From positions 74,477,554 through 74,541,553 of the forward strand of contig OX485803.1 in assembly GCA_950295325.1 (NCBI GenBank): a DNA stretch of 64,000 nt. The letters are read 5' to 3'. Shown in pieces: positions 1-64,000 of the stretch (positions within the stretch are counted from its first letter, which is position 1; the number at the start of each line of letters is the position of its first letter). Below the pieces are notes generated by a model. It saw only the letters and a list, made by a program, of their open reading frames with translations, was not told the DNA's origin and ran no database searches. Position numbers and translations under genes: made by a program. Origin of the DNA: Polytrichum commune (Eukaryota; Streptophyta; Polytrichopsida; Polytrichales; Polytrichaceae).

Positions 1-2300
1 ATTGATGCTCTCATCCAATAGATTCAATGTTGAATCTCACTTATGTAGCTAGGGCAAAGATGATATTGGCTTTAGCACCTTATACCCATCCACCTACTAG
101 CCCTATTGCCCAACATTGATCATGGAAGTGTGGTCCCACCTATGTGTGGAAAGAGAATATAACTAAGGAGTTGCCTAAGTGTTGTGGGAGTGTATTTTAC
201 TAAGTAGAGGCTTTTCATCTATGATGGATAAGTTTATAAAGCCCAAGGCAATAGGAGATGCACTTAAAAGTCCTATTAATGTGGGTGGAATATTGGTGTG
301 GAAATAATTCATTTGGACCACTCTAATTGTCTAGTGGGTGGAAATATCGTGGGTCCAAAACCCCACGTCTTCCCCTCAGTCTTCCTTCCAACAGCTTACA
401 TAGAATAAATTTATTTACCCACATTAATTTCCTAGAATAAACACTCAATGCAATGGCCCATACTAACTTTAAAGTACATACCCGGCATGGGTTGAAATTT
501 GATTAGAGCTCCACAAAATTATAGTGGTCCACAGTGGTCTATTAAGTGTAACTTTAACCATTTAGCACCAAATACCTTCATCGGGCCTCTAGACTACATC
601 CCTGCTACATAGTTTGTAGAGTGTCCAAGCCCACAACTATCTTGACAGGAATCGTTCAGTTTGACCCTTAATATCCTTAGGGCTTTATGTATTTTCAAGA
701 TCATATATAACGTGAGATATGCAAGGTTGCTTTATGAAACATACATGAAGCAAAATTGTTGACACAAGATTGAAAACACATCCATAAGGTTGGACCTTCT
801 ATTTAAGGTCATGAGCTTCATGTAACCATTTTGAAGGCAAAAACTTCAATTTTTTTCATAAAATGAAGCTAACATTAGTTTGCATGAATATTTTTGTAGA
901 TATGTTCATCTTATGAAGACCTATGACTCTTTTTTTAAATGCATAAAAGAATATGATCCTATATGTAGAGTGTCAACAAAATTTGTTGATGAAATTGAAA
1001 ACTTGTCATTTAGTTCATCAAAGTGGATGTCTTTTCCTTCCTTCTCTCTTTTTTATCTTAGATACTTAATCATCTTGGTGATAAACATACCAAATTTGAA
1101 ACAAAACTAATCCAATTAGCATTTCTTGTGTCTTATTGAAGTTTAAATCTTTGAAAATTGATTACTAGAAAACTTGACTTTTTATTGTATTTTGTTTTAT
1201 TGCATGAATAGAGAAAAAGATCCCCAACAACTCTTTGTTTGGAGATAAACACCATTCAAGGATTGAAAGTCAATGGTTTTCATGAATATAGCGATTCTAT
1301 TGGGAAAACCCTTCACCAGTTGGAAGGTTGGCCCTAAGCTTAATGGAAAACCATAAATAGTATGGGAAATCCGAAGCCACTTTTTATAACAACCCTATGA
1401 ATTAAAACTTGCACACTCTCCCATTAAACTTTTCTCTTCTCAAAAGGACCTCCAATCCGTGCTGAGGGGGTACTACCTTCAACTACAAGACCACAATATG
1501 GTCTTGAAATAATAAAACCATTACCCCACCCACAAACAAATGCCTTAAAATCTTGCATTTTGTTTTGAATAGTGACCTCTTGAAACAAACAATCTACCTT
1601 GAACACCAAACTTATATTCCTTCTTCATTGTATATTCATCCTGTGCACAGTATACTACTGAAGAATTGCAAGATCGGATGCACTTCTTGACTCATATTTG
1701 TAGGATTATTGTCTGGACATGGAGAAATGCCAAGGATTCCTCATTATCTGGTTTAGTCTCCAAAAGACCAACATGTTTGTTTCAAAACTTCCAACATTCA
1801 GATGCACACAACACCTTCAACAAAGAACTCCATGGGCAAGGTTCAGTTTTCACTCATACAAGGCATCAATGAACGTCTGTGTGACATATACGTTGGAGCT
1901 CAGAAGTGCTTTGTCAAAGAGCCTACATCGATTCTGCAAATTTTCCACCTAGAAATTCTCTGCAGATGTAATTCATAAGTACATCTCTTGTTGAATGATT
2001 CCATATAAAAATAAACATTTGTGAGTGTACCTGGATGGGGAAAATGCATCATGAGTTTTGTAATTATAGATTAAACTTTCGGCTTACCAAGCGGTCACCA
2101 GACTTCCTGATCCAATTGCAGGAGTGAAGGTGACAGAGATTGCTGAACACATCACTACAAATGACATACAATCGCAAACAGAATCTGCTTGACAATTGAT
2201 GTCCTTTGTATATCTGTCACTTTGGCCCATGTCGCCTTGAATTTCAATATTTACAAATACAGAAGATATAGACCGCGACTGGATTGGGAAAATTGGACTT
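1..2300. other. AT-rich intergenic sequence, no gene seen
   Basis: No reading frame here has recognisable domain content or a coding-like composition; the short ORFs (all under 80 codons) look like chance. I saw no clear repeat structure inside it. The right edge is the 3' flank of the minus-strand PSB27-H2 gene, so roughly 2000-2314 may include its 3' UTR. Confidence 0.5.
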
Positions 2301-2314
2301 AACAATCTACCTTC

Positions 2315-3623
2315 TCAAAGGGAATCATCTGCTTTATTCAGATCTTCCAATACACGATTCCTAATATCTTCAGGCAAGGCCGCGCGAGGCCCCTTCGAAG
2401 TATAGAATTGACCTAGAACTCTAAAGGCCCGCTCCAGAGCTAAATATGAATCCTGCACAAACCAATCTTGTTGATCACAAACCATTTCACAGCCCACTAA
2501 TACAACTTGTTCTTTTTAAGTGTGAGAACAACCGGCTAAAATACAGCAAGTCAAGCAACATCTGCAAATGAAAGTGTCGTCCATATATGGACTGTAAAAA
2601 TATTTCTTCATCAAGAACAAATCCTTTCCATTTCTTCCACAACTTCCCAGAATGACATGTTAAATCAACTTCAGCACACTTGTTCAAGAACAACCTAGTA
2701 AACGGCCTCAGCTTCATAAGCAGAATGATCTTATACTAGTTTCTTCCAATTTAACTCATTTAACAAACTCATTTGTAATAAATAAGAGTGATTACAAGAC
2801 TCATACAAGTAGCACTGATAACCAATGTGCTTAGAAACAAACCTGGTCACCATTCATTAACTGGTTTTCTAGCCTTAGAACGAAGGTAAACTCAAAACAA
2901 GATCACTGAGCCGGATACATATGCCAAGAACATGAATGGAGCAATTCATGAATAAACAGCGACGGGAGGGAGAAGCAAACTACAAACCTCGGTGGAAACG
3001 ATTTTGGAACCCCTCCAATCCTGCAGATACTCACGAATCGCCTCCTTGGCCGAGTCTGCATTTCTTCTAAATTTTGCATCGTTCGCAGTGTCCTCCTGAA
3101 ATGACTCCCGCAAGCTCTTGACAACCTCTCTAACACTCTTTACATATTTCTTAGGCAACTTCTTCCCTGACTTTGTCATCTGATCAGGATCAAGCAGTGA
3201 CAACACTCCATCTACAAATGTACCCCCTTCCTCCGCAACCTGCTTCACATCTCCCTCCTCGGCCATGGCAGGGCAGAGAGAACCTTGAAGTTGTCCAAGC
3301 AGAATGGAGGTGGCACACATTAGTGCAGGAGACAAACATTGACGACGACCAAATTTCATCTCAATATTGTCTTCTGCAGTACAAGAAAACGTTATAGGTT
3401 GTGTATTCAATGCACTTGTTCTACTACTTTCTCTTCTTCCTCCCCACAGCTTGGAGGCATGATCAAGAACCTCAAAATCAAAGGACCTCGTCGAGACTCT
3501 CCTGGAAGTACCCAATTGCTCGAACTGATGTAGATGGCAAACGGTACAGCTTGAGGAGGGTGTAGTAGAATTTCTTGAACACCACCAAGCTGATGAGGCC
3601 AACGGTGCCGAGCAATGCGCCAT
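2315..3623 (-). CDS. PSB27-H2: PSB27-H2 / LPA19-type photosystem II assembly protein (2 exons)
   Basis: Seen: exon 1 (3623-2988) ends at GAG|GTTTGT and exon 2 (2452-2315, TGA) follows TTGTGCAG, both phase 0, giving about 257 residues. The first ~100 residues are Ser/Thr/Arg-rich like a plastid transit peptide. A twin-Arg plus hydrophobic stretch ending near AMA|EEG looks like a lumen-targeting signal. The conserved part has KYVKSVREVVKSLRES and KFRRNADSAKEAIREYLQDW, and exon 2 adds SYLALERAFRVLGQFY and ALPEDIRNRVLEDLNKAD. Known: the four-helix Psb27 family acts in PSII assembly, and the plant PSB27-H2/LPA19 branch is linked to D1 C-terminal processing in the lumen. The start is the first Met of the open frame at 3623; an extra 5' exon cannot be excluded, since a different frame stays open to 3750. 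Family assignment is strong; the H2 rather than H1 paralogue is inferred from the long presequence and exon 2 sequence. Confidence 0.85.
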
Positions 3624-3759
3624 GAAAGCAGAATTTTTTTATACCTGTCACAAAATGAACAAACTTTTTCAGAAGTGTTGTGGATACACAAACAGGAGAA
3701 CCAAATACATGGACACCTCTTGACAAGGCGAAGGACTGAGACATGTACACAGGATTGAA

Positions 3760-4965
3760 CCTCTTAAAACCCTAAATTCTACTGACTCCCAAATCACAAC
3801 ACAGATATCCTTTTACTCCAAGAAGAACAATGTACACCTTTTCAAAACCTTGGAATCTGAACCCTAATGGACATTCTTCTGCTGCCAAAAGGAGGTGCAC
3901 ATACTACAGACCCCAAGCAGCTCAAACAAATCTACCCAGGGTATGGACAGGATATCCAATATAAGGGCACAACAATTAAAGCAACACCAATATATAGCAA
4001 AACCCGTTTCTCCTTTGTATAAGTCACATTATTTGACCACAATTATTCTTTACTTGTTTATTTTCGCGACCGTTGTTGCTGCAGCTGATGGATATACAGG
4101 ATCAACCCTAATATTACAAGTGAGCAGGGAAATCCACTTGTAAAATATAGAGTTCATGGGCTTCTTTCAGATATACAAAGACACTAAATTCCAGACTGCA
4201 TATCGTCAAACCTCTTGATAAGATCTGTTAAACCCCCAAGCACCACGCAAGGCCTTAAAACCCTTCGATACCCACCATTCTCTCATGTATAGCTCTCTCC
4301 CAAATATCCCAATATAAACCCTGCCTTAATTCAAAATTGCAATGCACCCTACGAAAGAGATTCAACCATCACATAGCCGACTCATACCACGACACCCACA
4401 TAAAAGATTCCATACACCATGCCACATGTCACAATGTACCAAGTCTTACCAATCCCTACTCAGACTCTCCAGGTACAACCATGGGCAAGAGATTTCCAAT
4501 TCTTCACCTATCAACTTTTATCATCGAGAAGACTTCACCCTACACAGAAGAAATCGTAAGACGCACTTGCCACAAGCACCAATTTCATCCAATTTGCACA
4601 AGAAGTCAGAAATCTGTGTGCATTGTAAGATTTTTGTGGTTTGATAGAACAACACTAAGAGATGACGATGATGATGATGATGTTAAACTTACAAATAATT
4701 TTTCCCAATTTCACCTCAGAGACTCTGCATCCCTTCCAAGGAAAAACATAAGGTAGATGATGCCACTCCATCTATCAAGAGGCATCATAGAAGGAATTTC
4801 ACCACAAACAGAAGCAATCACAAGGTGCACTGACTTAAGTTTGCATAGAAATTGCACAGAAATTCAGAAATTTGGGTCTTCTGTGGCAATTTTTCGAATT
4901 CTTTAATACAATTAGGAGACGATGATGATGATGATGATGAAGTTAGACTTACAAGTCACATGAAA
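3760..4965. repeat. Upstream region of PSB27-H2 with an old local duplication
   Basis: No gene is seen. Two diverged copies of a ~200-260 bp segment lie at about 4500-4700 and 4785-4965. Each runs from an ACAGAAG-A-ATC stretch through ATTTGCACA/ATTGCACAGA to a GATGATGATGATGAT microsatellite followed by TTA-ACTTACAA. The ORFs in this stretch (up to 139 codons) have no recognisable protein signature. Confidence 0.45.
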
Positions 4966-5149
4966 TCCGGCGTGTGAGCTCGACTGGGCCCAAGAGTGTG
5001 GTGGCTTAGAGAGAATGAAGAGTTGAGAGCAGCGAGTGAACGAGTCGATGGACGAACGAAAAGTGTTATCCATCCAAAAGGGAACGAAAATTAGATGTCG
5101 TTCGTTCGACAAGCGTAGGCGTTCCCACGTAAGCTACATAGGCGTGTGT

Positions 5150-5600
5150 TATTCGGATACTGTTCTCTCTGCGCCCACTTCTCATAACATATGAAACATA
5201 AAATTGGTGCGAGATGATTAGCAAGTCCAATTTGTGTCTAGTCATTTGCCTCATATATTTTGAAGCTCATATAAATTTCTTGTACATTTATGAAAGTGAT
5301 TCTCCTACTCATTAAGTGGTCACAAAGGTCCCCCCATCATGTTGACTGTTGAATTTAGAATGGTGAGCATATTTTGAGTATGTAGTTAATCTCCTTTAGG
5401 CATGTCCTTTGTACATGTATTTCGTGTGTCCATTTTTAGATCCACATCTAACCACATACCACCCAATTTTAGGACATACTTAAATTATTGTTATGTTGGA
5501 TTAACACACATCCACCTTTTGTAAATTCATGTAATGTGGTTGAAGGGGCTACTTATACCCATATTAGATAATTTGTAGTTCATGATCGTTTGTTAAAGAA
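5150..5600. repeat. Dispersed repeat family R1, copy 1
   Basis: It shares ordered blocks with 39240-39620, 43195-43500 and, in reverse orientation, 60250-60430. The blocks include CCCACTTCTC, a GATGATTAGCAA-like stretch, TTTTGGAGCTCATAT-like sequence and a CATTAA-TGGTCA block. Probably a non-autonomous transposon family. Ends were not fixed. Confidence 0.5.
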
Positions 5601-5739
5601 CCTTCCACTCAACTTCTCTTTGGTTCAATTTAGTGTAACTTGGTTCAATCTTATTCATTACCCATGTCATCTTTCTCATAAATTTATACCTAGCCATACA
5701 AAGTCTCTACAATGCTTCCATCCCCAAACTCCCTTGTAG

Positions 5740-5970
5740 GGTTAAGAACCACGTGAGACAAAGGGTATTTTCAAGTGGGAGCTATGAAGCAATGCACATA
5801 TTCATGTAGTATTATGCATATTTGTTGAATATTCTTGAGATACTTTACTATATTTTTTAACTATATTTTGACAAACCTATATTTTTTCTAAAGCTTTTGT
5901 AAGTTTTAGCTTGAAACATTAAATAGGACTATGTCTTTTGTCACACCACATTCTCTAATGGAAAGCCAAT
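5740..5970. repeat. Dispersed repeat family R2, copy 1
   Basis: It resembles 58100-58310 in the same orientation. Shared blocks are AAGGGTATTTTC-AG-GGG, GAA-AATGCA, TTTGTTGAATATT/TTTGGTGAATATT and TAACATGAAA/GAAACATTAAAT followed by GGAC-CTAT. No coding content. Confidence 0.45.
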
Positions 5971-7016
5971 TACCCCCTTAGTGATAGAAATTAGAAGATA
6001 TCCCATCCCAACTTGAAGTCCACATATACATGGATCTAAGTTTTGATGCCTTGATTTTGAGGAGAGTGAGCCTTGTCATCGACCTCTAGGGAACTAATTA
6101 GAAATAATAGGTTCCCAGGGTTCCCAAAGCTCCCAATGTTACAATGAAGTAACGAGTGAGGATCATGTCAAGATAAGGTGGACTTTGCATACCTTACCAA
6201 TTAAAGGGAATCAAGATATGTCATGGGGGATGAACTCTTCATTGGAGACCTAAATGACATGCGTGAGTGAGTATGAAAAAAAACCACCTATATACAAGAA
6301 ATATATAGAGAAAAACATATGTATATTATGTACTATTAGTACGCTATAAAATGGACTCATGTATTTATACTAAGCTTTTCAATTTGATGTGATGAATGAC
6401 TCCACTACATACACAAAATGTAAATCATGAAAGAGCTTTATTATACATATAATCCAATTTCACTTTCCCATGAGAAAGTCATTGAACATTTTTCCATCCA
6501 AAAGATATAAATCATAATAATATGAACCTAAACAACATGTCGTTTGGATGAAATGAGGTAAATTTGATGAAACTAGCACATCCATTGTAAATTTTTCTCC
6601 CTAAACCTTAGGGCCCCCTTTTGTACATCTACCTTTACTTCAAACTTCTTAATAACTTTTTATAATGTACACACCAAAGAAAGCCAATACCTCTCCCTTG
6701 TGTATACATGTACACGAATGCCGCAAGTAATACCCCTTTCTATACTCACAATAGTATGTACATGGTATGAAGAGCCCACCCCCATGGCTATATATAAGTG
6801 CTTCTAGATTCCCCTCATGGATAACAAACAAATCATGGGAGATGTAACTTGTAGCTTTGATAAGAACACAACAAGCTATCTCATTATGCCAAGGTGCACA
6901 AAGAACACGATGCACATGTTTCAAGGGGCAAAGATCATGGTGGGTTCTAGGCCCTAGCAACAAGTCTTTAATGTGTTTGGGGTGTTTGTTTCAACCTTCA
7001 AAGCACTTTGATTGGT

Positions 7017-7033
7017 GGGGGGGGGGGGGGGGT
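7017..7033 (+). repeat. Poly-G run
   Basis: A run of about 17 G residues with one T near its left edge, inside a non-coding stretch. Likely a slippage-prone simple repeat. Confidence 0.8.
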
Positions 7034-7202
7034 ATTTGGAGCCACTATTAGAGTATAATTACCTCAACACCATAATGAGTATGTATGGATAAGTTAAAGG
7101 TGGAGTATCACATAGTTATAATAGAGACCAATGGACAAGCATCAACTTTATGAATGGGAGTAATTATAATCTAGCATGACGTCCCACTAGGTCTACCATA
7201 CA

Positions 7203-7330
7203 CACTACATTGATTATCCCAATTAGTGCATGTTATTATTCAGAGTTACACAATGCTATAACTAATTATTAAGAATGTTATATTTTACCAATCAAAGTCA
7301 TTCCTGTTCAATATAGTTCTATTTATTCAC
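7203..7330. mobile_element. MITE family M1, truncated copy
   Basis: It begins with CTACATTGATTATCCCAAT and continues with a GAGTTACACAATGCTAT block and ACCAATCAAAGTCATT, matching the left half of the full copies at 39759-39982 and 40476-40699. The right terminal inverted repeat is missing. Confidence 0.55.
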
Positions 7331-7639
7331 TTTCAAACATCCCCACTTATCCAAAGCTATGTTTATGATTATATTGTTGTCCCACATTCATTCTGAGATG
7401 TTGGATGATGTTGACCTTGAAATATTATATATTTATATATTTATATATTTATAGTATTTATAGCATAACCTTGCAATATATTCTTCCTCTATAAACCTCC
7501 TCAACTTCACAAGAAGCCTTACGTTGATACCTATTCCTCCTACTGCAATGGTAACCAAAGCCTCCATGTACTTACGACACACACAAGTTCACACTTGTTC
7601 TTGAGAGCCATGAAAGAAAAACTAGTAACAACAGATTGA

Positions 7640-8440
7640 AGACACAGGAGCAGGGGCATGTCTGTGTTAGAAAAACCTCACACCGCAAAGCCGGAATCAG
7701 GGCCACTTCACAAATGAGACTGAGAGCCCGTGACCATTACACTTCAAGCACTCTCATTGGTGGAAAAGGCGGAGTTGGTCCAAGTTCGCTACTTCACACT
7801 ATGCTTGAGGGACCAATGGAGTACGTGAATGCAAGATAGATGTAAAGTCTACATGGATTCCTACATGGCATCATATGGGTCATGTTTCATGGTCACTTGG
7901 ACTATTTTCAAAAACCACTTCTTGGAGGTAGGCCTAACACAAAATCCGGGAGACCATGGCACTCCGAATGCTCACGACTATTGATTTATTGTATTTTATC
8001 ATGTGTGAGGACCCGCGTGAATAAAAATTCATTGAAATAGCATTTGGTTGAGGGCCCGGTCACATATGACTTCACACTACACTTGAGGATTCGTGACCAC
8101 ACCAGATGATTTTGGAGGTGTGGTGGGACAACCTTTGGACACTTTCTTTTGGGCTCTCACAATTTTCATGGTCACGGCTCTTGGCTCGTGTGTGAAGTGC
8201 CCCCATAAATGAGAGCCTAGTAAAAACTTGACCTCCATAAATTTGTGGTTGATTTATCTCAAGTGGGTCCTACTGGACCACTGTTCATGGTATTTAATGT
8301 CACGTGGGTAATGGTGTCACTTACCCTATTTTGAAACGTATGCTAGATTACCTTTATGGGTTGATATCCATGTTAACTTGATGTTCATAGTTATTTGATT
8401 GCGGATGAATGACTTAGGTGGGGTTAATATAGAGAAAAAA
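7640..8440. repeat. Dispersed repeat family R3, copy 1
   Basis: AGGGCCACTTCACA at 7695, ACTCTCATTGGTGG and the following CTTCACACTA-GCTTGAGG recur in reverse complement at about 57670-57790, so the same family lies there inverted. The later part (8280-8440) resembles the tandem unit at 43750-44085 (a GGTATTTAATGTCAC and TTACCCTATTTTGA block). No coding function seen. Confidence 0.45.
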
Positions 8441-8587
8441 TTGTCCATCAACCATCAATTGGTTGCTTGGGAAGTTAGGAGTTAAGTCAGTCTAAATCAA
8501 GTCGCTTGAGATGAAACGGCCACAAACCTATAGCGTAAGAGGTCAAGTTTTACATGTTAGCTAGATGAGAGATTCTATGCTTGTATG

Positions 8588-8622
8588 CAATAATTCCCTC
8601 TCTCTCCCTCTCCCTCTCTCTA
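8588..8622 (+). repeat. CT-rich microsatellite
   Basis: CTCTCTCCCTCTCCCTCTCT-type simple repeat in non-coding sequence. Confidence 0.8.
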
Positions 8623-8639
8623 TTTTACACGTTACGTAC

Positions 8640-11040
8640 TTATTACCTCATAGATAAACAATGGTAGGTAATTCTAGCAAGTGTGGCCACTGTGGCTTGT
8701 AAGGCTCACCCTTCTGTAGCCTTATCTCTCACGCCTTGTGCATCCATTGATGGTAATTTTTATGTCCTCCACCTTTGTTTTGGCCATGTACACTTGTAGT
8801 TGGTTCCACCCCTTGTACTTAGAAACCATCATCTCCAGACGGGCTGGCAACTCTCCATTTTTGTTCTTCGTACATAGCAATGGTTATGTATGTTGTCAAC
8901 ATCTCAACAAACCACATTGCATTTTACTCTATCCATCAACAAATTGAATTGGACTCAACTTGAAAGCATCATGTCAACATGTGGCACCCAAGTAAGGAAT
9001 CCACCCATCTCGCAAATTTTGGCTCAAAAATTTGGTGATGGTCCCTTTTTCTCCTAGTAGGCAACCATACTTGTGCAACATTCCACTCTTGTTCCATTGC
9101 GACATAACCATTTTGCCCCTTTTGGACGTCCTCCTCAACTCAAAATCTTGCAACCCTTCTCCTAGAATTCACTAGCTACTTTCCAAACACCCCATATAGC
9201 ATCTTTGTGTTCTTAACGTGAATTTTGATGACATTGCGAGTCACGTTTCTTCTCCGCTTTAAGTTCTTGGCAACTACCTGCATTAGATTTTCGGGTGCTC
9301 AAAACCCTGGAACCTCCATTCTAATGTCTCAAATCGATTCCCATTTGAGCATGAAGTCATGCTCTCCCTAGTCTACATGCCGCAACGGAACACTCTACTT
9401 GATAAGTCAAATGCCCTTTTCTTTAAAGCTTCCCAAAAGGCTCCTACCGGGTCTCCCAATGCATCTATCTTTACTAAACATTACACTCCTTCCTGCATTA
9501 AATTCAAAAATTACTTATTTAAATTCAATGATGTAGTTTTATATATTTATATATTTAAATTATTTCTTTTATTTCTTTACTTTGAATGTTTCCCCTATCC
9601 TTCAATCTTTTTCTTTTCTTACCAAGAAGTACATGTCGACACTTATTTGTTCAAATACACCTTTGAATTTCATAAAGTCACTCATATAGAATCCTCATAC
9701 ATTCCTACTGTCACTCCTTCATTCACATTTACCCCTTTTAGTTGTGAACTACCTTGAATTCATCATTTTCTTCATCAATAACATCATGACAAGTTGCATT
9801 TCTACTTTTAAAAGGTTGCATATGCAGTTTTTGCTATAGACAAACAATATGCCTAGGGGAAGGAAATGTGCATATGACCCCGTAAATTATGATTCAAGAA
9901 CCAACCCAACTTGGTCCCGGTTAACACCAACCATCTGAGGCAACCCAAACCATACAATATTGTGGTTCCCTTGATCGTGGTGAGGCTAGCACATCAACTC
10001 AACCAAGCTCGTCTACGTTGAATTTGATGAGTTCTTTTGATGCACGATTCGAGTGTCTATGTCCTTCTTGGTTTTGCAAATTGGTCAACCTGTGTGAAGA
10101 TGCCTCAATATTGTTGCCAAATACGTTTGTGCAAATGATGTAACGCAACAAGTCAAGGCGTGATTTTCTTTTCACATCCAATAGAACATTCTTAAATTAA
10201 TTGGTGCATTCATCTTCTTCACGTTTTGGTTATAGGATGTGGATATGTTTCGATTCACAAGTTTCTATATAAGGATGTATAATTGGATAATCTTTTTTTG
10301 GTGACAATACTATATGATATAAATAAGGCTATATCCTAAATACATCAAAAGTACTAGTTATGCTAAGCTCTATGTTTCTACCTCAAAGTTGGTACAACAC
10401 CTCCAACCATGAGTACGTGGGCATCCCGTCACGTACAAACATGAATCGTGTATACACATGTCTAAATCACAATGAATGATTATTATAACAAGAACTCCAT
10501 ATAAACATCAAGCCATTATGTTAAGTAAGTGTTCATGTTGTACAAATCGCCCATCCATGTACCTCGGATTCTTCCTTGACGCCAATATGGATATCATTAT
10601 TTCCACATGTACCTTGAATCATCAAAGTGGGCTAAATCTCCATGATCCATGTATATGGACATTGAGAAGTTGCATAGTGAGAAGTTTTATCCCAAACTTT
10701 TTACCATTTGGTATGAAAATCTTGTGCCCTTATAAACCTCATGTGTAATGTGAAGTTGATGTTGCCCCTATAGCCGATGTAACACTACAAGAGAAACAAG
10801 GGTTTTTAGTACAATGTTTTAGCATGCATGTGCTAATTGGACCAACACTTCATGAAAAAAAAAATCGACATGTTTCTAGTATAAGTGTTGGAAAATAATC
10901 ATTGTTGACACATTGACGCCCCGATATTGTTTATAGGACGACTCACATCGTCTTATAAACAATCAGACAATTTGCCCAATAGATTGTGTGAATTATGGTC
11001 AGTAATTTTTAAGGCGTATGTGGAAAATCATGTACACAGT
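8640..11040. other. No supported gene
   Basis: The largest frame is 132 codons (9359-9757, plus) and is rich in Phe/Tyr from an AT-rich stretch, with no recognisable motif. The minus strand at 9060-9440 reads as a broken coding-like stretch interrupted by several stops and may be a decayed transposon ORF; I cannot name it. Confidence 0.4.
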
Positions 11041-11410
11041 AAATAGTAGACAATGTCCAGTATATAATAAATAAAATCCGTTAATAGTAAAATAATATAC
11101 TATAAATAGTAAATAATAATATCACACCATTAATAGAAATAATAGAAAAATATAACAAAATAATAAATATCAGACCATAAATAGTAAATAATATACTATA
11201 TACAATAGATAAGAATAATATACTAAAAATAATAAATAATAAACTATATAAAATAGATAATAATAAAAATACTATAAATAATAAACAAAAGACCATTAAT
11301 AGTACTAATATACTATGAATATTGAAAATTAAATATCAGACTATAAATAATAAACAATATACTATATACAGTAGATAATAATAACATACTGAAAATAATA
11401 AAGAAGCACG
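11041..11410. repeat. AT-rich degenerate tandem repeat
   Basis: Repeated variants of ACTATAAATAATAAA, ATAATATACTATA and CAGACCATAAATAGTAAATAA with a loose period of a few tens of bases. The minus-strand 71-codon ORF here is low-complexity Ile/Leu/Phe and is not a gene. Confidence 0.7.
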
Positions 11411-12960
11411 GGTTATCCAACTATGCATTTATTTAGGCTCCTATTGGATGTTTACACTTTGAATTACCAATATACCTTCATAGTGTATTTTTCATTTGAC
11501 AAAGCTGGGATTCACAATTTCCGTTTACTAATTATGGGTTTCCTTACATGAAATGGAAGTTTCATTTTCTTATTTAAGTTGACTATGGTGTTCCAATCAT
11601 TCTAATCTAGGGTGTTGCAAATGTATGTCTGTCTCATATGTACATGCTCGACTCCAAGCCCAATCAAAAAATGTAGTAGTAACTTTGGCCTTTAACCTCT
11701 AATGTTTTATACCACCATAATCTAGTCGTGAATAATTTGCTTTGACCCCTTCGACACTCATTCGAATGAATTTTGGATTGTTTCAACTATTCCTCTTGTT
11801 CATGTTCAGGTTTGCTATGTCATGCCAGGTGGATAATTTTGATTCAACAAAGTTAGTTTATTTCAGATTAATTCAAATATGATAGTGTGCTCTCAAGTGG
11901 TTTATAGTGGAACTGGTCCATAAATGCTTGCTTGACATTTGTCACCTCCACAGTTTATGGGCAACATATCCTAAACATGTTTTTTGTTGATCCCTATGTG
12001 CAAATGATTCCCACTTGATCTAAAATTTTGCATGACACTCAAAAGCAACATATCCTAAACATCTACCACTAGAACTTTTAGTTGGCCATGTGTTGGTGGG
12101 TGTAAATCTATGTGGAAGGTGTGCAATTGTGCTACCACTGCCTCAAATTGCAAAGCTTCCCAAAAAATCACAAAATAATGGTTTCAAGTTTTGTGAGCTG
12201 ATTTGAGTAGGTATATTGCCCCTCTTTTGAACAAGGGTAACATTTTTTCATTTGGAGTTGACTTGAGTGCAGGTTCGATAAAAAAACCAACCCTAATTTC
12301 ATTTCTAAATTATTGCCCCTCAAGACCATTATTGACATTCCTATTATAATCTCCTACATAACTCAATTTCAACATTCAAAATTTGGACTGTGAGTGCACC
12401 GTCAGGCCAGTGTGCTGACGTGACTTGCCGTATATTATTACGCAGAAAATGCCTTGTGAGTACTTACTTGCCTCCATCAATCTTAATGCAGTGTGTTAGT
12501 ACCTGCCATTGCCTTCGCTGTCCATTTCTGAAGGTAGACCGATCATTAGCAGACGACCCTAACCCTCACACTTACGTAGGAGTTATCTTACGCTCATTGC
12601 ATGTACTCTAACTCCCTTTCAAGGTCTGTCCCTTACCTTGATCATGGTTGACACAGGGATTAGAGTATTAAGCTCAGTTCTGTCAGAAAATCCCTCTCTC
12701 TCTCTCTCTCTCTCTGTGCTCACTCACCAAGCTATGCGGTTTGGCTCACATATCAGTAAAGTATTCATGTTGGCATCTTTGCGTCGTGTCTAGACACTTT
12801 CAACACTGCTGTGTTTTGGAAGACGCAGGACTCAGGACAGAGTATCTCCTCATAGCTTGGTGAGTCATACATGGTGGACATTTTCCTGGTGAGATTTGTG
12901 CACATCAATGCAATGAGTGGTTGATGCTGAAGTCAATAGCTTCCATGCTTAACATTCATA
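11410..12960. other. Intergenic sequence upstream of the IRG-type gene
   Basis: No gene seen. A TC microsatellite lies at about 12690-12714. CTGCTTGCAG|GGCGCC near 12980 would be a good splice acceptor, so the TC tract and flanks could form a transcribed leader with a 5' UTR intron. That is inference only. Confidence 0.35.
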
Positions 12961-13022
12961 AGTTCATTGGCTGCTTGCAGGGCGCCATTCACTTGCCCTA
13001 GTTTCGATTTGCTATTGGAAAA

Positions 13023-14132
13023 ATGGGGCAATCGGAGTCGAAGGCCATGGCAGACATGCTGACCCCCTTAATGGAAGGCATCAAAAGCTTGATTGGAATG
13101 TTCCAAAATCAACCGAATGCACTGAACGATACCCTGCAGGAGATCATGAAGGCGAATGAGGCTCAGAAAAAAGAATTGGCGGCTGCCAGAGAGAGTGTAC
13201 TAGCCGCCGTCCATACCGTCACCGAGGTACGCAACCAAGAGGCTGCAGCAAAGAGCCGCGCAGATGCTGCTTTGGAGGAAGCGCAGAAAGCGAACAGTAA
13301 TCTCCGCCAAGGCATCCGGCCCGTTGTAATGCCCACCGAAGAGCAATACCAGACAGCCCTGAAGAAGATCGCATACAGCGCGGAGAAGTTCCACTTCGCC
13401 ATCTGCGGCACCTCCGGCAGCGGCAAATCCTCACTCATCAACGCCTTCCGCGGTGTGGAGAATGGGAAGAAAAAAGCAGCAGCTATCGGCGTCACGGAGA
13501 CAACCTCCAAAATCACGCGCTACCCCGACGCCCGCAGCGAGCTGCCCTACTCGCGGTTCGTCTGGTACGACATCCCCGGCGCGGGGACGACGGCCGTGTC
13601 GGATTGGCAGTACTTCAACGACCAAGGGCTGTTCGCGTTCGACTTCATCGTCCTGGTGTATGACGTGCGCTTCACCAAGATCGACGTGAGCATCATCGAG
13701 AATTGCTACCGCTTCAACATCCCGGTGTTCATTGTGCGTAGCAAGGCCAACCAGCACATCCACAACATGATGACAGAGCTGGAGCTCGACTCCCCACCTA
13801 GTAGCGAGGAGTCTAAAAAGAATTACGAGGATATCAGGGCCCGTTATATCCATGACACAAGATCTGATTTCGACAAGCACATCAACACCATGGCAGAAAA
13901 CCCGGAGTGGGGTGCACGGGATCGGCAAATGCTTCTCGGCCAGCGCGTTTACATCGTGTCTGCTATCAATCTCCGGTCTCTGGTGCTCAAGGCGTATAGT
14001 GTGGACGGAATAAGAGGCCTCATCGATGAGGCTATTCTGGTCGAGGACTTGCTCCGCACAGCCACGAGAAGGCGTTACTCGGAGAAAGAGTTTCCTAGAG
14101 ATGGAGATTTCCGGGATCATCATCTGGCGTAA
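13023..14132 (+). CDS. IRG-type (interferon-inducible-like) GTPase, intronless
   Basis: A 369-residue uninterrupted frame, GC-richer than its surroundings. N-terminus MGQSESK fits an N-myristoylation signal (Gly2, Ser6). Residues ~40-95 are Ala/Glu/Lys-rich and probably coiled coil. The G domain has P-loop GTSGSGKSS at 129-137 (Lys135), a GVTETT switch-I stretch, G3 DIPGAGTT, and RSKAN in the G4 position where IRG proteins have a TKVD-like motif. FDFIVLVYDVRFTKIDVSI between G3 and G4 has the IRG pattern. The tail (SAINL, then a short helical region) completes a compact IRG fold with no second domain. Known: IRG GTPases of animals act at membranes, often in cell-autonomous immunity. The substrate and role in a plant are unknown. 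The start is supported by AAAAATGGGG context and the myristoylation motif. Long antisense frames here are shadows. Confidence 0.85.
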   Translation: MGQSESKAMADMLTPLMEGIKSLIGMFQNQPNALNDTLQEIMKANEAQKKELAAARESVLAAVHTVTEVRNQEAAAKSRADAALEEAQKANSNLRQGIRPVVMPTEEQYQTALKKIAYSAEKFHFAICGTSGSGKSSLINAFRGVENGKKKAAAIGVTETTSKITRYPDARSELPYSRFVWYDIPGAGTTAVSDWQYFNDQGLFAFDFIVLVYDVRFTKIDVSIIENCYRFNIPVFIVRSKANQHIHNMMTELELDSPPSSEESKKNYEDIRARYIHDTRSDFDKHINTMAENPEWGARDRQMLLGQRVYIVSAINLRSLVLKAYSVDGIRGLIDEAILVEDLLRTATRRRYSEKEFPRDGDFRDHHLA

Positions 14133-14704
14133 CTGCAGATAATTCCGGTTCCTCCACACCGGAGTCTTACACATGCGTGTGGGATTTGGACTCCATCATA
14201 AGCGGGTGAGAGGAAACAAGTGGATGACAAGCTGCGATCATTATAGCTACAATTTTGATCGGTTTATGTATGGTAGAATACGGTGTATATATTTTGTTCT
14301 ATATTGTTTAGCAAGCACCGTGGCCGGCAGCAGTGCCAGAATTACAATCTGCATACGCTACCTGCAAAAGATTTTATGTATGCAGTTCCACGTATACAGA
14401 CATTAATCTTGCCTCTGGCCAGCCTCTTGTAAGCAGGTTGCAGAAGTGTGTAGTTGAGCAGCGCCCGATTGCACTCTCTTGCATATATGGCGAAATTTAA
14501 TTGATAAAGCCCTATTTGAATTCTTGGCGCGTGAAGCTCTTAATTTTCTGCGTGCCCGTGTGATAGGTCCCGCATTTGTTAGTATGGTTTGGATAATTAT
14601 GCGAATTTTTGGTCTTGGGGGTGTTGGTAGAACTTGTGCTGTGTAGCGGTGGACGTCCCTTGCAAGAGTGACTCAAGAACCACTAGTATGGGTTGAAGTG
14701 CACT

Positions 14705-14847
14705 GTGTTGGATCCTCGCCCTTGCACTTCCGCTTGAACCTCTTTGGTTCTTGTGCGTAGAGGTCTCTAAGGTTGAAGGCAGCTGGTTCCTCTACGCACA
14801 ACAACGAAAGAGGTTCAAGAGGAAGTGCAGGGGCGAGAATCCAACAC
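14705..14847. ncRNA. Near-perfect inverted repeat (possible small-RNA hairpin)
   Basis: Left arm 14705-14763 and right arm 14789-14847 are 59 bases each and complementary except for about five positions, around a 25-base loop. The sequence would fold as a long stem on either strand. It lies ~570 bp downstream of the IRG-type stop and is GC-richer than its flanks. The size and pairing resemble a plant miRNA or young inverted-repeat siRNA precursor. The arms match no conserved plant miRNA that I recall. Alternatively a small foldback transposon. Confidence 0.5.
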
Positions 14848-14849
14848 AC

Positions 14850-16440
14850 ACTAATAGAGAAACCAGAACTTTTAAGTGAGACTTTTGAACAATTTCGCCG
14901 AAACAGCTTATAAATCCATTGAAACTGCTCAATGACTATCAGGCGCAGGGCACATGATAGGGATTCCACTGATTCGCATTTGTATGTGACTGATCCCTCA
15001 TATTTCTGTCTGCATTGAATTGAATGGCTGTCCGGTATGAACATGTCCATTTTGATTTTTAGACGCATTGATACACCCCCTTCCGTGTGGTCCATTATCC
15101 TCCAAAGTTGGGTCGCAGGTGGGCTCCGCAACAATGTTCCAGTCCCCCTCTACGCCATCTTCAACATAATTCGCCCTCGTCCTAATTGGTTTTAGACAAC
15201 TGCTGTCACTTATGGCATTAAAACTGCTCATCAACGAAGCTTCTGTGGGCCCTGCTCATTGCCAAGTGAGGAGTAGATGTCACCGAAGCCCCACACTGGG
15301 GCAACCTTTCCTCTATGCTGGTGTTTCAACTCTTGAGCAAAGGGAGGTGTGCTCATTTCCCGAAGATTATGAACCCGAAGCAGAGTCTTGTCTCCGAACC
15401 GACTTGGGAAGTGGAATTCTGTGTTTTCTTCTCAGATTTTGCCGGATGGTGATACTTCATGAAGTGGAAGCAGCGAAGTGGATGGGATTCTCTCCCGGAA
15501 GCTTTCCTTCAATTTCCTCAGTAGATGACTTTGATGCTCTGCTTCTCCTTCCAAACCCCTTCCTCTCTTCCTCAGGGGTTTTTCTGCTCACTTCTTTGCC
15601 CTGCGGGTCTTCTTCAAGGTAAAAACAAAACAAAACAAAATTAAGGTAAAGTGGGCATTTCGTTCAATGACAGGTTATTGCTGCACAGGCAAAGCCTTCT
15701 CCTAGTTGGGGAGAACTTAGGTGCGACAGCCTCATCTTCTCTTTTGGTGACAAATGAGATCCTGAATCTTGTAGTTTCAAGCGCCGAGGCTGGCAATAGG
15801 AGCATCGGTAGTAGGGTTCCACGACTGTTTGGGTGCTTTCTTCCGATTTCAACTGGCTCCCCACCTGCTCACACTTTCAAACTGTCTTCCTCCTTGTTCT
15901 GAGGAATATGCACCGAAATTAAGAATGGGTGAACATACCATGATGTGGAAGGCAAATATTGCATGCATGACTGTAGCAACCTTGAGGATAATGGACTCAC
16001 CTCTTTCAAGATTGTTGCCAAAAATGTTGTTGCCAGAATTGTTGAATTCAAAATGAAGCTCCCACAAATTCCGAATTTGCGAAGCCCTCGGCAGCTTCGA
16101 ATGTCAATGTCCTTGCCAAGCACGCTCATACGTCAATCATCTGTGCTTGTTTGTGGCCTGCCAGGCACAATCAAATGCAACAATTCATCACAGTTTGGCG
16201 ACACATAGGAGACTCAAAGTGCAGAGTTCCTTCAATCTACCAAAGTAGGATTAGAACAAACCCCAACAGGCTTCACACTTGCAACGATTGCGAGGCAAGT
16301 CAGTCCATATTGCATTCGCAGTGGTGGACATTGGCCTCTGCCACCATCATTGCGATCACGAAACACTACCTGCACAGTCATTGCATCAACCTCCAGGAAC
16401 GCAATAGGAAAACACAAAGTGTAAGGGTTAGCCATCATGG
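14850..16440. other. No supported gene
   Basis: A moderately GC-rich stretch holds a plus-strand frame of 136 codons (15212-15622) and several overlapping frames of 70-90 codons on both strands. None shows a recognisable motif, and the overlaps suggest chance. Old gene remnants are possible. Confidence 0.35.
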
Positions 16441-17253
16441 CACTACACTAAATATGGTATTTAGTGTCACTATGGTAACTTTTCGTATGATGTATCGCAT
16501 GACTAAGTTGACAAATACTGTCATGGATGATGGATGAGTTCATTCATTGGCCAAAACCCTACCTCCACTTGTCAGCTACTTGTGATGAGATGTTGTCATG
16601 GATGTTTGAAATTTGGATGAAAATTAACTGGGTAAGTGACAGTAATTGCAACACTGTAAATCTATAATCTTACAAGGAATGACAAATAATGTTGGGTTAG
16701 TTTAGGGCAGGGGCTGTGGGCGTGGCAGGAGACCATGTCCCATGGCCCACGGATGAAGGGGGCGGGAGACGGCCAACCTTGGCATGGGGCTTGAAGGAGG
16801 GCAAACACTTACTACACTAAATATGATATTTAGTGTCACCAATTCCAATTGTCTTGCTCAATACTAATTGTAAACCCCGGTATAGTGTCACCAACACTAA
16901 ATGTTAACCCAACATCATTTGTCATTCCTTGTAAATGTAAGTTTTGTGGGGGATTATAGATTTACACTGTTGCATTTACTATCACTTACCAAGTGAGTTT
17001 TCATCCAATTCAATCATCCATGACAATATTTTGTTGCATAAATGTTGGGGTGTACAATATAGGAAGTCTCGTTTAAGGAAGAAGATAGAAGTGAAGAAAT
17101 TGATCTGCAAGGAGGGTTTTGGGCAATGGATGAAGTTAAAGCTATCATCCATCATCCATGACAATACTTGTACACTTATTCATAAGAACTGTCACTAGAA
17201 AAGTTACCATAGTGACATAAAATGCCATATGAAACTAAATATCACGTGTAGTG
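16441..17253. mobile_element. Foldback element with long terminal inverted repeats
   Basis: The left end CACTACACTAAATATGG and the right end, read in reverse, CACTACACGTGATATTTAG match. The pairing continues inward through CACTATGGTAACTTTTC, GTCATGGATGATGGATGA, ATTG-CCAAAACCCT, GTAAATCTATAATC and AATGACAAATAATGTTGGGTTA. The arms are about 260-350 bp each around a ~200 bp centre with a GC-rich block (16700-16800) and an extra internal terminus-like motif at 16810. Related termini occur at 25408-25760. No transposase is present. Confidence 0.7.
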
Positions 17254-17453
17254 TACATAGCTCAAGTTGTTCTCATGTAGAAGGGAAGGAGTTGAAGCGG
17301 TAAGTTCCCATGTTAAGGTAGATGTGTCTTGATAATTTGAGCAGCCCTGGATGGCTGACATGTATGGCCTTTATTGCATAGGATTTGGCTGCGCACACCT
17401 CCACCTCAACAGCTAGGTGACCTCCAAATCCATCGTCTTCCACATGCTCTGCT

Positions 17454-18020
17454 TTGGCCTTTGGCGGATCACACCAAACACATATCGATATAACTGCATT
17501 GTCACCAACACCAATGTCAACATCTGATTGCCTTGACAAAGGGAATCAATGCATGCGTACCTTTAGTCAACAATATTGTGGACCAAGTAGCCATGTTAGC
17601 AAAATTGCTTCAAGAACAAAAGATTCATACATGGATGCACATGATGCCAATAATTCTATTGTTGTTGACAACGTTAGGAATGCCTCCTCACTCAACATGA
17701 ACTCCAACCACCAGTGCCAAAGCAAGAGTGGCAACTCAATTTACAACATGAGGTCCACACAATGGCAACTGCATGAGAGGAACAACTCGGTGATTGGTGC
17801 GTTGTGGAAGCCACAAGAGGAATCAGGAATCGTGAGATGTGTGGGGGAGCTAAGGAGGAGCAAGGAGCTTGCAAAGAGGAGCTACCGAGAAGCCAAAGGT
17901 GAGAGACGTAGTTCCCAACACCCGGGGAACGCTATGAGAGCCTCGGGAACGAGGAAACACCCAAGGAACATGCATAAGAGCTGTAGGAACAAAGACTACC
18001 GGGAACGGAACAAAGGATAA
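17454..18020 (+). CDS. Unassigned 188-codon open frame (doubtful)
   Basis: An open frame rich in Ser, Asn, Arg and Lys with no motif I recognise. The C-terminal third is basic (ELRRSKELAKRSYREAKGER). There is no strong start context or neighbouring exon. It lies between a foldback element and a tandem repeat array, so it is more likely a transposon remnant (gag-like?) or chance than a cellular gene. Confidence 0.2.
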   Translation: MAFGGSHQTHIDITALSPTPMSTSDCLDKGNQCMRTFSQQYCGPSSHVSKIASRTKDSYMDAHDANNSIVVDNVRNASSLNMNSNHQCQSKSGNSIYNMRSTQWQLHERNNSVIGALWKPQEESGIVRCVGELRRSKELAKRSYREAKGERRSSQHPGNAMRASGTRKHPRNMHKSCRNKDYRERNKG

Positions 18021-18485
18021 ATAAGTATGGATGGCCAAGAGACCTTTATATGAGTTTGTATGATGAAATCATGGATGAATGTGTCATAGGACCATAACGG
18101 ATGAAAGGCATTAGAACTCCTTACGACAATGGAATACATGAATGTCCAACAACCAACGGGAAAGTGATATTTAGTTTTGTGGTATATTTAGGTTTCATGG
18201 ATATCTAAATATAGATACATGAATGTATATTATTAACATAGATGCAGTGTTAATTTTATCTAAATTTAACATTTTGGAAAATCTCAAAACACCTAGATAT
18301 TAAAGACTATTTAAAGGGGGCACATAGGGCAACCAAAGCACCTCATTAGACATTGAACATCTCACGTGAACGTCGCAAAGACTTATTAGGAACTTATTCT
18401 TTTGAAGAGTTTCAAATTGGAGGCCTTTCGAAGACCCCCAGAGAACCTACCTAGGATTGACCCTCTAGATTTAGAAAACAATCCT

Positions 18486-18900
18486 TCGAAGATGGAAACA
18501 TCAAAACACTTGGACTCCAAAAGTAGAAGCTAAGGAAACTTAAAAGGTTACTTGACTTCAAAAGATACTTGAAAGAAATTTCAAAAGGAGAAGTTAGGGA
18601 AACTTGAAAGGTTACTTGACTTTATAAGATACTTGAGAATTTAGAACTTAGGGAAAATTGAAAGGTACTTGACTTCGAAAGATACTTGATAAGTAGAAGC
18701 TACAAAATCTTAAAAAGGTTACTCGAATTCCAAAAGGAGAAGTTAGGGAAACTTGAAATGTTACTTGGCTTCAAAAGATACTTGAAAATATAGAAGTTAG
18801 GGAAACTAAGAAGGTTACTTGACTTCAAAAAGATACTTGGAAAACTAGAAGTTAGGGAAACTTCAAAAGAAGGCTTGAACTCAAAAAATCACTTGAATTT
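18486..18900 (+). repeat. Degenerate ~60-bp tandem array
   Basis: Six or more units of the form GAAGTTAGGGAAACTTGAAA, GGTTACTTGACTTCAAAAG, ATACTTGAAA. Units differ by small indels and substitutions. No coding function seen. Confidence 0.75.
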
Positions 18901-19452
18901 AGAAGATAAGAAAATAAACTTCTAAACTCTAGGGATTTAGACAAAATTACTTATAGGTCTTGAAGAAATTAAGAGTTAGGAGCAACCACATATGATTTCA
19001 AAGATGAGAAGGCTTACCAAAATTAGATTAAACTCAAGAACTAGAATCTAACACTATATTCGTTAATCGGAGACTTTCGAAAGTCTCAAAATAAAATATG
19101 CCCATAGTTTGGGATGCCAATATTGTGGGCATACGGAATATTGGGAACATCAAGAACATGACGATTTAAAAATTTGCACGTAAAGAATATTCTCATTACT
19201 AAAAATAGAGAGTGTCACTTAAAATGAAAACGTGAGCTCCATGTGGAAAATAACAATCGACTTTAAAAAAACAAATGGTTTATGTCATTATAGAGTTTGG
19301 GGTGTGCATCCCATAAGTAAGGCTCTTATGAATTTGGATGGCACATCCCAAACGTATATCACAATGGAGTGTGACAAGTCCATTAAGTCTATTAAAAACC
19401 AAGTCTACTAAGCGCCCATGTTTTTCGCCATGAACTCCCACCTATGTTATGT

Positions 19453-22400
19453 TTACACATCTCCGTCTTCCGCTTCATATCCATTCTCGACGTTATTTTC
19501 CGCAGCTGCAATACGTGCCAAGTTGTCTTTGGCAAAATCTATATGTTTTTGGGGGATGCTCATTGTTTCTGTTTTGGAACCTTTGCACGGCTTCCAAGCA
19601 CAAAGTATAGTATCCGTGTTTATCCAAACCGGTGTGTACGCTGAGTCCACTGTCCACTTAAAATTCTTTTTGGTGTCCCAACCTAAATAAGTGCGTAGCA
19701 CGTTCTGGTCTTTAGTACTTGGACGACAATATTCCACCTCAATCTGACGAAAGTTGGGGCTAGTTCGAACAAAATTGGGTGAAGACAATGCTTTCACCAA
19801 CCAAATTGGCTTGGGATGTTCCTCATCCCCTGCTCGTACAAGGACCAAATAACCTTCATGGCAATCAACACCTACACGAAACGACGGTGTCGGTCGATTG
19901 CGGGCAGGGCCAACGTAATGCTCGTCCATTGCGAACTCTTCACGAACGTCTCCATTGCTAAAAACCATGGTGTCGGACTCGACAACCGTCAAACGACTTT
20001 GTGGCCAAAATCCTTGTGTTAAAGTTGTACGGGTGTCACCACCAAGTGTCATTAGGGCCAAGCGAATGCGATCCCAATACGCAATCAAAGGTTCATGAGT
20101 ATCTCTAACACGTCTAGTGATGTCCTCCTCACACAACTCTTTCCAATATTCAATGAAACCGGATATGCCTTTGATGATTTCCGGCCCATTCCTCATGGGG
20201 TCGGGTTTGCAAGGCTTTGGATCTCCATCCGGGAGCAAACATTTCCCATCATTGTCTTGACGCCATACAAGTATACCATCATCCGGGCCCCAATTAGGAG
20301 ATGTGTAAAAAAACTTGAATTGCATGGCTGGGAGATCATCATCCCTTATATAGAATCGGAATTGTTGTACTTTGGTATGCCCCACCAAACGGTCCCCTCC
20401 CTTCAACATGTATGACTTGGTGAAGGCCTTGAAATCTGGTACTTCTTCAATCATGTGCGGAATTACTGGCATATGGTCCAAATCCATATACGATTTCATA
20501 AGAGGTATGGTTGGAAAATCTTCTTCATGCAACTTCATGCTCCACCGTCCGAATGATGCATCAATGTCGTCATGTGTATGTCCCACCATAAAAAACGACA
20601 CAAACACCTCCTTGAAGATTCATTTCGCCACGAGCAATGACCAAAAACAAAATACGTATCGACATTTGTTGTCTTTCGTGCAATTATCAAGTTGAACGTG
20701 AAGAGTTGGAGTCAATGGTTTTGCACAAATAGGTTCTCCCAGTGGTTCTAGCAATGACGACATACAAACCTCCTTCCCCGCAAGCACTGCTTCGTAAAGG
20801 GATGTCGTTCCACAACCATCAAAAAGTGCACGTGATGAATGTAACGGTGGCTTCTCCAGATCGCGCAAGAGTTTTGCAAATGAACCCACTGTGTGGTTAG
20901 CATCACCAGGGTAAAAATCCAACCCATAATGGACATATTTTACGTCTCCATGGTCGTGGGCAATCATCCCTGCGAACAAAAACAAACTATGCTTGAACAA
21001 CAACAATAACAACGACAACTCCAAACGGAGGTATGAAATTGGACATTTGGCAAACACACCCAGTAAAATTTGAGAGAATTTGAATACATATTTGTGATTC
21101 AATACAAACCTGTGACAGATGCGGGCAACTTGAAGAGACCATCCGTGGCCTTTATTTTGCGTGCATAACAAGGGCATGCGGTCTTGGCGTGGTCCATTTT
21201 ATCATGGATGATTGTTAGAACCTCTGTAGGCCTCATTATGGATAAAGCACGGTTCTTGTAGTAATCTTGACGGTGAGCCTCTTGGTTGTTGACATGTTCA
21301 ATATATTTTGTTTGGTGTCTAGTGTGGGATTCGGTGCCTATGGGGTGGACGTCTCGAAGACCTTTGTATTTTTCACACGTCGTACACCTAGCGAATTTGT
21401 CCCCAGGTCTCTTCAAAATGTATTCGGCAAACTGTTGGTTTTTAATCACACTCAACTTGGACAAAGAAATGGGCCCACATCCCGCTATGCGACCCACTTC
21501 GTTGATGTCCGTTAATATGTTCTTCCATTTTGTACCCGTGGGCAACACCATTTGTACAACTTTCTCCCCTGACGACAATGTCCTCGTCTTGTGGGGCATT
21601 GCATCGGCTAATGGGACTATGATGGTGGAGAGTGTCGCGGAGGCTTGGAGTGTAGCCTCCCTAGGTTTCTTTGTGCCCGAATTGCCATGAAATCGAGAGC
21701 GGCGACCCAACAATGAATATTTTTGAAGCCTATAAAAGTCAGACTTTGACACGGCGTGGATGGTATACCACGCAGTACAACACACTTCCACATTCTTAAG
21801 TGTGACCACCTTATGCCCATGGGTGTCAATGTGGACATTTCTGTGGACCTTGAGTTTCTTTGCCGATCTCATACGGAAATCCGCAAGCCACATCTCTTGA
21901 CGTAGGGACTAATTTTCTCCCGCGGGAAAAATTGGCAACATTTCCTCTCGCAACAGTCCTTGGCGGACGCAAGATGGATAGATTCGTCTCCCAATATGCG
22001 ATCCCGTCGACGTTCCTTATCTCCACGAGGCACACGGTTAGAATCATATCTGTATAGGCCTTTGCGAGGACGTATTTTGGCCAACAAAGCTAATTGCGTT
22101 TGCTTATGGCGGCGCTCATGGTCCAACAAGCTTACTCTGTCATGGAGAACCCGACAAAGAGGCCATCGACACAAGGAAAATCTCCATGTCACCGGGACGT
22201 CAAGCGGAAGCAAAGAATTCAAGATGCACACACCCACATCATCGGGACCAAGGGGGTTGGCATCCACACAATCACGGGGATCGGAGTTTCTACATATGCC
22301 ATCTGCCACCGGGACACCAATATCGTTGAAAAGAACAACATCAAGGCCCACCCATTGCTCCATACCAAAACCGGCACATAACGGAATGTCATCATTGTTA

Positions 22401-22576
22401 TCATTGTCATCCCCGGAACGTATAGATTGTTCGTGCGCTTCAAATGATTCGTAGTAGGATGCATCCACAAACCCACCCATGGCATTTGCCATGACTACCC
22501 GCCGATGGCGAAGATAGTTCACAGTCACCATCGGAATAGGAAGTTTTTGTGGACAACTCCAATGAACTATATCCAA
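19453..22576 (-). pseudogene. DUF7869-like, transposase-like gene, decayed
   Basis: Read on the minus strand. A 5' part (22576 or Met at 22492, to ~21911) is acidic, then ends in a Cys-rich stretch (KDCCERKCCQFFPREKI). It joins, after a frameshift at 21906-21910, to LRQEMWLADFRMRSAKK. A GT-AG intron (21109-20970) joins ASVT|G to MIAHDHGDVKYVHYG. In-frame TGA at 20620-20622 interrupts SLLVAK and IFKEVFVSFFMVGHTHDDID; the frame then stays open to TAA at 19453. Acidic positions in KMDHAKT, QLDNCTKDNK and GHTHDDID are spaced like an RNase H-fold DDE/D core, and FARCTTCEKYKG is a zinc-knuckle candidate. From memory these blocks match the plant and invertebrate DUF7869 family; I have no search result. 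With one frameshift and one nonsense codon it is probably inactive. It is divergent from the composite gene at 27868. Confidence 0.7.
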
Positions 22577-22579
22577 CGT

Positions 22580-23050
22580 GCATCGCCATCCAACCTAAAC
22601 AAACCACCAATAAATGACCAACACAACAACCACCGCAATGCATACAAAAGCGGATATAAGATATGCCTACATATATAGCTAAAAAATCACAACCAACTCT
22701 TGCCACACCGTTGCGGGACCTCACATATGAAGACGAACGTGCGTTCGACAACAGTCCCATGACATGCAAATCGTACACGGGACTCAGACGTCCCTGCACA
22801 ACGGAACCCCATTCCGATATATATTATCCGTGAAGGGCTTTGGGTCGAGTCGCTAATAAAACATCGGAAGGGTTGTCCACCACCAAAGGACAACATAAGC
22901 ACATATATTCACAAACGCGCGGACGAAAACATCAACCCAATATACAATAAAATCTAAATATGACATATTATAAGAGCATCTAAAATATATTTGCCACATT
23001 ATCCACATACAGTAAGCATCATATTTGAGGGGCGTGTATTTGATGGGCGA
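22580..23050. other. 5' flank of the DUF7869-like gene
   Basis: Small minus-strand frames without recognisable content. It may hold the promoter or 5' UTR of the minus-strand gene. No palindromes here; they start at 23054. Confidence 0.35.
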
Positions 23051-23053
23051 GTG

Positions 23054-23873
23054 TTTACGAACGATCGTTCGTTAGCTACAGCCGAAATTGAGGGCTTATG
23101 TACACGAACGATCGTTCGTAAGTTCTAGCCGAAACTTAGGGGCGGATGCATACGACTGATCATATGTATGTTACAGCCGTGACATTGTTTGGCAAAAATG
23201 ATTGGACACGTCCGAATAGAGATATCTATAGCCACGTTACAGGGATACATGAAATCCAATATCCAGTGGAAAATGACAATCGACATCTATCACTAAAATA
23301 ATGATTGCATAGATACGAACGAGCGTTCGTATCTATCCTAAACATGGTGTAGTCCTCTACACATGCTTGCGTCAATAGGTCTGTTGGTGGATGCGTGGAC
23401 GGTGGACCGGTGGTATTTACGAACGTGCGTTCGTAAAATTGGAAAACCTAATTCTCAGTGGACACAAATGGTAGTGCGAAATACGAACGCCCGTTCGTAT
23501 TTAACTTTCATATTGTTAACGTGGCCAATGCAAGGAAGTGTATAAATTAAGGGATGTTTATGGATTCTTGAAAAATAATCCCAGTTGATATTTACGAACG
23601 TACGTTCATAAATATCCCATCATCAGATGTTCCGTTGGAGAAAACGGTTACACGGGAACTTATGCGCGTCTGGGTCTTGAAGGCAGATATACGAATGTAC
23701 GTTTGTATATCATCGACACAATTTTCGTGCCTAGTTCTGTCTATAAGTAACTCAATGTCGAGTACGGTTGTGATCAACTTACGAACCCACGTTCGTAAAC
23801 AACTCACATCACATGTATGTACCTCTTGTACATGTGCTACCAACTCACGTTTACGAACGTGCGTTCGTAAACG
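23054..23873. repeat. Palindromic site cluster A (10 sites)
   Basis: Copies of a palindrome with core ACGAACG, two free bases, CGTTCGT begin at about 23057, 23104, 23311, 23416, 23479, 23591, 23686, 23779 and 23848, plus a decayed one near 23151. Spacing is 35-210 bp. Flanking bases extend the pairing differently in each copy (for example AGAT/ATCT at 23311 and CGTTT/AAACG at 23848). Central bases vary (AT, AG, TG, CC, TA). The cluster lies upstream of the minus-strand DUF7869-like gene. Confidence 0.9.
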
Positions 23874-23899
23874 TCTGGTATTTGCGGCGGTATATACGG

Positions 23900-26090
23900 G
23901 TATGTGCAGTCTGTAGTGGACCTGGGAGGTGTAAGGTTGGCGCACAAGAAAATGGTTTGAGCGCGTTCCAGTCAGGTCTGTGGAGCGCACACTTGGATGT
24001 GCCGCAGAAAAGAGCTCTTCTGTGGGGGGAAGAGCTTTAAATACCTTCCCCCCAATGGTTCAAAATCCCTTGGATGCTATTTAAAAAGCGGATTCTTGCC
24101 GCCTACTTTGACCTAACAATATGCCATTCCATCCATACGTAATATATAAATAGCATTATGTATGGAACATGTCTTGTGTGCACGCAACATATTGTAAATC
24201 TGTAAATCCGTCGCACACCTTAGTTGTTACCAAGGTCGCACGAAAATATGTCTATATGTCTATATGTCTATATTTATATGTGTATATATATATAATTTAT
24301 ATTATACTATTATATTGTTTTATATATGGGTTATTATATTATATATATATGGGTTGATGGGTTAACATTGAGTATTAAATTATTTGCGACTAAGGTGTGA
24401 AGTCCAAGTGAATTGATGAAGGTCTAAGTGATATATATATTTATACACACAATGAGGTAAGAGTGGCTAAGAACATATTGTGGAATCCCCTAAAATTGTA
24501 GGTATCATATGATTTACAAAAAAAAAATGCTTGTAATATGGTCACCAAGTGCATGAATACCAATAAAAAGTCGCTTAATCCATAATGGTTTGTGCTAGGT
24601 AGATTGAGGACATTTGGAACTTGAGGCTCACCAAACATTGGCCCATATTAATATGAATCATTGTTGCAATTTATCATTGGTGAAAATTAAAGTTTAATGC
24701 ACTAGTATTCGATCGTTAGTTCAAGTTGACACCTAATTAAATGACTTGACGTCCAATTGGAAATTCACTTTAGATCCACCATGGTGTGGAAATGGATAAC
24801 TAATTTGGAATGGTGCATACAATAGTATGCACTTACAATTATATATTTGTATTATTTGCAATAAGAAGTATGTGCATGACCATAGCTTAAACTGTTGATT
24901 TAAGTTGAAGTCTTAAACCATTCATGTTATAATAAGACTAAGTATGTATTGTGTGATCAAATTGCACTCAAAACTATTAAGGTGAAAGGGCTAGCATTTC
25001 AAAATTCATTCTTCACCCCCTAAACCAATGTTTTATATCAAAATGACAATTATTGGCATGAGTCTAGATTATTATAGTTGCTATGACCCAAATAAAGCAA
25101 TTTCCAATCGATCCAATATTGGTAGACCATTTTGACATGATGCGCATAGACCACAACATGGCCATATATAAGAAAGATTGGTAAGATAAAAAGATGTAGG
25201 ATTTAGGGTTTGGGGTTAGGGTATAGAGTTTGTGAAAGTTGTCTATGTGGTTTCCGGGCTTAGGGTTTAGATCGTTACTTCAATGCATTATATACACAAA
25301 CAATATCGACTCCTAAATAATCCATATCGCACTAACTTAATTTATGGGAAGCTCATACTATCAATTGATACTACTAGCAAAACATGCGACCACATGGCTA
25401 AAATACACTACACTAAATATGATATTTAGTGTTTGATTGTATAATATAGTGTTGTTACACTATCATGGTCAACACTAAATTTCAATTCTTTGATAATTAG
25501 TGTTGGACATATTAAATGGGCCATCACATTTCCTACTACCATGTCCTTTATGCTTTTATGATTGTTAATTGTTTTTTTCATATTAATTTCCTTACACAAA
25601 ATTTGTGCATGCGACATCCACATATTACCATTATAGTTGAAATTAAGTGTTTGAGTTCGCAATGAATAGTAGTTACTTTCATAGGGTTAGTGATATTTAG
25701 TGTACTATGCGTTTGTATTTAGAATATCTAACACTAAATATCATATTAAGGGTGGTTCAAGCTAACACCTCATTAAATTAATAACATCGTATTGAAAATT
25801 GAATTTTCATCCACCTCTTGTGGAGATTCAGATAGCCCCTCTCCACAATTCAAATTGAGTCATTTATATATGTAATATTTATTTGAGGAACCATTGAACA
25901 ACTTTAAAGATGTCTCGTTCATGAAAACGACATTTGCATCTTGGGGATGGAATCTTCATCAAAAACCTACTAAATGACATGAATTGTTAAATACAAATTC
26001 TCTGAACATACTTTTCTAAAATATGTTTACAAGGAATCCTCCCATTTCCTATTTCATTTTTCTTGAACCCTCATCCCTCCATGTCCCCAT
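23900..26090. other. Intergenic interval between the two divergent accessory genes
   Basis: No gene and no palindromic site. It contains an AT-rich TATATG stretch (24240-24360) and a MITE-like element with ACACTAAATATGATATTTAG termini at 25408-25760. If the flanking genes belong to one element, their promoters should lie here or at its edges. Confidence 0.5.
25408..25760. mobile_element. MITE-like element with ACTAAATAT termini
   Basis: Left end CACTACACTAAATATGATA and right end CTAACACTAAATATCATATT; internal AACACTAAATTTCA and ATTAGTGTTGGACA repeats. It shares termini with the foldback element at 16441-17253. Confidence 0.5.
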
Positions 26091-26091
26091 G

Positions 26092-26275
26092 CTATCCTGT
26101 CATCCCCATCCCCTCCCCTCCCCATCCCATCCCATCCTCATCCCCTCCCCATCCCATCCCATCCTCATCCCCTCCCCCTCCCCATTCCCTCCCCATTCCC
26201 CCCATCCCCATCCCCCTCCCCCTCCCCATTCCCTCCCCATTCCCCCCATCCCCATCCCCATCCCCCATCCCAGCC
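26092..26275 (+). repeat. C-rich (CCCATCC)n-type repeat
   Basis: Units of CCCATCC, CCTCCCC and CCCCATTCCCT in tandem. The Pro/His/Ser/Ile-rich ORFs across it on both strands are low complexity. A GC-rich block with GCCGCCGCTTGGAAACCCTA follows at ~26285, resembling a plant promoter or leader edge. Confidence 0.85.
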
Positions 26276-26455
26276 CTCGCCAGTGGCCGCCGCTTGGAAA
26301 CCCTAGCGGCGCCGGCTACCTCCCCGCGCCCATCTCTCTCCTCCTCATTTGTCATTTGGAGCAGAGGAGGAGAGGAGCTCTTAGGTGCGGCGAAGCCCTT
26401 GCCAATTTTAGAGCCTCATTGTGAATGTTGTTTTGTTGTGTTGTCAGAACCTTGA

Positions 26456-26720
26456 GAGTAGGAAAGCTTGAGAGGTTGAAAGTTATAGAAAGCTTGAGAG
26501 GTTTAGAGTTTTAGAAAGATTGAGAGGTTGAGAGTTTTAGAAAGGTTGAGAGCTTGAGAGTTTCTGAAAGGTTGAGAGCTTGAGAGTTTCTGAAAGGTTG
26601 AGAGCTTGAGAGTTTCTGAAAGGTTGAGAGCTTGAGAGTTTTGGAAAGCTTGAGAGCTTGAGAGTAGGAAAGCTTGAGAGCTTGAGAGTTTCAGAAAGCT
26701 TGAGTTTTCTGAAGCTTGTG
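26456..26720 (+). repeat. ~26-bp minisatellite (GAGAGTTTCTGAAAGGTT type)
   Basis: About ten units of GAGAGTTTCTGAAAGGTTGA plus GAGCTT, with variants AGAAAGCTTGAGAG. It is probably part of the untranslated leader of the composite gene, between the GC-rich block and a possible splice donor at 26938. Confidence 0.75.
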
Positions 26721-27264
26721 AGTTGTGTACATCAGGGTTTGTGTAGGATTTGCATATAAGTTGTGAAGGCTTGAGAGTGTGAGAAAGGAGTGAGGGTAGA
26801 AGAAATTGCAATTGAATTTGCAATTGAAAGCGAATTCAGCGCTTTTGAAAGACAATTTGGTGTGCATTTGTGAGGATTTCTGGATTTCTCAGTAGGAGGC
26901 AGGAGGTTTTGTGTGCAACAATTCAATGTGAGTACATGTTTCCTTTACAAATCACTCCTTCACAATCTGAAATTGTTGTTTGATGAATTCATTGTGATTT
27001 GTTTTATGCATTATGAGGTATGGCATGTTTTGTATGAAATAACACTTTCCTCTTCATTCTGAATTATCAATCACTGACTCGCAATTTTGTTCTGATTCCA
27101 TTTTTCACTTGTGTTTCATCATTCTGATCACGAGTTGCAGGATCATGAACAATGCAAGATCGCAACATTCATACCAACATATATATGTATATGTACATAT
27201 ACATATACATATATGTACGGATACATGTATATAAATAAATATACCATTTTCTAATCCCAGATGA

Positions 27265-27837
27265 CCACATTTACGAACGTTCGTTCGTAAATGTGGCGTG
27301 AATACACCCCTTACCCCACAAACATATACGAACGTGCATTTGTAAATACGCACCTCACCCTCCATTTTTACGAACGCACGTTCGTATATTCGTCTATACC
27401 CTGTACATCAGGCAAATCCTCAAATCAAATTACACATACAAAAATACGAACGAACGTTCGTAATCACAAACTATAACAATATACCAAACCCTTCATGGTA
27501 ATTGTCTGCATTCCCTAGTAGCATAATTTACGAACGCACGTTCGTAAATAAGAACTAAAGTATTAATTCACCTATTTAGAAGATACTCATGGAAATTATA
27601 ACAATCCTCGTGGAAATTAGATAACCCTGGACAACTCGTAGACTTGTTTAGAAACAATACGAACGCACGTTCGTAAATTTGTGCCAAATATACCTTAGCA
27701 ACCACATTCTTTACGAACGATCGTTCGTAAATGAAATCAGCGAAGACATCATTAAAACTCCTCACGGGAATCCATAGCCAGCGTTCATTGATTAGTATAT
27801 ACGATTTGCTTGTCAATTACGAACGCTCGTTCGTAAA
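27265..27837. repeat. Palindromic site cluster B1 (8 sites)
   Basis: Sites at about 27265, 27325, 27367, 27444, 27528, 27657, 27710 and 27816, all in the putative first intron. The first has arms extended to CCACATTT/AAATGTGG. Central dinucleotides are TT, TG, CA, AA, CA, CA, AT, CT. The 27325 copy is decayed on its right side (CATTTGT). Confidence 0.9.
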
Positions 27838-28836
27838 CACAATACTAAATGTTTATGTGCTCTGCAGATGGCTAGACCGAGCAGGAGCGCCATTGAGATG
27901 TTCGCAGTGCAGATAGATCAGCTACCAGAATCAGTGTCCGACCCCAACGGAAACAATAATTATGTCCCCAAGGAGGACTTCATTGGGGAATGGACGGCAC
28001 TGCCAGAGAAGACATCAGACGGTCTTTTCTGTCTTCGCTTTACCTACGAGTTGGAAACGACGCCGGACCAACCAGAGCAATGGGTGCAGATGAAGACTTG
28101 GGAAGTAGAATCAATTGAGGCACAAGGAGATTATGTGATTTTAGACATGAAAAACAAGAAGGATCACATTAACCTCTTGTTAGAGTACAGGAGACATAGT
28201 TTCTCCTACACATACGCAGAAAATAACGTAGTGGTTGATGCCAAACACTTCCTCAAGGACCTCTTCACGAAGTACGCCCTGAGCTCGTACTGGACAGCAA
28301 GGAAGTTGTCCGCGCTCTCATTGAATATCTCCAAGTACAATAGCGCGGTCGCCGAAGCCAACAAGAAGAAGAAAAGCCCACAAAAACCATCCACATCTGG
28401 GGCAGGAGGATCGAGAAGTGCACCCAGGCCGGTGCCTTCCGCGAGCAGGGTGACGGGGGGTCCCAGCCGACATTCCACGCCATCGAAGAGGTCCCGGGAC
28501 GAAATGGAGAGGTCTGGGGTAACAGAGGGCGCTGAGGTGAGCTCTCCTCCCGTGATGCCAACCCCTTTAAAGAAGGGTGAGAATCCAGATGCAGTAAAGG
28601 CAACGAAGATCCTACGAGACTTCAAGAATTACTCGAAGGATTGCTGGCCCATGGGGCGCCACTTCACGTTCAACGTGGACTGCTTCAAGTGCGAAAAGTC
28701 CCCCAACAAGTGGGTGGTAAGGTCTCGCGAGAGCGGTGGGGTGAAGTGGCAGATCAACAACCTCATGAATAACGTCAAGTGGGATAGGTAGACCGTCTGC
28801 GTCATGCCCAAAGGGCTGACATCCTGACCGACAGAG

Positions 28837-29160
28837 ATGGATTGGCCGCGAATCCATAATAGAAAATTCTGGATTATAGATGGTCAGCACAGCTTGGAGG
28901 CATCGCAACAGATCCTCAAGGATGACAACTTCCAGCACGAGCTGAAGGCTGACCTGCGGTACTGGAAGGCGTTCTTGGTCTGGTCGGACGATTGGGACAA
29001 GCTGCGCAAGATTTCAACCTTCCTGAACTCCGGGAACAAAATCAAGGCGTTCGAGGCTTCGTGGGCGGCTAACATAGTGGCTGCGAGAGACATCTGGGTG
29101 GCACATGGATGCCCACCAAAGGAGAGGGAGAATGCCAAGAACCAGTCTCCCCAATGGAAG
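28837..29160 (+). other. DGQHR-like domain region of the composite gene
   Basis: Starts with MDWPRIHNRKFWIIDGQHS and runs through a helical region (DLRYWKAFLVWSDDWDKL). The hydrophobic strand followed by DGQH resembles the DGQHR signature known from DndB-like and ParB/Srx-fold proteins; here the Arg is Ser. It lies directly after the two in-frame stops, so if they are real it could be translated only by re-initiation at 28837. Confidence 0.5.
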
Positions 29161-29166
29161 GTGAGT

Positions 29167-29246
29167 TTATAAATGAACGTTCGTAAAGTATTGGATTCAC
29201 GAAAACATCAATTACAGACTTAATTTACGAACGTGCGTTCGTATTA
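29167..29246. repeat. Palindromic sites in intron 29161-29276 (2)
   Basis: A decayed copy (AAATGAACGTTCGTAAAG) begins at ~29171 and a good copy (TTTACGAACG, TG, CGTTCGTATT) at 29224. Both fill most of a 116-bp intron. Confidence 0.85.
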
Positions 29247-30621
29247 TGTGCAACACTGACATCTTGTTTTGTGTAGGCATTTTGCGATGCTATGGTAGAC
29301 AAGTTTTCTTCCATTGATATGAAGTCCACCACCACCAAATCTGTGCTTGAGCATGAAGGGTGAGCTCAGACTGATCTGCTACAACAGGGACACATGGGAC
29401 TTGTGGACCCAGTTTTTTGATGCACACAGCTCGGGCGATTTGGTCAATCCCGACACGAAGGAGAAGTACAACATGGAAAAAACCGGTGAAGGGCCCCCAC
29501 TACTGAGGGAGTTCTTTAGACACCTCCAGGGATTGACGGAGTCAGAGCTGAAGAGGTGTGCGATTCATGTTCTTGGGAACACCGTGGGAAGAAACCTTCC
29601 CTATCCCAAGATCTTTTTGAAGAGGCCAAAGCACAAGCCCGGCACGTACTCTATCAAGGAGTGGTGTGACCACCGGAAGCTGAAGACTGCTGCCATGAGA
29701 GAATTGAGCGTACTCGTACCAGAGTACAAAATCTTTGAAGTCGACGGCGACATCAACTGGCCGCAATGGCAATTGTTAAAGGTTGACTGCAACATCAACG
29801 GAGCCTCCATGTGCAGTCTGGTCAAGGAGCACGCCTCGGTTTTGAAGTTGAAGGGGAATAAAATGACTAAGAAAACCAACACGGATCCCCATGAGGTAAT
29901 GTTGCACATAAAATTTTTGGAGAGGAAGAGGAACGCCACATTCGAAGGAGTGGCAAGGTTTTGCGTGATGACCTCCGGCGTGGAGAGGGTCACATTTTCC
30001 AAGTGGGACGGCACCATCAGCAGGGCCGAGGTGAGGGAGGATCGACGGGGTTGCCCATTTGCCCTGATCGATTTCAGGGGGATCCCGGGTGCGTCAAGGC
30101 AGGGGGGAAGGACATTCCCTTCTACAACCCCTTCATGGCCAAGTTTATGGAGTTCAAATCGCCGGCCATGAGGGAGCCACACGTTTGGCTGTGGATAGTC
30201 GAACAGGAGAAGTTGTCGGTCGTCACAGAGTTGTACGAGCAGAAGATCAAATTCGAGTACAGCATCTTCCACAGCACGTACGTGCCAGCGAAGACGGAGG
30301 GGATCGTGGCCATCAACGAGGCCAGGGGCAACAAGCAGGTGGGAGCGGTCAGCCTGATTTTCTTGACGTACAATGAGCTTAGGGATGGGCGACCGCCTAT
30401 CAAGGCTAACAACACGTTCAAGAAAATCTACAGCATCCCGCATCCCCCTCCCAAGGATCTGCTGCAAGAGACCCTCTACACCGTCTTCCCCGCCCTGGAA
30501 CTCAGGATGGAGTTCTACGTCTCTGTATTGCAAAGTCTGGTTATAAGTGGAGAGACGGTGTACAACGTATGCGGAGGCTCCAAATTCATGTATGCGGCCA
30601 TGGTAAGTTGTCCAGGCTCCA

Positions 30622-30800
30622 TTTACGAACGCTCGTTCGTAAAGTTAACCAACTTCTCAATGTATTGTTTCACAGTCGTTGCACGTGACGCATTCATGTT
30701 TACAAACACTCGTTCGTAAACATAGCCCCCTTCGTAATGTCATGCTTGACAACTCATTGCACGCCACGCTTTGATGTTTACAAACGTGCGTTCGTATTTT
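30622..30800. repeat. Palindromic sites in intron 30603-30826 (3)
   Basis: Sites at 30622, 30697 and 30776. The latter two carry ACAAAC in place of ACGAAC, a G-to-A change at a CpG. Confidence 0.9.
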
Positions 30801-31808
30801 CTGACATTGTTGCTCTCTTATCACAGATGATGGGTCTCGTAGTCAACACATTCGTTGACGTTGTTGACAAAGAAGACTTCAAGATCCACCGTGCGAAGGC
30901 GTCGACGATGGACCTCAAAGACATCTCTATCCCCAGGATGGACTTCAGTATGCCCGCCGACGAGGGCATACCAGCCCACGATTCAAAGGACGACGAGCCC
31001 GCCCCCTCCGCCAACGTGGACGCCATTCTGCAATCCTTCGACATACCCCCGCTTCGGATCTTGCCGCCAACGACAGATCTTCCCGACCCTCAAGGGACGC
31101 CGGGTGGTTATACCGGGTCGTCCGCCGGGACAACCCTGGACATCCTCCCCGCGAGAACGTCTCTTGCGGAGCCTTTCGGAACGCCAGGCGGATGCTCGAC
31201 GTCACAGTCTCCAAGGCCCGCCGTGGTTCCGAAGATGGAAACTCTGGACATCCTCGACCAACGCTCGTATCCATCTTTGGACCTCTTCCGCAACACGAGG
31301 AGGAGGATGAAGAAGACTCCATACGTGGAGTTGCCGCCGGGAGCAATCATCGAGGTCTCGGACGAGGACGAGGGGGACATGGACATCATGGCCGAGCTTG
31401 GGGTGGACTACGACAAGAACAAGCAGGTGAAGGAGGAGGCGCTCACCGTCGTTGAGCTCAACGCCAAGCTTGAGGCGAAGATGAAGGAGGAGATGGTTGC
31501 AGCCCAGGAGGAGAGCGCCAAGCATCTGGCCAGGCTGCAAGAGCAGCTGAGGGATTCAGCGGCCAAAACCGACGCCATCTTCAAGATGCTCAGAAACATG
31601 CAGAGCTTCTATGCGCCGGTCCAGCAACTCTACCCCTTCCCCCCTGAAGGATACCCCTCACAGCCCCCACCTCCAGTCATGTACCAAGGAGGGCCTTCCC
31701 ACCAAACAGCGCCACACCCAACGCCGGCGGGAAGTCCATTGCCCCCGGAGGTGACGGCAACCACCTCAACCTCCCACGATGCAATCACGGCGGTGCTAAG
31801 GGAGGACG

Positions 31809-31836
31809 AAGATTTACGAACGCGCATTCGTGAATC
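31809..31836. repeat. Palindromic site inside coding exon 3
   Basis: A copy with arms GAAGATTTACGAACG and C-TTCGTGAATCTTC lies in frame and encodes EDLRTRIRESS. The outer arm bases pair as well as the core. One of only two sites in exon sequence. Confidence 0.85.
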
Positions 31837-32185
31837 TTCAGGTCCGGCAGTCCTCACCCCTCCCCCTTCAAGGGTAGGACTGCCCACAGACACTGACGTC
31901 GTCCCAAGGGTTGTAGATAGGCGGGGCGATGACATTGCGCAACACACTGACATGGTCATTGTGGAGGAAACGCAGGGGAGCCCCAATGACGCGGCAGGTC
32001 CACGTGGGATGGACGTGGAGAGCCCTGGCCAGGGACGACATCCATCCCCGCGCATGGAGGATGTCCCCATGGAGAGACTCGACCTTGGCGGGGACGACGA
32101 CGTGGAGCTCATCCAACAAACCCAGTCGTCTCAGGAGGAGCGTCCAACGGATGTCATGGAAGCAGAGGCTACTGCCCCAATGGAT

Positions 32186-32323
32186 ATTACGAACGCGCGT
32201 TCGTTAATCAAAGAGGTAACTCATTTCTGAGAATGCCACATGTTTTACAAACGCGCGTTCGTTAATCAAAGAGGTAACTCATTTCTGAGAATGCCACATG
32301 TTTTACAAACGCGCGTTCGTAAC
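32186..32323 (+). repeat. 58-bp tandem duplication carrying palindromic sites at a splice donor
   Basis: The unit holds ACGCGCGTTCGTTAATCAAA, GAG|GTAACTCATTTC and CACATGTTTTACAA. It occurs twice in full with a third site start; the period is 58 bp (32193, 32251, 32309). The first copy has the exon 3 donor at 32216, and the second copy repeats the same donor at 32274. Confidence 0.85.
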
Positions 32324-32610
32324 ATCACTAACCCCGTGTTGTTTTCTTGGCGCTTCAACTCCATCGACATCACGTTGCCTGCGCGAGCCTTTTTCTACGT
32401 GATCCCTTAGGCCGATCAATTTTGTAGGACACTGTATTTTTTCCTTAGGAAACTGTGATAGATTATCACGCGAGACAATCGTACACATTCACCGAATTAA
32501 TATATGAGCAGACGATCTCTGCTCGCATCCCCTCAACTTATTGCATATTCTCGCATCTTGTGTTGTCTATGTTCTTCCGCGTCTTTGCATTCTTTGCTGA
32601 CTCACCTGTC

Positions 32611-32765
32611 TCACGAACGCTCGTTCGTAAAAATGTGTGACCCCGTCTCGACCTCCTTCGCGAACGAGCGTTCGTATATGTATGTGCATCCGCGCTCACG
32701 AACGAGCGTTCGTAAATGATGCGCACTGCCCTGCAGCCTTCATTCACGAACGGTCGTTCGCAAGT
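32611..32765. repeat. Palindromic sites in intron 32216-32897 (4 further sites)
   Basis: Sites at about 32611, 32658, 32696 and 32743 with arms beginning CACGAACG or CGCGAACG rather than TTACGAACG. The left outer base is C here, so this subgroup has less symmetric outer arms. Confidence 0.85.
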
Positions 32766-32897
32766 TTGCCCTTGTGCACATTTGCCTTGCACCCTCCTTA
32801 CTTCCTCCTCTTTTCCCATAATGCATCGTCTTTATTTTCAACGCACAAATTTCATTATTGGATCATAGAATTAAACTAGTCGCGTTGTTCATCACAG

Positions 32898-33665
32898 GAC
32901 CCCCCGGAGATAGGTCGCAACCCCTCGACCAGTGGACCTCGAACCCGGAACAAACCTTTCCTCGTTTTTTACCTCAACGGGGTGTTGTGTCACACCCAAC
33001 ACATCCCCAGGGTTCCCACGCGTCCCTTCCGTCACCCCGACGAAAGGGACTATGACGGCGAGCTCGACACCCTCATAAACCGCAAGGCTGTCCGCGCCCG
33101 TCCTGGCCTGCGGGACTTCCTTCGCGAGGTGGTCGAGTTCGCCCACGTCGTTGTGTGGAGCTCCATGGTCATGGAGAACACGGAGCCCATCGTCGACTTC
33201 TTGTTCCGTGATCTCCCGAGCCCTTGCCTCGTCCTCGGCCAAGAGGAATGCGACGAGCTGTTCGACGAGAAGGGTCAACCGGTGCCCAAGTTTGGCGGTC
33301 GAGGCGGAGGACAACAATTCGTCAAGGTCCTCCGTTCAAGACTCTGGCAAGGCGTCCCCCGTCTGCAGGGGACGCCCCACGGGTGGTGGCCGACTCCTGA
33401 GAACACCGTACTCATCGACGACAGCCCCACCAAGAGCGTCTTGAACCCCCCGGGCAACGTCATCTTCCCGGACACTTGGACCGGCGATAGGCAAGACACA
33501 TTTTTGGTCGATAGGCTAGCCCCCTACCTTAGAAGGCTCGTGCTCCACGCCGGTAGCATCCCATTTTTTGTTAGGTCCAACCCCTTCGGCAATGCGGCGC
33601 TAAGCCCCTGCGATAATGTATATAAGAGCATCATGAGGCTCGCCAAACTCAATAAATTGATTTGA
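32898..33665 (+). other. FCP1/NIF-phosphatase-like C-terminal exon of the composite gene
   Basis: After ATCACAG|GAC the frame gives NKPFLVFYLNGVLC, VRARPGLRDFLREVV, VVVWSSMVMENTEP, TVLIDDSPTKSVLNPPGN and DRQDTFLVDRLAPYLRRL, the block order of FCP1/NIF (HAD) phosphatases. The nucleophile block should read D-x-D/N-G; here the first Asp is Tyr (codon TAC at 32970), so phosphatase activity is doubtful. Ends at TGA 33663-33665. The exon could be a separate gene, but it joins exon 3 in phase. Confidence 0.7.
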
Positions 33666-33779
33666 AATTCCTCCATGTCTTTGCTTGTTATCATGTGGTT
33701 CACATATCTAATGCTTGCTCCGTTTTTGGATGTCTTTTGTTGTTGTGATTGTTGTTGTTCTTGTTCTTGCCCATAGTTT

Positions 33780-34747
33780 GCCCCCATATGCGACGCCCCT
33801 GTAGTCGACGGCCCTTCCCGTCCCCTCTCGCCCCCTGCCTCCCCTTCCCAGGACGTCACGGACTTCCAAATGCCATCCCTCTACCAGTTCTCGGCGGTGG
33901 ACACGGCCTCGGCCGTGGATTACTCCCACGACGTCGGCGTCGTCAATAGCCCGCCCCCAGCACTTGTCCCCCGCGCGTACGCCCCGTCGCCCTCCCCCCT
34001 CTCCAAGGAGAAACGGACGCTCGTTCGTTTGGGACAGCTCTCGCCCTCGAGGGACGATGCCGTCGCTCGTCGTGGGCCCAGCCGGCGTCTCCGCATGGAA
34101 GGCCCCTGTTGCCACACCTCCCCCGCCGACTCCGTTCCTCCCCCCGCAACGTCCTCCGCGATCGTGGGCCCTGCCTTGACTCCCCCCCGCCATTCACCAA
34201 TGCAATAGTTCCATCGGCTCCGGATGCTCCCATCGACGCCCCCCTCGTGCCCGCCATCCCCGGCATGGACTTCCCCAAAGCCAAGGTGCCCTCCTCAACC
34301 CTAAACCCCTTTCCCGCTTTTTGCTTCCCTTGTCTTCCGTGTGTGTGCCGTTCTCTTTACGAGCGCCCATCCCAAACCGCCCTCATTATTTTCCACACTC
34401 CATTCTTATTCTTATCTTCCTATGACGTTGTTCCGCAGGTGGCTACCCGCTCTCTCGGTGCCCGGCCCTCCTTCACGTCTTCCTTGGATAGGCATGCCCT
34501 CAAGGCCGCATCATCCAAGTCCGATCGTTGTTTGGCCCTCCGCCGTAGCGCAAGACATTCCCTCTCGCAAACGCACTCGTATTCCACTCACAATACCACT
34601 CCGTACAATTCGGGAGCGCGTCCGGAAGTTTGGAATAACGACACGTATTCCGGGTCCGTCAACAAAAACGGTTATAGCCGCGGGCCTGAGATTTTCAAAG
34701 CCGTGGAGGCTGCCAAAAACAAAGCCAAGGCCGCGAAAAAAAATTAG
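33780..34747 (+). other. Possible downstream exons, Pro/Ser-rich (unassigned)
   Basis: After a pyrimidine/TTGTT-rich tract ending CCCATAG|TTT, a Pro/Ser/Ala-rich frame stays open to 34208 (SQDVTDFQMPSLYQFSAVD near 33858). Another possible exon starts after TTCCGCAG at 34438, with a basic stretch (PSRKRTRIPLTIPLRTIRER). The frames do not join simply. A half palindromic site lies at 34015. Could be further exons of the composite gene, a second element gene, or degenerate GC-rich sequence. Confidence 0.35.
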
Positions 34748-35618
34748 TAGGACGGACTAGTGGGAATAGAAGCATACGAGTGGGACGGACTCCCTAAATG
34801 CGCTTAGGGGTAGAACATTTTAGTGGTGACTTTCTATTCTATTTCAAGTTACTCAAGACATTGATGGTATTTCCATTATAATTGTATTTCACTCCCATTG
34901 AATTCATTCAACTTCCAATCATTCTCCGCATCCTCCCTTCCATTCATAACGATCTCTCATTTCATACGCTACTATTTTCATGTATGCCTCACATTTTTGT
35001 TGACTTTGATTCCTTCATGTCTAATAATAGTATTCAAAATTATACATATGGGATTTTAGGTTGTCATTACTAGTCCAATTTTGAAGAGTGCATCCTTCAA
35101 TAGTCTCATAATCAACAAAAAGTCTCCAATTACCGAATATAATGTTATCTAACTGACCATCACAAAAAGAAATGAATGAAAACTTTGAGAGAGAATTGTT
35201 GAACTTATATGGAATGTTCTCAAAGACTAATAGGCCGCCCACACCTACTATGGTGGGCATTAGTGAACAGGCGAACTCCGTTCACTGCCACCAGTAAGTG
35301 TGGGCGAGAACCAAGGAGAACCGGCGGTTACTTCCACAAGTTCCACATGAATTAATTGATTTGGAGAAATAACCCGGTCGAAGTTCAAGACTTCACGATA
35401 ATTTGGTACCTAAAGTTACAAAGATGAACCGGTGAGTTTGAGAAATAACCTGGTTGAACAAGACCTCACAAAATTAAACTTATCAAGCGTTCTAGAGGAA
35501 TATAGAGAATATACCTCAAATCAATAAAAGAAAAACCAAAAGTTCACGCACATGTAACGAATTGGACTTGGAAAGAATAGAACTTTAACCGATCATGCGA
35601 AAAAAATCTCCATGGGCA

Positions 35619-35841
35619 ATTAGTCAAATATGATATTTAGTGTGACTTACTATTTGGATTTATACGGTGCTATATCCCTCTATTGATAAAATAATTTTTT
35701 TTAAAGTAAAGTTGTCAAAGTTTTATAATGTCCAAACTATCAATTTAACATTTGTTGGTAAAATCTGAGATGTACAGTAAATAGATATAGCATTGCGTAA
35801 TTCCACATAGTAAGGTTTGCCTAAATATCATATTCAATGTA
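35619..35841. mobile_element. Diverged MITE (M1-related)
   Basis: Internal blocks ATAATGTCCAAACTATC and CATTGCGTAATTCCACATAG align with the M1 copies at 39759 and 40476. Its ends instead read AAATATGATATTTAGTGTGA and CTAAATATCATATTCAATG, like the foldback family. Confidence 0.45.
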
Positions 35842-36399
35842 GTTATAGAGAGATATGAATTCGTGGCCTCTATGTAGACTCACTCATTGCGAAGGTGAAA
35901 ATGTAGTGATTTATCTCGCTTGAAATTATCCAGAAGTGAGAAATTATCTCGCTTGATATTATGTAGTAGTGCGAAATTATCTCGCTCGAAATTTTCTAAT
36001 AGGTAGAAATCATAAAGGTGTGTGAAATTACCGATTGCAGCAGTGAACAAGCGAGTGGCAGGACTGATGTGACCACTGGTTGCCACTGCTATAAAGCTCT
36101 TTAAAAGTGCAACCCTGCTGGTGGGAGTCGCCGACTGGCCTCACCACCAACAGGTGTGGGGAGGCTATAAGCACAATACCAAGAATCTCCAACCACTTGA
36201 ATTATTTTAGAGTGATAGAGCTAGGTTTTGGATTTAGTTGCCAAAGTTGCCTCTCAACTAATATTGGATTGTGGCCTTGAGGCATATTCGACACGTGGTA
36301 TCTAATCAAACGTCAATTGCGTCAATTTTATTGATTTCACTCTTAGATATCCAAAAGACAATAGATAGGTTGTAGCTTTTGACTTTCACACTTCATGTG

Positions 36400-37750
36400 T
36401 GATGTTTTCTTTGCTTATGGCCCTTATTAGGCTTTTTTATTAATACGAGGATTATATACTCTTATTTTATTATTATGGTTCAACACAAAGTTCAAATGAG
36501 TATTTTCATTTTTGACAATTGTTTCCTCATTTGGCAATTTTATATACTACAAGATTCACATCATGGGTTTGCAGACGATCGTGTTAATTAATTCAATTCT
36601 TATTAATTCCGTTTCATCAAAGCATTTACCAATATCACACTTCCTCTTGCTAACAACAAATGGTCACACACAACCATGACATGGAAACCTATTTAATCAT
36701 TGTCAGGGCTTCACACTCTAGACAATAAATTTCTCACTTCGATCATAACACAAAGTTTCACACCCTAGCTCTTCTTTTAATCAAATTACTGAGGAGGAGG
36801 CTTATAGCCTCTTCCCGAAATGCCGCCCTCTCAGGCGGCCACGTCACCAATTTGTTTTAGGGTTAGGGTTAGGTTCGTTGCTTCCCATAATTTAGTTCTA
36901 TGATGATCATTCACTCTTCACATGAGAATATTCTCATGACCATGCGCCCTAAACAAATTATAATTTAAAGATGATGTCTCCAACAACACACATGCTTCTC
37001 ACCCCGATTAATTCATTTATAGACTATGGTTTCAATAATTTATGAAATTTTCAACGTTTCTCACCTTGTAGACTTAATTCATGCTATAATATAAATAATA
37101 ATTCCGATACAAAACATTTATTTTCTTGAGGATATGGTCACTCAAATTAGATGAAATACCTCATCGAGCTTAACATAATAGATAGTAGATAAATGACCAT
37201 ACACAATTTCCACTTAAAATTGATCTTATTGATTCCAAGGTTTCATACCCTAATCACTTGATCACAACCTATGAGAATAACATGAGTTAGACTATCCATT
37301 TGCACCTCACGGGTCAAATAAGCATTCACTATTATTTTTCAACCCGACCATAATCTAAGAGACTATGACTCCTCAACCACGGGTTTCACACCCTGGACTG
37401 CACTAGAAAACGGTGTTTATCAAACCTTCAACTCAATTATATATTTTCTTCTCTAGAATCGACATCTTTATCATTCATATACAACAATTTGTCACATTCA
37501 AAAGGAGATATTGGCCAACAACAAGGCTTCACACCTTGGTACTCCCACAAATTGTGGTAATCACATTCTCCATTTAATTCATATGCTCTCTTCCTGAAAG
37601 TCAAGACAATGGTTCAAACAAATACATTGGGCAAACTACTATAACCAAATTATATTGCTAAAAAATGAACTTACAAAAGCAAGAGCTTCACATTGTATTG
37701 ATTCAATTTGACTATGGTACATTGCATAATTGAACATCAAAATCAAGTCC
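36400..37750 (+). repeat. Degenerate array with TTTCACACC-CT motif
   Basis: Variants of GGCTTCACACTCTAGACAA, TTTCACACCCTAGCTC, TTTCATACCCTAATCAC, TTTCACACCCTGGACT and CTTCACACCTTGGTACT recur every 60-290 bases between AT-rich segments. Old tandem repeat or transposon relic. Confidence 0.5.
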
Positions 37751-38451
37751 TCTCTCTTCATGAGATGGATCTCTAGTTTATATACTCTCTCTTGGGTCTC
37801 TTTTGAATATCTCCTTCCATGGGCTATGGGTATATATGGGGAGGAAGAGGAAATAAACTTTCACCTCAAAAGGCACGTCTGCCCATAGCCAAATCCAAAA
37901 GTTTCTCCTAAGTTTCTGCATGTCTATTGTAGCCTCACTAAGACTCCTCTTAACCCTTGCCAATGGCCGATATGTTTAACTTAGTAACTACTAACCCTCT
38001 TTTGATTTACTAATGACCAATTTCAAGACTTCTTGACTAAATTAGCATTCATATAGAAGATTTTAGCTTACAAATCAACCAAATTCAAAAATTAGCTATT
38101 TTGGGCCAAATTTTAGATGACATAAACTTTTATGAAAGAAGTCAAACAAGTCATGTATTAGTACACAAAAAATTGTTGCAACTTTTTTCCCATTTACCTA
38201 AGAAATCTTATTTGACATTTGAATAAGTTTTTAGGGGTTAGATTTTTTCCAAAGACAAAATATACAACCGTTTTTTATTTATGATAATAGCTTGCATTTG
38301 GTACATAAATCAACTGCATAAATAATTAAAAATATTAAAAATGTAATATTAGATATTGAGGTATGTACACATCTTTCATTGAATTTTTTGAGGATGGTAT
38401 ACAAAATTGACACCTCAAAACTCAAGACTTGCACTAGCGTGCCAAACTAGT

Positions 38452-41400
38452 TCACCCTACCAATGCAACTTTGTCAAGGCGCTTAGCCGGCTCACCAGCC
38501 TTCAAGTTAGGAGCTATGAAGCTCCTATACTCCGCCCAAGTGAACGGCCTATACTTTGCAGGGTGGGATGCATCTATCAATTCTGGAAGTGGTGCTATGA
38601 GGATGTTGTCAAGTGGATTAAGAAAGTAGACTTGAGAAATTCTTGCCGAAGTCGGGTTTAGAGCAACTCTATGTTGCACACTTTGATACTTTCCATTGCT
38701 CCATGCCTGATATGTATCCAAATTACATTTAGTACATGCTCATTAGTATGATGGGTCAATTAATGGGGCATCAATTGTTGTTGCAAATACGGATAAATCT
38801 ATTTTAAACAATTTGATATGCTTTGAGATGAATGACACTTGTGAAACAATTTCTAGACTAAAGGGTGAACCACTTATTCATGAGCTATTGAAGACATTGA
38901 ACCACATCCCAACATCAAGAAGGTAAAGACAATATTTGCCTTTGCTCCTTGTCTTTCCTCTTCTTCGCGTCTTGTTTTAAGAGTGAGAATGAACTAAGTT
39001 CCACTTAGCTAGACTATTAATTAACAGTAGCAGGAACTCTTACATATTTTTTTAGTAATTTAACATTAACCTGCAAACTTTACACAATAGAATGAGATTC
39101 TTTTTGGAAGTTTTGGTTTTTGAGTTCTATCTGGATAATTATGTTTTAATAACTACAAGCACAATAATTATGGTATCTAGTGTGGGCCACATTTATTTTG
39201 ATGCATTACTCAATATGGGACCTTTGTAGCTACCCAACTATACATAAGGTAGATGGGTCTGAAATGGATTTTTTTTTGTGACTAGTCCACTTCTCTTAGG
39301 ATATGAAACATGTGACTAGTGCAAGATGGTTAGCAAATTCAAATCGAGATTGTAGCTACTTTTCTCATAATTTTTGGAGCTCATATGAATATCTTATTCG
39401 TTATCAAAATGAAAATTCTTGTGGTCATTAAATGATCATATAAGTCTCCCCCAATAATGTCGACTATTGAGCTTAGGATGATTATCCTAGTTTGAGCACA
39501 AAGACCAATCTTTTTAGAACACATGTCGTTTGGTATCCATCACTAAATCCAAACCTAACTACATACCACTCAAATATAGGTGTCCAATGAAAGAAAGTAA
39601 TTGAATAAGGGATGTCTACCTTCGCCAAACAAACATTCCCATGGGTCATTGATATAAACATATATATCGTTAATATACTTGCATGATTAATATGTCCTGT
39701 TTTTTTACATTGGACTTGAGCAAGGCTCAAATCACCAATATGGTAATATTCAGGCGGACTACATTGATTATCCCAATCAATGCTTGTTGCTATTTGGAGT
39801 TACGCAATGCTATTAACTTTCTAACGAGAGTGTGTAACTTTACCAAGCAAAGTGATTTATGTTCTAAAATGTCCGAACAACCTATGAAACTTTTGTTGGT
39901 AAAACTTGAACTCCCAAGTGAGACGATACTGCACTGTGTAAATCTGAATAGTAACACACACTAATTGGGATAATCGGTGTAGTATTTTATTAACCTACGC
40001 TATACTACTATTAAAAAACATTTTGAGTTTTTAATCGTACGAGATAATACCTGCAATATGTCGCCAATGTTGACGATCAATGACCCGGGTTCCGGTCGGA
40101 TGCTAAGCCACTCACCATCTTTGAGAACTTGGAGACCGCCCACCTCTTGGTGCAAGATGGCCATCGTTGAAGCATCGGTGTGTGGAGGGAAACCTTGCGC
40201 TAGATCCGGTCTTTGACAAACCGGATAATGGTTGAACTTCAACATAGAAGGGTTCTCTTGACGATTATAATGCCGGCTAATGCTTTTTGGTTGCAACCCC
40301 AAGCCTTCCTCTAGAAGCTCAAGTAGGTGCATTGACAACGCTTCCATGTACTCCGAGTGTTCCATTATGTCACGCCTATAGGGAAGCATACCATACATGA
40401 TCTTAGCTTTCTAGACACTTCACAATTTCTAGATACTTCACTTAGACCATGGCTAAGAAGGAGGTGCACTTATCTAGTACATTGGTTATCCCAATTAGTG
40501 TGTGGTACTATTTGGAGTTACGCAGTGCTATACCTATTTAATGAGAATGTAATATTTTCCATCAAGCAAAATCATTTATGTTCTATAATGTCCAAACAAC
40601 TTATCGAACTTTCGTTAGTAAAAATTGAACTCTTGAGTAAGACGTTATTGCACTGCATAACTCCGAATAGTAACACGCACTAATTGGGATATGTGTAGTT
40701 TAATTTATTTCTCTTGGAAAAAATCCTCATGATAGATTTGATTCAATGAGTTTTCCTTCAAGCTCAATTCAAAATGACTTTCACATTGACTCTAATGATA
40801 GCAAGCTTGACTCTCATGTTCCTTGACTTTTGGGTTTACAATTTAATGTGTGTTCATGTAGTTTTAATTTGACATTATGATCAAGACCTTTACATATGCT
40901 GAAATGCTAAAAGTGCCCATATATAATAGGTGCACCCACCTTAATGTAGGAGAATCGTGTGAAACTCAGGGGTTCAACAATAGATTTGTCCTTTGATTCA
41001 ACATGACTTTTGGCTGGGAGTTGGTTGTTTTGCATATAACACCTTCCATGTTTGTTAAGTTTTTTGGTGCATGCATGGAGGTAGTGTGCAAGATTGAACA
41101 AAGAACATTCTATGTCCAACTCATTTTGGCATTCCCAAAGGTGCTAAAACAAATTTGGCCCTCAATGAACCAAAATAGGTTGTTTTTCATTCACATTCAA
41201 ACACTACCTCCAAGCCAAGCCTTGCCCACAAGTGGAAAGAAATTAATGATATTGTATGCAAAACAACCAACATGAAATCATAGGGGACCAACTCCCAATA
41301 AGAAGTCCCATTGAACTAAAGGATATCTCTAGCACATGGTTGCAAGACTGATTGTAAGTTCAATACCTTTAAAGGTAGAGAGCACCAAAATCAATACCCT

Positions 41401-42832
41401 AAAATCTTGCACAATAAGCACATATCTATCTCAATAATGTCCACCACCCCAACCACGAATGTGCAAATGGACATGACACTCATTGACATGGTATTTTTTT
41501 ACTACAACAAATTTTTGGAGGAAAAAAAAACACTACCTTTTTTTTTTATCAACTTCTCTAGTCAACTATTACTAGCAATCGGCTTCTAATTTGTTTAAAT
41601 AAAATAATAAACCATTACATATTGTTAGATGCAAGATCTATTTGTCCAATTTTTTTTTGAATTGTTTATTTTTTGTTTTTCCTAGAAGTCGATTGCTACT
41701 AGCAGTCAATTGCTCTTGGGTGACTACAACATTCGATTTTGAGCTGTCAACTAGTTTGTCAATTGCTAAACTCTATTTATTTTAAATAAAAAAGAATATC
41801 CAAGAAGTTTTTTGGACCATTTAGATCTTGTAGTTAACAAGAACTAACGGCTCATAATGTTATGGAATTTTGGATTTTTTTTCTTTTACAATCAACTGCA
41901 AAATGATAATCGACCAGACCGTTGACCAAGAGTTGACTGCACTAACTTACCCCTGAACAAACTACCAGATGTTAACCCAACATGACGTTTTCTGGTCCGG
42001 CATCACGTCACCATCGTAGAACATACTGTGATGTGATGTAACGGATGTGGACGTGGAATCCCTGACCCCAACATGAAGCCTCTATGTTGGTTTTGGGTGA
42101 TCTCCCCCATACAACTTTGAACCTTGACAACTTTGTCATACGGAATTCAATCAAGACATGGTTTGGTGCGTTGGAATCCGCTTTCCACTTGTAAAAGATA
42201 AGAAAATAAGTTAACTTAGTAAGCTATGCCCCTTACCTGAGCTCCTCCGCCCGGAGAGGATCACCGGGCCACACGTGCCGCACCATTTCCCGCAACAACT
42301 CGGGGCTCCGGGGAAACCCCACGTTCTCATGCCACGACGAGTGCGCCCCCAAGCTCGTGCCTTCGTGGTACCCTAGATACGTCCCCACCTGACCCGGGAT
42401 CCCACGCTTCTCCCTGACCTCCTTGCCGAAGATGCTCCTGGCGTTTGCTTGGTTCTTCTCAAAGAATTCGGGCGGCACCCCGTGGTTGATCACCTTGAAG
42501 AAACCCCAGGTCGCCGCAGCACGGGCCAACTGGCTGGAAGTGCTGATTCGATCTCCGTGCGTTGCCGCGAAATTCCGCTGCAGATCGATCACCGGGAAGC
42601 TGCCACAATCCTCGTCCACGAACTCATCATACGGGGTGTGGAATCTGAGCTCCCTCGGCAGCACAAAATCCTTCAGCGTGAGATCTGTCCCCGCCACAAA
42701 CGGCTGCGAGGTTGCAGCGAGCTCTGCTGGCTCAATGTTGATCAGGAGCTTCTCGTCAGATTTCTTATCGGATGGGCCCAGAGTTTCAGTGACGAGATCG
42801 CTGCGGTGCGCAGACATGGTCGTGAGTTTCAT
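38452..42832 (-). CDS. 2OG-Fe(II) dioxygenase, gibberellin-oxidase-like (3 exons)
   Basis: Exons 42832-42237, 40375-40051 and 38706-38452 (TGA) join at GT-AG sites with matching phase and give 391 residues, the usual length of the family. N-terminal DIOX_N-type region: DCGSFPVIDLQRN and WGFFKVINHGVPPEFFE. The C-terminal 2OG-Fe(II) domain has FNHYPVCQRPDLAQG, Fe ligands His264 and Asp266 (PPHTDAST), ILHQEVGGLQVLKDGEW, His319 (SVQHRV) and the 2OG contact Arg329-x-Ser331. All catalytic residues are present. Closest by memory to GA20-oxidase/GA-oxidase-like DOXC enzymes; the GA20ox LPWKET-type motif is not seen, so the substrate is uncertain. The first Met (42832) is used; a second Met lies five codons later. 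Introns are 1.86 and 1.34 kb and contain M1 MITEs. Confidence 0.85.
39240..39620. repeat. Dispersed repeat family R1, copy 2 (intronic)
   Basis: Matches 5150-5600 and 43195-43500 through CACTTCTCTTAGGATATGAA, GCAAGATGGTTAGCAAATTC, TTTTTGGAGCTCATATGAAT and TTGTGGTCATTAAATGATCA. It lies in intron 2 of the dioxygenase gene. Confidence 0.5.
39759..39982. mobile_element. MITE family M1, full copy in intron 2
   Basis: About 224 bp with terminal inverted repeats CTACATTGATTATCCCAAT and ATTGGGATAATCGGTGTAG. Interior GGAGTTACGCAATGCTAT and ATAGTAACACACACTAATT. It ends ~70 bp from the donor of exon 2. Confidence 0.75.
40476..40699. mobile_element. MITE family M1, full copy in intron 1
   Basis: Same length and orientation as the copy at 39759, with GTACATTGGTTATCCCAATT at the left and AATTGGGATATGTGTAG at the right. 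It starts 100 bp from the exon 2 acceptor. Confidence 0.75.
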
Positions 42833-43194
42833 CGATGAAACCTTGATAGACTTCCTGTGAAATCTGCGCTGAGGGTAGTCACGTATAGAATTCTACTCTG
42901 GCTAAGATGGAGATGACTTGCTCCTTGTCAAAGATACAAAGAAAGTACATATTTGGTCATAAAGTGGGAGGCGTGGACAAATATCTTTCGGATCTCGTGC
43001 TTTGGTAGAATTGGTAGAGAGAGCATCGAGTGGTGGACCTCCTAGACGGTGTGAAGGACTAATGACGATGTCTGTCTGCATCAAGAACTACACCATTTTC
43101 CAAGGTAATTGCCGAGTGTGGATTAGCATTCAGAATTTGAAGGGTGCTGTAGTTCGTAATGTAAGCAGCTGTTAAATGGTCACTTTAACCTCTC

Positions 43195-43500
43195 CACTGC
43201 ACCCACTTCTCCTAGTTGTACAAACACATAATTAGTGTGGGATGATTGCCAATTCCAAATCGTGTATGTGGCTATTTTCCTTGTAAATTTTGGAGCACAT
43301 ATGATTATCCTATCCATTGTCAAAGTCAAGATTCTCGTGGACATTCAACGGTCATATAGGACAAATCCCTCCCCTCCCCCCTTCCCATTTATGTTAATTA
43401 TTGAGTCTATATATTATGGTTGAATTTCATATTTTGAGCATGTCGTTCAAACTCTTTTCAACACATGTCTTTTTGGTGTTTGTTCTTATATCCACCCAAT
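43195..43500. repeat. Dispersed repeat family R1, copy 3
   Basis: Shares ACCCACTTCTCCTAGTTGTA, GGGATGATTGCCAATTCCAA, TTTTGGAGCACATATGATTA and CGTGGACATTCAACGGTCAT with the other R1 copies. Confidence 0.5.
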
Positions 43501-43749
43501 TTACCACAAACTTGGCATATCAGCAGATTTTCTTCTTCTTAGATATATATATATATATTGATTGGTGGGGGTGGGTGGGTGGGCCACGGTCCATGTTTGT
43601 TCAACTTACACACACTACTAGGAAATATGGACTTAGAACAAATGTCCCATTTTACTCAAGTTGTCATTAAGACATGACCCCATTTACAAGTGTTGAGTCC
43701 TATCTATGACAATCTATGAGAAGTGTGTTCTAGACCCACATTTTTTTGG

Positions 43750-44085
43750 TACATTTTTAATGGTATGTAGTGTCACATGCATAATAGTGTCACCCACCTT
43801 ATTTTGAGGCATATGTTAAGTTACACCAATGATTAACAACTTCACCATAAGTGTCACCTCATGACACTTGGTATCTAAGTGTGCTTATTAATATGTTGGC
43901 ATGAGTATGTTCAATACATCATTTATGGTATTTAGTGTCACTTACCCTATTTTGAGGCTTATCCTAGGTTTCATTGATGATGATTAACAACTTCACCATA
44001 AGTGTCAACTCATGACACTTGGTGTTCAAGTGCGCTTACTAATATCTTGGCGTGAATATGTTCAATAGTCTTATGTGGTGCATGC
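43750..44085 (+). repeat. Tandem duplication, ~165-bp unit
   Basis: Both units carry GGTAT-TAGTGTCAC, ATTTTGAGGC, GATTAACAACTTCACCATAA, GTGTCA-CTCATGACACTTGG and ATGTTCAATA. Similar sequence occurs at 8280-8440. Confidence 0.7.
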
Positions 44086-44828
44086 CTATGTTATGCAATG
44101 GTCTACAAGTTGACTAAAGTGTAGACAAATGACACTTGTTATTAGTATGCTCAAGGATATCTTCCTCTTGCATACTAAAACGCAAGACTATCATCTAACG
44201 TATCTCAATGTGCTACTCTAAATGTTATAATGTAGATATTCTTTCACTTAAAGAAGTTACTTATGTTGACGAATGGAATTGTATCAACAATTAGCGCACT
44301 AAACATCTCTAGGCATCTTGTTTAGGCCTACGCATACAGTGGTACATGACACTAAATATCATAATCAGTGGAGTGACATCAACTTGTGTAAAATTATTGA
44401 CTGCACAAGTCCAAAAACATTGGATCGGATTACAATCCCAAAAATGGCAGAGTTCATTCCCAGCAGCATGACATCAAATACGGCATTTCAGGCTCCCGGG
44501 ACTCATCTATACTTACATGTTCCTTCTTGTCATCCTACTTGGCTCATGAGATGTCAAGGATTTGGTAAATAAAAGAGGGGCCTTGTACACATGTCCTGCA
44601 GTCCAACCTTTCACACCCAGTTCCTTTTTGAGTATGGCTTCTTATCTGGGGCTTAGAATCAGCACCCTAAGGGAACACTTTAATATGAAGCCAATTCACA
44701 CGAAATATTAACTCAGGCCAAGCAAGGGCTCTGACACAAGAAGCAAATTAGCTTTGCATTTTGGTCTGACCCAATTCTCTTCTCTCCGGCCGTGTCAAAT
44801 TTTGTCTCTAATGCTCTAGAATAGAGTT

Positions 44829-45356
44829 TCACCTCGGTAAAGATATGAATTTGAGAAATGGCCTTGACTCCATGTATCCATCACATCCTATCACTAACGG
44901 ATACCTCAAAACATTATTTGATAAACTTATTCCTACGTGATTCCTTTGCTGTGTTTCTCGCAATAAGTAATCATTGCCCTAGCTTCCACATTCGACCACT
45001 TCCATTTTACCGTTATGCATACCTCGATGATTAAGCCATATGGCAAACTCATCGGGCTCAAATGAAACCAAGCGAATGGTCCACGCTGGGAGTGTTTTGT
45101 GAAGGACTTGTAGTAACCGTCAAGTTCCATCTAGCCAGTTGACTCTCAGTTCATTCTCAATTTTCCAATAATTATTAATGTTGCACAATGAGCAAACGAG
45201 TCTGTCCATGCACAAATTCTCAAGGGCTTTCCAGCCAGATTCTAAAAGATGCTCATATAAATATTTGATTGGAAATGCTGGTTCACTATGAACTACAGTG
45301 TCAGTCACATTTGTGAAATTTCTTATTAAATTGTCCTCTGAACACCTACTAGTCAT
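44829..45356 (-). pseudogene. Possible decayed coding region, unassigned
   Basis: One minus-strand frame runs 176 codons from 45356 to 44829 with only two internal stops, TGA at 45120-45122 and TAG at 44979-44981. The reading before, between and after them looks protein-like (LLESGWKALENLCMDRLVC; TIRLVSFEPDEFAIWLNHRG; RYPLVIGCDGYMES). I do not recognise the family. It could be an exon of a neighbouring or decayed gene. Confidence 0.35.
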
Positions 45357-45877
45357 AGAATGTCACTTGAAGTAAGGACAGAAAAATATCAGAAGAAATA
45401 AATAATAAATACAGAATCCACACATAAATGTTTACAAAGAGCACAGTAATTTAAATTCTGCAAAAGTTCTGCAGAGGAAAAAGGAAACAGTAATTTAATT
45501 CTGCAGAGTTCTAGATATGTTCAATGTTCATACTCTACAAAAAAGAACTCCAGCAACTACTCTATCACTAAACTCTATTTCACTACAAAACAAAGGGCAA
45601 GCTCCACCTTCAAGTTTGAAGGAGTAAATCCAAAAAAGTCCACCTGACCTTGTCAATAGCAACCCTGAAATCAGTAGTTTCAGTTCCTGTAAGATTGTGC
45701 CAGGGGCTCCAAGACATGCCCCTGACCAACCAAGACCTGAATCCAGATTGATTGCCCTGTGAACAAAGCAACACACATTAGACAACCTGAAGGCACCCTG
45801 AGAAGCTTCACTGCACCCACTGAGATTCAATCAAGGCCAGTGCTTTCGATCAATGTGGTCACACACTCACCAGATTT

Positions 45878-48800
45878 TCACCGGCGATAGGATGCATATT
45901 GAGGGGAGTGTGAGCGATCTCGAGGATGACCACGGTATGGGGAATATCGAGGAGATCTCCCTCTGTCTCTGTCACGGCCACCTCCCTGATAAGGTGCATA
46001 CTCTGGTGAATGTCGCATGTTCCTCCCATCTCGGGAGTAGCTTCCACCTCCTCTGCCTCCACCACCTCCTCGTCGATTTGCTTGCATTGCTGCAATAACA
46101 AGGTAAGGGTTTCAGAACTTACAGCTTAGAAGTGGCTCAGATGCCACAAAGAAGTGGAGACACCCATGAACAAGCAGAAAAAACAGGGGTAGATATTAAT
46201 GTTCATGATGACAGCAGGGTCAAGTATGAACAGAGAAATCGACATACCTCTTACACCAAGGTATTCTCCAGGAGTAGGCGTCCTTGCTCGCTTGCGCTTT
46301 GCCTGCACATCCATCTCAATGTTTGCAATTAGAATCACACTCCACATGTAGGTTGAAACAATTAAAACACAGTTGGAGACCTTTCTGTAAGAAAACCAAT
46401 TACCATACACCAGGATATGTTATATGACATCACCGATGTAAGAAAGGTTTCAAGAACCACATATGTGTAAATCTAGTCAGAACCATACACAAGTGGCAAC
46501 CATGCTCTAGCAGAGGGTCAAACATGCGACTTACAGCCAATTCGAAAGTACCAAAGAAAACATTGGAAAAACAAGTAGCCCGGATGCAGCTAGTATCCAA
46601 AGAGCAATCGATGAGAACCAATAGGCGGCTCTGCCAAGCTGAACTTTTGCTCCCAAACTCAATACATGTCGAAGAATTAGGGTGGCGCTGGTCACAATTG
46701 GAATTTATCCTTGCACAAGACTGTGGAGAAGCCGAGCTAGGTTGACAGAAATAAATGTTATGGCCGTAGGAACATGGTTGCTCGAACACTCCAATCTCGT
46801 CAGACTACTCGAATTTGATTAGCGCCACATGCCTCTTGACAGTCGACTTGGGAGTTAGATCTCTACTTGGAAGGCAGAGGTCGAAGTCTCCATTGATTTG
46901 ATTTAGACTAGACTTTTGATTAGAGCCAATCTCTTCGTCGTGCCATCTCTGCCATTGATTTGGATTAGACTACTGACATTTGATTATTGCCAGTCGAGTC
47001 GTGCCAGCTGGTTAGGCAATTATGTGTTGGTCTCTAGTTCAGCTTCAAAGGCAGCTGAAGAAGAGAAGACGATACTCTAGGCCCTCACAAGTGGCAAGAC
47101 CTGCAGTAACTGAGATTCCGGTCTCCTGGAAAGAGCCAAGTGGTCGACTGGACCCAACGGAAGGCAGATACTTGCTATACTCGCCGTAGAAGAGACTAAA
47201 TGGGAAGGGAATTGTGGTAGCAGAATGAGGCCGTGATTCTGGATGACCAAGTGGTCAGAAGAGATACCATTAGCAAAGCCTGGGAGATCAAAAACTGCAC
47301 CAACAACATCCAAACCAATGAGAGTGGTTAACAAAACAGAACCCAAAAACACTGATTGACCACAAGCTTACTTTCTCGACAGTGATCATTCGCCCCTCAA
47401 GAGTTGAGCGGTTGAGGTACTTGATGCATCTCTCAGCATCATCCAGATGCTCCATTGTGACAAACCCAAAACCTCGAGACTCCCGTGTGCGAGGATCTAG
47501 CACTAGACGGCATTCCAGAACCTGTCACCAAACAAAAGCTCAACATTAACTCATTATTGTAGCAATACTTCCTTACTATCTTCATTCTACTTAATATTTG
47601 AATAGAAGTATAGAAGACTAGAAAAAATACTTAGTCCACACTCACTCAAACCTCCAAAAAAGGAGGTGACATACCTTTCCCTCTCTTGAAAAATGTTCCT
47701 GAAGATCTTTTTCATTAACTCGTGTAGACAAGCCGGTAACATAGAGATTGTTCCCTGGATTCAAGGCATCAGGTCCAAATCTCCCACCACCTCCTCCTCC
47801 ACTGGCAAAGGTAGCATACACAGAACCAATTCTATTAGCAACCACACTAGAAATCCTTCATTTGCTGAGACCATCGGGAAAAAAGAAAGGTCACACAGTT
47901 CTCAATCGGCAAAAAGATTAATTGCATGACCCAGAACAATTCTACTGAATGACTGACATAGGATCCAACAAAAAATATATACACAGGATATATTGGGAAA
48001 AGTAAGATAAAACTCTTGCTAAAAGTTGGAATTCTTTTCTATGATGACAAACTCAGAAAAAAAGTACACATACATAAAAATAAAAAAAGTGACCCTGATT
48101 AAGACCAACCCTGAAAGTAAGACCCCAGCAATCATGTGGACTAAAGTATGCAAACAAAACATACTTCAACAAAATTCAATTTCAAAGAGCCAAATGAGGA
48201 TCTTACCGACGAGGAGGAGTGCGAGATCTTGAGCGGTCAAGGCCATCAGTGAGTGGACCAGACTTTCCACTGTTGACATCAATACAAAAATTAGGGATGA
48301 ACCATATCAAGAGTACAATGCAATTATACAGACATGGACAGGTGGATCATAGTTGCAACAATTTGCAGACAAAAAACACACTTAGACACATATAGGAATG
48401 AAATAGACACTAAAGTCACTTACCGACGAGGAGGAGTCCTGGAGCGTGATCGATCGGGACCATCTAAAGGAGGACCAGCCTTGCCACTGAAATATCAACA
48501 GCAGTTTTCAAAAATTAGAATAAACCTATTAAACGCAAATACATGTTGAAGGCCATGACACCATTCCAATTAAGCACAACAAAGACTGTATTTGGCAACA
48601 GAAGAAAATGAGGGAAAACATACCGCCTAGGAGGACTCCGTGACCTTGAGCGCTCTGGCCTCTCCCTTTCTCTTGGAGAAGGTGAGCTGGAATATCTGGA
48701 ACAGATAAACAGATAGGTTAATAATCATCCACAACCAACAATCCAAGCAGTTGGCAACAGGAATAAGACACTCCGATTCTCAGGAGGGGTGAAACTAATG

Positions 48801-49485
48801 CCAATCGGGCCACACAATTTGTCAAGAGTATAGTAATGTTCAACTACAAAAGGATGCCCAAGACACACAGGTTGCGGTTAACAGATAGACAAGGCACTAT
48901 AGGAAAGTACATGGGTAAATATTGACCAATTGGAAGTTGTTGTGTAAAATATTTTTCGGGTAAAACACATAGCACCATTATTTTTTAAACGGTGACATCC
49001 AGAATTGCACAAAACCTCACCTGTCTCTATGGCGCGGAGGAGGAGTGTCACCCTGCAGAAGTACAAACATTAAAATCGCTGAGTTAGTTGAGAACCAAAT
49101 AAAGGAAACAAAAAGCTTGAGTTACCTGTAGAAAGGCCCGACTATTGTCTTCATTAAAAATTATACCTACTGCAAAGGTCAAGCAAGCCAAAAGACGTAC
49201 ATTGCAACAGACGAAGAGACACGAAATTATTGTACATGAAAACATAACAGTAGGAAACTCTACACGAAACCCTAGGACTCCACAAAAAGTCTAGGCGGAC
49301 CACAAATACGAACAAACTTGCCACTACCTCTATGCTCGTAAGAAACAACAAAAAGGAAACCTAATACCCGCAGCACATAATACACTGTGAGAAAGAAAGA
49401 AAAAACGGCCGTTCCTGCTTACAAATACGCCCTATCAACAACAGGAAGAACAACAATAAAGAGGAAACACAAGCACACATACCAT
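45878..49485 (-). CDS. SR45A: SR45a / Tra2-like SR splicing factor (9 exons)
   Basis: Coding exons: 49485-49483 (ATG only), 49052-49021, 48695-48624, 48486-48424, 48269-48207, 47801-47675, 47521-47372, 46302-46248 and 46089-45878. All phases match, 258 residues. N-terminal RS region (YSSSPSPRERERPERSRSRS), then a Gly-rich hinge. One RRM follows with RNP2 LYVTGL, STRVNEKDLQEHFSREGKV, RNP1 RGFGFVTM and RCIKYLNRSTLEGRMITVEK. Next is KRKRARTPTPGEYLG, the Tra2/SR45a linker, and a C-terminal Gly/Arg/Tyr-Ser tail. Known: SR45a binds exonic enhancers and modulates alternative splicing in the nucleus, often under stress. The start is the ATG whose last base abuts the donor (CACCATG|GTATGT). A possible alternative exon lies at ~49126-49170. 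The GGGCC run at 49834-49857 is near the likely promoter. Confidence 0.85.
48207..48486 (-). repeat. Tandemly duplicated 63-nt RS exon in SR45a
   Basis: Exons 48486-48424 and 48269-48207 are both 63 nt, have the same phase, and encode RGKAGPPLDGPDRSRSRT and RGKSGPLTDGLDRSRSRT before PPRR. Either can be skipped without changing frame. Confidence 0.85.
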
Positions 49486-49499
49486 GGTGAATGTCCTTT

Positions 49500-52400
49500 T
49501 GTTGCAAAGAGTTGTTGTCGGTACACGAAGCGCTCTCTGGACAGAGAACAACGGCAGCAGGAAGGTTTCCGCCGCCTTTGGCTTCACGAGAGTTAAAAAG
49601 GCACGAAAGCTCGTGCTGTGCAGACCGATCTCCACGTAAAGGATTTGGAAGCACTCGTCACGGAAGCGCTGCAAAGATGTCTGGAGGGATGCGGTGTGAA
49701 GACGACGAAAGAAGCGGCAAAAACGAGCCTCAAAGTCGGACGAGGAAGACAAAGATGGGGGGAGATAGAGAAGAGAGAGCAGGTAAGACGCAGAGAGGGG
49801 TCAAGGGTTAGGGCAGAACAGGGGGAGCGGAGTGGGGCCGGGCCGGGCCGGGCCGGGTGTCTCGGGATGGGACCCGGTCCATATTTTACGTGGTGGTCAA
49901 GTTTGCACCAATTCAACTTTCATGGTGGTCAAATCTTAGGTATTCAAGTTGACACAACAATGCCACGATGGGAATGAAAGATCTACTTTGTGTGCAACTT
50001 CATTGCACGTCGATGACTTTGGGGAATTTCCATCATGGAATGGGTGTTGTTTATCAAGGTCATTGTTGAACTTGATGTATTTGGGGATGAACATGCGACC
50101 AATCGCTTTGAATGTACCATACCCTATTGCTAAGGTCCATGTCCACTTGACCTTAAGTCTGATGTTTTTAGGGTCAAGTTCATTTTTACTGAAGGTGCGT
50201 TCACACCCACGTCCTTGTTTGGTGTCAAACCTGCGCGGTAGTCGAGGTGATAGGCTTTAAAATGAAAAGATACATGTATGTATTGTCGGTGATGTATGGA
50301 CTTTTGGGAAAGGTGTCAGCTTCTATCCCATACCCTATTTGGCAAATCCCCCACCCAGCTCTGTCCGTCATCAAGTTGGCTCCACTTTTAGCTATGGTTG
50401 CCTTGGAGCTTTCATTACGTGAAAACATGCCTCCTCCTCTTGGATACACTGGAGACATCATGATTATTCAAACTAAAAGCATGTGAGATGTTCAATTCAT
50501 TTTAGGATGTCAATAATTGAAGTCATGTTAGTATGCATGTTCAAGGCGATTCGAACAATTGCAAAGCTAGCTTTGTAATATGGGGGCATTTCTACCAAAA
50601 ATGAAGATGACACCTATTCATTAAGTTTAATGAACTACATGCATTATAACGATTCTTAGTTCTCTTTATTTATGATGCCAACACGTGCTTCTTTGATAAC
50701 AATTACCTACTATGCAAATGATTGTAAAAGCTTCCCTATTCCATCATAAGCTCATTGAGGTCTTTTTTTCTTTCCTTTTTATCGCGCTAAGTTACCTAGT
50801 TCCTTTGCATGTCAATGATATATGGAATCTAAATATTGGGTTATGTATTCATATATGGACAAAATGGAGATGGGTCTAACATCAAGAAAACATGGTAAAA
50901 GTGCGGGAAGAAGGAGACAATATCGAAAGAGGAAATAAAGAGACATGAATTGATTGTTGTAAGGTAATCAAAACATGGGGGAACAAGTTTGGTTGTGTAG
51001 CTCAAATTTTTGGTGGTGGTATATTTCAGGCCTCACAATTGTAGTTAAATTTATATTACTTCATTCATGAGTTATGCTCGTACCTAGTCAAATACTTGGT
51101 ACCACTTTGCCACGATTTTTCAATGGAAACAATAATTATCTATATCAATATTAGTATTTGTTGCATAATGACTTTGCCATAATAAAACACTTGTGAGAAA
51201 TCACAGTCCTTGTGATGGATTATGGCAAGTAAATATTAAATTCACCTTACATGTGGACATGATTTGAGCATCAACAATCGTTCCAGTGATGAATCTCATT
51301 AGGAATTAATCATTGGTAATGCGCATCATAGCAAATGCCTAGTTGATGTGTGATTAAACAAAAAGGCTTGACCATTGAGCCCAAAACGACTATCAATCTT
51401 TGAGCATGATTTCCTCAATTATCGTGTTTTTTTGTGATCATTTTAAAAAGTACACATAAAATTAGAGGATTTTAGGCAATCTTGATCTTATTTGTACGAT
51501 TTTATGTCTCATTGAAATTGAAGGGGAAAGGGGCCAAGTCACACATGCCAGTATATGAGGTCATTGCCATATGAATCCTTAAAGTCAAATTATACTTATA
51601 AATTGGATTTGTGAAACTCAAGCATATTACGGTACATTATAATTGCACGATGTGGTTTTAAAAAGAATCTTTTAGTGACATTATATTCTTGTAAAGGTCA
51701 TGTTTTTAGTGAATTTTCTTAAATGCTCACCGAATAAATTTAGCAAGTTCTTATTGAGTTGCCAAGAATTCATTTTAGACCACGATTGTACTATCATAGT
51801 GTTCAAATATCTTCACAAGAGTTATTAATCAAAATTATAAGCAAATTTTGACTTCAAGAATTCATTAGGTGATGATATAATATATGCATGGTGGTTGTTG
51901 ACTCTCCTCTCCCTTCACTTTAAATGGGTTAAAAAATCATACAAGTAAGTTCAAAAGTTCCAAAGGAATCTATTTGATCAATTTTGTGTCCATCTAAAAA
52001 CAATCACAAGAGAGACATTTTGAGGAGATTTATACTCAAAATATGGCATCTGTATTAGACTAATTGATCAAGTATTTTTGTTGGTGTTATAAGCTAATTA
52101 AAAAAGACTTCATGGTCTCAAAATGCTTTTCACATGTATTAAATTTGTGAAGATTAATTCTATGCCATGTTGTGCAAATTTATTGTCGCGCACCTCTCCA
52201 TGAGGAGTGCCTATAACACCATGGGCACAAGGGGGACCCCAGAGTGACACCCGGGACTTGTGACGCCATAGGTGAGAGTGCCCAAGTGATCATAGTGTGC
52301 GTGAGCGCCCTAGGCATTGAGAATGCCTCCCACCCATGGAGACTAGGAGTCACGAGGGTAAGGCCATGAGCATCGAGTAGCTTATGGCGTCTGGATTCTA

Positions 52401-53600
52401 GAATGCTCAAGAACTCCCCAATCGGAGGTGTGAGCTAGGAGATATGGGAATTTGAATTGGGCGCTGCCTAGGGACATCGCCCTGGGACAGCAATGACCTG
52501 GGAGTGGTGCCCGAGACTGCCTAGGTTAGAACAGCCATAACTTCCTCAATACTTGCTTGAATGGGGCAAGTGAGGAGTCTATTGGCATTTACACAAAGAG
52601 TAGATGTAGATGGAGTGGCCCCTGAAATAGGGACCGGAGTTTCTATCTATCTATCTAGATGGAGTGGTTGTTTGATAGAAGCAGAGATCACACAACAAAG
52701 TTATGGAGGTCTGAAGCTGTTGGGGGCTTCCAACCCCATCGGCTAAAGGAAAATATCTACTTGGCCCCAACTCTTAGGAGAGAGACAAAAGGTTTCTTGA
52801 CGGTGGGGTAGGGGCCTTCCCCAAAGTCCTAGAGGCTTATATGGGTGAGGCGGCATTGCCGACTGACCCCACCCGAAGCATACTTGGCAACTATGCTTCG
52901 GGTTGTTGTAGTGTTGCTACGGCAACGCAATGATCATCTCAAGAGTGGACTTTCATGCATGGAGGTCCACATATAGCCATTGGCTACCTATTAAGGGGAG
53001 AATCCCGAAGGCATGTGTAGGACTGTTTGGTGACCAAGCCATGAGCTTGAAGGACCGCGGTATGGGGAGCTAACCATGCCTGTGTGTGGGATGTGCATGT
53101 AAGCGCCCACGACACTTGCTAGAGTTGGTAATCGGTCAAGATAAGTTAAGGGGCATTAGCAAGGGTTGCGATATTTATTGTTCACTAATCCTTTATAAAT
53201 TGAACTTTCTAAAATATAAAAAAAAACAACCTCAATGACTCATTTTAAATAATGGATAGTATGTTGTGTATATTTGCATGAGATAATTGTACTTCATACA
53301 TGCATATAAGGCAACATACGTTTCCTTGCTCAGGTGTAAAATTGGCTACAAATCGCCTAAATATGGAAGTGAACAAACAAGTGTATGTCTCTAGAGTATC
53401 AATAAGTTTTCATAATCATATTCCTATGGATTAATCGTAGTACCTTTACAAATTTGGCTATTTACAATTGAACAAGTGTTATACAATTTTAAGATTCAAC
53501 AATCCCATATTTAAAGGAAAACTCATATTTTCCATATTAATTTTTGAGATTTAAAAAACACAAATTCCAAATGTTTGGTTTTTCTAATAGTTTAAATAGT
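49500..53600. other. Intergenic, no supported gene
   Basis: 49500-49860 is the probable 5' UTR and promoter of the SR45a gene (GC-rich, GGGCC run). 49860-52160 is AT-rich with no repeat or gene that I can support. 52170-53150 is GC-richer with a CTATCTATCTAT run and an 11-bp-armed hairpin at 52870-52901 (CCCGAAGCATA/TATGCTTCGGG); it may be a transposon piece. Confidence 0.45.
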
Positions 53601-53619
53601 TTAAGCAATGCCGAAGTGG

Positions 53620-54310
53620 TAAAGGTACTACAGTATTGCATGACCGGAAATTCTTGTGGTTTGAAAGAGAGCAATGCAAAGTGCAAACTGCAGAGTGGCG
53701 TATTATGGGAGAGAATCGACCACCAAAGAATGCAAAGTGAACAACACAAGTAGGTATGTTTCCGAAGTATCGATAAGTTTTCCATTTCATGATCACATTG
53801 CTACAAATCATTATCTGAAAGGACACACGCATGATTTGAAGGAGAACAATGCAAATGGGTGAATTACAACGCATAATTGGCTGCAAACATTCAAACGCTG
53901 AAGTCAACCAAAGAAGAATGCAAGTGAACAAACAAGTATGTGTTTCCAAAGTATCCATAAGTTCCCATCATCATTTACCCATGGATCATTACATGACACC
54001 AAATTCTTGTAGTTCAAAAAGAGAGCAATGCAGAGTGCAGAGCGGCGGTTTATGGCAGAGAATCGACCATTGAAGAATGCAAAATGAGAACAACACAAGT
54101 AGGCATGTTCCCAAAGTATCGATAAGTTTTCCATTTCATGATCACATTGCTACAAATTATTATTTGAAAGGACACACACATGATTTGGAAGAGAACAATG
54201 CAAATGGGTGGATTACGACGCATAGTCGGCTGCGAACATGCAACCGCCGAAGAAGAATGCAAGTGAACAAGCAAGTGCGTGTTTCCAAAATATCGATAAG
54301 TTTCCATCAT
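53620..54310 (+). repeat. ~350-bp tandem duplication upstream of the Josephin-like gene
   Basis: Copies begin at about 53667 and 54021 (GAGAGCAATGCA-AGTGCA) and share GAGAATCGACCA, AAGTATCGATAAGTTTTCCA, TTTCATGATCACATTGCTAC and ACAATGCAAATGGGTG. A related partial unit lies at 53340-53410. It lies within 1 kb of the start codon and could affect the promoter. Confidence 0.75.
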
Positions 54311-54649
54311 GCTACGAATCATTATTATATGCTACGAATAAGAGCGGATTACGTTGCAGAATCGGGTGCGAACATGCAACCGCCGGAGACCGCCGAGGAA
54401 TGCAATTTGGCGAACACACAAGTGTGTCTGTAGAGAGTACAATCATCATCGAAAGGAAGAAAGAGAGGGAACTCTGGTGCTTCGAACTACTTCGGAGAGT
54501 GTGCAACAATAGTAAGTCTGTGTGCAGACTTGGGAGTACGATGATGATCGACAGGAAGAGAGAGAGGGAACTCTCGTGCCTCGGAAGACTTGGGAGAGTG
54601 TGACGAAACAGAAGAGAAGAAGGAAGGGAAGGCAGTCGGCGAGCATGGC

Positions 54650-57600
54650 ATGGCGCCGCGAGCCGCTCGCCTCCGTCGTACACAGAGCGCAGGCAGCACC
54701 TCCTCGTCCACTGCCACCACCTCCTCCTCCGAGCCCGGCGACCCGCACGACCCTCCGGTGAAGCCTCATCACGGCCATGGCCGAAGCATCCCCGACCAGA
54801 GCTTGATCCACATCATCGTCACGTCCAGAGTGCTCAAGTACGCACTGGCCGCGGGCGGGCTCACAATTCTCCTCCTCATCTTCGCTGCGACGTGGAAGCA
54901 GGAGGCACCGGGCGGGTGTCACATGTGCATGCACGGGGACGGGCTGGTGCACGAGGCCCCGTTGTTTGATGACCCAGAGGATGTGGACGACGAGCTTGAG
55001 GACGGCCACGGAGGTCCCTTGCGGAGCATTCGAACCAATCGCGGGCATCGGCAAGTGTGTCCACGGCTGTACCATGAGCGGCAGCAGTCGCGGCTCGACC
55101 TCCTGCATTCCTTCAATAATCTCTTACAGGTCGGTGTTTCTTTCGTTGTTACTCTCGATCGTTCGCTCTCTTGCTCTGCCTTAACCGCCTCGTCGTTGGC
55201 TAGGATTTGGTCGATAGCGTAGGTTAATTATATTATCTCGGAGAGATTGTGTTCTTGGATTGGGATAGCTTCTGAGGTATTTGTTGTCGTGGAAGCAATG
55301 GACTGAAGTGCATGTTGTACATGAGCTCGTGGCGCTCGAAATTGGCGCTTTGAGAAATTTTTGAATCTGGTCGTCAATAGCAAGTGAGGAACGTCTGAAG
55401 CCAGTAGCACAAAGGCCATGATGCCTTAACCGCCTCGTTGTTGGCTAGGGTTCGATCGATAGCGTCGGGTAATGAACTCGAAGTTGTTGTGTTCTTTGAT
55501 CGGGATAGCTTGTGAGAAGCTTTATTGTCATGGGAAGAATGGACTACCTGGGCTATCTTGATAAACTTACATAAGTCTCATCACTGCGGAATGATCACAT
55601 GTTTTAAGGTTACGTTGCCAATGGGATGATTTACGTGCCCGGCAACATACATACCTTTGAAAAAATTCAATCCGCGAAAATCTGCATACAGACACAGTTT
55701 GAAATACCTGTTGACCTGTTGATGGCATAAGAAACTTTACACTAGTACCCCTCTCCCATACCAGAAATATTTAGCAAAAGGAACAAAAACAATGGATCCA
55801 TGTCATGACAAAAGTGAGGTTTTCCCAGCCAGATGGCTCAAGTGCACATAAAGTGCACAGGAGACGTCCTCTTGAAGAAGGTTACTCTATTAAACGTGCG
55901 CATACAACCGCCTTTCATTCCTCAAGCATCGACTACATGTTGCGGTGACTAACCCACGGTTCAAATTTCACCTGCAAGTGGCGCTTCTTCCCATACTTTA
56001 CATGGTTATACGAAGATTGTAGTTTCGTCGATTGAGACGGTTCTGGAATTTGTTGTCGTGAAAAGAATGGACTGAACTGCACGTTGCACACGCGCTCATG
56101 TACTTCGAATTTGGCGCTTCGAGAATTTCAGCACAAAGGCCACAGTGGTTCTTCAAAACCCTTGCATTGCATGGTTTCTAATATGCTCAGTAACCGGCGA
56201 TGGATGTCGAATTTCTGAACCCTAACTACCTGCGCTATCTTAGTAAAGTTACACAAATTTCATCACTGCCGATGATCACATGTTGTAAGGTTTTATAGCC
56301 AACGGTTTGATTACACACCTGCAACATACACACCCTTGGACTTACCCGATCCTTGAAATTGTGCATACAGGCATAGTTTGGGATTCAAAACTTGCACTAG
56401 TACCCCTCTCCCATGCCAAAAATATTGAGCAATAGGAATCAAAACAAGGGATTCATGTCATGACAAAAGTGAAGTATTCCACGGCCGCATTGCTCAAGTG
56501 CACCCTTGTGATTGCACGAGTGCGGAGGAGGATTCTTATTGAAGAAGGTTGCTCTTCTTTATGTGTGGTGACTGACCTACTTGGCAGCCGCCTTCCATTC
56601 TCAACCACCTTCGTATTGCAGTGACTAACCTACGCTGGAGTTATTTTCGCTGATCTTTACAAGTAACTATGCGCATGTGACAATCCATAGCAGATTATGT
56701 TTTCTCTGCTTTTGCTGGCCCCTATGGCAATATAGTTACTGTCTGGATTACAGAATCTGGATAACTTCTATCACTTGCTATGCTTTTCAAACTGAAAGAT
56801 GATCAACATCTTGTGATCATTTTTAAAGCATAATTGACATGAGAGTTATTCATGCATATAAAATGAGCCGGTCTCGAGGCTATTCTAAGGGGACAGAATG
56901 GTGCTGCAACAGAGATACTGTGACGACATTGTCATCAAGGAAAGTGCAAAAACCTAATTACCATCGCACTTCGGAAATGCAAAAACTCGTCACATTTGCC
57001 CTCATGGTGAATTTCACATTAATGACAGTATGTTTCCATGTTGCGATCCTGGTAGGGGGGTTACTGACCATGGTTTTCAAGGAATTGCCGGTTTGAAGGT
57101 TGACGTCCTAGACCAATGGATAATCCATGAAAGAGGACACCGTCTTTACATAGTGCTGCTTAAATCCATGTCTTGTTATTCATAACTTCCAGATGTCTTA
57201 TATCGATGAGATAATGTTTTTGCATACATTCTGCCACACCCTTAAGTTCGCTTGCACATGTGGGCTCAGAGAGGAGGTGTCACTGAATCGCAAAAGATGA
57301 TATCGACCCAAAGGACCCTGTCAATCGTCTCCACAAAATGCACTTCTATTACATAAAGAAAGGAAAGGACCAGGAAAGGTCACAAAAGTGGCCCCAAACC
57401 AGGCACCATTATCTGGTTGATGAAAGTTCAAGAAACTGAAAGTTTTAGGACCACTTCAAACACAAGCCAAGGTCCGTGACCATGTGATTTCGAGGGTCTG
57501 AAGCAAATTCCAGCATATCATGTTGGAATTAAGGGTCTTAGATAATTAGTGTGCTCTTGGAGGTGGACCTGACGCAAATTCTAGTAGATCATGAAATAAA

Positions 57601-59277
57601 TATCCATATTTTGCCATATAGGAATCCATGTAGATTTTTCATCCAAGATAATTTCTTTGAGCCGTTAGACCTTCACCTTCTAGTGTGAAGTGAACTTGAA
57701 CAGTCTCGGCCTTTCCGATCAATGAGAGTTCTTAGAATGCAATGGCCACATGCCTTCAATCTCGTGTGTGAAGTGGCCCTCAACACTATGAAATAAGTCA
57801 TTCCCAAGATTTGAGATTTGCACATGGGGCTCCACTCCCTTGTGGAGAGAGGAATTATTGCATATGAGTGTATCTCCATCTATCCAACATAAAAGCTTGA
57901 CCCCATGTAGGTTTGTAGGCGATTCATCTTAAATGACTTGGGCTAAAGCAATTCGGGGTCTTTAAAGCTAATCCTAGTGTCAACTAAATTATAAATTGTA
58001 ACCTCTAGACTACATACTATTTCATGGTTTTTGTGATGAATAATGAGGCATGTTCATATGCAATAATTCACTCTCTCCATTTGTAGAGATATGAAGCACC
58101 TAAGATAAAGGGGTATTTTCGAGGGGGACATGAAATAATGCATACACTTATGGGATATTTTGCATGTTTGGTGAATATTTTTGAAATATTCAATAAATTC
58201 TCAAAATGAAAATTCGAAACCCTAATTTTTATTTTTCCCCTAGTTTTTACTTTGTAACATGAAATGGGACCCTATCTTTAGTCACACTGCATTTTTCTGG
58301 TAGAACACATGTGATCTCCCCTTGGATATATAGAATATATTGGCCAAAGGTGGCACAAATTAACCAAATGTTTGTACTGTTTGACATGTAGGAAACCTGG
58401 GAGACAGGCTGATCTGCTTATGTGCTTGGCATGTTTTTCATGATAATCAGAATTATATGGTAGACCATTCAGGAAAGACAGGAGGATTAAATTACACAAT
58501 TGCCATGTTAAGCATTCTCAATTCAGTAAATAGTCTCAATTTTTGACATTTCATTCCAGATCTCAAGTCGAGCACTTTGCACTTAGGCTGTTTTGATCTG
58601 TGTCAAGCAAATCATACATTCAAATTATTCATGACATTACAGGAATGTCTGCCTCAACCGTTAAGTACTTTCAGATGCAATGAATGTGTCAGTCTTTCCA
58701 AACACTCAAACCCCATTGTAAAGATGTAAACATCATTAGGCAGTCACTGTAAATCTGAACATAATTTTACTTGTTACAGGGTGACAATGGGTTCACAAAA
58801 GAGGAGATGGATGCCCTAGCTGATGGGCTGGAGGAGCCAACAAGGGTCATGCCATCTGTCTTTAAGAAGCATTACAACATTTTCACTGGAAATTATGATT
58901 TGCAAGTCCTGATGGCTGCCGCGGCATCACGAGGTAAGGATATTGTGATCAGCACTCGAGAAAATTACATGGACACACTTGACATTGCTCGCTATCGTGA
59001 CCGCATCATCGGCCTGATAGTACATGTGCGAAGGAGGACGTGGGTTGCATTAAAACGTATCGAAGGATTCTGGTACAACTTAGACAGCACAAATGGTACC
59101 CCGTTGCTGTTTTGTGAGGGTGAGAAGGACATGCTAAAGTTTTTAAATTGGATTCTGCACGACGATGGTGAGGTAGTTACCATACTCAACCCAGCTCTTC
59201 CAGAGCCTCCTGTAGTTCTTGCTGAGAAAAGACATTTCACCACTAAACTTCGGGACTGGAGGGACAACTGGTTTTAG
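54650..59277 (+). CDS. Josephin-like protein, membrane-anchored, catalytic residues replaced (2 exons)
   Basis: Exon 1 54650-55129 and exon 2 58780-59277 (TAG) join in phase 0 (LLQ|GDNGF), 325 residues. Basic/Ser-rich N-terminus, a membrane segment at ~61-82 (YALAAGGLTILLLIFAATW), an acidic stretch, then a Josephin domain from LYHERQQSR to about residue 310: LHSFNNLLQ, FTKEEMDALADGL, HYNIFTGNYDLQVLMAAA, GLIVHVRRRTWVALKRIEG and WYNLDS. Known Josephins have Cys in the (L/F)C-x-LH-LNN block and His before W(V/I)-A/T-R; here these are Asp150 and Thr247. Asn260 and Asp262 remain. It should therefore lack cysteine-protease (deubiquitinase) activity and may bind ubiquitin or act as a scaffold; that is inference. 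The start at 54650 is the first in-frame ATG; an ATG five bases upstream is in another frame. Confidence 0.8.
55200..56660 (+). repeat. Segmental tandem duplications in the Josephin-like intron
   Basis: ACCGCCTCGT-GTTGGCTAGG with TCGATAGCGT and GGGATAGCTT recurs at 55187 and 55427. ATTTGTTGTCGTG-AA with ATGGACTGAA recurs at 55280 and 56040. CTACCTG-GCTATCTT with CATCACTGC and GATCACATGTT recurs at 55545 and 56228. Units are about 240 and 690 bp. Confidence 0.65.
57430..57960. repeat. Dispersed repeat family R3, inverted copy (intronic)
   Basis: CACACGAGATTGAAGGCATG and ACTCTCATTGATCGGAAAGG, read on the minus strand, match the plus strand at 7700-7780. Confidence 0.45.
58100..58310. repeat. 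Dispersed repeat family R2, copy 2 (intronic)
   Basis: Same orientation and block order as 5740-5970. Confidence 0.45.
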
Positions 59278-59279
59278 TA

Positions 59280-60461
59280 GATGCTCTTCCAGTATGTTGA
59301 TGCCCTTTTGACTGTTTGCAAAGTTTCTTGAACCCCATACAGCAGTGGTGCCTGAGTCATATTTTAAGCACCGTATCCAATGGGAAGCAGTGGTTGAAAG
59401 TTCTTTATATCTTCAATTGCAAATAGAGCCTCCTCCACTGCAAGAATAGTCACCAAAAAAGCAAAGTCAGACTTTAACTGCTTCTTGAATAAAGAGTTGC
59501 ACATCTTGGAAATCCCCATCCCCATCCTCACCCCAAAATGAAGACCAGACAACAATTAATCTTATAACCTTATCCAAACATTTGTCAAGTGTAGGTTGTA
59601 CTCATTCATCACTTCACATAGATTGCTGATATCGCAAGCTCTTGTGCCTGTTATCAGGCATTTATTGTAGTCAGAAGAGTAAGAACTTCAAGCAGATTTT
59701 GGTTTCCATTTGTGTTTAAAAAATGCTACACTTGTTACACCTGAGGTTGGAAATAGATCTCAGTACCTAAATGCTGCAGTTAAATTTTCCAGATTTTCAT
59801 CAACTTGTATGTATTAAATAGGATCCATTCGACTGTGCCCAAACAAAGACTTCACTTTGTCTATGATGTGACCATATTCACAGAAATGAGATTTCACAAT
59901 GGCCCGGCTCTCTTGTGCTTGAAGAGAGAAGACCAAGTTCCCCTTAAAACATGCATGCTCAGATACATGAATCCTCCTTGGACACAAAGTGTTAAGGTCA
60001 AACTCAATTGGAAAATTGATAATGTACCCTTGGTAATCAATGCATAAGTCGACTAGGATTTGTTAATAGACTTCCTTTGATCCCCTAAGAGTTTCTCACC
60101 ATTTGCTCAGATCTTTGATTAAACAAGGTCAGTAGCTCCATGGAAGTAGCATGATTTTCAGAGTCATGTGCACTACTCCCATATAGTGGTCAGGCCAAGA
60201 GATTTTTCTGGCATGTCTATTCCTGATTGGGTACAAGGAGGAACATTGTCACCCATAATTGATGCCCCTGCCATGGCCTGACTGATACGTCTAATAGTGG
60301 ACACGTGTCGCCCCGCCATCTAGTAAGCGTCCAACCTACTGAGCCTATGGGCACAATTTGTGTTTGCTAATCATCTTGCACTAATTGCGTGTTTCATATT
60401 CTTCGAGAAGTGGGTGCAGAGAGAATAGTGTCCACTTAAGGACCATATACCTTATGTGCAC
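59280..60461. other. 3' flank of the Josephin-like gene and intergenic sequence
   Basis: No gene seen. The interval lies between the convergent 3' ends of the Josephin-like and FAD oxidoreductase genes. An inverted R1 repeat copy lies at 60250-60430. Confidence 0.5.
60250..60430. repeat. Dispersed repeat family R1, inverted copy
   Basis: On the minus strand this reads ATTCTCTCTGCACCCACTTC and GTGCAAGATGATTAGCAAA, matching 5160-5235. Confidence 0.55.
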
Positions 60462-63400
60462 TCAAACTTGAGGCAAGAGTGAGGTAAAGTGGTTGAGTTC
60501 AGGAGGTATGAGCGCCGGATTCCTGGAAATTGCAGCAGCCGCAACAAGTTCACCCAGCCAACCGTGATATATGAGTCCTCTTGATCCAAGCCCGCCTAAA
60601 AGCCACCACTGCGTTTCAGACCGCAATGGCTGCACAAGCTTGTCAATGCACCCTGCAAAAAGCACACAGCAGGACTCAGAAACAGACGGCAGAAGGGTCA
60701 TTTACACTACCAAGGTAGTCGTTGTTGTGGTTGACCACCAAAATCCACCACAACTACAGTTTTTTCATTCACTTATAGTGTGGAAATCCTTGTGATTGTG
60801 ATTGACAGTGGGGTTGGTCTTCCAAATCGCAATCCATCATTGGTTCAGATCTTGGACTCAAGGACTTAAAGTGAATATTATCCTTGTTGACCTTGGATTG
60901 CAATGTTGGAGTGGAGGGCTGGGGTTATTGGGTAGAGGGTGGTTGTGGTTGAGATTTATTATGCCTTTTCCATGAACTAGGTGGTTACTGGACATTGCCA
61001 TTTGGGTGCCATCTTGAATAAGGCCTTCTGATCATGGACATCTATATAGCATAGAATGAGAGCGGAGGAGGATGAAGATTATGCTCTAGGGAAGTCATCA
61101 TCTTCCCCAATCCTGGGACGCCATCTCAAGCACCAAATGGATATGGAATAGAATCAAAGAACGTAAACCACAACCACAACCACCCTTAGTGTAAACAACT
61201 AGAGATTGGCAAGAAATTTGAGTACGGAATACCCACATCCCCAATAAACTTTGAGACTGCAAAAATGCAGCATACCTGCCAAAGGCAACGCCCCTGCTGC
61301 AGTCCGAGGAGGCATTGCACGCACACCCGCCCGTAAGCTTGTGACATCCCAGTGTTGTATAAGTGGATAGAAGGACTCAGCTCTTGATACAAGCTCATCT
61401 CGCACCAAAGTTTCCTCGAGGACTGACACATCTGCACACTCAGGCCCAGAGCTCCAATCCTTGGTTGCTCCAAGGACCATCCTTCTCGCACCCTGTATGG
61501 CCAACCAAGTATGGGAAAGTAAATTGGGTGCCTGAGAATGGTACTCTTCGTAATTGGATGGCAGCTCTAATTGTGCGACGACTCCGCGACACATAGACAG
61601 CGGAAGCTTTCCTGAAAGCTCAGGAAGCAACAATGCCTTTGAACCTGTGCACACCACCACTGCCTCATATCCTTCTTTTGAGAGCTCTATAAGGGAGCTA
61701 ACTTTTTCTTTTTTGAGTACAGCTTGTGTACCTAGACCAAAGCTCTTGCATGCTAACCATAGCGTGTTGAGATAGTGCTGTGAGTCAAGGTTTAGGCCTT
61801 CTGGCATGTACAGAGCTAACCCACTTTCAGGTAATACAAGGCCTGGTACTATGGCCTGTGCTAATGAGGCCTCTAGGCATTTAATACCTTCCTCAAAGGA
61901 CACACTGTCTCGGAGCTTTCGTGCATGAATTATGTGTTTCTCGGCAACAAGAGGACGTAGGATGCCCCTTCGCCATGCTATGGGTTTCGAGTTTGGGATC
62001 GTTGCGTTCAATTTTTCTGCAACAGCTACCAAGTTCAGAGCTGCTTGCCATCCTTCATTTCCCTTCCACAGAAGCTTTCCTTTGGGTGTAAAAGGGTGTA
62101 ATAGTCCCCCTGAAACACCGGACGCACCTCCACCAATCCCAACCTCGTCAAATAGGTCCACGCAGACCAGCCCTGAGTTGCAGGTGTGCTGAAGATTCAA
62201 ACAAGCGTCACATTTAAGTGTGATGAGAATAACACTCTATTTACTTGTCACTGCAATATGAGCTATGTGACATGTTCATCTTCATTATCTCTATAGAAAA
62301 AAATTCAAACAAGCACAAATGTGATGAGAATAACACTCTATTTACATATCACTGCAATATGAGCTATGTGAAATGTTCATCTTCATTATCCCTTAGAGAA
62401 GATTCAAACAAGCATAAATGTGATGAGAATAACAGCCTATTCAATTATAACTGCAACATGAGCAATGTGAACTGTTCATCTTTTATTATCCCTATAGGAC
62501 TTCTCTGTCCCTCCATCACACATGTCAAGCTGCAAACCAAAAAACAAGCAAACTTACATATGTCCAACTGTTACATCCTAGTGCTTCTATGTAAAATTAA
62601 GACTATCGGTCCTTTTCCCTCTTAGCTACTTCTTGCGGTTTATTTGGATGCCTCCAGCGACTGAAAACGATATGAAATAAGGAAGTCTAGATTATGAGAC
62701 ATAGCGCCCTGGAGTGTGATCCCCTATATATCACCATGCTGCATTGTCAAATTGCAAGTTCTTGAGTGTTTTCTCTATTTACTTATCATTGCAGTATTTG
62801 GCTGTAAGGCCGTATTCAGATTAAATTCTGTATTGCAAGTGGAATTCTAACGAGCACTTCTGGAGTCTGCATCCTAAAATCAGCACACGGATGACAGAAT
62901 TTCAACTCAAACTAACTCATGGTCAAAACTATTCAATGTGACCTAGAACCAAAGAATTAAGGAAAGGATACCTGGAGCAGATGCCATGCCACTGATACCC
63001 CAGCAAATCCAGCTCCCAGCACTGCAAATCTATTGTTCCACAACCACCATTCCTCACGTTTAAGCTCAACTCAACTCCCAGCTCTTAGGTCCCCAACTTC
63101 TTCAAATAACAAATTTCCCATCTATCCAACCATGACATCGGTGAACGACTCCCACAGATGGCAAAACTTTCCACATACCCCTTTCCACTTTGTAATCATT
63201 TTTCAGAAAAACAACCACGTTGCAACATACTTGTGCCATCGCCTGCACGAGACCCAAACCGAAGGACAAGACGCCTGACGAAGTGGGAAACTCAAATATT
63301 CATAAACCCATAACCTCTTCCCCTAGTACAACATTATGGCTGCACCGAGAGCCTCATTGGGTCTCCAACATTGCTACAAGAAGTTCTCAGAGTACAGTGT

Positions 63401-64000
63401 AACCTGGAGCAGAATGTTTTAATAGTACGTAATTTTCATCGGGAAGAGATTATGTCCTCCACCCGAAGTTTCTTAGGGTGAACCACACATCTACCATATG
63501 GTTAAACAGATTGTTTACAAAGTTCATTTGTTTATTGATGTGCATAATCTCGTTCTGATGGAAATTACGTTAGATAATGGCCATTGCCTCAACCCAGCTC
63601 GCTCGGCTGGGTCTACCCAATGACCACTATTCACTTAGGGGGTTCTTCTGTAAGGTGGACATCCAGAGCACAGGTCTGCCTTCATTGGCAAACCACAAAT
63701 GACACAAGAATGTGAACAGGAACAGGAAGAGAGTTAATTCCAGGAGTACACCACAAGCCCCTTTGGGTGACATTTGCATCACTCTCAGTGTGTCAACAGT
63801 AGTTTCTATCTTCGTGTGTCCATGTTGCAATGGAATTGGAGGCAATTTGTGGAGCCCAAATTCTTGAGAAAAGGCGTGGAAAGATTGGAAGAAAAGCACA
63901 GTAAGTACCTGCGTGGAGGGGTGGAAGGGATAGGGACCCCCTGCAGTGGCGATGGAGCGACGCCACTCATCAGGCTTGTCGCCTTGAGAGAAGCCCTTCC
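60462..64000 (-). CDS. FAD-dependent oxidoreductase (DAO family), plastid-type, 5' end outside the window
   Basis: Exons seen: >64000-63909, 63029-62972, 62188-61276 and 60652-60462 (TGA), with GT-AG sites and matching phases. The first gives a Ser/Pro/Arg-rich presequence. The second holds the FAD Rossmann motif AVLGAGFAGVSVAWHLL. The third has DLFDEVGIGGGASGVSGGLL, HPFTPKGKLLWKG, VVVCTGSKALLLPEL and RAGVRAMPP; the last has WWLLGGLGSRGLIYHGWLGE, a typical C-terminal FAD-closing block. Known: DAO-fold enzymes oxidise amines or amino acids. By memory this is the plant family typified by Arabidopsis At5g48440, whose substrate I cannot state. Targeting to the plastid is inferred from the presequence. 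The intron before exon 3 carries tandem repeats. Confidence 0.8.
62193..62505 (+). repeat. ~97-bp tandem triplication at the exon 3 acceptor of the FAD oxidoreductase
   Basis: Three units start with GATTCAAACAAGC (62194, ~62304, 62401) and share GTGATGAGAATAACA, TCACTGCAATATGAGC and GTTCATCTTCATTATC. On the minus strand the first unit borders the splice acceptor. Confidence 0.8.

Follow-up and report, generated by a model that had tools for sequence, protein, structure and literature searches.

A high-copy two-gene DNA transposon of Polytrichum commune with family-private palindromes and a candidate self-recognition gene

A stretch of 64,000 nucleotides of Polytrichum commune (contig OX485803.1, positions 74,477,554 to 74,541,553, here referred to as the window) contains a large gene of unusual composition at positions 27868–33665, and the locus raises the question of what such a gene does beside a dense family of palindromic sites. 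An earlier note had read the gene as a junction of DGQHR-like, N-methyltransferase-like and FCP1-phosphatase-like parts, and had proposed a DNA-modification or element-control system. Coordinates below are those of the window unless another locus is named.

We compared the ends of copies and found that the gene belongs to a complete DNA transposon of 16.1 kb (19050–35146), in which gene A on the minus strand and gene B, the second gene, on the plus strand are arranged divergently. The element is bounded by 13-bp terminal inverted repeats (TIRs) of the form AACACTATATTCG...CGAATATA(G/A)TGTT. Genome matches start at the left TIR, AACACTATATTCG (19050–19062, plus strand), an end that is identical in 11 copies, and the right TIR, CGAATATAATGTT (35134–35146, minus strand), was placed by the same comparison. 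The target site duplication (TSD) of 4 bp is exact in 9 of the 11 copies compared and reads ATCT on both sides of the window copy (19046–19049 and 35147–35150). In the genome (408 Mb, 64 contigs) the transposon is present in well over 100 copies, with at least 146 for gene B exon 4, at least 148 for exon 2, the spacing being mostly constant, and at least 106 for gene A. The window copy is dead, with stops and frameshifts.

The ends (AA)CACTA...TAGTG(TT), the large size, the two genes and the dense motif repeats recall CACTA (En/Spm) transposons. However, membership in CACTA was rejected because the TSD has 4 bp and lies outside AACACTA, instead of 3 bp directly outside CACTA; moreover, the putative transposase here is a DUF7869 protein and the motifs are not subterminal. 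The element resembles Sola transposons, matched by description only, in its 4-bp TSD, its short TIR (reported as 11–1124 bp for Sola) and its size, sometimes above 15 kb in that group, which is known from the moss Physcomitrella (PMC10741241), and also in candidate D-D-D residues of the DUF7869 protein. In contrast, the Sola literature examined makes no mention of a second gene like gene B accompanied by private palindromes. Scans of IMG/VR with gene A and with exons 1 and 2 of gene B returned no relatives, so a viral origin is unsupported.

Gene A (19453–22745, minus strand) has two main exons, is broken here and encodes the DUF7869 (PF25273) protein. The family of the window copy (f1) and a second family (f2, see below) share the D residues of IHDKMD, LDNC and GHTHDDID, which may be catalytic. 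Since it is a conserved protein of the element and has kept these candidate residues, the product of gene A is presumably the transposase, which points to DUF7869 as a transposase domain; a literature search on DUF7869 found no paper.

That gene B is a single gene of four exons, as had been claimed, is borne out. On the plus strand, exon 1 (27868–29160) encodes an N-terminal domain, a basic NLS-like linker and a DGQHS motif (about 28879–28893), and exon 2 (29277–30602) a region resembling a methyltransferase (IDFRxIPGA...NVxGGSK), which is frameshifted in the window copy. Exon 3 (30827–32215) contains the remainder of a motif-I-like segment and then a proline/acidic low-complexity region, while exon 4 (32898–33665) encodes a NIF/FCP1-like HAD domain whose motif I is YLNG in the window copy and DLNG in intact copies. 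The exons join in phase, and introns 1 (29161–29276), 2 (30603–30826) and 3 (32216–32897) are all GT-AG and of phase 0, as in intact sister copies. Gene B of the window copy is broken by a TAG stop around 28789 (exon 1), by frameshifts and by 12 stops across the joined frame; the frame is fully open in the sisters L045 and L044 (1596 codons each) and in a younger copy at C5:44632885- (1607 codons). Between two f1 subfamilies, dN/dS is 0.065, 0.12, 0.26 and 0.10 for exons 1 to 4. Gene B is thus under purifying selection, and the four exons therefore function as one protein-coding gene. A conserved, coding-looking stretch 3' of the NIF stop codon (33777–34747, plus strand) is present at the corresponding place in the young copy, in L045 and in the f2 element on C5, with a C-terminal SRG(P/A)EIFR common to f1 and f2; it probably represents additional or alternatively used 3' exons, or else a third gene. 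The window copy also has a 58-bp tandem duplication (32187–32319) that covers a palindrome together with the donor site of exon 3, an instance of repeat growth at a palindrome.

The three domain calls fared differently. The FCP1-like part is confirmed, and its identity as a NIF/FCP1 domain (PF03031) is certain from the profile match (2e-15, 57.1 bits, with a cut-off of 21.8 bits). Like FCP1/SCP phosphatases, gene B retains motif III (IDDS); unlike them, it is fused to a transposon protein, and its motif I, which reads DLN(G/E) where f1 and f2 copies are intact, departs from the catalytic DxDxT or DxDx(T/V). Phosphatase activity is doubtful because the second Asp of motif I is replaced. The DGQHR-like part is plausible only. 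Its DGQHS signature lies in a long conserved block between f1 and f2, but no single profile match over it is significant in three libraries (PF03235, GmrSD_N, E 0.076; TIGR03187, E 0.43; a ParB-like PHROG, E 0.16); GmrS, DGQHR and ParB-type domains are mutually related (PMC4619093).

The N-methyltransferase-like part could not be established. No methyltransferase matched gene B in Pfam, NCBIfam or PHROG, and gene B lacks both DPPY (motif IV) and FxGxG (motif I), which mark beta-class N-methyltransferases (PF01555), having IDFR and NVxGGSK instead. A likeness to motif I is seen in the segment GETVYNVCGGSK..AAM..GLVVN, exactly the part that hhalign, given a profile of ten phage enzymes plus YhdJ of E. 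coli, aligned weakly over 24 columns (E 0.024, probability 2%, score 22.2 versus a maximum of 19.4 in 20 shuffles). AlphaFold models of the 832-aa exon of f2 and of the methyltransferase-like region of f1 were too poor for fold judgement (pLDDT 34 and 41), and PDB sequence searches with two gene B regions gave nothing credible. No recognised DNA-binding domain was found in any part of gene B; NIF and DUF7869 are the only domains recognised in the element.

We further focused on the palindromes, which consist of two 9-bp arms and a 2-bp spacer and have the form TTACGAACGNNCGTTCGTAA in f1. The window holds 28 of them versus 0.00 expected, none outside the transposon, and 3737 exact 20-mers occur genome-wide (reversed-pattern control, 0). 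Sites of the TTACGAACGNNCGTTCGTAA type are clustered 5' of gene A (22731–23870, 8–9 sites) and 5' of gene B (27271–27836, 8 sites); introns 1, 2 and 3 of gene B contain 2, 3 and 6, and exon 3 contains 2. The young f1 copy has 30 sites, of which 28 are non-coding (P 4e-7 under random placement): 10 precede gene A, 9 precede gene B, and introns 1, 2 and 3 hold 2, 2 and 5, respectively. The other 2 fall in exon 3, and the outermost 3.8 kb on one side and 2.4 kb on the other are free of sites. When two f1 subfamilies are compared, arm conservation is 87–96%, versus 49–74% for the 25-bp flanks; the spacer varies, and it is the sequence of the arms that is conserved, beyond pairing alone. This persistence despite the divergence of the subfamilies points to constraint or concerted homogenisation, and tandem-repeat turnover instead of selection may have homogenised the sites. 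An array of f1-type palindromes with 34-bp spacing was also observed at C1:639365-643380 (L001-L008), beside a transposase N-terminal fragment 63% identical to f1, and is possibly a further family sharing the f1 site.

Pfam searches of the genome brought out further DUF7869 frames paired with NIF frames, forming a second set, and related families were recognised, of which f2, f3 and f4 are each described from one copy. The f2 member (C5:1400851-1416700) has the architecture of f1 and an identical TIR; its transposase is 66% identical to that of f1, and its gene B 30% over 914 residues (44% in the NIF part). Its palindrome is a different one, TTTGGGTCGNNCGACCCAAA, present in 31 copies, and f1-type sites are absent. 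In f3 (L095, C7:5157701-5165800), for which gene B is represented by part of exon 1, that exon is 43% identical to f1 and the palindrome is TTACGGACGNNCGTCCGTAA. Families f1, f2 and f3, each with a divergent gene B, carry 11–31 copies of their own palindrome per element. For the pair with the more similar proteins, f1 and f3, the palindromes are one base apart per half-site; for the more distant pair, f1 and f2, they differ throughout the arms; a CG-NN-CG core is common to the three. Since f1 and f2 have identical TIRs, transposases 66% identical and gene B about 30% identical, the divergence of the palindromes tracks gene B and not the transposase or the TIR. Cross-family sites are absent among the sampled elements, the exception being a single site of f1 type that the f3 locus keeps (L095:7006-7025) just 5' of the gene B start codon, where the remaining sites are of the f3 type. 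The fourth family (L094, C2:3669801-3677900, and C1:33993135-34018001) has a 692-aa DUF7869 frame and the palindrome CCACGGGTGNNCACCCGTGG; since later sites are 13–25 kb away, its partner gene may lie beyond the stretch examined. Genome-wide, exact palindromes number 9731 for f2, 1310 for f3 and 819 for f4, and the reversed-pattern controls again gave 0.

The two f1 subfamilies further show a mosaic history. Their dS is 0.15 in the transposase exon and 0.15–0.24 in gene B exon 4, versus 0.4–1.8 in gene B exons 1–3, and the 3' region is 97% identical; the middle of the element, that is, gene B exons 1–3 and the palindrome regions, therefore has a history unlike that of the ends. It appears as if the specificity part had been swapped as a block between subfamilies. 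Decay of the copies is methylation-like: among sister copies, C-to-T changes occur at 9–13 times the A/T transition rate at CpG and 3–7 times at other C, and the excess in the older window copy is 3–5 times and 1–2 times, respectively. Such a pattern fits cytosine methylation of the transposon by the host, palindromes included.

The earlier suggestion, that a mobile gene next to palindromes of a dedicated family might be a system of element control, is supported, and more strongly than was claimed. We give a probability of about 0.52 to the reading that the product of gene B is a family-specific self-recognition or anti-silencing factor acting on its own palindromes. Gene B, the second gene of a two-gene Sola-like transposon, would encode a nuclear factor whose dimer recognises the palindrome of its own family, one 9-bp arm on each side of the 2-bp spacer. 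With dozens of sites ahead of both genes and within each intron of gene B, the element would be a dense target of its own product, which could keep promoters and introns expressed against host silencing by cytosine methylation, with the NIF domain as a plausible link to RNA polymerase II. As families diverge, protein and palindrome would change in step, so that each family serves itself alone. The nuclear location, binding, dimer formation, anti-silencing effect and roles of the DGQHS and NIF parts are what we infer from these features.

The transposase or a host factor could also be the reader of the palindromes. CACTA/En-Spm elements have dense family-specific repeats that are bound by an element protein, and with this precedent the palindromes might be sites of the transposition machinery, at which the transposase, or gene B in the manner of En/Spm TnpA, gathers the element for excision. 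The transposase too differs between families (66%), but the palindromes avoid the ends, and f1 and f2 share a TIR while their palindromes are wholly different, which makes this explanation unlikely. We likewise assign a low probability to the view that the palindromes are host-factor sites or DNA/RNA structures (insulators, promoter elements or hairpins) collected by the element, with gene B unrelated. Perfect palindromes in introns and promoters could act in this way, yet a host reader does not require a motif that switches completely between families in one nucleus, and the conservation of the arms with a variable spacer exceeds pairing alone. Methylation of DNA at the palindromes by gene B, the DNA-modification system once proposed, is very improbable because the methyltransferase call is unproven and DPPY and GxG are absent: the weak likeness of exons 2 and 3 to motif I speaks for it, and the conserved NV(C/F)GGSK in families with 30% identical gene B, together with the lack of a library match, speaks against it.

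By analogy, the most likely role of gene B is to bind the palindromes and either oppose silencing or promote transcription within its own family. The best reading of the arrangement is a VANC-like principle with unrelated proteins, VANC/VANDAL itself being already known. In these Arabidopsis Mutator-like elements, a fast-evolving second protein is encoded beside a more conserved transposase, and a short family-specific motif, dense upstream of genes and in introns and often in tandem, varies by family together with the protein (PMC5735166); this protein-motif pattern has been demonstrated experimentally (PMC5735166, PMC10398659). We liken gene B to VANC because the transposase is conserved, the second protein evolves fast, a private, non-coding motif is dense in promoters and introns and forms tandem clusters, and protein and motif change in parallel. 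In contrast, VANC has DUF1985/DUF287 and a Mutator-like transposase, whereas here DGQHS, NIF and DUF7869 are found; the VANC motif is a directional 8-9-mer and not a 20-bp palindrome; and the transposon superfamily is another one. Anti-silencing here is suggested by likeness. Gene B is not a VANC by descent, though it may work like one.

A wider proposal, tentative and rated somewhat short of even odds, is an independently evolved, VANC-like self-recognition system in a superfamily of plant-type DNA transposons. Each family would encode a large DGQHS-NIF protein that recognises a CG-rich palindrome private to the family and protects or activates its own family only, and the specificity module of gene B exons 1–3 and palindromes would be exchanged by recombination between subfamilies. 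If true, sequence-specific transposon anti-silencing arose more than once, from unrelated proteins. The families described here would form a natural series, with the same scaffold and either a one-base or a whole-arm motif change, for reading the specificity code and the co-evolution of sites, and the proposal would give context for transposon-borne NIF domains.

Two neighbouring features of the window were also recorded. At 13002–14132, this plant genome has a single-frame gene whose product contains an IIGP domain, which is interferon-inducible GTPase-like (E 6e-24). MITE-type inverted repeats (ACTACACTAAATATGATATTTAGTGTT and longer arms) occur at 16452–17230 and at 25407–25756, the latter nested in the non-coding gap of the transposon.
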